NCBI GenBank assembly: GCA_030684575.1
Contig: JAUXVD010000017.1
Coordinates: 1-37,576 of the forward strand
Direction of reading: 5' to 3'
Length of the DNA: 37,576 nucleotides
From: Nitrospirota bacterium
Lineage (GTDB): Bacteria; Nitrospirota; Nitrospiria; Nitrospirales; Nitrospiraceae
Position numbers and translations under genes: made by a program. Below are positions 1-37,576 of the stretch, in pieces; position 1 is the first letter of the stretch, and every line of letters begins with the position of its first letter. The notes beneath the pieces were generated by a model. It ran no database searches. It had not been told where the DNA came from and saw only the letters and a list, made by a program, of their open reading frames with translations.

Positions 1-79
1 GTACCGTCACCCCCGGGGACTCCAACATCGCCACTGCTTCACGTTTGTACTCAGCTGAAAACTTCCGTCGTGCTCCCAT
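1..79 (-). CDS. IS3-family transposase OrfA, N-terminal fragment
   Basis: The first 26 codons of a minus-strand gene are present, starting at the ATG complementary to 77-79. The translation begins MGARRKFSAEYKREAVAMLE, the typical start of the helix-turn-helix OrfA protein of IS3-family elements, which binds the terminal repeats and is normally joined to OrfB by programmed frameshifting. A strong SD (AGGAGGGG) lies 4-5 nt before the ATG. The gene is cut by the window edge, so whether it is intact is unknown. The leader can fold into a hairpin around the SD (80-119). Confidence 0.75.
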   Translation of the reverse strand, partial: MGARRKFSAEYKREAVAMLESPGVTV

Positions 80-119
80 GACACCCCTCCTGGCTCATTA
101 TGAGCCGTAATCAGGTGTC
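80..119 (-). promoter_or_regulatory. IS orfA leader hairpin at the RBS
   Basis: Two nested inverted repeats lie immediately upstream of the OrfA start: an outer pair of 6 bp (80-85 with 114-119) and an inner pair of 7 bp with a one-base centre (92-98 with 100-106). The SD (complement of 84-91) sits between the two right-hand arms and would be confined in a read-through transcript. The outer arm overlaps the terminal inverted repeat of the element. Protection of transposase genes from outside transcription in this way is known for other IS elements; here it is inferred. Confidence 0.45.
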
Positions 120-169
120 CGTAAAAGTGGGGCAGAACCCCTATGCCTTCAACCAATATAGGAGCCAAT

Positions 170-454
170 ATGGCTGATACATCGAGATTTATCTTTAAAG
201 GAACAATCGAAGGTCGCCCCGTGGAAATTGAAATTTACGACGAAGGCAGTTATCGAGTTCACACTACCCAAGGCGCAGACGACCCAGGTTCCATACAAAG
301 CGATGATTCGTCGACCGTCATCATTCCAGCAACGGAGCAAGGTAGAAAGATCACCATTGAAGGTGGAGCGCCCGAAGAAATTCGTAAAGACCTACTTTCT
401 GAGGGCTTTAGCAATGCGGCCGCAAATGAAATTGTTAGCAAGCTTCCGGTATAA
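170..454 (+). CDS. Small unknown protein, 94 aa
   Basis: No family is recognised. The upstream ATG at 143 would add nine residues, but AGGAG at 160-164, five bases before the ATG at 170, favours the shorter form starting MADTSRFIFKGTIEGRPVEI. The protein is soluble, acidic and probably mostly beta in its first two thirds, with a helical C-terminal tail (PEEIRKDLLSEGFSNAAANEIVSK). It has no signal peptide or membrane segment. It begins only ~30 bp inside an IS3 end, and its base composition is more AT-rich than the housekeeping genes further right, so it may have come with the mobile region. Confidence 0.6.
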   Translation: MADTSRFIFKGTIEGRPVEIEIYDEGSYRVHTTQGADDPGSIQSDDSSTVIIPATEQGRKITIEGGAPEEIRKDLLSEGFSNAAANEIVSKLPV

Positions 455-600
455 CCCCGCAGTCAACACGAACCAGGCATTCAGGGTTAGCAACTGTTTT
501 GAGGGCAGGGCATTCAAGGCCTGTAACTGTCTTGAAAATCAAGTCGTCTGTGCCGTAGTCACAGCGAGATTAAGGACAGCTAACCACGGAGGGTGAGCAG

Positions 601-1173
601 ATGCAAGGTGGAATCAGACGGAATGGCTTAAAGCGATGCTCGGCATCTCTTCTCCTGACGACGGTAGCATTACTGTCATTAAGCGGCTGCCTCATGTCCG
701 CACCAAAAGTAAACACGTCAGAAATAGATTATCAGCTTGGCGATAAATATATGAAGGACGGAAAGAAGGAGGAGGCAAATCGATTCGACTCAAGGGCTAT
801 GAGCAGCGCGCTCCCCTATGCTCAAGAGGGTCGAGCAGATGAGCAAGTACTTGTAGGCAAGTTTTACCGTGGCGGGAAAGGTGTAACGCAAGACTATATT
901 GAAGCAGAGAAGTGGTTTCAGAAGGCTACGGATCAGGGAGATCCGGAAGCGAAAACTTTGCTGGCGAAGGTAGCATCCATTCAGCAAGAAACCGAAGCCC
1001 GAAAAATCAGGGAGCAACAAGCGGCAGAAGCCCAGAAGTTGCGCGAACAGCAGGCACAGGCTGCGGAGGATCGTGGGGACTACGATGCGGCGCTTCTTCT
1101 ATGGTGGCAAGCTTCCAACAGCGCAGCCTATGACCAGTTCCTCCGCCTTGCGGTTTTCCCCGTAGACTTCTAG
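601..1173 (+). CDS. Sel1-repeat lipoprotein, probably C-terminally truncated
   Basis: The 190-aa product starts with a lipoprotein signal peptide; the lipobox LSGC puts the lipidated Cys at residue 30. At least one Sel1-type helical repeat follows (around residues 75-120, with GKGVTQDYIEAEKWFQKATDQGD), then a Gln/Glu/Arg-rich coiled coil (about 122-155). Sel1 repeats are alpha-alpha solenoids used for protein contacts. The C-terminus (AAEDRGDYDAALLLWWQ...) looks like the cap that begins a new Sel1 array in the next gene (DRGDFTTALREW) but ends abruptly after 20 more non-Sel1 residues, suggesting loss of the downstream repeats by frameshift or recombination. GGAGG eight bases before the ATG supports the start. 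It lies 24 bp before another Sel1 gene. Confidence 0.7.
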   Translation: MQGGIRRNGLKRCSASLLLTTVALLSLSGCLMSAPKVNTSEIDYQLGDKYMKDGKKEEANRFDSRAMSSALPYAQEGRADEQVLVGKFYRGGKGVTQDYIEAEKWFQKATDQGDPEAKTLLAKVASIQQETEARKIREQQAAEAQKLREQQAQAAEDRGDYDAALLLWWQASNSAAYDQFLRLAVFPVDF

Positions 1174-1197
1174 ACTGAGCCAACTTGTGAGGTGTCG

Positions 1198-2298
1198 ATG
1201 TCGTTCCGATTCTCCATCGCAGTTGTGCTCTCGATTGTTTGTCTCGCCACGCCTGCGTGGGCCGACTTCGAAGCAGGCACGAACGCCTATGACCGCGGCG
1301 ACTTCACGACAGCCTTGCGTGAGTGGCGACTGCTGGCCGAACAGGGGGATGCGGAGGCGCAGTTCAACCTGGGTCTGCTGTATTCCAACGGCCGGGGCGT
1401 GCCGCAGGACTATGCGCTAGCACGGCAGTGGTATGAGAAAGCCGCTGCCCAGGGAGTCGCGGAGGCGCAGTTCAACCTGGGTCGGCTGTATGCCTTTGGG
1501 CAGGGCGTGCCGCAGGACTATGCGCTAGCACGGCAGTGGTGGGAGAAAGCCGCTGCCCAGGGAGTCGCGGACGCGCAGTTCAACCTGGGTCTGCTGTATG
1601 CCAAAGGCAGGGGCGTGCCGCAGGACTATGTCCAGGCCCATAAGTGGTTCAACCTGAGTGGGGTGAGCGGAAATAAGAAAGCAGTTGATCATCGTGATGC
1701 TCTCGCAACAAAGATGCCCACTGCCCAGATTGCTGAGGCGCAAAAGCTGGCGCTGGAGTGGAGGCCAGAGGCAGAGAAAAGCAGCCGAGCTCAAGCGACG
1801 CAACAGAAAAAAGAGTTAGATCCAAAGGAATCGGGTGAGATATTAGTTGGACTTTCTGCTCACGGACAGTCGATGATTAATTTTTTTGAAGCAAACAAAA
1901 ATCAATGGGAGTTTAATGTGCGGTATGGCGCCCCTCCCATAACGCAAAACCACAAGAATATGATCTATGTCAGAATCCCTAAACATCAACAACAATTCAG
2001 TGCCTGTCATGAGAAGCTATTTGGCAGTAAGATTACAAAAGAGGATATACGTCAATATATGAAGAATGATGAGGCATTGGCTCTATTCCTTGCGATAGGA
2101 GAAACGGCGAAGGTAATAAATTCCTCGCCAGTTGTTCCGCAGGATATGAGTGTGTTAAATGCAGCGCCTAAGCACGAAGTGGCATTAAACCTGCTTTATT
2201 TCAACGGTATGTTTAAAGTATTTGACGAGGGGTTTAACTTGTATGTGGATACCGATAAAAATTGGTGTGACAATTTCAAGAAGTCGCTTTCGCGCTAG
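1198..2298 (+). CDS. Exported Sel1-repeat protein with an unknown C-terminal domain
   Basis: The ATG at 1198 is preferred to the GTG at 1192 because GAGG (1189-1192) sits five bases before it and overlaps the GTG. The 366-aa product has a signal peptide cleaved near TPAWA|DFEAG, a cap helix pair, and three almost identical 36-residue Sel1 repeats (about residues 50-155, each with QFNLGxLYxxGxGVPQDYxx). After a Lys/Glu-rich linker (about 190-215) comes a ~150-residue domain that I do not recognise; it has two Cys (SACHEKLF and NWCDNF) that might pair in the periplasm. The C-terminal part (after about 1800) is clearly more AT-rich than the repeat part, suggesting a mosaic gene. A role as a periplasmic scaffold is inferred from the Sel1 family only. 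Confidence 0.75.
   Translation: MSFRFSIAVVLSIVCLATPAWADFEAGTNAYDRGDFTTALREWRLLAEQGDAEAQFNLGLLYSNGRGVPQDYALARQWYEKAAAQGVAEAQFNLGRLYAFGQGVPQDYALARQWWEKAAAQGVADAQFNLGLLYAKGRGVPQDYVQAHKWFNLSGVSGNKKAVDHRDALATKMPTAQIAEAQKLALEWRPEAEKSSRAQATQQKKELDPKESGEILVGLSAHGQSMINFFEANKNQWEFNVRYGAPPITQNHKNMIYVRIPKHQQQFSACHEKLFGSKITKEDIRQYMKNDEALALFLAIGETAKVINSSPVVPQDMSVLNAAPKHEVALNLLYFNGMFKVFDEGFNLYVDTDKNWCDNFKKSLSR
1351..1651 (+). repeat. Three tandem 108-bp in-frame repeats
   Basis: Units start at 1351, 1459 and 1567, exactly 108 bp apart, each encoding one 36-residue Sel1 repeat. Units are nearly identical over long stretches (for example GTGCCGCAGGACTATG occurs in all three). Such identity at synonymous positions points to recent duplication or continuing gene conversion, so copy number may vary between strains. 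Confidence 0.9.
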
Positions 2299-2335
2299 CA
2301 ACCTCTGGGATGCTGCCGGTTTAGGTAACACCCGC

Positions 2336-2440
2336 CTATGCTAATTCCACCTGCAGTTCGAACTCCATCCGACTGAGATGGCCCAACGTCGAGTGCCGCC
2401 GCGTGGGATTGTAGAAGCGCTCGATGTACTCGTGAGCTAG
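2336..2440 (-). pseudogene. IS3-family OrfB (DDE transposase) C-terminal remnant
   Basis: On the minus strand the sequence reads EYIERFYNPTRRHSTLGHLS followed by RMEFELQVELA and a stop (complement of 2336-2338). This is the highly conserved C-terminus of IS3-family OrfB, just after the last catalytic Glu region of the integrase core. Nothing recognisable as OrfB lies further upstream: by about 2440 the sequence changes into the left end of another element. Downstream of the stop, a degraded copy of a terminal repeat (GGGTGTTACCTAAACCGGCA, complement of 2314-2333) can be made out. It is a dead fragment. Confidence 0.8.
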
Positions 2441-2454
2441 CCCAGGTTTGACGG

Positions 2455-2493
2455 ACACCTCAAACGGGGGACGATACGCCCCCACGGAGGTGT
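2455..2493 (+). promoter_or_regulatory. IS orfA leader hairpin covering the SD
   Basis: Outer arms ACACCT (2455-2460) and AGGTGT (2488-2493) and inner arms GGGGG (2466-2470) and CCCCC (2479-2483) can form a long stem-loop. The SD (GGAGG, 2486-2490) of the following orfA lies within the outer stem. The arrangement parallels the leader at 80-119 although the sequences differ, and the outer arm again belongs to the GGACACC of the terminal repeat. Confidence 0.5.
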
Positions 2494-2496
2494 GCT

Positions 2497-2658
2497 ATGG
2501 CAGAACGACGACGGTTCACGGGCGAGTTTAAACGACAGGCAGTCCAACTCCTCAACACTGGCCAACGCCCAGCCGCCGAGATCGCCCGCGAACTCGGCAT
2601 TCCCCGCAAGGATGAAAAGGGATCGGGAGTCTTTATTGTCTTGGCGGGACGACAATAG
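2497..2658 (+). pseudogene. IS3-family OrfA fragment fused to unrelated sequence
   Basis: The ATG at 2497 follows GGAGG by six bases. The first 38 codons (beginning MAERRRFTGEFKRQAVQLLN and ending RELGIPRK) are a clear OrfA helix-turn-helix N-terminus. After residue 38 the similarity stops and 15 unrelated codons lead to a TAG at 2656-2658. The rest of orfA, orfB and the right end are missing, so this is a truncated element. It belongs to a different element from the fragment at 1-79, since the protein and leader differ. Confidence 0.75.
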
Positions 2659-2682
2659 GGTTTTCTGTAACGCTGTCATACG

Positions 2683-2688
2683 TATAAT
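2683..2688 (+). promoter_or_regulatory. Possible -10 element for the 2746 gene
   Basis: A perfect TATAAT occurs 58 bp before the ATG at 2746. The matching -35 region (TTTTCT at 2661-2666) is poor, so the promoter is only plausible. Confidence 0.35.
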
Positions 2689-2745
2689 GGTTGCTCCGCT
2701 CCTGAATCAGGACTATTTAATTACAAGGGCTCAAGAGGTTAATTC

Positions 2746-3081
2746 ATGTTGAATCGCGCGGCATTGATTGTGCGACCAAAACAGCCTTTTCTTGATTGGG
2801 CGGCCAGTCTTGATGACTCAGGCCTGGCGCCGGATGTGGCGGACGAGCACACGGTCTATCTCATTCCAGAGTTCGAAAGCGATGAAGACGGGCGGCTGGT
2901 TCTGAAACATGTCTATGCCGAGATCTTCGAGCGGGAACTAGATGGCTGGCATACCGATCCATCAGCCTGGCCGCAGAAACGTGATTTTACAACCTTTCAG
3001 GAGTGGTTCAGCATCGACCTGCATTCGGTTATTGAAGATCTGATGGATGATGTTTTAGTGGACGATGATCTTGATGGCTAG
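2746..3081 (+). CDS. Small acidic protein of unknown function, 111 aa
   Basis: I do not recognise the family. AGAGG lies a few bases before the ATG. The product is soluble and strongly acidic, with no signal peptide; it starts MLNRAALIVRPKQPFLDWAA, contains a predicted mixed alpha/beta core and ends in a Asp-rich tail (DLMDDVLVDDDLDG). The Trp-rich middle (DGWHTDPSAWPQKRDF) and a helical segment (FQEWFSIDLHSVIEDLMDD) look like real protein, and codon use matches the GC-rich genome. It stands alone between IS debris and another small gene, and could be a conserved lineage-specific protein. Confidence 0.7.
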   Translation: MLNRAALIVRPKQPFLDWAASLDDSGLAPDVADEHTVYLIPEFESDEDGRLVLKHVYAEIFERELDGWHTDPSAWPQKRDFTTFQEWFSIDLHSVIEDLMDDVLVDDDLDG

Positions 3082-3317
3082 CATGCTGCTCTCGCGGCAT
3101 TCATGGCAGGTCCTGCAATTGTACCTCTCGTCTTCTGCTTGAACGATTCCGTTCTGTCCTCTTCCTCTCCTTCTCTTAGCAGGGCGACCTAGTTGATCCT
3201 CGACTGCGCGTTGCGCATGCACAAAGGGCGGTCTGGTCGACCATCTTAGAGCGGGAGACGCAGTTTGACGTCCCTTCGCCAACGCCATGAAATTTGCATC
3301 TCGTAAGGAAATGCACG

Positions 3318-3545
3318 ATGGACCAGGAATCACTGGCGCAAATTCAACAGATCGTTGGCGCCGCTACTGAAAGCATTTGGACTGAAATCGTCGATGCCAA
3401 ACGCCACACCGGCGTCCTGACGGAAGGATCTCGCCATAAACTCCGGCTCGTGTCCAAAGGGTTTCAGATGCATCTCGACCGGCGTCATGCCGATGATCGA
3501 GCGTATCTGGATGAGCAATTCAGGACAACCTGCGCGCTCAGTTAA
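3318..3545 (+). CDS. Small helical protein upstream of a broken antitoxin gene
   Basis: AAGGA at 3304-3308 supports the ATG at 3318 over the earlier in-frame codon at 3294. The 75-residue product is mostly helical (SLAQIQQIVGAATESIWTEI, later LVSKGFQMHLDRRH). It ends only 6 bp before the start of the HigA-like pseudogene, so the two were probably one operon. It does not look like a HigB or RelE toxin: the beta-strand core and basic residues of that fold are missing. It may be the first part of a longer coiled-coil protein of the kind often found beside XRE regulators, shortened here; that is inference. Confidence 0.55.
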   Translation: MDQESLAQIQQIVGAATESIWTEIVDAKRHTGVLTEGSRHKLRLVSKGFQMHLDRRHADDRAYLDEQFRTTCALS

Positions 3546-3551
3546 CTTTTC

Positions 3552-3850
3552 ATGGCTAAATCCCGCATTGCCCCCATACAGCCCGGTGTCTACCTCAAAG
3601 AGATCCTCGATGGGTTGGGCCTATCTCAGTATCGCTTAGCGCTGGAACTTGGTTCCCTGCCATGCGGATCAGCCATGTGGTGCGTGGGCAACATCCCCTG
3701 ACCGCTGAGTTGGCGTTACGGTTTGGCCTGCATCTCGACCAGAGCCCCCGTGATTGGCTTCATCTGTACAGCCGCCACGATATGGGTGTGGCCGAGGATC
3801 GGGTGGGCAGTCGAGTGATCAGGGGAGTTCGTCGGTCTCAAGCTATCGTG
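3552..3850 (+). pseudogene. HigA/VapI-type XRE antitoxin, frameshifted
   Basis: The ATG at 3552 starts MAKSRIAPIQPGVYLKEILD, then LSQYRLALELG, the first helices of a HigA-type helix-turn-helix antitoxin. At about 3655-3662 the frame breaks; the homology resumes in another frame as MRISHVVRGQHPLTAELALR and WLHLYSRHDMGVAED. The join is out by one missing base (or two extra). HigA proteins bind their own promoter and neutralise the HigB RNase; this copy cannot make a full protein unless the frame is restored by slippage. No higB lies beside it. The homology fades near 3820-3850. Confidence 0.75.
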
Positions 3851-4199
3851 TGGAGCAGAAACTTTCCGTTTCGCCAGTGCATATTATTTCTTATGTGTCA
3901 CCGTTCACGCCTCACGTTTCATATTGTACCAATGTGAATATCTCCGATAATCGATCTGTTCCGAGAAGCCGGCGTTCGAAGCCCCGCCTAACTTCCTCAA
4001 GTACATCGCTTGTTGAAACCTGGAGGCGGCCCTCGGCGAATCCGTCATTTCATAGCCTGGCGAGTCAATTGACTTCCTCTATTCTGGTCCGTACGATCGA
4101 GTAACTCCTCGAGCGGACTGCGTAACAGCCTCGCGATTCCTTCCTGATGGAAAGACACATTCAGATGACAGGTTCGCATCGTCCTTTTGAGGGTTTCCC
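3851..4199. other. Gene-free stretch before the 4200 gene
   Basis: About 350 bp with no convincing gene. It includes a short GTTCACGCCTCACGTTTCAT segment (3903-3922) of the degenerate intergenic type seen elsewhere in the window. On the minus strand short protein-like readings occur (for example LEEVRRGFERRLLGTD around 3950-4010) but without a credible start or SD, so they may be remnants of a lost gene. Confidence 0.4.
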
Positions 4200-6386
4200 A
4201 TGAGCGAGGAGTCATCGGGTTCTTCATCGATGTCTGTTGAGCCTGGAAGTCCTGCATTCACGGGCACGGTGCGGGAACAGGTCCTGGCGTTCTTTGGCCC
4301 GTCCAGCGCCGACAATGAGACGAGGAATGCGCTCGCGGATCACTTGCAGGATTTCGTGAACGCCGAAAGCTTGGGGGATCGACTCGATGCCTGGCTTCGA
4401 TTGATCCATTGGACGAGCGTGGGGACAAGCCATTCCTTGCAAGTGCTCGGCGCCCGTATGCGGTGGCGGGTGGCCTATCTCTACTGGGAACTCCTACTCG
4501 ATGTCATGGAACAGGTGCCTGCCGTCAGAGCGGACATGCACAGAGCGATCAATCAGATCCTGCACGAAACCGATGCGGTGAATCTGGTAGGCGAGGCAGG
4601 GGTGCTCTGCGACCGTGGATTTCTCGTTGAGCTCGGCGACAGGATGATGCGAAAGCTTCTCCCGAGTGTCCGGAACGATCGAGATTTGACGCATCTCTTG
4701 CAGCGCCAATACGGCAGCCTGGTTGAGGTCAAGTGGTTCTCAGAAATTCCTCCTCGCTTTTTCGCGAGACTCCTGAAGGCCTTCATTCCGCCAACGAATC
4801 CGGATCTGCCCAACCCGTTCCTCCGGGCGTTTGCCGATGGGTTTCGTCTCCTGGCCATCCGTGTAGAGGCTCAAGGCCTGTCGGAGAAGCTCCGGGTCAG
4901 GAGCCGGAGGCCTTCCTCGATTCAGGAATCTCCATTCTTTCGACTCGCTCAAATCAGCGAAGAGTTGGTCGGGTTGTGGCAAACCGGGAAGGTTGTCGAT
5001 ACGGCGGGGGCGCGCTGGCGGGAAGAAGCGGCGGAATGCCAGAATGAAATCCGATGGATTCGTCGGCAACTGGAAGTTGCCGGGGTCAGCGTGGGCATCG
5101 TGTATGGCCTTGAGGTTCTCACTCACTGCCTCCATCGAATGACCACGATGGTTGAGATCATGACCGCACGCGAAGACCTCACCTATGCTGCGGCCGTCCA
5201 TGCGTTTCTGACGACGCTCATCGAGGCGAGCCTTCATGAAGGCAGTCTCTCCTATCTCTGCGAGGTCAATACCCGGCTCTTGCATCGGAAGATCGTCGAT
5301 CGCTCCGGAGTCACAGGGGAGCATTACATTGCAAATGATCGAGCAGAGTATCGACACATTTGGGTTGCCGCGGCCGGCGGCGGCGTGCTCACGGCGTTCA
5401 CCGCCGCCATCAAGATGTTCATCCTCGTGCTTGGGCTTGCGCCATTCCTGGCGGGGTTCGGATATGGTCTCAATTATGCCGTGAGTTTTGTCCTCATGCA
5501 GACGTTCGGGCTCATGCTCGCGACGAAACAGCCGGCGATGACGGCCGCCACTCTGGCGACCATCATGCGCGATCATCCAGGCTCGGCGCGGTTGGACGAC
5601 ATTGTCACGGTGATCGCGAAGATCACCCATTCCCAGCTCGCGGCAGCCGTGAGTAACGTCCTGGTCGTGTCGGTCGCTGCCTATGTGCTCGATGCCTGTT
5701 GGCGCCTGGTAACAGGTGGGCCGATCCTCGATCTCCAGGTTGCGTCCCACGTCTACGAGACCCTCAGTCCGCTCGATAGCGGAACGGTGATTTTTGCCGC
5801 GTTGACGGGTGTTATTCTGTGGCTGTCGAGTTTGGCCGGTGGATGGATCGAAAACTGGGCCGTTTATCACCAGGTACCTCAGGCGCTGGCCGAACATGCG
5901 TGGGGGACTCGAATTTTCGGCGCGGATCGAATGAAAACCTGGTCGGCCGGCGTGTCCCGCAACGTGGCGGGATGGGGCACCAACATCTCACTCGGGATGA
6001 TGTTGGGGATGACCCCTGCGGTCGGGGCGTTCATTGGTCTGCCGCTGGATGTTCGCCATGTCACGTTGTCGAGCGGCACTCTTGCGCTCGCCAGCGCCTC
6101 CCTGCAAGCTGAGTGGTATGGAGAGGGTCGCATTCTCAGGGCTCTTGCAGGTGTCGCGGTCATGTTCGTCTTCAACTTAGGGGTCAGCTTTTTCCTGTCG
6201 CTGGTGACGGCGCTTCGAGCCCATGACTTCCATCGAGCCGACATGATCGAGCTTGCCCGACGCCTGTTGAAACGGATGATCTTCTCGCCGGGAGAGTTTC
6301 TTTTGCCTCCACGGGATCAGGCGAAAACAGTGGGGTCAGGAGTAGCGCCGGTAGCCAGCGAAGGGACCGCCGGCACTGAGCGGTGA
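4200..6386 (+). CDS. Membrane protein of the 'site-specific recombinase' (SpecificRecomb, Gcr-like) family
   Basis: The 728-aa product matches what I know of the family annotated 'site-specific recombinase' (PF10136, named after gonococcal Gcr). The N-terminal ~370 residues are soluble and helical. The family hallmark GVTGEHYIANDRAEYRHIW (about 368-386) leads into a glycine-rich segment (AAAGGGVLTAFTAAIK) and then several membrane helices (about 385-445, 480-510, 535-560, 585-615, 645-675). It has none of the catalytic residues of tyrosine or serine recombinases, so the recombinase name is doubtful and a membrane role is more likely. GAGGG six bases before the ATG supports the start. It is a single gene; the next gene is convergent. 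Confidence 0.8.
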   Translation: MSEESSGSSSMSVEPGSPAFTGTVREQVLAFFGPSSADNETRNALADHLQDFVNAESLGDRLDAWLRLIHWTSVGTSHSLQVLGARMRWRVAYLYWELLLDVMEQVPAVRADMHRAINQILHETDAVNLVGEAGVLCDRGFLVELGDRMMRKLLPSVRNDRDLTHLLQRQYGSLVEVKWFSEIPPRFFARLLKAFIPPTNPDLPNPFLRAFADGFRLLAIRVEAQGLSEKLRVRSRRPSSIQESPFFRLAQISEELVGLWQTGKVVDTAGARWREEAAECQNEIRWIRRQLEVAGVSVGIVYGLEVLTHCLHRMTTMVEIMTAREDLTYAAAVHAFLTTLIEASLHEGSLSYLCEVNTRLLHRKIVDRSGVTGEHYIANDRAEYRHIWVAAAGGGVLTAFTAAIKMFILVLGLAPFLAGFGYGLNYAVSFVLMQTFGLMLATKQPAMTAATLATIMRDHPGSARLDDIVTVIAKITHSQLAAAVSNVLVVSVAAYVLDACWRLVTGGPILDLQVASHVYETLSPLDSGTVIFAALTGVILWLSSLAGGWIENWAVYHQVPQALAEHAWGTRIFGADRMKTWSAGVSRNVAGWGTNISLGMMLGMTPAVGAFIGLPLDVRHVTLSSGTLALASASLQAEWYGEGRILRALAGVAVMFVFNLGVSFFLSLVTALRAHDFHRADMIELARRLLKRMIFSPGEFLLPPRDQAKTVGSGVAPVASEGTAGTER

Positions 6387-6484
6387 GGAGGGGGAGCGCA
6401 ACATCCTCGAACGATTGGCCTGCCAGGACGTAGAGATCGGTATTCCTGAGAATCTGATGCCCGGATGCATGACGGTTCGGGCTC

Positions 6485-6871
6485 CTAGAAGGGGATTCGG
6501 ATTCCCATTTGAAATTCATTCGGAACCAGGGTTTGCCCCGGTAGACCACCGAGATTCAGGTTTGGCTGAGGTTGCGAATTCGGCGTGAATGCACGATCGA
6601 GCTGGGAGTTGTAGCCGGCGCCAAAGCCTGCGCCGATATACGGAAGAATCGTCATATCCCCGGCAGAGTAACGTCCACTGAGTGACGGCACATCGCTGAA
6701 CAGCAAGTCGGCAGAAGGTGTGACGGGCGTTATGCCAGGATGTCCCTCTAGCGAGAAGGTGCCGGCGCTGTTGCCCACCAGAGTGGAAGAGGCCAGCGTT
6801 TTGTCAGCATGCGTCACGCCCAGCGCAGTGGAAAGAAAAAGAATCACCAGCATGTTGAAACGACGGTTCAT
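6485..6871 (-). CDS. Exported protein, possible outer-membrane or surface protein
   Basis: The ATG at 6871 follows a strong SD (GGGAGGT) by about seven bases; an upstream in-frame ATG (6895) lacks one. The 128-aa product has a signal peptide (MNRRFNMLVILFLSTALGVTHA, cleaved before DKTLAS) and a Gly/Ser/Pro-rich body. Alternating segments such as MTILPYIGAGFGAGYN and the C-terminal FQMGIRIPF, ending in Phe, recall the closing strand of an outer-membrane beta barrel, although the protein is too short for a whole barrel. Function unknown. It stands alone, convergent with the 4200 gene. Confidence 0.65.
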   Translation of the reverse strand: MNRRFNMLVILFLSTALGVTHADKTLASSTLVGNSAGTFSLEGHPGITPVTPSADLLFSDVPSLSGRYSAGDMTILPYIGAGFGAGYNSQLDRAFTPNSQPQPNLNLGGLPGQTLVPNEFQMGIRIPF

Positions 6872-7063
6872 CGTTCGTACCTCCCGAATGGCCATGACTC
6901 TTGATGTCTTCCAGGATCAGGGAGTACCTAGAAGAGAAAGCATAAAACCTGCCACTCATTCAGATAGTCACGATTTTGCAGAATTCAAGAGCTAGGTGAG
7001 ACTTAACTGGGAATTCCCTTGTGCCCGATGTGAGACGAACGGAACTAAAATATTAGGAGGCCT

Positions 7064-7078
7064 GTTGCAGAAGGCAAC
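7064..7078 (-). terminator. Weak hairpin after the methyltransferase gene
   Basis: GTTGC and GCAAC arms with a five-base loop begin nine bases after the stop codon on the minus strand, followed by an AT-rich stretch with TTTT. The stem is only 5 bp. Confidence 0.3.
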
Positions 7079-7087
7079 TCGGTGCCG

Positions 7088-8578
7088 CTACCGCTGCGAA
7101 TACCACCGATAGCCTTGGTTCTCCGAAAAGCTAGGTTTCGGGGCTCCGCCTGGCTTTTCCAATAACAAGACTTTGAAGTCGAGGAGGCCGAACCAGGCGG
7201 GATCCACCACGTCGTGGTAATGGCAGCCATGGAGTTTGGGGAGCATGTCGCCCAGGGCCTGTTGTAGCTCCTTCTCCGTGTAAGCCCGCACGGGGAAGGG
7301 CTTGCTCATGGCCTGGCAGAACCGCTGAATGGTATAGGCCGCGCCAGTGCAGAGGACTTTGGTGTCCGGCTTCATGGCGAGGAACTGCGGCAGCGAGAGA
7401 TAACGTTCCTGGAATCCCAGCCAGCGCACGGCTTGTCGTAGATGGCTATATTGGACTTCGTACTCCGTATGGCCCGGCAGCTTGACCGGCGCCGGCCAGC
7501 CTTCTTCAATTCCAAATTCCGTAAGAAAGGCCCTACCGCCCGGTTTCAGCACGCGCCAGAGTTCTGCGACGAAGCGAAAGGGGCCGAGATTGAAGATGAC
7601 ATCTTCCGGCAAGTCCGTACCCAGCGGCAACCTTGTACGTCTGATCCAATCTAACGCTTCCTGATGCTGCGGCGTGTCGCCTTTCCCGTCGAGGAGTTCT
7701 TTCCTGGTCAACTTCACCGGCGTCATGTCGGCCATGTTCTCGTTGTCGATGACGAGGTCGACGGAATTATCTTTGAAGGGCAGCATTTCGCCGTTGGCAC
7801 GGGTCCCAATGCCTCCCCAGCCTCCGGCCTCGGCGCGGCTGACTTGCAGCTTGAGGAATGGCTGGGTGATATCGAGGGAGATGTAGCGGATGGTCTGTTT
7901 CTCAAACGGCAGCAGTTCTTTGCCCAACTCACGGGCGAGGTAACCGAGTCCGCCGCCCACTTCCACGATGACGCGAGGCTTAGGGTTGAACCAGCCCAGC
8001 TTCCGCAATTGCTTCATGAGGAGCCGGCCATAGGTCAAGCCGTTGAGTGTCTCGTTCGGCTCCCGGAAGAGATGCGACACGGTGGTTTCGATGAGGTCGA
8101 AGTGGCCATCGTCTTCGCCGCTGTCGGTCAGTTCATGGTGATGGAAATCTTCGAGGTGCTCTTCCCCCTCAAACCCTTCCTGTCCTGACCAGCCTTCCCT
8201 GATTTCTTGGAGGAGCAGGTCCCATTTGGCCTTGTGGCGGTGGCCACCAGGAGGTTCAGTGCCAAAGTAGCAGAGCGAGTAGGTGGGCAGGGACCAATGT
8301 TCTAAATGCCATTGCCCCGGCTGTCCGTCCGGTCCGCAAATCTTTGTCCCGTACTTTTCTGCCAGTGCGCTAACGGACGTGTGACCGTTCATCGCCTGGA
8401 GCATCTCCAGGCCGGTGCGATTCAGGCGCACGATCGGGAGGTTGTCATCGAGGGGGGCGAACCACCATTCGTCTTCACGGTGCTGATAGGCGATGAGATC
8501 GGGGATATGCCAGGCCAGGAGATTGAGCGTCTCTCCGGTGAGGCTGAGCGGTTGATGGGTGGCGACAGCTGGCTTCAT
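7088..8578 (-). CDS. PqqD-like domain fused to a SAM-dependent methyltransferase
   Basis: The reading frame is open back to 8647, but its first 23 codons lie inside the dispersed palindrome at 8586-8783, so the ATG at 8578 (MKPAVATHQPLSLTGETLNL) is the likely start; its SD is weak. The 496-aa product has a PqqD-like domain (about 28-80, LIAYQHREDEWWFAPLDDN), a domain found in peptide-modifying pathways as a substrate-peptide binder. A class I methyltransferase domain follows: motif I VEVGGGLGYLA (205-215), acidic residue in ISLDIT (D236), and WRVLKPGGRAFLTEFG typical of the motif after the core strand. Substrate unknown. No PqqA-like peptide gene or radical-SAM gene is nearby, so a link to peptide modification is only suggested by the domain. 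Confidence 0.8.
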   Translation of the reverse strand: MKPAVATHQPLSLTGETLNLLAWHIPDLIAYQHREDEWWFAPLDDNLPIVRLNRTGLEMLQAMNGHTSVSALAEKYGTKICGPDGQPGQWHLEHWSLPTYSLCYFGTEPPGGHRHKAKWDLLLQEIREGWSGQEGFEGEEHLEDFHHHELTDSGEDDGHFDLIETTVSHLFREPNETLNGLTYGRLLMKQLRKLGWFNPKPRVIVEVGGGLGYLARELGKELLPFEKQTIRYISLDITQPFLKLQVSRAEAGGWGGIGTRANGEMLPFKDNSVDLVIDNENMADMTPVKLTRKELLDGKGDTPQHQEALDWIRRTRLPLGTDLPEDVIFNLGPFRFVAELWRVLKPGGRAFLTEFGIEEGWPAPVKLPGHTEYEVQYSHLRQAVRWLGFQERYLSLPQFLAMKPDTKVLCTGAAYTIQRFCQAMSKPFPVRAYTEKELQQALGDMLPKLHGCHYHDVVDPAWFGLLDFKVLLLEKPGGAPKPSFSENQGYRWYSQR

Positions 8579-8585
8579 GTTTAGT

Positions 8586-8783
8586 AGGATGCTGAAAAAG
8601 ACCGCCAGCGGCGTTCTCGCTTCACGGAAAGGCTGAACGTACCACAAGGGTACGCCTCGGTTCTTTGCTCGCTGCGGCCTTGCTGAGCGGCCTTGTTGAG
8701 CATCCTGAAGCGATTGGAGTTTCTATGCATGCGAAACATGTGAGCGGTACGTTTTTCTTTCACAGAGTTTTCCGCAGCCTGTT
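8586..8783. repeat. Dispersed palindromic repeat, copy A
   Basis: An imperfect palindrome of 121 bp (8586-8706) is bounded by AGGATGCT and AGCATCCT. It contains CGCCAGCGGCGTTCTCGCTT and TCGCTGCGGCCTTGCTG, also found in copy B (24877). A variable stretch of ~62 bp and then GTTTTCCGCAGCCTG (8767-8781) follow, as in copy B. It lies between two minus-strand genes. The family looks like a non-autonomous mobile or REP/BIME-like element. Confidence 0.85.
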
Positions 8784-8856
8784 GGATAACCTGTGTGAGC
8801 GCCGCAGCCTACACGAAGGGCCAGGATTCTCGCAAGACCCAATGGGAGGTGACGCG

Positions 8857-8935
8857 TCGTTCGTGATGCGTGAAGCGTTTCCGGGATTGAACGAGATACG
8901 AATGACGAGTGACGAACGACGGGTTCTAGAGTTGG
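8857..8935. repeat. Degenerate GTGACGA-type intergenic sequence
   Basis: The stretch is built of short imperfect repeats (GTGACGCGTCG, GTGATGCGTGAAGCG, ATGACGAGTGACGAACGACG). It runs from just past copy A of the palindrome into the 3' end of the cupredoxin gene. Similar wording occurs before rluB (20997-21074). Confidence 0.5.
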
Positions 8936-9303
8936 GAGGGGAGCTTGGGGCCGTCGGTGACGGTGATGATCCCGCGCATGATGGGATGAATGCGGCAGAT
9001 GTAGGGGTAACGGCCGGGAGCGAGTCCTGGAAGTGTAAAGGTGCCGTTCGGAAGCATGAGACCGGAGTCGAAGGCGCAGTGATCACCCTCCTCCAAACAG
9101 CCGGTATGGGTGACGGTATGTTCCGTTGCGGTGGGATTTTCCCACTGAATTGGAGACCCAGTCGAGACGATGGCGGACTTCGGTACAAAGTAGGGGGAAC
9201 CACTCTCGATAATGATGGCCGTGTAAGGAGGCGTCGCGGCCGTCGGCCAGGCCGGGAGCAGTCCCAGGATGAGAACCAGGGCTATGAGGAGGCGAGGGGT
9301 CAT
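8926..9303 (-). CDS. Secreted cupredoxin (plastocyanin/azurin-like)
   Basis: The 125-aa product has a signal peptide (MTPRLLIALVLILGLLPAWP, cleaved near TAA|TPP) and a single type-1 copper domain. The ligands are visible: His62 (in TEHTVTH; His66 is an alternative), Cys103, His106 and Met109 (in YICRIHPIM). Cys69 and Cys76 may form a disulfide. Such proteins carry single electrons in the periplasm. GGGAG lies about six bases before the ATG. It is monocistronic; its electron partner cannot be read from the neighbourhood. Confidence 0.85.
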   Translation of the reverse strand: MTPRLLIALVLILGLLPAWPTAATPPYTAIIIESGSPYFVPKSAIVSTGSPIQWENPTATEHTVTHTGCLEEGDHCAFDSGLMLPNGTFTLPGLAPGRYPYICRIHPIMRGIITVTDGPKLPSQL

Positions 9304-9560
9304 GGGGTCTCCCGTATAGTTTTCTTTCTATACCATAGAGCCGTTTGGATAGAGAAGGATTCGGCGCTGTCCTGCTGCCTATTTTACCATGCCGACGATG
9401 AGCCTGCATGGGGGCGAGCCGGCAGGGGGAAGACTGGTTGCAGGAACGGGCTTGTGGCCTCCTTTCAGGGGCGATGGGGGCGGTGAGTTGCAAGACTCCA
9501 TAAGTTCATGCTAGATGGAGGCCACGTCAGACATCCACTGGATGAGAGAGGAGAATTTCG

Positions 9561-10076
9561 ATGGTGAAGAAGAAACAGTCGGCGAAGAAAGCCCCTGCGA
9601 AGGCAACGGCCAAAGCCAAAACCAAGCCCAAAGCAAAACCCGCAGCCAAGAAGGCCGTGAAAAAATCTGCTGCAAAGAAAGTCACGATGAAAACTGCCAA
9701 GAAGGCTGCTCCGAAACGTTCTGCGGCGGCATCCAAGCCAGCGCTGAAAAAACCAGCGGTCAAAACGGTCTCAGCCTCGTCGTCCAAGTCCTCGCCTCCA
9801 GTCCCCGTTAAGAAGCCCGTGCCATCATTCATGGATGAGGATGAGATCCAGGTTCAGAGGCCCGTATCCTCTCGACCGACGGCGTCTCCGATGCCAAAAG
9901 ATTCCGATCTTGAGGATGAATTGCTCGATGACGATGTCGATATGGCCGATGACGCCGACGAGACCGATGAAGACGTGGAAGAAGAGCTCACGCTGGACGG
10001 GGAAGATGAAGACTCGGATTTCCTCGAAAAACCAGAGAGCCTGCTCGAGGACTCAGACGATTACCACACGCATTGA
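9561..10076 (+). CDS. Histone-H1-like basic protein with an acidic tail
   Basis: The 171-aa product is extremely biased. Residues 1-85 are Lys/Ala/Pro-rich with KKA, KAKTKPK and AAKK motifs like histone H1 tails and bacterial AlgP/Hc1-type DNA-binding proteins. Residues 90-171 are dominated by Asp and Glu (DEDEIQ, LLDDDVDMADDADETDEDVEEE). AGGAG seven bases before the ATG supports the start. There is no signal peptide or folded domain. A nucleoid-associated role is likely from the basic half; the acidic half could tune DNA binding or mimic DNA. Slippage-prone repeats such as AAGAAGG may make length vary between strains. Confidence 0.75.
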   Translation: MVKKKQSAKKAPAKATAKAKTKPKAKPAAKKAVKKSAAKKVTMKTAKKAAPKRSAAASKPALKKPAVKTVSASSSKSSPPVPVKKPVPSFMDEDEIQVQRPVSSRPTASPMPKDSDLEDELLDDDVDMADDADETDEDVEEELTLDGEDEDSDFLEKPESLLEDSDDYHTH

Positions 10077-10096
10077 CACCCGCATGGGATGCCAGG

Positions 10097-10119
10097 TCTC
10101 GCCGAGTCGTCCGGCGAGA
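10097..10119 (+). terminator. GC-rich hairpin after the H1-like gene
   Basis: TCTCGCCG (10097-10104) pairs perfectly with CGGCGAGA (10112-10119) across a seven-base loop, 20 bases after the stop codon. No U-tract follows, so it may be a U-less terminator or a 3'-end stabiliser. Confidence 0.45.
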
Positions 10120-10203
10120 TGAGGCAGGGACTCTATCCCGGTTTCATGGCATTCGTTCTGCCCGTGTTTGATCTTCCTGCTGAATGCCCGCGATGAATTG
10201 CCT

Positions 10204-10650
10204 ATGAGTCATTTTTTGTTCGTAGCCGGGGCGTTGCGAGAGCGCACCTCGGAGGAAAGTGCCGAGCTGCAACTCGGGCATGGCCTCTGGGGCCTCTGCA
10301 CCGGGTTGATTCGGACGAACCTTCAAACCTACCTCGATATCGAGTCTCGTGGGCTGGTGTATGTGCTGAAGGTCGGGCTTTGCGCCGAGTTTCAGATCCT
10401 CTCTCCCGTATTAGATTTCTCCGCGCTGGACGCGTTCCTCAGCGATGAGTTGAGAACAGAGGCCAGATTTGGCTTTGTGCGGATCGGCGGCGTACGCCGG
10501 TTAGCCTGCCCATCCGCTGTGAGCCAACCCCTCTTGCTGAACGTGTTGCAGATTGCCGATCAGGCCGAACTCTCGCGACGTTTAACCTTGGGCATGCATC
10601 GGTTGACGCAAGCGGAGTATGACGCAATCATGCAAGTCGCCACAGCTTAG
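10204..10650 (+). CDS. Unknown cytoplasmic protein, 148 aa
   Basis: The ATG at 10204 (MSHFLFVAGALRERTSEESA) is chosen over a TTG 36 bases upstream; neither has a strong SD. The product is probably soluble and mixed alpha/beta, with a hydrophobic central part (GLVYVLKVGLCAEFQILSPV) too short and interrupted for a sure membrane helix. I recognise no family. Its 3' end faces the Lon-like protease gene nine bases away, so the two are convergent. Codon use is typical of the neighbourhood, supporting a real gene. Confidence 0.6.
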   Translation: MSHFLFVAGALRERTSEESAELQLGHGLWGLCTGLIRTNLQTYLDIESRGLVYVLKVGLCAEFQILSPVLDFSALDAFLSDELRTEARFGFVRIGGVRRLACPSAVSQPLLLNVLQIADQAELSRRLTLGMHRLTQAEYDAIMQVATA

Positions 10651-10659
10651 CATCCTGCC

Positions 10660-11304
10660 CTAGATTCGCTGGCCTGTCATGAGCTGATACGCCTCATCGA
10701 TTGTGTCGACCTCTTTCACCGTCACATTGAGCTGAAGTCCTAATTCATTCAGGTTCCATTGCGCGTCATACATCTGTCCGCGCGGAACAAGCACGGTACG
10801 AAACCCCTCTCGTGCCGCAGCCCGAATCTTATCCGGGATACTGCCCACTAGGCCGATCTGTCCTCCTGGCTCAATGGTTCCGGTCAAGGCCATACCTCGC
10901 TGAATGCGGTCGCCCTTGAATAGAGCGATGAATCCGACTGCCATCGCTGCGCCGGCGCTTGGTCCGTCGCTGCCGGTGGGCCGATAGGCGACCCCTTGCA
11001 CCGAGACGGTTCCACTATGTTGGACCGAGGGGGTCCGTTCGACGGCATAGTTAAACGCCTGAGCCATGGCGCCTAAATGGACATCGCCCAGCCGCACGCC
11101 GGCAAGGAGCCATTGCAGTCGAATGGGATTCGGGTCTGGCTTTTTATCCCACCACATCATGAGGACTTCAAATACGCCGAGATTATTTTGATGAATCGCC
11201 GCCAAGACCGGGAGCTCAATGATCGTATCCGCATGGACGGAGACCGGGGTTCCAGAGAGAAGGGTGAGGACTAACGTACAAATGACGGCAAGATGACGTG
11301 GCAT
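10660..11304 (-). CDS. Secreted Lon-type (S16) protease domain without ATPase
   Basis: The 214-aa product has a signal peptide (MPRHLAVICTLVLTLLSGTP, cleaved after SVHA) and then a lone Lon proteolytic domain. The catalytic Ser116 lies in DGPSAGAAMAV and Lys159 in GSIPDKIRAAAREGFRT; their 43-residue spacing equals that of Ser679 and Lys722 in E. coli Lon. Also conserved is LTGTIEPGGQIGLVG. The AAA+ module and N-domain are absent, so ATP-driven unfolding is impossible, as expected outside the cytoplasm. The closest known logic is the exported PDZ-Lon proteins (YlbL type), but no PDZ is seen here. AAGGAG eight bases before the ATG supports the start. It is divergent from the pentapeptide gene. 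Substrates unknown. Confidence 0.85.
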   Translation of the reverse strand: MPRHLAVICTLVLTLLSGTPVSVHADTIIELPVLAAIHQNNLGVFEVLMMWWDKKPDPNPIRLQWLLAGVRLGDVHLGAMAQAFNYAVERTPSVQHSGTVSVQGVAYRPTGSDGPSAGAAMAVGFIALFKGDRIQRGMALTGTIEPGGQIGLVGSIPDKIRAAAREGFRTVLVPRGQMYDAQWNLNELGLQLNVTVKEVDTIDEAYQLMTGQRI

Positions 11305-11502
11305 CGTGAGGCTCCTTCGTGGAAGGTAACGTCGAGCGGCGAGCGATGAACGATGATGCGAGGCACGATGGTTCCTTCAGCGTTCCGCAGTTCTCGTTCA
11401 GCGCTGTTCGTCCTCGAAAGTGTAGCAATTTCTGTTGGACCGTACAGTCATTCAGCGGTTCTTGTCTTGCGTTGGGCCGTGGCATTCCGTATAAGGGCCT
11501 GC

Positions 11503-12564
11503 ATGATGAATCGGATAGGTGCAGGGATCATATTGGCAGGAATGGCTCTTTTCTGGCTGCCGATCGGTGCGGTGGGGTCAAGCTGTTCGGTGGAGCAGTC
11601 TGCTTCAGGGCCAGGCGCGGCGTTTACGCTTCACCTGGGGGCGGACTGCAGGGAATCGGAGCGAGAGGCGCGAGCGGTGGATGCGACGCAGTTGCTCCAG
11701 GCGCTCAAGGAGGGGAAGGGCATCGATCTCTCAGGGGTGGTGGTACGCGGCGACCTGTCGCTGGATACATTGCCCGTCGGTCCATTGCCGTCCGAGCTTG
11801 AGGGCATGAAGGAACTGCAGGGGCGAGAGGTTCGCGTGATTGCCGGTTCCGTGACGATCCTCAATTCGGTGGTGCGCGGAGCGATCAGGCATCAATCGAG
11901 GCAAGGGCTGCTGGTGGTGAAGGGGCCTGTGACGCTCAGCGGGACCAAGTTCGAGCAGATCGTGGATCTCTCACAGTCTCTGTTCGCGCAGCCTGTGACG
12001 CTGTCCGGTGCGGTGTTCTTGCACGAGAGCTATTTTGTGCAGGGCCGATTTCTGCGCGACGTCTTTGCGGAGAAAACGGCCTTTGGTCCCCATACGAGAT
12101 TCCATCGATCTGTCTTTCGCGGGCCGGTGACATTCCAGCAATCGGGATTCAATGGGCTGGTGGAGTTCTTGGAAGTGGTCTTCGAGAAGGATGTCAATCT
12201 GTCACGGACCTATTTCAAGTTGGGCACCGGGTTTTCCGGAAGCCGGTTCAAGGGGCTGGCGGATTTCTCCGAAGCGACATTCGACCGGGAGGCATTTTTT
12301 ACGTTTACCCAGTTTGACGGGGACGCCTATTTCCGCCGGGCGACGTTCCGATCGACTGCGGACTTTTCCGATGCAACGTTCAAAGGGCGAGAGGACTTTT
12401 CCAAAGTCTTTTTCGAGCAGGGGCCGCTGTTTACCCGAGCGACCAGATCGGCATCCGGGCAGGCCCCCCTGGGGCTCGAAAATCAGACCGTGCAGTATGC
12501 CATCATTCTCTCCCTCCTCATTTTCAGTGCCATGCTGATCGCCTATTTGATTCGTTCGCGGTGA
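11503..12564 (+). CDS. Exported pentapeptide-repeat protein with C-terminal membrane anchor
   Basis: The ATG pair at 11503/11506 follows AAGGG by 5-8 bases. The longer frame opening at 11353 has no SD and no signal-like start. The ~353-aa product has a signal peptide (MMNRIGAGIILAGMALFWLP), an unknown N-terminal segment with GDLSLDTLPVG, and a long region of F-x4 steps (about 160-310: VTLSGAVFLHESYF, ADFSEATFDREAFFTFTQF, ADFSDATFKGREDFSKVFF) typical of a right-handed pentapeptide beta helix. A C-terminal membrane helix (YAIILSLLIFSAMLIAYLI) ends in RSR, so the helix would face the periplasm. It ends 33 bp before scpA and is divergent from the secreted Lon-type protease; a functional link is only suggested by position. 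Confidence 0.8.
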   Translation: MMNRIGAGIILAGMALFWLPIGAVGSSCSVEQSASGPGAAFTLHLGADCRESEREARAVDATQLLQALKEGKGIDLSGVVVRGDLSLDTLPVGPLPSELEGMKELQGREVRVIAGSVTILNSVVRGAIRHQSRQGLLVVKGPVTLSGTKFEQIVDLSQSLFAQPVTLSGAVFLHESYFVQGRFLRDVFAEKTAFGPHTRFHRSVFRGPVTFQQSGFNGLVEFLEVVFEKDVNLSRTYFKLGTGFSGSRFKGLADFSEATFDREAFFTFTQFDGDAYFRRATFRSTADFSDATFKGREDFSKVFFEQGPLFTRATRSASGQAPLGLENQTVQYAIILSLLIFSAMLIAYLIRSR

Positions 12565-12597
12565 AGCGCGGTTTATCACTGCGACCACTACTAATAG

Positions 12598-13443
12598 ATG
12601 GAGGCTTGCTCCTCTCCCCCCAAAGCTGGTATAAGTCCGCTTGTGGATAACCACTCAGACGACACAGAACAAACCGAACTGCCCTATCAGGTTCACATCG
12701 AGAACTTTGAGGGGCCTCTCGATCTCCTGCTCCATCTGATTAAGAAGAGCGAGATCAATATCTATGACATTCCCATCCACCTGATTGCCCAGCAATACCT
12801 CACCTATATTGAGGCGATGGAAGACCTCAATCTGACGGTTGCAGGGGAGTTTCTCGTCATGGCGGCGACCCTGATTCAGATTAAATCCAAGATGCTGCTT
12901 CCGGTCGATGAGACGGTGGTTGACGAGGAAGATGGGCCAGATCCCCGTGAGGAATTGGTGCGGCGCTTGCTCGAGTATAAACAGTTCAAAGAGGCCGCCA
13001 ATCAGTTGGATGAGCACGAGCGGTTGTGGCGGGAAATCTATAGCCGTGAACAGAGCCCGACGGTCGAATTGAAGTCGGATGAGTCGCTGATGGTCGATGT
13101 CAGCTTGTTCGATCTCGTGGATGCGTTGCAGGAGATTTTGAATCGCAATCCCGGCAAGACCTTCATGGATATCCTGCCAGATAATTTGACGGTTCGAGAT
13201 CGGATGAATTCGATTTTAGAAATGTTGGAAGGGCAGGAATCGGTAAATTTCATCGACCTCTTTGAACCGTCCTGTCATCGGCTGGTGATCATCGTCACAT
13301 TTTTGGCCCTGCTGGAGCTGATGAAGCTTCGAACGGCCCGGATATTCCAGGCGGAGCATTTTGGACCGATCCTCGTGTCTCGCGCCTTTTCACTCGTGCC
13401 AGATCCGGCAGAATTAGATGATGCTGAATGGAGGGGAGCATGA
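12598..13443 (+). CDS. scpA: Segregation and condensation protein A
   Basis: ScpA is the kleisin subunit that bridges SMC heads in the bacterial condensin complex. The 281-aa product shows the N-terminal SMC-neck-binding region (HIENFEGPLDLLLHLIKKSE, about 33-52), the conserved LVMAATLIQIKSKMLLP (about 87-103), a variable middle that binds ScpB, and a C-terminal winged helix (VIIVTFLALLELMKLRTARI). The start is uncertain: the ATG at 12598 has no SD, and a GTG at 12643 would give a shorter N-terminus closer to the usual family length. It overlaps scpB by 4 bp. It begins 33 bp after the pentapeptide gene and may be co-transcribed with it. Confidence 0.95.
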   Translation: MEACSSPPKAGISPLVDNHSDDTEQTELPYQVHIENFEGPLDLLLHLIKKSEINIYDIPIHLIAQQYLTYIEAMEDLNLTVAGEFLVMAATLIQIKSKMLLPVDETVVDEEDGPDPREELVRRLLEYKQFKEAANQLDEHERLWREIYSREQSPTVELKSDESLMVDVSLFDLVDALQEILNRNPGKTFMDILPDNLTVRDRMNSILEMLEGQESVNFIDLFEPSCHRLVIIVTFLALLELMKLRTARIFQAEHFGPILVSRAFSLVPDPAELDDAEWRGA

Positions 13444-14297
13444 GCTCAACCGTGGAGCAGGAAACAGACGACGTGATTCCGACAGAGAACGAGCTGGTTT
13501 TAGAGGTTGTCGAGGTGCGAGAGCCGGAAGCTGAGCCGCAGGAGGCCGGCGTCGAGTCGATGAGCAGCCAGCCAGAGGCTATCGACGCGCGAGAACTCAA
13601 AGCCATTCTAGAGGCGGTCTTGTTCGTGTCGCCCGAACCGGTGCCGGTGGCACGGCTGATGTCGATCCTAGGGTCAGTTTCGAAAGCCGAAGTGGTTCAT
13701 GCGTTGGATACGCTCACGTATGACTTGGATCAGGAAGGGCGCGGCATTCAGCTGGTGCAGGTTGCGGGTGGGTATCGGCTGGTGACGAAGCAGGAGTATG
13801 GGCCCTGGTTGAAGCGGATGGATAAAGCCAAAACGGCGCAAAAGCTCTCCCGCTCCGCGCTCGAATCCCTGGCCATTATCGCATATAAGCAGCCGCTCGT
13901 ACGGTCCGAGATCGAAGAGATTCGTGGCGTGGAAACGTCCGGCGTGTTGCGCACCCTGTGCGAGCGCAAGCTGGTGCGGATCGTCGGACGAAAAGAGGTG
14001 CCAGGCCGGCCCATCATGTACGGCACCACCAAGTTCTTCCTTGAGCATTTCGGGTTACAAGACTTGACCCAGCTTCCGCCGTTGCGTGAGTTCAAAGAAT
14101 TGGGCGAGTCCGAGCAGGCACTCCTGCCGATTGAGCACGAGTCTCTGTTATCAGTCGAGACGTCAGAGCCGTCCTATTCCGAAGACCTTCCTGTCACGAG
14201 TGATCTTATGGAAGGTGAGGCGGTATTGGCCTTTGATGTGGAGACCGACGAGACGGTACTTGAAGCGTCGGTCGAAGAGCCGGTCGAGCAGGCGTAA
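13440..14297 (+). CDS. scpB: Segregation and condensation protein B
   Basis: ScpB dimers bind the kleisin ScpA and regulate the SMC ATPase during chromosome segregation. The ATG at 13440 overlaps the scpA stop (ATGA) and has GGAGG six bases upstream, so it is preferred over the ATG at 13428. The 285-aa product has an acidic N-terminal extension (about 1-45), the first winged helix (LKAILEAVLFVSPEPVPVAR onward) and the second with the family signature IAYKQPLVRSEIEEIRGVE. It ends in an unusually long acidic tail (about 200-285, rich in Glu and Ser) that most ScpB proteins lack. ATGA overlap implies translational coupling. Confidence 0.95.
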   Translation: MSSTVEQETDDVIPTENELVLEVVEVREPEAEPQEAGVESMSSQPEAIDARELKAILEAVLFVSPEPVPVARLMSILGSVSKAEVVHALDTLTYDLDQEGRGIQLVQVAGGYRLVTKQEYGPWLKRMDKAKTAQKLSRSALESLAIIAYKQPLVRSEIEEIRGVETSGVLRTLCERKLVRIVGRKEVPGRPIMYGTTKFFLEHFGLQDLTQLPPLREFKELGESEQALLPIEHESLLSVETSEPSYSEDLPVTSDLMEGEAVLAFDVETDETVLEASVEEPVEQA

Positions 14298-14345
14298 CAG
14301 GCTGCTCGAAAATTCCGCCAGCGTCTTGTTCGCGTGCGAAGCGCG
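14298..14345. repeat. Dispersed palindromic repeat, partial copy D
   Basis: CAGGCTGCTCGAAAATTCCG and CCAGCGTCTTGTTCGCG match the left third of copies A and B with several changes. The rest of the element is missing. It starts at the scpB stop codon. The remaining gene-free stretch to 14641 shows short GTGATCA/CGTGACT-like words near 14360-14410 and a promoter candidate. Confidence 0.55.
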
Positions 14346-14534
14346 AGATAACCGAGAAACGCGTGATCAGAGGTTCGAAGTTCTAGAATCCTCGGACTTA
14401 GAATCGTGACTCCCGTCCCTCTTGTTTTCCCATTCCCTTCCCTTCAATCCCCACATCTTTTCAAAAACGGGAGCCTGAGTGTTCCTTTGCGAGGTCGCGT
14501 GTTGCGCGAGCGGCAAAAGGCGCTCAGAGCCCCG

Positions 14535-14564
14535 TTGACTCCCCGCAAGCCGCTTTGTTAGACT
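14535..14564 (+). promoter_or_regulatory. Putative sigma70-type promoter of the NHL gene
   Basis: TTGACT (14535-14540) and TAGACT (14559-14564) are separated by 18 bp, about 78 bp before the ATG at 14642. The -35 matches five of six and the -10 four of six consensus bases. Confidence 0.4.
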
Positions 14565-14641
14565 TCCCGTTCTCAATCTAAGTTGTTGAAAGAGGCGAAG
14601 TTCTTCGATTTCACCCGGTCCTGTCACACGAGGCACCACCA

Positions 14642-17623
14642 ATGATTAAAGCATGGCTATTCGACGAGATGTTTCGGTTTGATCGAACGCATCTGACCAT
14701 CGAAGAAATTCAGGGGGAATGGGGTGCCGGTGATTCGATCGCCGAAGAAGAAGAACTCCCTCCGGCTCCGGCGAACGTGGCCGCAAAATCGGGGAATGGC
14801 CGAGTGACCATTACCTGGGATTCCGTTCCCGATGCCATGTACTACAATCTCTATTTCAAGACGACCAAGGGCGTGATGATCAAGTTCTCAGACCTCACGC
14901 GTCCGATTGCCGGCGACGATGACTTCAAAGCCGTCATTGGGGTGACGAAAGAGAATGGTACCTGTGTGGAAGGCATTCAGAGTCCGTTTGTCCATGACGA
15001 TCTGGCCAACGGGACTTGTTATTACTATGTGGTGACCGTCGTCACGCAAAAGGGGGAGAGCCTCGAGTCGAAAGAGGTCATGGCGATTCCCTCGCCCTAT
15101 CTGTTGGCCATGAGTATCGGGCGGGAAGGCGTGGATGACGGGGAGTTCAGCTCGCCCACGGGAATTACGCTCGACAAAGACGGCAATATCTACGTGGCCG
15201 ATACCGATAACCATTCGATTCAGAAACTCGATAAAACCGGAAAGTTTCTCGCGCGTTGGGGCGGCGATCCCTCTTCACAGGAAGGGAGCTTCTACTATCC
15301 ACGTGGGTTGGCTGTCGGGCCGAACGACGTCTTGTATATCGCAGACAGCGGCAATAACCGCATCCAGAAATTCGACCTCGACGGCAATGTGATGCAGGCC
15401 TGGGGCAAGTTCGGGTTTGCCTGGCGCGGGGCGGATCTGGGCCGGTTCGACGTGCCCTGGGGATTGGCAACGGACGCCGAGGGGAACCTCTATGTCTCCG
15501 ACACGAGCAACGCGCGGATTCAGAAGTTTACGTCTGATGGACAGGCCCTGCTCAAGTGGGGTCGTGACGGCAGCTTCGATGGCGCCTTCTTTTTCCCACG
15601 CGGCGTAGCCGTCGACTTTGTCGGCAACATTTTCGTGGCGGATGAAAGCAACAATCGTATTCAGAAGTTCGATGCTCGTGGGAGCTTTCTGGCCAAATGG
15701 GGCCGTGAGGGCGCAGGGCCGGGGCAGTTCAAGTCCCCCTGGGGCATTGCCTGCGATGCGCTCGGCAATGTCTATGTGGTCGACACCGGGAACCACCGCA
15801 TTCAGAAGTTTGATGGCAACGGGACGTTTCTCTGTGCCTGGGGTAATCGCGGACGGGCAGAGTCGCAGCTGAATTATCCGTACGGGATCGCGGTCGATAA
15901 AGAGGGCGCGGTCTACGTGGTCGACAGCGGCAATGGCCGCATCCTCAAGTATGTGCCGACGGAGGAAGAGATTAATCGCGGGAAGGACGCCGCAGCCATC
16001 AGTCAGGTCCCGAGCGAGACGCCGCCGCCCTACAGTGTGGCAGTCAAAGCCGGCGATACGGAAGCCTTCCTGAGTTGGATGGAGGTCCCTGGCGCCCAAT
16101 CCTACAACCTGTACTTTAATACCATTCCGGAGCTCACGACGCAGACGGCGACAAAAGTTGAAGGTGTGACGAACCCCTATGCGCACACCGGGCTCTCGAA
16201 CGATACCCCCTATTATTATGCCGTGACCGCCGTGTTCGAGACCGGTGCTGAAAGTGCGTTGTCGAGCGAAGTTGCGGTCACGCCGGTCCTCATCGATATC
16301 ACGGCGCCGCAAAATCCCTATGCCGTGATCAACCATGGCGCGTTCATGACGAATACGCCGGAAGTCATCGTCACGATTTCAGCGAACGATGTCGATACCG
16401 GAGTGGCGGCCTACTTTATCTCCGAGGCGCCGATGACCCCCATGGCGGGGACACCGGGATGGGTCGATGTGACGCCGGCCACCAAATTCGGCGCAACGAT
16501 TCAGTTTATTTTGTCGCTGGGAGACGGACAGAAAGCGATCTACGTCTGGTTTAAGGATTTGGGCGGAAACGTCTCAACCCCTGCCAGCACGACGATTTTG
16601 GTCAATACGTCAGGGTACCTGTGCGTGGCCGAATGGGGCCGGACGGGCCGTGGTGCGTCGTTGTTGCATGGCGGCGAATTTATGGCTCCGGTCTATGGCA
16701 TGTGCGCCGATCAGCAAGGGTCGTTGTTCGTGGTCGATAACGGCAACAACCGCATTCAGAAATTCGACAATGCCGGAAACTTCATCATTCTCTGGGGTAA
16801 CTTCGGTTCGGCCAATTCGAACTTCCACAATCCGACCGGCATTGCCTGCGATGGCAAGGGCGACGTGTGGGTCGTCGATACGAACAATCATCGTGTTCAG
16901 AAGTTCGACGGGAAGCTCGGCGGCTATCTCATGAAGTTCGGGTCGCGTGGAAACGGCGAAGGGCAGTTCAACTCCCCCTGGGGTATCGCAGTCGATCGGG
17001 TACGCGGGTATGTCTACGTGGTCGACAGCGCCAACTTCCGTGTGCAGAAGTTCGATATGAACGGCGAGTTCATCATGTCCTGGGGCAGCTTCGGGAACGG
17101 AGATGGACAGTTTTACTTCCCGCGCGGTGTGGCGGTGGATCAGGCCGATGGATTTGTGTATGTCGTCGACATGGGAAACCACCGGATTCAGAAGTTCGAT
17201 ACCAGCACCAACGTGTTGCCGCAGTTGCTGACCAAATGGGGCGGGAGCTCTGAGCCGGGCCATGCCAGCAGCCCGCTGGCGCAAGAGGCCGGTCAGTTGC
17301 GGTCTCCCTGGGGTATTACGGTCGATGGCGCCGGTGATGTGTATGTGACGGACACGGGCAACCATCGCATCGAGAAGTTCGATAAAGAAGGCAATTTTAT
17401 CACCCAGTGGGGCGGGTTCGGGAACGGTAAAGGGCAATTCAACTTTCCTTACGGCCTCGCGGTCGATGTCAGAGGCAGTGTGTTTGTCGTCGATAGCGGA
17501 AATACCAGAGTCGAACAGTTCATGCCGGCCGACGAGGGGAGTGAACGGCTCCAGGAAGATGCCGAAAGCGTGGCTGAAATCGAAAATGCACAAGTGACAG
17601 GGGTCGCATCGAAGAAGTCATAA
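14642..17623 (+). CDS. Double six-repeat NHL protein with FN3-like domains
   Basis: The 993-aa product has FN3-like domains at about 40-148 (VTITWDSVPDAMYYNLYF ... YYYVVTVVT) and 460-548 (LSWMEVPGAQSYNLYFNTIP), and a Thr/Pro-rich Ig-like stretch at about 550-650. There are two blocks of NHL repeats (about 155-443 and 657-958), each with six units of the form SPWGIAVDxxGNVYVVDTGN-HRIQKFDxxGxF. Six NHL units normally close one beta propeller, so two propellers are expected. NHL propellers bind protein, RNA or small ligands; none can be chosen here. No signal peptide is visible, which is odd for such an extracellular-looking architecture. GAGG eight bases before the ATG supports the start. Upstream of guaB, separated by a palindrome copy. 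Confidence 0.85.
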   Translation: MIKAWLFDEMFRFDRTHLTIEEIQGEWGAGDSIAEEEELPPAPANVAAKSGNGRVTITWDSVPDAMYYNLYFKTTKGVMIKFSDLTRPIAGDDDFKAVIGVTKENGTCVEGIQSPFVHDDLANGTCYYYVVTVVTQKGESLESKEVMAIPSPYLLAMSIGREGVDDGEFSSPTGITLDKDGNIYVADTDNHSIQKLDKTGKFLARWGGDPSSQEGSFYYPRGLAVGPNDVLYIADSGNNRIQKFDLDGNVMQAWGKFGFAWRGADLGRFDVPWGLATDAEGNLYVSDTSNARIQKFTSDGQALLKWGRDGSFDGAFFFPRGVAVDFVGNIFVADESNNRIQKFDARGSFLAKWGREGAGPGQFKSPWGIACDALGNVYVVDTGNHRIQKFDGNGTFLCAWGNRGRAESQLNYPYGIAVDKEGAVYVVDSGNGRILKYVPTEEEINRGKDAAAISQVPSETPPPYSVAVKAGDTEAFLSWMEVPGAQSYNLYFNTIPELTTQTATKVEGVTNPYAHTGLSNDTPYYYAVTAVFETGAESALSSEVAVTPVLIDITAPQNPYAVINHGAFMTNTPEVIVTISANDVDTGVAAYFISEAPMTPMAGTPGWVDVTPATKFGATIQFILSLGDGQKAIYVWFKDLGGNVSTPASTTILVNTSGYLCVAEWGRTGRGASLLHGGEFMAPVYGMCADQQGSLFVVDNGNNRIQKFDNAGNFIILWGNFGSANSNFHNPTGIACDGKGDVWVVDTNNHRVQKFDGKLGGYLMKFGSRGNGEGQFNSPWGIAVDRVRGYVYVVDSANFRVQKFDMNGEFIMSWGSFGNGDGQFYFPRGVAVDQADGFVYVVDMGNHRIQKFDTSTNVLPQLLTKWGGSSEPGHASSPLAQEAGQLRSPWGITVDGAGDVYVTDTGNHRIEKFDKEGNFITQWGGFGNGKGQFNFPYGLAVDVRGSVFVVDSGNTRVEQFMPADEGSERLQEDAESVAEIENAQVTGVASKKS

Positions 17624-17645
17624 GCGCCGCTACAAGGATTGCTGG

Positions 17646-17810
17646 CAGGTTGCGAGATGCTCAACATGGCCGTCCGGCAAGACCGCAGCGAGTAAAGAAG
17701 CGAGCCGTACCCTTAAGATACGTTGGGGTTTGAGCGATGCGACCGGCCTGCGCGAAGCCGCGTCGGCGAAGGCAGAGAACGACTCCGGCAAGCTTTTTCA
17801 GCATTCCGCC
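17646..17810. repeat. Dispersed palindromic repeat, diverged copy C (inverted)
   Basis: Read on the plus strand this is the reverse orientation of copies A and B: AGATGCTCAACATGGCCGTC near the left end and AAGCTTTTTCAGCATTCCGC at the right end. The interior is longer (165 bp in all) and heavily changed. It fills the gap between the NHL gene and guaB, ending 14 bp before the guaB start and abutting its SD. Confidence 0.65.
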
Positions 17811-17815
17811 AGTGA

Positions 17816-19291
<1,476 letters not shown>

Positions 19292-19317
19292 GCGAAGGCG
19301 ATCAACTCTCAGTCGTC

Positions 19318-19423
19318 AGCTTTCAGCAAGACACGAATCATTCCCACCTCGGTTCAGATCTTGTCTTAAGCCTGTTTCGGCTATCCTGTCCAATCGGTTG
19401 CTGAGTGCTGACCGCTGAAAGCT
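19318..19423. repeat. Inverted repeat between guaB and guaA
   Basis: AGCTTTCAGC (19318-19327) and GCTGAAAGCT (19414-19423) are perfect 10-bp complements 86 bp apart. The right arm lies six bases before the guaA ATG, where a strong SD is missing. Whether it forms a structure in the guaB-guaA transcript is unknown. Confidence 0.5.
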
Positions 19424-19429
19424 AACAAT

Positions 19430-20989
19430 ATGGAACTCTGGCACAATAGAATCCTGGTTCTCGACTTCGGGTCGCAATATACCCAGCTGATTGCGCGACG
19501 CATCCGCGAGGCGCATGTCTATTCCCAGATCTTGCCCTGTACCGCTTCCATGGCGACGATTCTCGCCTATCGTCCGCAAGGCATCGTGTTATCCGGTGGC
19601 CCCTCCAGCGTGTATGAGAAGAAGGCGCCGAGCGTCTCCAAGGAACTGTTCGACCTCGGGATTCCCATTCTCGGCATTTGTTATGGCATGCAGCTGGTGA
19701 CGCACCTCTCCGGCGGAGAGGTGGCCAAGTCCAAGCATCGGGAATATGGTCGTGCCGATCTGACGATCGACGACAAGAGCGATCTCTTCAAGGGCATCGG
19801 CACAAACGGGTCGACCGTTGTCTGGATGTCGCATGGGGATCGTATCGAACGGATGCCGCCTGGCTTCCGGTCGATTGCCCATACGGCGAATTCTCCGATT
19901 GCTGCGATGAAACGCGACGACCAGAAGCGTCGGATCTATTGCCTGCAGTTTCATCCGGAAGTGGTGCATACGCCTGAAGGGACGACGTTGCTTCGTAATT
20001 TCGTCTATGAGATATGCGGCTGTAAGCCGACGTGGACGATGGAGTCCTATGTGGAGACGGCGGTGCAGCAGATTCGCGAGCAGGTCGGTAAGGAGCGGGT
20101 GATCTGTGCCTTGAGCGGAGGCGTCGACTCTTCTGTGGCGGCGGCATTGACGCATCGCGCGATCGGTGATCAGCTCACCTGCATTTTCGTCGACAATGGC
20201 CTGCTTCGGACGGGAGAGAAGGAGCAGGTCAAACAAACGTTTGCGAAACAGCTCCACCTGAACTTGCGCATGATCGATGCGTCCGATTCGTTCTTGGCCA
20301 AGCTCAAAGGGGTGATCGATCCCGAGCGTAAGAGGAAAATTATCGGGAAACAGTTCATCGAACAATTCGATGCGGAAGCGAAGAGGAAATCTGGCGGGGT
20401 GAAGTTTCTCGTTCAAGGCACGCTCTATCCCGATGTGATCGAAAGTGTGAGCTTCAAGGGGCCGTCGGCCACCATCAAGACGCACCACAATGTCGGCGGG
20501 TTACCGGCGCGGATGAAGTTGAAGCTGATCGAGCCGTTACGCGAACTGTTCAAGGATGAAGTCCGGGTATTGGGGAAGGAATTGGGCCTTCCCGATGAAA
20601 TCGTGTGGCGGCAGCCTTTCCCGGGACCCGGTCTGGCGATCCGGGTGCTCGGCGCTGTGACGAAGGAGCGACTGACGATCCTTCGAGCGGCCGAGTCCAT
20701 TCTCGATCAGGAAATTCGCGCTGCCGGTTTGTATCGGGAGATTTGGCAATCGCTCGCCGTACTTCTGCCGATTAGGACGGTGGGCGTCATGGGCGATCAA
20801 CGGACCTACGAGCATGTCATTGCGCTTCGTGCCGTGACCAGCTTGGATGGCATGACGGCCGATTGGGCCAAGATTCCGAATGACGTATTGGGTAAGATCT
20901 CGAACCGGATCATCAACGAAGTGAAGGGTGTGAACCGGGTGGTTTACGACATCAGTTCGAAACCGCCGGCCACAATTGAATGGGAGTAA
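19430..20989 (+). CDS. guaA: GMP synthase (glutamine-hydrolysing)
   Basis: GuaA converts XMP to GMP using ATP and ammonia from glutamine. The 519-aa product has the class I amidotransferase domain with nucleophile Cys84 (GICYGMQ) and the His175/Glu177 pair (QFHPEVVH). The ATP pyrophosphatase domain has P-loop SGGVDSS (229-235), and the C-terminal dimerisation domain ends in the typical KPPATIEWE. It follows guaB after 138 bp, and the pair gives the complete IMP-to-GMP branch. No clear SD precedes the ATG, which follows an AT-rich CTAACAAT; nevertheless the N-terminus has the normal family length. Confidence 0.98.
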
Positions 20990-20996
20990 CGCAGGA

Positions 20997-21074
20997 ATGA
21001 GTGACGAGTGATCAGTGACGAGTCGGATACCAGTCCGATGATGCACCCATCACCCATCACATCTCACTGATCAC
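20997..21074. repeat. Intergenic hairpin of GTGACGA-type sequence
   Basis: GTGATCAGTGA (21008-21018) pairs perfectly with TCACTGATCAC (21064-21074). An inner TCGGA/TCCGA pair lies between. The element fills the guaA-rluB gap and ends five bases before the rluB ATG. Its wording (GTGACGAGTGA) resembles 8857-8935. Confidence 0.6.
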
Positions 21075-21079
21075 GCACT

Positions 21080-21897
21080 ATGGAAGTTAGATTACAGAAA
21101 ATCATTGCCGGATCAGGACTCGCTTCAAGACGGAAGGCCGAGGAATGGATTGCCGCCGGGCGCGTGACCGTCAACGGTAAAGTGGTGACGGAACTCGGCA
21201 CCAAGGTCGATCCGGAGCGCGCCCATATTAAAGTGGACGGCAAGCACCTGAGCTCCGCTCAGCCGTACGTGTATCTATTGCTGAATAAGCCCAAGAATGT
21301 GATGTCGACATTGAACGATCCGGGAGGTCGTCCGACGGTGAAGGATTATCTCAGGGGAATTTCGGTGCGGGTGTTTCCCGTCGGCCGCTTGGACTTCGAT
21401 AGCGAAGGGTTGATGCTGTTGACCAATCACGGCGATTTGGCGCAGACGCTGCTCCATCCCCGTTACCATGTGCCGAAGACCTATCTCATCAAGGTGAAGC
21501 AGGTGGTGACGGATGACCATATCCGGCAGTTAGAGCAGGGTGTGCAGTTGGAAGACGGCATGACCGGTCCGGCCGTGGTGAAGAAGGTGAAAAAAGCCAA
21601 GTTGAATTCCTGGCTGGAGATTACGATCCGCGAAGGGCGCCAACATCAAGTGAAACGGATGATGGAGGCAGTCGGTCATCCGGTCTTGAAGCTCACGAGA
21701 ATTAAGATGGGGCCGTTGTCGTTGGGCGATTTGGGGGCCGGAGAGTTTCGGTACCTGACCGACCGTGAAGCGAACGCCCTGCGCGAGCTCGCCGAGCATA
21801 AGCTCGCCACGGAAGAGGCTGCAGAAAAACAGGTTCCCAGACCGAAGAAGCGGATCAGTCGGGTTGGGTGGGCTCGTTCGAAGAAAGCGAAGGTCGT

Positions 21898-21901
<4 letters not shown>
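21080..21901 (+). CDS. rluB: 23S rRNA pseudouridine synthase, RluB type
   Basis: The 273-aa product begins with an S4 RNA-binding domain ([20 protein letters not shown], residues 4-23, continuing to about 60). It then has the RsuA/RluB catalytic domain with nucleophile Asp105 in [15 protein letters not shown] and the later [19 protein letters not shown] motif. RluB makes pseudouridine at E. coli 23S position 2605; target choice within the RsuA/RluB/E/F group is by overall resemblance. The C-terminal tail is Lys/Arg-rich. The stop overlaps the aspS start (ATGA). The ATG lies just after the hairpin at 20997-21074 and has no strong SD. Confidence 0.9.
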
Positions 21902-23661
<1,760 letters not shown>

Positions 23662-23679
23662 GGAGGAGTCATCCGTCCC

Positions 23680-24780
23680 ATGGCAGGCAATTCGTTCGGT
23701 CACATCTTCACCGTCACGTCATTCGGCGAGAGCCATGGTCCCGCGATCGGCTGTGTCGTGGATGGCTGCCCGCCTGGCATGGCTCTTTCGGTCGATGACA
23801 TTCAACTAGATCTCGACCGGCGCAAGCCCGGCACCTCACGCCATGTCACGCAACGGCAGGAATCCGACCGCGTTGAAATCCTCTCCGGCGTCTTTGAAGG
23901 CAAGACCACCGGCACTCCGATCGCGCTGCTGATTCGAAACGAAGATGCCCGCAGCAAGGACTACGGCAATCTGATCGATACCTTTCGCCCCGGTCACGCA
24001 GACTACACCTATTGGCAGAAGTACGGGATTCGCGATCATCGTGGCGGGGGGAGATCCTCTGCTCGTGAAACGGCTGTGCGAGTGGCGGCAGCGGCGATTG
24101 CGAAGAAATGGCTCAACGAAACGTATGGCGTCGTGGTCCGCGGCTACCTCAGCCAACTTGGACCGCATGAAGTGCCGTTCAAGAGCTGGGATGCGGTGGG
24201 TGACAATCCGTTTTTTGTGGCTGACCTTGCCGCAGTGGCGAAGCTTGAGTCCTTCATGGACGAGCTGCGCAAGGCCGGAGACTCCATCGGCGCGAGAATT
24301 ACGACAGTCGCCGAGCATGTACCCGTCGGCTGGGGCGCACCGGTCTATGCCAAGCTGGATTCAGATTTGGCCGCGGCCATGATGACCATCAATGCCGTGA
24401 AGGCCGTGGAAATTGGCGCGGGGTTTGGCTCAGTCACGCAGCGGGGCTCGGAGCATGGCGACGAACTGACCCCGGAAGGGTTTGTGACGAATCATGCCGG
24501 CGGTATCCTCGGCGGTATTTCCACGGGGCAGGATGTGGTGGTGACGATCGGGATCAAGCCGACGTCGAGTATTCGTGTGCCCCGCCGCTCTATCGACAAG
24601 CAGGGGAATGCCGTGACGGTCCAGACCAATGGCCGCCATGATCCCTGTGTCGGCATCAGAGCCACACCGATTGCCGAAGCCATGGTGGCGCTGGTGCTCA
24701 TGGATCATGCCCTCCTGCATCGCGCGCAGAACGCCGATGTGAAGACGGCGACGCCAAAGATTTCCGGTTCTTCGAAGTAG
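23680..24780 (+). CDS. aroC: Chorismate synthase
   Basis: AroC converts EPSP to chorismate, the last step of the shikimate pathway, using reduced FMN. The 366-aa length is usual. Family signatures are visible: [18 protein letters not shown] (16-33), [14 protein letters not shown] (103-116) and [12 protein letters not shown] with the FMN/substrate-binding Arg and Ser residues, plus [15 protein letters not shown]. The gene follows aspS by 18 bp, with GGAGG 13 bases before the ATG. It is probably co-transcribed with aspS. A palindrome copy follows downstream. Confidence 0.98.
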
Positions 24781-24876
24781 AGCGTTTCTTCCACGAATAA
24801 GACATCCACTGCGAAGATCAATCCGGACCCTGCCGAAGCGTAATCTTGGTATGCATACATATTCCCTGTCTCCAGC

Positions 24877-25075
24877 AGGATGCTGAAAAAGTCCACCAGC
24901 GGCGTTCTCGCTTCACGAAGAGGCTCAACGTACCAACCAGTACGCCTCGCCTCTTCGCTCGCTGCGGCCTTGCTGGACGGCCTTTTTGAGCATCCTGTGG
25001 TTGTTCTGGTCGCGGTGCCACTCCGAGTATCTTGGCCATTCTTTCGCGTGCACCGAGCTTTTCCGCAGCCTGCTA
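24877..25075. repeat. Dispersed palindromic repeat, copy B
   Basis: The 120-bp palindrome (24877-24996) is bounded by CAGGATGCT/AGCATCCTG and holds inner pairs such as CGAAGAGGC/GCCTCTTCG around an ACGTACC..GTACG centre. About 61 variable bases and then GCTTTTCCGCAGCCTGCTAG (25057-25076) follow, the same plan as copy A. The element fills most of the aroC-rnhA gap; the rest (24781-24876) shows nothing recognisable. Confidence 0.9.
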
Positions 25076-25129
25076 GGGTAACATGACCGACATCCAAGGT
25101 ATTGTTACGCCTCACGAGGAGAGTAGACG

Positions 25130-25594
25130 ATGATGGAAATCTATACGGATGGCGCCTGTAGCGGGAATCCAGGGCCTGGAGGCTGGGGCGCGTTGATCCG
25201 TATCGGCGATGCTGAAACGGAGCTCTGCGGCGGGGAGCCGGCGACGACGAACAACCGCATGGAGCTGCTTGCGGTAATCGAGGCCTTGCAGTCGCTCACT
25301 GAGCCGGTGGAAGCGCAGGTCTACACCGATTCGCAGTATGTGCAAAAGGGCATCAGCGAATGGATCCACAACTGGAAGCGACGGGGCTGGAAAACGGCGA
25401 GCAAAGAGCCGGTCAAGAATGAAGATTTGTGGCGCCGTCTGGATCTATTGTCGTCCGGCCACACGATTGAATGGCGCTGGGTTAGAGGCCATAACGGCCA
25501 CCCGGACAACGAGCGAGTGGATGCATTGGCTCGTGCCGGCCTGGAGAAGTCACGCCGCGCTGGCAAGGCGGTCGGTGGTCCGGTCGAACGGTAG
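25130..25594 (+). CDS. rnhA: Ribonuclease HI
   Basis: RNase HI cuts the RNA strand of RNA-DNA hybrids such as R-loops and primers. The 154-aa product has the complete active site: Asp7 ([16 protein letters not shown]), Glu45 ([10 protein letters not shown]), Asp67 (YTDSQYV), His121 and Asp131 ([16 protein letters not shown]). The basic helix region used for hybrid binding ([19 protein letters not shown]) is present. GAGGAG about eight bases before the double ATG at 25130/25133 supports the start. It comes shortly after palindrome copy B. Confidence 0.97.
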
Positions 25595-25651
25595 GGTCCT
25601 GTTACGCTGGTATGCGAGATAGGTTAGGCGTTGACCTCCAAGTGTTTCTCC

Positions 25652-26458
25652 ATGACGAACTCACCTCCAATTCTCGACATTCAGCATGCGACAGTCTATC
25701 GGGGTGACACCTGTGTCTTCAGCGATTTTTCGTTGTCGCTTCAAGCTGGTGAGCATGTCGCCATCCTCGGTCCCAACGGGGCAGGCAAATCAACCCTCTT
25801 GAAATTGCTGGCGGGAGAAGTCCATCCCTTCCCGCATGATGAAACCCATATCCGGTTATTTGGCGAAGAACAGTGGAATGTCTGGGACGTCCGCAAGCGC
25901 TTAGGGATGGTGTCCCATGACCTTCAACGTCAATACATGGACCAAGTGACCGGTCTGAAAGTGATTCTGTCCGGTTTCTACGCCAGCATCGGCATCTATG
26001 GTCATCAAAACTTTAGCTATGCGCAGATCGTCATGGCAGACAAGATGTTGGAGGAGATGGGGGCCAGTTCATTGCGGGAGCGACGATTCGGAGAGATGTC
26101 CACAGGCGAGCAGCGACGCTGCCTGCTGGGCCGTGCGCTGGTGCATGACCCGACGGCGTTAGTGCTGGATGAACCCACCAGTGGCCTCGATCTGACGGCG
26201 ACGTTCCACTATTTAGATCTCGTTCGCTCCCATATACAAAAGGGGAAAACGCTCTTGCTGGTGACCCATCACATCCATGAGATTCCGCCTGAAGTGGAGC
26301 GTGTGGTGCTATTAAAGCAAGGGAAGATTCTGCAGGACGGTGAGAAACGTGCTGTTCTCACAGAAGGCAACCTCAGTATGTTGTTCGGCTGCCCGGTATC
26401 GTTGGCTCAGGCCAATGGCTGGTATCAAGCTCTGCCAGGGCATAGCGCACCACACTGA
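25652..26458 (+). CDS. ABC-type ATPase, stand-alone
   Basis: The 268-aa product has all ATPase motifs: Walker A GPNGAGKST (40-48), signature MSTGEQRR (149-156, a variant of LSGGQ), Walker B ALVLDEPTSGLD (169-180) and the switch His206 (LVTHHIHE). No permease or substrate-binding gene is adjacent. The variant signature and the phrase HHIHEIPPEVERVVLLKQGK recall the small ATPases of the YlmA/ModF-like group; a role in transport is not proven. The start is uncertain: the ATG at 25652 has no SD and a TTG at 25631 is possible. It is convergent with the protease gene six bases downstream. Confidence 0.85.
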   Translation: MTNSPPILDIQHATVYRGDTCVFSDFSLSLQAGEHVAILGPNGAGKSTLLKLLAGEVHPFPHDETHIRLFGEEQWNVWDVRKRLGMVSHDLQRQYMDQVTGLKVILSGFYASIGIYGHQNFSYAQIVMADKMLEEMGASSLRERRFGEMSTGEQRRCLLGRALVHDPTALVLDEPTSGLDLTATFHYLDLVRSHIQKGKTLLLVTHHIHEIPPEVERVVLLKQGKILQDGEKRAVLTEGNLSMLFGCPVSLAQANGWYQALPGHSAPH

Positions 26459-26464
26459 AATTTT

Positions 26465-27490
26465 TCATCCTCCTCCAAGGGTGACCGTAAAGGTCAAATC
26501 TGCATCGATGCGCCGCACTTTGACGGCGACTTTCTGTCCCGGCGTCGTTCGTTCGATGAGATAGTTTTTCAGATGGGCGGCATCGTTGATCTCAGTGCCT
26601 TCGATGGCAATGATGATGTCGTGCTTCTGAATGCCGGCTCCTTTGGCCGGTTCAGACACGTCCTTCACCGCCATGCGCCACTTGGTGCCGTCCTTCACGG
26701 GCATCATGTGAATACCCATCTTTGAGAAAGTCATGGGTTTGCCTTCCAGGGCTGCGTTCACGATTCGGTTGGCCAGAATCGCCGGAATGGCAAAGGCCAT
26801 GCGGCTGCAGCGCGCGGTGGAATCGTCTCGTTCGGTTTGGATGATGGCATGCATGATCCCGACCACGTCTCCCTTGTCATTGAAGAGCCCGCCACCGGAA
26901 TTGCCGCTGCAGGCGGCCACGTCGGCCTGGATCAACCTGGTGTCCACCGTTTGGAGGAAGGTGTTCGTATTGCCCAAGTGGCCGAAGGACATGGTCGGGC
27001 CCCAGCCCATCGGATAGCCGACGGTGAAGACTTCCTGGCCTGGCAGCACGTCACCGGAGGCGAATGAGGTCGTGGCTCGAAGCTTGGCGCGGTGGGCTTC
27101 TGCGATGCGATAGACCACGACGTCCATGAAGGCGCTGTCTCCAACCAGGTCGGCCGGGAGTTCGTGGAGATCGGTGGTCAGGATATGGATCTGCTTCTGA
27201 ATGACGGGTCCGGTGGTGACATCTTGTTTTTCTGCTGCGTGCCGGGCGGTGACGATGTAGCCGTCGCGCAGGTGAAATCCGGTTCCGCGGACAAGTATCT
27301 TTCCTGGTTTGTCGGGGCTGCGTTGATCCTGCGTATCTTCGAGAATGCCGACGGTCGAAAACTTGGCGCGGTCAAGCGCTGTGGGTGCAATCTCGGCCTG
27401 TGCTGGAACTGTGACGCCGAATAGGGGAAGCGCGAGCAGGCACAGAGTCCAGTTGCGTATAGAAGAATGTCTGCTACACATGTCGTGCAT
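26465..27490 (-). CDS. Periplasmic trypsin-like serine protease with PDZ domain (HtrA-like)
   Basis: The frame is open far upstream (to 27811), but AAGGA seven bases before the ATG at 27490, followed by a signal peptide (cleaved near VPAQA|EIAPT), fixes the start. The 341-aa product carries the catalytic triad His84 (VTARHAAE), Asp123 (FMDVVVYR) and Ser198 (AACSGNSGGGLF), and one C-terminal PDZ-like domain (about 255-341; VSEPAKGAGIQKHDIIIAIE). This is the S1C/DegS-like layout of periplasmic quality-control or signalling proteases. It has no clear membrane anchor apart from the signal peptide. The SD is partly inside a small hairpin. Confidence 0.9.
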   Translation of the reverse strand: MHDMCSRHSSIRNWTLCLLALPLFGVTVPAQAEIAPTALDRAKFSTVGILEDTQDQRSPDKPGKILVRGTGFHLRDGYIVTARHAAEKQDVTTGPVIQKQIHILTTDLHELPADLVGDSAFMDVVVYRIAEAHRAKLRATTSFASGDVLPGQEVFTVGYPMGWGPTMSFGHLGNTNTFLQTVDTRLIQADVAACSGNSGGGLFNDKGDVVGIMHAIIQTERDDSTARCSRMAFAIPAILANRIVNAALEGKPMTFSKMGIHMMPVKDGTKWRMAVKDVSEPAKGAGIQKHDIIIAIEGTEINDAAHLKNYLIERTTPGQKVAVKVRRIDADLTFTVTLGGG

Positions 27491-27498
27491 GGAAGATC

Positions 27499-27536
27499 CT
27501 TTCGTAAGAAAGTCCGGTAGACGTACATAGTATAAT
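27499..27536. promoter_or_regulatory. SD hairpin and shared -10 between divergent genes
   Basis: On the minus strand CTTTC/GAAAG (27508-27512 with 27499-27503) with a four-base loop forms a hairpin that includes part of the protease SD (GAAAGGA). Further upstream AGTATAAT reads as TATAAT on the plus strand (27531-27536) and TATACT on the minus strand (27529-27534), so both genes could use overlapping -10 elements. No good -35 is seen for either. Confidence 0.3.
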
Positions 27537-27625
27537 CCAGAGTGCCTGGCGTGAGGAATGGGTGGCAGGGTAGCTGCGACAAGAGCCGATGTGCATGGTA
27601 TGGTGTTTTCATACAGGAGAGTCTT

Positions 27626-27913
27626 ATGGCTACAGTGATGGTTCGAATGCAGGCGGTGGGTCTGTTGATGTTGGCTCTCTGCGCGGCCGGTCCTGTTTTG
27701 GCCGAAGAGTCGCAGGGGGTGATGGAACGGGTTGAAACGACGGCGAAGCGCGTCGGTCAGAAAATTGAGGATAAGACCAAAGCCGTCGTGAAGAAAGTCG
27801 AAGAGAAACATATCGGCGACAAGATCGAACAGAAGCTGAAGAAGGCGGCCAGCAAGACTGCTGAAGGGTTTGAAAAGGCGGGCAAGAAGATCGAGCAGAA
27901 ACTCAGCAACTAG
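27626..27913 (+). CDS. Small exported amphipathic helical protein
   Basis: AGGAGAG six bases before the ATG at 27626 fixes the start; the upstream frame to 27542 has no SD. The 95-aa product has a signal peptide (MVRMQAVGLLMLALCAAGPV, cleaved after LA), and the mature part is a long Lys/Glu-rich amphipathic helix with repeated EKxxGxKIExKxK steps (RVGQKIEDKTKAVVKKVEEK; HIGDKIEQKLKKAASKTAEG; GKKIEQKLSN). It resembles stress-linked, CsbD/YtxH-like helical proteins only in composition. It is divergent from the periplasmic protease and may be co-controlled with it. Confidence 0.7.
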   Translation: MATVMVRMQAVGLLMLALCAAGPVLAEESQGVMERVETTAKRVGQKIEDKTKAVVKKVEEKHIGDKIEQKLKKAASKTAEGFEKAGKKIEQKLSN

Positions 27914-27949
27914 TGCCCCGCTCCTCCTACTACGAGACGGTCCCGCTCG

Positions 27950-28399
27950 TTACTTCTTGCGAAACCCGAAAAAAGTCCCGGCTCCTGCCGCTCCGGCGGA
28001 GGGAAGATAGCCGGAGAGAAACTGCTTCAGCCCTTCAGCGCCACGCTGGAGAGCGGCCATGCTGTGCATGATCTGTGTCTCAATCGCGCTCCAGTCCAGA
28101 TCTACCCACCCCGTCCCTTTGAGGACGGCGAGACCGGCGAAGATCCCACCGACGACCAGGGCGGCCATCTTCAAGAATCGACGGAATGCCCATCCGATGA
28201 AAAACCCGCCGATGTAGCTGCCACCCAGTTGTGCAAAAACTGGTGAGTCGGCATAGTCGGCGACCCATGCGGCAAGCCCTGCCGCCATCGTGGCGCCTGC
28301 CGCTACCACGGAATTTGCGCGCCAGGGCGCATCGGCTAAAAGCGCCGACGCTATTCCCTGAGAGGACGGCTCTGGCTGTTGATCCTGATCGATGTCCAT
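27950..28399 (-). CDS. FUN14-family membrane protein
   Basis: The 149-aa product matches the FUN14 family: GGSYIGGFFIGWAFRRFLKM followed by hydrophobic AALVVGGIFAGLAVL and GWVDLDWSAIE, the conserved C-terminal motif. About three membrane segments are expected (about 28-48, 58-72, 78-95). The bacterial role of FUN14 proteins is not known to me; in eukaryotes they act in mitophagy. The start at 28399 has no clear SD. It lies 12 bp downstream of the metallopeptidase gene and is likely in the same transcript. Confidence 0.8.
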   Translation of the reverse strand: MDIDQDQQPEPSSQGIASALLADAPWRANSVVAAGATMAAGLAAWVADYADSPVFAQLGGSYIGGFFIGWAFRRFLKMAALVVGGIFAGLAVLKGTGWVDLDWSAIETQIMHSMAALQRGAEGLKQFLSGYLPSAGAAGAGTFFGFRKK

Positions 28400-28411
28400 A
28401 CAATAACGGGG

Positions 28412-29275
28412 CTACAGGTGACCGCCGGCGAAGGTGTCGCAGGATTTTGGGTCACCGGTTTCCAGGCCCTTTCGGAGCCAAGCCGTGCGTTGTTCTGAGG
28501 AGCCGTGGGTCCAGCTTTCCGGTTGTACCTGGCCCCGCGACATTTTTTGGAGTCGGTCGTCTCCGATGGCAGAGGCGGCTCGTAGTCCTTCTTCGAAGTC
28601 GCCTGGTTCGATCAGGTTCCGATCGCGTTTGGCATGATGTCCCCATACACCGGCGAAGCAATCGGCTTGCAGTTCCATGCGGACGGACAGCGCGTTGCCT
28701 TCTGTTTCTGAGCCTTGCCGCTGAAGCCGATGCACGGTTGCTGCGATGCCCAGCAGGTTTTGGACATGGTGTCCGACTTCATGTGCAATGACGTAGGCCT
28801 GTGCAAAATCTCCCGGTGCGCCGAGACGTTGAGACATTTCATTGAAAAATGACAGGTCGAGGTAGAGTCTGTGGTCGCCGGGGCAATAGAAGGGGCCGAC
28901 GGCTGACGAGCTGGTGCCGCAAGCCGACTGCACCGCGCCGGAAAAGAGCACCATGCGAGGGTTTTCGTACCCCTGTCCAAGCAGTCCAGTCCAGGTCGTT
29001 TCTGTATCGGCGAGGACGACCGAGGCGAACTTGCCAAGCTGATCGCTGGGGGCTCCGATGCGGCCTGGCTCAGAGGATGTCGATGACTCCGTCATGTTCT
29101 GCACGCCATCGAGCATGTTGAGGAGGGTGAGGGGATTGGTCCCGGTGAAATAGCTGACGGCAAGGACGAGGATGATGCCGCCGATGCCGAGCCCGCCCAC
29201 GCCTCCGACCCTCGCCGGACTCATTCCGCGGCGGTCTTCGACATTCGTGCTTTCCCGTTGTCCTTCCCAGCGCAT
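28412..29275 (-). CDS. YpfJ-type neutral zinc metallopeptidase
   Basis: The 287-aa product belongs to the putative neutral zinc metallopeptidase family (PF04228, E. coli YpfJ). It has an N-terminal cytoplasmic tail with the starting MRWEGQRESTNVEDRRG typical of the family, one membrane helix (about 27-43), and an outside domain with the zinc motif HEVGHH (His165, Glu166, His169) followed by a helix with RMELQADCFAGVWGHH, where the third ligand Glu is expected. Also present is VGPFYCPGDHRLYLDLSFF, a family hallmark. AGGAG seven bases before the ATG supports the start. Substrate unknown. Confidence 0.9.
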   Translation of the reverse strand: MRWEGQRESTNVEDRRGMSPARVGGVGGLGIGGIILVLAVSYFTGTNPLTLLNMLDGVQNMTESSTSSEPGRIGAPSDQLGKFASVVLADTETTWTGLLGQGYENPRMVLFSGAVQSACGTSSSAVGPFYCPGDHRLYLDLSFFNEMSQRLGAPGDFAQAYVIAHEVGHHVQNLLGIAATVHRLQRQGSETEGNALSVRMELQADCFAGVWGHHAKRDRNLIEPGDFEEGLRAASAIGDDRLQKMSRGQVQPESWTHGSSEQRTAWLRKGLETGDPKSCDTFAGGHL

Positions 29276-29317
29276 AAGGATCTCCTGACTCGTATGAGTC
29301 GGTATCGAGCGGACTAT

Positions 29318-29455
29318 TTAGGCCGGTTCTCTTTCCATCGATTGGATGAACTTGTCGGCTTCAGCGATGGAGCGGTTCATGTCCTTGACGAGCTGATCGA
29401 CATGGGTGTCGACGTTCACCAACTTGCGCTTGATCGCGGCCAGCGCGCGTCTCAA
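29318..29455 (-). CDS. Possible small helical protein, 45 aa
   Basis: A short minus-strand frame reads LRRALAAIKRKLVNVDTHVD then QLVKDMNRSIAEADKFIQSM and ends EREPA. The pattern is strongly amphipathic and protein-like, and codon use is that of the genome. The only start is a TTG at 29455 (other choices ATT or GTG), and the SD is poor, so it could be a remnant. It lies 42 bp upstream of the metallopeptidase gene and could be in one transcript. The surrounding gene-free stretch (29456-29606) holds nothing else. Confidence 0.4.
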   Translation of the reverse strand: MRRALAAIKRKLVNVDTHVDQLVKDMNRSIAEADKFIQSMEREPA

Positions 29456-29606
29456 CAGTGGTATCTCAGTGAGAGAAATTTAGCCAATTCCTACGCAATG
29501 ATTCTGAAGACCGATCGCGTGATGCATCATAACCGAAGCAGGGAAGCGGGGGGAAGGCCTCAATCGACGCGTAAGATTAGTGTTTGATTGCACTGAGGGG
29601 CCTGGG

Positions 29607-29636
29607 AGGAGGTGCCCACGCTGGTGAGCACCTCCT
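29607..29636 (-). terminator. Hairpin after the OmpA-lipoprotein gene
   Basis: AGGAGGTGC (29607-29615) and GCACCTCCT (29628-29636) form a perfect 9-bp stem with a 12-base loop, 12 bases after the stop codon on the minus strand. No U-tract follows. Confidence 0.45.
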
Positions 29637-29648
29637 GAAAGCCGATGG

Positions 29649-30968
29649 TTACCGAGAGGCAGACGAACCGGTTTCTACTTGACTGGCAATTTGTTTGAGG
29701 TCTTTCGGGTAGAGCACGATTTCGATGCGGCGGTTGGATGAACGGCCTTCTTCCGAGTCGTTTGCCGCGATGGGACGGGTGTCCGCGTAGCCGACGGCAG
29801 AGAGGTACTGGCGGTCTACTCCACCCTGATCGATCAGATAATGTACGACGGTCGTGGCCCGCGCCGTGGAGAGTTCCCAGTTGGTCTTAAAGCGGTCTTG
29901 TAGTTTTGAACTGATGGGCACATTGTCGGTGTGGCCTTCAATCCTGATCTGTTTGTCCGTGACCGTTTTCAATACATCGGCGACTTGCTTGAGTACTTTG
30001 ATGCCTGCCGGTTTGACCTGTGCCTGGCCGGAATCGAACAAGACGCGATCGACCATATTGATCGTAAGACGGTCGCGTACCTGCTGAATTGTGATATTCC
30101 CCTTCGCGATTTCATCTTGAAGCGACTTGGAGAGTTCCTCCTGTGTACGGGTCAACCGTTTGACTTCCTCTTCTTTCGCCAGCCGTTCTTGTTCCAGCCG
30201 AGCCTTGTCCGCTTCTCCGGCTTTCAGCCGCTCGCGTTCCTGCTCCAAACTGGCTGTCAGCTGGGACTTCTGTTGCTGTAGCAGGTCGTGTTCTTTTGCC
30301 AGCCGAGCCTTCTCCTCTTCTCCAACTTTCAGCCGTTGGCGCTCCTGTTCTAACGTGGCGGCGAGTTGTGATTGCTCCTGCCGTAGTTGCTCGCGCTCCT
30401 TCGCAATGCGGGCTGCGTTGGCTTCGAGTTCAGCCGCGCGCTTTTGGAGTTTGGCAATTTCCCCCTGGGCCGAGGCCGTTCCGCTGGTGAGTTCTTGCTT
30501 GTCTTTTTCCAAGGCGCTGACTTGCGCCGATTCGTCCATCAGTTTTTTTTGGAGGGCATCGATCTGTCCCCGTACGTCTCCCAACTCGTTGCCGAGTTGG
30601 CCGTTGTCTCTTTCCAGTCCATCAAGTTTTGACTGGAGCGCTCCCGATCGCGCTTCGAGGCCCGCTCGTTCCTTCGCCAGCTCGGCGGCCTGTTGTTCGG
30701 CGGCTTTTCGTTGAGTGGCTTCCTGGTCCAGATTCTGTTGCAGCCCGGCTAATTGCTGCTGGAGCTGATCGGCCTGTGCCTGAGATTTTTTCTTGAGCGC
30801 GTCCAGGTCTGCGGCTTGCTGGACGGCTATTTTCTTCGCGGCCTCCAGCTCGGTGAGCGTTTTGGTATGGGTCTCCGTGCTCACGCAGCCTCCCACGGCT
30901 ATCGCACAGAGCATGGCCCATGCAGGGGCCTGAAGCAGCCTGGCTCGATTAGTCAACAGTCGTTGCAT
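29649..30968 (-). CDS. Coiled-coil OmpA-family lipoprotein
   Basis: The 439-aa product has a lipoprotein signal peptide with lipidated Cys28 (AIAVGGCVS). A long coiled coil (about 35-290) rich in Gln, Glu, Lys and Ala has repeated pieces such as LEQERxRLKxGExxKARL. The C-terminal OmpA-like peptidoglycan-binding domain (about 300-420) shows VLFDSGQAQVKP, IEGHTDNVPIS, NWELSTARATTVVHYLI and SSNRRIEIVLYP. It probably tethers the outer membrane to peptidoglycan, with the coiled coil as a spacer, similar in layout to MotB-like and Pal-like proteins, but without a membrane anchor of MotB. TAGGA six bases before the ATG supports the start. Confidence 0.88.
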   Translation of the reverse strand: MQRLLTNRARLLQAPAWAMLCAIAVGGCVSTETHTKTLTELEAAKKIAVQQAADLDALKKKSQAQADQLQQQLAGLQQNLDQEATQRKAAEQQAAELAKERAGLEARSGALQSKLDGLERDNGQLGNELGDVRGQIDALQKKLMDESAQVSALEKDKQELTSGTASAQGEIAKLQKRAAELEANAARIAKEREQLRQEQSQLAATLEQERQRLKVGEEEKARLAKEHDLLQQQKSQLTASLEQERERLKAGEADKARLEQERLAKEEEVKRLTRTQEELSKSLQDEIAKGNITIQQVRDRLTINMVDRVLFDSGQAQVKPAGIKVLKQVADVLKTVTDKQIRIEGHTDNVPISSKLQDRFKTNWELSTARATTVVHYLIDQGGVDRQYLSAVGYADTRPIAANDSEEGRSSNRRIEIVLYPKDLKQIASQVETGSSASR

Positions 30969-31244
30969 GATTTCCTACTGTGAATGATGGCGGACTGAGT
31001 CTTGAGGAGGGGAGCAAGCACAATGCCTGATCGTGCGGAATATGCGTAAAGATAACCGCTCATTTCTTATGGAGTTAACGTGGGGATGGTCGCTTGGGGG
31101 CAAGTGATCGCCAGAAGACTGAAGCATGGCGCTGCAATCGCTGTAGGGTTTTCCCTGCAATCAGTGAATGTCGATCGCGCGCGCCGATTGATTGAAACGG
31201 GGTAGGAATTTGGTTGTGTGTGTACTGAATGCACGGCTGCAGGT
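30969..31244. other. Gene-free stretch
   Basis: About 275 bp upstream of the OmpA-lipoprotein gene. I see no gene or RNA, and no convincing promoter; it must contain the start signals of the minus-strand OmpA gene. Confidence 0.4.
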
Positions 31245-31268
31245 GGGGCGCAGCCGTAACTGCGCCCC
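31245..31268 (-). terminator. Hairpin after the 59-aa exported protein gene
   Basis: GGGGCGCAG (31245-31253) and CTGCGCCCC (31260-31268) form a perfect 9-bp GC-rich stem with a six-base loop, ten bases after the stop codon on the minus strand. No U-tract follows. Confidence 0.5.
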
Positions 31269-31278
31269 AGAGCAGAAC

Positions 31279-31458
31279 TTACTTTCCGCCCATGTCCTTC
31301 TTCTCGTCCTTCTTCTTATCGTCGTCCGCCTTGCTGCTGGTCGTATCCTTCTTTTCCTTCTGCTCTGCAGGGGTTGGTTCTGCAGCGAAGGTCATGGGAA
31401 CGCCGAATCCAACGGCCAGAAATGCGGCTAACACCACCATATGTGCAAAACGAGTCAT
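31279..31458 (-). CDS. Small exported Lys/Asp-rich protein, 59 aa
   Basis: AAGGAGG eight bases before the ATG at 31458 is a strong start signal; the longer frame to 31554 has none. The product has a signal peptide (MTRFAHMVVLAAFLAVGFGV, cleaved after TFA|AEP or TFAA) and a mature part of only about 30 residues, highly charged (AEQKEKKDTTSSKADDDKKK then DEKKDMGGK) and disordered. Function unknown; many Nitrospira-like genomes carry such tiny exported proteins, as far as I recall. It has its own U-less hairpin downstream. Confidence 0.7.
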   Translation of the reverse strand: MTRFAHMVVLAAFLAVGFGVPMTFAAEPTPAEQKEKKDTTSSKADDDKKKDEKKDMGGK

Positions 31459-31706
31459 GATAAAACCTCCTTGTGAATATGAAAGTGAAGGATGCACTGC
31501 AGGGGGTATAGAGCAAGTGTGGTGCCGGGAGGGGAGCCGTTCCCTATCTGCCATGATTATTCAGCGATTAGGAGCTTCCGGGTATGGAGGGAGATGTCTG
31601 GGGAAACTACGTAGCCTCTGAAAATGGAGTATGTCCTGTAGGGAGGTTCCTGCAATCATACAGTTAGGGGAGTTGTAAAAGGGGGAGGAGCATCGTCGCC
31701 TGCACG

Positions 31707-31735
31707 TTGTGCTGTTGAGGATGGTTGACTATAGT
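31707..31735 (+). promoter_or_regulatory. Possible promoter of the rluE-like gene
   Basis: TTGTGC (31707-31712), a 17-bp spacer and TATAGT (31730-31735) lie 24 bp before the ATG at 31759. The -10 is good, the -35 weak. Confidence 0.35.
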
Positions 31736-31758
31736 AGTCCAAGTCTTCGTTTCGCCTC

Positions 31759-32352
31759 ATGCATATGCCGACCATTCGCACAATTGCCTTCAACAAGCCC
31801 TACGGGGTATTGCCCTGCTTTACCGATTCCGAGGGACGGCCGACCTTGGCCGATTACGTCGATTTGCCAGGTGTTTATGCCGCCGGACGTCTCGATCTGG
31901 ATAGTGAAGGGCTGTTGCTTCTGACGTCCGATGGAACGTTGGCGCACCACATCACAGACCCGCAGCATAAGTTGCCGAAACTGTACCTTGCGCAGGTGGA
32001 ACGTGTCCCGAATGAGGAAGCGTTGGAACAGTTGCGAAAGGGCGTGCTGCTGAACGGTAAGAACACCAGACCTGCTGAAGCACGGCTGCTGCTGGATGAT
32101 CCGCAGTTACCCGATCGCCCTGTGCCGATCCGTTTCCGTAAAAATGTGCCGACTGCCTGGGTGGAGATCACGTTACGCGAGGGGTTGAACCGGCAGGTTC
32201 GGCGTATGACCGCAGCCGTGGGGCACCCGACTCTGAGACTTGTGCGGGTTGCGATCGGACCGATTCTGCTGGGCGACCTCGAGTCAGGCCAATGGCGGGA
32301 TCTGACGAATGATGAGATTGTGCAAATCTATTCTATGGCCCGTCACCGTTGA
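31759..32352 (+). CDS. rluE: 23S rRNA pseudouridine synthase, RluE type
   Basis: The 197-aa product is a catalytic-domain-only member of the RsuA/RluB/E/F group: FNKPYGVLPCFTDSEGRPTL, nucleophile Asp46 in AAGRLDLDSEGLLLLTSDG, and ITLREGLNRQVRRMTAAVGH. The S4 domain is missing, as in RluE, which modifies E. coli 23S position 2457. The symbol is therefore by length and motif resemblance. The start is either ATG at 31759 or the next at 31765; neither has an SD and the leader is short. It is unlinked to rluB. Confidence 0.82.
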   Translation: MHMPTIRTIAFNKPYGVLPCFTDSEGRPTLADYVDLPGVYAAGRLDLDSEGLLLLTSDGTLAHHITDPQHKLPKLYLAQVERVPNEEALEQLRKGVLLNGKNTRPAEARLLLDDPQLPDRPVPIRFRKNVPTAWVEITLREGLNRQVRRMTAAVGHPTLRLVRVAIGPILLGDLESGQWRDLTNDEIVQIYSMARHR

Positions 32353-32526
32353 ATGCGGAAGGGCTCAATGAGCGGAATGACTACGGGAGTGAGAAGAGGA
32401 ATTTGTTGTAGGTGTGAGTGGAGGCCTCGGCAAGTTCGTTAATGAATAGCAGTCTTGGTTGTGGCAGACTGAACAGGAGGGTGAGAATTGTTCAGATTCT
32501 CCTCAGGCCATTCAGGGAGGTACAGC

Positions 32527-33072
32527 ATGGGGTGTGACATGAGAGGGGCGAGGAGGGCGTTGGCACTCGGGCTCGCCCTTGGATGGGCGACGATATTAGC
32601 GGTGGTGGCCGAAGGCGCGAATCACGGGCCCTTGCCTTTTACAGAATTGCGGCAGATCAAGAAATTTGTGTCTATGGAGGTGCAGACTCACGGCACTGCT
32701 GAGAAGATTGGGCTCAAGAGCGGAGAGCTGACTGATGTGACGCGATTGGCGTTTCTTAAAAATTTTCCAGGGGTTGCGCTTGAAGTATCGAGTGGCCCCG
32801 CTCAGGATGGGACAGAACGGCTGAGTCAGCTTGGGTTTCTCACCTGTGAGGTATGGACTGTCGGTGAAGAGTATATTGTCGCCTATCATGTGGATTGCAA
32901 CGCGGGGTCGTATTTCATGCCCATGACACCCGGCAGTCTCTGGAATCGGTCCATTCTCGGGTATGGGCCAAAAGATGACGTCTCAGCGGAGATTCGCAAG
33001 GGGCTCCGCGGGATGATCGAACAGTTTGCCACAAGCTTTTTCAAGGTCAGGGGTGGCGATCCCCTGCCATAG
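32527..33072 (+). CDS. Exported protein of unknown function, 181 aa
   Basis: GGGAGGT six bases before the ATG at 32527 fixes the start; the frame is open from 32488 without an SD. The product has a signal peptide (ALALGLALGWATILAVVAEG, cleaved near EGA|NHG) and a mature domain of about 155 residues with two Cys (FLTCEVWTVG, YHVDCNAGS) likely to form a disulfide. The segment VWTVGEEYIVAYHVDCNAGSY suggests a beta-rich fold. I recognise no family. It appears monocistronic and is followed by a hairpin. Confidence 0.72.
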   Translation: MGCDMRGARRALALGLALGWATILAVVAEGANHGPLPFTELRQIKKFVSMEVQTHGTAEKIGLKSGELTDVTRLAFLKNFPGVALEVSSGPAQDGTERLSQLGFLTCEVWTVGEEYIVAYHVDCNAGSYFMPMTPGSLWNRSILGYGPKDDVSAEIRKGLRGMIEQFATSFFKVRGGDPLP

Positions 33073-33086
33073 CCCAGGGAGCGTGG

Positions 33087-33104
33087 TCCAGGCATGGGCC
33101 TGGA
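33087..33104 (+). terminator. Short GC-rich hairpin after the 32527 gene
   Basis: TCCAGGC (33087-33093) and GCCTGGA (33098-33104) form a perfect 7-bp stem with the loop ATGG, 14 bases after the stop codon. No U-tract follows. Confidence 0.45.
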
Positions 33105-33304
33105 AGTCACGTAGGATCCGCTTGCGATTCATGCCACAAGCTCTATGTGTTCTTTGCCGGTTCTTGCTCCACAGAGGGCCCCTCCGGCACCTCTTTTTCT
33201 TTCGTTGCAAATCTGGAAAGTCTGGCGGTGCTCGGGTAGTCTCACTCCACGATTCTGTTCTCCTTCAGTGGACCTAAGATGTATATGTAACTCCCCTTCA
33301 TCCA

Positions 33305-34456
33305 ATGACCATCAAGTTCATCACCATATATGCTGTGGGCTTCTGTCTGGCCATGGCTCTCCTGGGCTGTCAGTCCGGTGAAGTACGGCGGCAGAGTAGT
33401 TCTGGCTGCGCTGAGCTTGAGCAGGACCTCGACTTGTCGAAACGAATCGCCAGGTTAAACCTGCTGTCGGAGGCCTTCACGGCACAATGCGACGATCTCG
33501 TGGTTCGGTACGGGGCCCAAGCCCGATCGCAGTTCCGGCACAAGGCGTTTTCAGTCACGAGGGAAGCGGCAAATGTGTTCGTCCCGGACGGAATGTTCAT
33601 TGAGTATATATCGGAGAGTTATGAGCGGGGATACCTCAGTATTCTCATGGCCGCAAGCTACATGAGAATGCAAAAGTCCGAGGAGGCGAAAGTTGAACTG
33701 AGAGATTTAGATCATGAGTTATTCGCGCCGATCTACAACTACGGAGAGGACCCGGTCAATCTGCTTCTCTCGGCGGTCTTATGGGAACAGCTGGGGGAGA
33801 TCGGCGAAGCTCGCGTGGACTGGTTGAGGCTCCGCGACCTGCCGCGCCTGACCAAGCAAGAGGATGAGGGGCTTCGTCGGTTTGCCGGCGAACGCGTCAG
33901 TCGTATCGACAGTGGCGAAGGTGCTGAGGCTTCTTGGCTGGTCTACAGGGTGGGACGGTTTCCTCAGCTCGATTGGGATCTGCAATTTTCAAGTTCCGCC
34001 AGCGGCTACTTTTCGATCACACCACGGCAACCCTTCATCGCATCCTGCGCATCGGATACCGGACTGCGGCTGTCGACTGAAAGTTGGTTCAATAAAGTGG
34101 CGATCCGCCATAGCCATGCGTACCACCCGCTTCTCAACGTACAGACGTGGATTCGGTTGCCGATTGGTCTGACGTACAGCCTGGTCCCTTTGGCGGCAGG
34201 AGCCGGTCTCATGGTCGGGGGCTGTATGCTCGATGCAGCCGGTGATGGCAAAGGGGCACTCTGTCAGCTCTCGCTGATCGGGGGAGTGGCCTTGATGCGC
34301 ACTGCGCCGGCGGTGATGGAGGGCGCGCTGAAGCCGGATTTGCGGCATTGGGACGATGTGCCGGCAGCATTTGTGGTGACCAGAACCTCAACTCCAGAGT
34401 TGGAGCCCTGTTTAGCGAATCTTGGAGCTACTGTTCAACGACTTTGGCAAGAGTGA
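33305..34456 (+). CDS. Lipoprotein with a TPR-like segment, unknown function
   Basis: The 383-aa product has a lipoprotein signal peptide with lipidated Cys22 (AMALLGCQS). A helical region (about 100-200: YERGYLSILMAASYMRMQKS, EEAKVELRDLDHE, VNLLLSAVLWEQLGEIGEAR) looks like tetratricopeptide helices and resembles in pattern the uncharacterised COG3014-type lipoproteins. A hydrophobic Gly-rich stretch (about 295-340, AAGAGLMVGGCMLDAAGDGK) could be a membrane-associated turn. No SD is visible before the ATG. It is convergent with the sulfite-oxidase-like gene; the 233-bp gap between them (34457-34689) holds nothing I can identify. Confidence 0.7.
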   Translation: MTIKFITIYAVGFCLAMALLGCQSGEVRRQSSSGCAELEQDLDLSKRIARLNLLSEAFTAQCDDLVVRYGAQARSQFRHKAFSVTREAANVFVPDGMFIEYISESYERGYLSILMAASYMRMQKSEEAKVELRDLDHELFAPIYNYGEDPVNLLLSAVLWEQLGEIGEARVDWLRLRDLPRLTKQEDEGLRRFAGERVSRIDSGEGAEASWLVYRVGRFPQLDWDLQFSSSASGYFSITPRQPFIASCASDTGLRLSTESWFNKVAIRHSHAYHPLLNVQTWIRLPIGLTYSLVPLAAGAGLMVGGCMLDAAGDGKGALCQLSLIGGVALMRTAPAVMEGALKPDLRHWDDVPAAFVVTRTSTPELEPCLANLGATVQRLWQE

Positions 34457-34689
34457 TTTTCCTGCGTGCGCTTGGGGAAGTATTCAGAGGTTTGTTCGTT
34501 CAGCAGATCGCCGTAACTTAGGTTGCACGAACATAACCCTGCCGTCCGCGGCTTTCCTCAAGACGGCACATTAACGCTACCCAAGATATCAGGCGCGTAA
34601 GAGCTGCGCAGAGCGTTGGTATCGAGCCATTTTGGCAGGGCTAGGTTGAGTGGGTTCTTAGGGCTGATCCCGAAGCACGAAGTATTTTT

Positions 34690-35709
34690 TTAGCCGATGG
34701 AATCCACGTCGGCAATAATCGTGTGCAACCCGCTCGCTCCTGCTGGTTGTGGCCGGACAATTTCTGCAATCTGCAACTGCCCCTTCGTGTCCGTAGCTCG
34801 CACGACAGTTTGAAACTTGCCCCGCTTGGGCGGCTGCCAGGTGTAGTTCCAGATGACCCAGGAGTAGGGCGACATGGGCGGTTCAATCGTACATTCGTTC
34901 CACGTGCGGCCTGCATCAAAGCTCAATTCCACTTTGTTAATTGAGTTGGGTCCGCCGAAGGCGATGCCGCGAAAGAGTTGTTCGTGGCCACGGATCGTTT
35001 GGTAATGGCCTGGGCTGTCGATACGTGAGAATATCTTGATAGTGCCGTCGTCCGTCCAGCCCTTGCGCTGCCAGTAGCCTTTGTAGTCTCCAGGATAGAC
35101 TTCAATCTCCGTGATCCACTTGACGTTTTTAATCCCGTAGAGCCCTGGCACGATCAGCCGAATCGGAAACCCATGTTCTTTGGGCAGCTTTTCGCCGTTC
35201 ATGAGAAATGCCAGCATGACGTCGTCTTGCATGGCGCGAGTGAAGGGGATGCTGTCGTCGTAGCCGTCGATGCCGCGGAAGATCACGTCGCGCGCGGTGT
35301 CTTCGTCGGCGCCGGCCTCTTGCAAGAGTTTCTTGAGTGAGATCCCGCGCCATGTCGCGGTGCCCATGCTGTCGCCGCCGGGAAGTGTGTCGATGCACAT
35401 GAGGGTGGAGACTTGATTGTAGGAGTCACGGTTTAAGATATCCCGCCAGCCCAGCGCCAGCGGTGTTGTCACTTCCCCTTTGACGCGAACTTTCCATTGC
35501 TCGATATCGACGTCTCGCGTCATGGAGACAGCGCTGTCGGCATAGTTCACGACATAGAATTTTGCGTTGGGTGTGAAATAGGTGGTGTCGCGAGAAGGAA
35601 TGGCAAACATGCGGCCGAAGACGGAGCCTACAGCGTCGCAGCCGCCGGTTAACGCAGCGACCGTCCCAAGTCCGGTGGCCTTCAGCAATGTTCGACGTGA
35701 GAACGGCAT
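34690..35709 (-). CDS. Sulfite-oxidase-family molybdoenzyme, Tat-exported
   Basis: The 339-aa product has a twin-arginine signal (SRRTLLKATGLGTVAALTGG), so it folds and takes up its molybdenum cofactor in the cytoplasm before export. The Mo-binding domain (about 40-210) contains the ligand Cys105 (STLMCIDTLPGGD) and WRGISLKKLLQEAG. The C-terminal Ig-like Mo-co dimerisation domain (about 245-335) has VELSFDAGRTWNECTIE and WNYTWQPPKRGKFQTVVRAT. No heme gene is adjacent, so the electron acceptor is unknown; sulfite oxidation is the family expectation, but the YedY-like branch reduces oxidised methionine instead. GGAGG five bases before the ATG supports the start. Confidence 0.88.
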   Translation of the reverse strand: MPFSRRTLLKATGLGTVAALTGGCDAVGSVFGRMFAIPSRDTTYFTPNAKFYVVNYADSAVSMTRDVDIEQWKVRVKGEVTTPLALGWRDILNRDSYNQVSTLMCIDTLPGGDSMGTATWRGISLKKLLQEAGADEDTARDVIFRGIDGYDDSIPFTRAMQDDVMLAFLMNGEKLPKEHGFPIRLIVPGLYGIKNVKWITEIEVYPGDYKGYWQRKGWTDDGTIKIFSRIDSPGHYQTIRGHEQLFRGIAFGGPNSINKVELSFDAGRTWNECTIEPPMSPYSWVIWNYTWQPPKRGKFQTVVRATDTKGQLQIAEIVRPQPAGASGLHTIIADVDSIG

Positions 35710-35740
35710 ACAGCCTCCGATCAGAGTTCGGATCTTCGAT

Positions 35741-35770
35741 ATTATGGTACGGGGATATATGCGACCGCAA
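35741..35770 (-). promoter_or_regulatory. Possible promoter of the molybdoenzyme gene
   Basis: On the minus strand TTGCGG (complement of 35765-35770) and CATAAT (complement of 35741-35746) are 18 bp apart and would start a leader of about 25 nt. The -10 is good, the -35 weak. Confidence 0.35.
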
Positions 35771-36222
35771 TGATCTCTTCTCGTTGAGGTCGGCGCAGCT
35801 CTAGCTGCCCACTGTTGATGGACGCACTTGGGTGGCAGGTCAATGAGGTTCAGTCTTCTGGCTCGATAGGGTATGGAGGGGGGAACGTCCGTGGAAAGAC
35901 ATCCGGAGCGTTATTTCCTGAAGCCGAGTCCGCGCAATAAGAATAGGCGGGGGATTCATTGCACCGTAGCGTACGGATTATTGGACGCACGAGTGTGAAA
36001 GCTAGGTATATACCTACATGTATTTCTCAATTTTAGGGAAATAGGTCTTGCCGGATGCAGGAATGGGCAAGATGTCGTTAAAGTTTCATTTACGTGCATC
36101 AGATCGAGTAGATGTGGTGGTGATTTCCTGAAGGATGTCGAGAATGTGTGACGCGCGATGATGCATGGATAAAGGGGATTCGTAGTATTCGATAATTATT
36201 TCATCAGACATGTAAATGATGC
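35771..36222. other. Gene-free stretch with a 14-bp palindrome
   Basis: About 450 bp with no credible gene. It is more AT-rich toward the right and contains a perfect 14-bp palindrome TAGGTATATACCTA at 36003-36016, a possible operator. Nothing else is recognisable. Confidence 0.45.
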
Positions 36223-36252
36223 TTGACTCTCAGGGGGGGGCTTTGCTATCTT
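36223..36252 (+). promoter_or_regulatory. rRNA promoter P1
   Basis: TTGACT (36223-36228) and an extended -10, TGCTATCTT (36244-36252), are separated by 18 bp. A G-tract lies in the spacer. The AT-rich stretch at 36186-36220 could act as an UP element. Confidence 0.55.
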
Positions 36253-36367
36253 CCCACCTGTTCGCAGGGTGCTTGTGCTTCTTGCCTCGGTAGCCGCGTG
36301 CGAGTGTTGCGGTGAGGGCATGCGGTTTTAGGGAATACCCAACCATTAAATTTGGTAAAAGGGTCCC

Positions 36368-36396
36368 TTGACACGCTTCGGTGCACAGAGTATAGT
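36368..36396 (+). promoter_or_regulatory. rRNA promoter P2
   Basis: Consensus TTGACA (36368-36373), a 17-bp spacer and TATAGT (36391-36396) form the strongest sigma70-type promoter in the window, about 110 bp before mature 16S. Tandem promoters are usual for rRNA operons. Confidence 0.8.
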
Positions 36397-36422
36397 GCAC
36401 GGCTCGCGTGACAGGTGCTTTC

Positions 36423-36434
36423 GCTCTTTGACAA
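36423..36434 (+). promoter_or_regulatory. boxA antitermination site in the rRNA leader
   Basis: GCTCTTTGACAA closely matches the boxA of other bacterial rRNA leaders (E. coli GCTCTTTAACAA), the site where NusB and NusE load for antitermination. Confidence 0.7.
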
Positions 36435-36506
36435 CTGAATAGAGAATGTTGAGCAATGGTGTAAGTGTATTGAAGTGGTGGCCCTTGGTCCAAATTCTAA
36501 GAACAC

Positions 36507-37576
<1,070 letters not shown>

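Follow-up and report, generated by a model that had tools for sequence, protein, structure and literature searches.

What is the palindrome that recurs between the genes of this Nitrospirota contig, how has it spread, and what accounts for its position? The stretch analyzed (37,576 nucleotides, here called the window) contains four copies. The preliminary description proposed two good copies of a common plan (A and B), a diverged inverted copy (C) and a fragment (D), all between genes, and suggested a genome-wide Nitrospira family of the REP/BIME or MITE type, with a conserved far end implying a unit larger than the hairpin. The family is new and of the MITE kind, with unusual biology that includes stop-codon sites, covariation and hairpin exchange. 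Its members are very probably non-autonomous DNA transposons of about 198 bp, mobilized in trans by an IS5-family (DUF772 + DDE, IS1182-like) transposase. The features of the window are as follows.

8581–8584, + strand: left target duplication of copy A, TTAG
8585–8781, + strand: copy A, complete 197-bp putative MITE (hairpin 8585–8707, right terminal repeat 8768–8781)
8782–8785, + strand: right target duplication of copy A, TTGG, one change from TTAG
14298–14345, + strand: copy D, decayed left end (CAGGCTGCTCGAAAATTCCGCCAGCG...)
17642–17645 and 17809–17812, + strand: mutated duplication of copy C, CTGG / CCAG
17646–17808, − strand: copy C, diverged inverted copy
24872–24875, + strand: left target duplication of copy B, CCAG (CTAG at the empty site of relatives)
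24876–25072, + strand: copy B, complete 197-bp putative MITE, with a precise empty site in relatives
24876–24997, + strand: 122-nt hairpin of copy B, beginning with the 15-nt left terminal repeat, CAGGATGCTGAAAAA
25059–25072, + strand: right terminal repeat of copy B, TTTTCCGCAGCCTG, reverse complement of the IS end CAGGCTGCGGAAAA
25073–25076, + strand: right target duplication of copy B, CTAG

Overall structure of the element

In copies with a recognizable right end, the unit is mostly 197–202 bp long and carries no transposase gene, so the larger unit implied by the far end proved real. The left terminal repeat, CAGGATGCTGAAAAA, forms one arm of a hairpin of about 120 nt, while the right terminal repeat is TTTTTCCGCAGCCTG. 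The conserved far end, TTTTCCGCAGCCTG, is this right terminal repeat; in copies printed with their flanks, its reverse complement, CAGGCTGCGGAAAA, is close to the left end, CAGGATGCTGAAAA. The two ends are thus terminal inverted repeats, with 13/15 positions equal between CAGGATGCTGAAAAA and CAGGCTGCGGAAAAA, a property that the preliminary description had missed.

A 4-mer of the form YTAR, likewise unnoticed before, flanks both ends of the element. Among 55 full-length copies of relatives, the left and right 4-mers are exactly equal in 37, compared with 18.2 in shuffled pairs (0/20000 as high), and the exact pairs include the rare CTAC, CTAT and TTAA. Insertion favors T-CTAG-A. Restricted to the window's own genome, the duplication signal is moderate (p 0.005–0.02), owing to the age of the copies. 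That genome also contains a second MITE subfamily, which ends in GTTGACAAA.

Copies A and B, about 88–90% alike, score 129.6 and 145.1 bits (E 7.8e-34 and 4.2e-38) with a covariance model built from 32 hairpins, these two being among the training copies. Copy C scores 42.5–52.7 bits and has its own right end, the right terminal repeat (CAACCTG on the − strand) following directly after the hairpin. Copy D is a left-end remnant of roughly 36–50 nt that starts directly after the stop codon TAA (14295–14297) of the gene at 13428–14297; over its initial 35 nt it agrees with copy A at 74%, and it was not recovered by the family model. The two good copies, the diverged inverted copy and the fragment all stand as described before.

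A second dispersed imperfect palindrome (CGTCGTTCGTGA.GCGTGAAGCGT ... GACGAACGACG) lies between genes at 8852–8924 of the window. It recurs elsewhere in the genome, at C12:122612 (L103), C22:52296–52349 (L139), C14:11376 (L104) and C8:338252 (L069), in places adjoining the first family.

Distribution of the family

The window's own genome (G000; 3.79 Mb searched, 23 contigs) contains at least 150 hairpin copies detectable with the covariance model, with E-values mostly under 1e-20 and no weaker than 1e-10; copy B as a BLAST query gives at least 40 matches. This number is far beyond chance and the copies are not parts of duplicated genes, the explanation that would have been fatal to a repeat family. 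Copies in the own genome were read with their surroundings in 95 stretches, and those examined are intergenic. The model matches 60 of the 61 genomes searched in the order Nitrospirales, and each of the 32 genomes of the same genus gives at least 39 matches. The family is therefore genome-wide, as first supposed, and reaches across the genus Nitrospira.

In a pattern scan of a collection of species genomes, the matches listed come from Nitrospirota records only, N. moscoviensis and N. lenta included, save one contig labelled Geobacter. That contig (L412) carries the exact family core and is either misbinned or the product of a transfer. Searches of plasmids and phages gave no meaningful matches to the repeat family. 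No Rfam family exceeds its gathering score for the repeat; the sole Rfam match within the window is a 16S rRNA gene at 36507–37576, which runs off the window end.

Empty sites and orthologous insertions

For ten copies, the two flanks were fused and used as queries against the genus. For copy B, at least seven relatives give an uninterrupted match, of which six were aligned. The site reads CCTGTCC-CTAG-GGTAACATG in relative G017 (93–95% identical), with a single CTAG, and CCTGTCT-CCAG-(197 bp)-CTAG-GGTAACATG in the window. Copy B is a precise insertion, and the relatives keep the uninterrupted site. The second-subfamily copy at C14:15178 is also absent from G017, where one CTAG is again found. 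Three relatives (G017, G009 and G002) carry copy A at the corresponding position, and the copy appears to be absent from its site in G021.

Relationship to insertion sequences

The genomes of relatives contain insertion sequences (ISs) of about 1.25–1.32 kb with CAGGCTGCGGAAAAAC at both ends and YTAR duplications, which are CTAG/CTAG or TTAG/TTAG at L266, L268, L272 and L358. The last of these is a partner IS within the same genus and adjoins a MITE copy. The 16-nt ends of the partner IS are identical to the right end of the MITE, whose left end is identical at 13/15 positions. The partner transposase (L265) contains DUF772 and DDE domains and scores 277 bits, against a cut-off of 140, with the NCBIfam IS5 model NF033581 (transpos_IS5_4). 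IS5-group elements are known for duplicating YTAR targets. The ends of another IS group, CAGGCTGTTGACAAAC, are closely similar to those of the second MITE subfamily.

The own genome contains no DDE_Tnp_1 transposase above the cut-off and no relative of the partner transposases, so the autonomous elements with common ends that had been looked for were found in relatives only. Since the own genome carries no such IS, its copies are non-autonomous, and mobilization in trans is suggested by the ends held in common with the partner IS, which is absent from this genome. An IS5-family transposase would move the unit of about 198 bp in trans and insert it at YTAR, with duplication of 4 bp.

The preliminary description had left the choice between REP/BIME and MITE undecided, and only the latter holds. 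Spread of REP/BIME-type hairpins on single-stranded DNA by a RAYT (Y1) transposase would agree with a hairpin of high copy number in intergenic positions, with the TAG-like tetranucleotide 5′ of its stem, and with the single Y1 transposase of the genome. It is nonetheless very improbable in view of the 4-bp target duplication and precise empty sites, the ends shared with DDE-type ISs, and a unit much larger than a REP. The only Y1_Tnp gene (C8:620812; L051 1465–2301) has no copies within 1.5 kb, nor anywhere in its 3.3-kb locus. We therefore rejected this origin on the duplication in 37/55 full-length copies and the lack of copies flanking the Y1 gene. The Y1/RAYT-like transposase itself is a protein of 278 aa with a C-terminal extension, encoded in an Rhs-like region.

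Placement at stop codons

Stop codons were called by a simple ORF test that required an ORF of at least 100 codons. Among the 150 copies listed from the own genome, 56 have a long ORF that is closed by the TAG or TAA of the left duplication, and in a further 21 the ORF is terminated by a TGA of the element itself (CTA GCA GGA TGC TGA). As a control, other upstream stop triplets close ORFs in 3–9% of cases, or 16% within the 50 nt nearest the element. The element starts within 11 nt of an ORF stop in 107 of the 150. The left triplet is also a stop in 21/39 copies from other genomes and in 34/89 named Nitrospirota copies; in N. moscoviensis one copy comes after a TAG stop. In relatives, 28/65 full-length insertions lie at stops, compared with 58/551 intergenic YTAR sites (p 1.6e-11), an approximate comparison as the 551 sites were taken from the own genome.

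The target is thus often the stop codon of a gene (C-TAG or Y-TAA), with the hairpin beginning 1 nt after the stop. As the stop is part of the sequence that is duplicated, the gene is left intact. TAG stops are common in the own-genome stretches read (64 of 205 recognized stops away from copies), and this may increase the number of potential CTAG targets.

The orientation of the copies differs between the own genome and its relatives. In the own genome the stop lies on the hairpin side of 58 copies and on the opposite side of at most 11, whereas full-length copies of relatives have the stop on the left in 14 and on the right in 14 (Fisher p 0.0015). Between tandem gene pairs of the own genome, 62 copies point in the direction of the genes and 20 against it. 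Retention between two species shows no excess at stops: 15 of the 24 occupied sites are stop-proximal, compared with 10 of the 13 that are not occupied (p 0.48). Stop-proximal hairpins in the own genome are not more stable than others.

Covariation and exchange of the hairpin

The hairpin keeps its pairing through two-sided changes, with strong compensatory covariation: 21 of 36 stem pairs are changed on both sides, compared with 6.9 in shuffles (0/500 as high) and 4–7 in slid controls. Conservation extends to largely unpaired blocks around CGTTCTCG and CTGCGGCC. Stronger conservation of the hairpin than of the rest after insertion is not supported overall (p 0.14 over 19 ortholog pairs).

Among the sampled sites, 30 were located in G017, and 19 of these carry a copy. 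Hairpin identity at the 19 is split, 8 being at 92–98% and about 8 at 71–79%. At the low-identity sites the flanks are about 90% identical, and most of these sites have an inner hairpin that belongs to a different sequence type. The copy at C19:30982 agrees with the young B type over about 55 inner nucleotides, while its right part and right flank are 97–100% identical to two orthologs. The hairpin body has been exchanged at about 8 of the 19 orthologous sites, most likely by gene conversion between copies, which would swap the body type at fixed sites.

Variant hairpins with about 65 nt extra occur at C19:85118, C19:190963 and C8:645904 (model span 205 nt), and a related insert of the GGCGCGCC...GGGTTGGGCGGGTGA type is found in the 3′ arm of other copies and in G017. 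Solo hairpins were considered as independent mobile units and rejected; the YTAR-like excess directly after the hairpin is weak (13/130) and could be explained by pairing at the stem foot.

Possible role at transcript 3′ ends

The position, orientation and structure of the hairpin make it plausible that it serves as a terminator or as the 3′ end of transcripts. Copies may persist because a hairpin at the end of a gene is harmless, or because it is useful as a transcript 3′ end (a terminator or RNA-stabilizing structure). On the fullest version, which we put forward tentatively, at less than even odds, the transposon would be a mobile 3′-end module that favors stops, keeps them intact and installs standard, exchangeable hairpins as the transcript ends of many genes across the Nitrospirales. 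Another account of the stop-codon rule stands close to even: purifying selection alone, in which insertions within genes disappear and TAG and TAA stops are the safest YTAR sites, with no 3′-end function. The equal numbers of stops on the left and right in full-length copies of relatives agree with it, as does the negative retention test. It must contend with the excess of relatives' insertions at stops over intergenic YTAR sites, and the left-sided bias in the own genome is not explained by safety alone.

The covariation has a competing explanation of its own, in which an imperfect palindrome is corrected by template switching, and this process, not selection on pairing, yields the paired changes. 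It has a substantial chance of being right, though less than even: two-sided changes are seen also at one orthologous locus (AGGATG/CATCCT vs AGAATG/CATTCT), and between orthologs the conservation of the hairpin is not clearly above that of the flanks. Such correction would not, however, maintain the conserved, largely unpaired blocks. Those invariant blocks, the covariation, the differing body types at orthologous sites, the tight position at 3′ gene ends and the prevailing sense orientation could all be expected of a conserved regulatory RNA or terminator family spread mainly by recombination, its transposon ends being incidental. We consider such a family improbable, as whole 198-bp units insert with duplications, their right ends equal IS ends, and Rfam offers no match. 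A trans-mobilized MITE remains the preferred reading of the element itself.

Implications and comparison with known systems

The family is an abundant repeat of ecologically important nitrifiers. Its stop-codon rule offers a simple route by which a transposon could reach high copy number without harm to genes, and perhaps a source of ready-made structures for gene ends. Exchange among short repeats can be measured directly from the hairpin bodies that differ at fixed sites. A search of literature available without subscription found neither a description of the family nor a stop-codon rule for MITEs.

The closest known systems are ISs of the IS5 family (NF033581, near NF033551 of IS1182), whose 16-nt ends equal the right end of the MITE and which make the same YTAR duplication. 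Unlike them, the MITE lacks a transposase gene, and its left end, equal at 13/15 positions, forms part of a long hairpin. REPs are not known to make a target duplication. REP/BIME elements resemble the family as abundant intergenic palindromes near gene ends, but their unit is 20–40 nt, whereas the Nitrospira element is 197–202 bp long, has a target duplication and is not linked to a RAYT.

The target duplications of Correia elements, RUP and SPRITE differ from the YTAR of the Nitrospira MITE. Their hosts are also other than Nitrospirales. They are short repeated elements, some of which are mobilized by ISs or are terminator-like, reviewed in an article that does not mention stop codons (PMC10969869). 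The same review, citing Chen 2008, describes the Chunjie MITE of Geobacter uraniireducens as an intergenic element of 178–235 bp with terminal and direct repeats and dozens of partial copies (PMC10969869). Set beside this summary description only, the Nitrospira MITE is similar in size, intergenic sites, terminal repeats and direct repeats, and, as far as that summary goes, differs in its copy number of at least 150 per genome, its order-wide distribution, a hairpin at one end only and its placement at stop codons.
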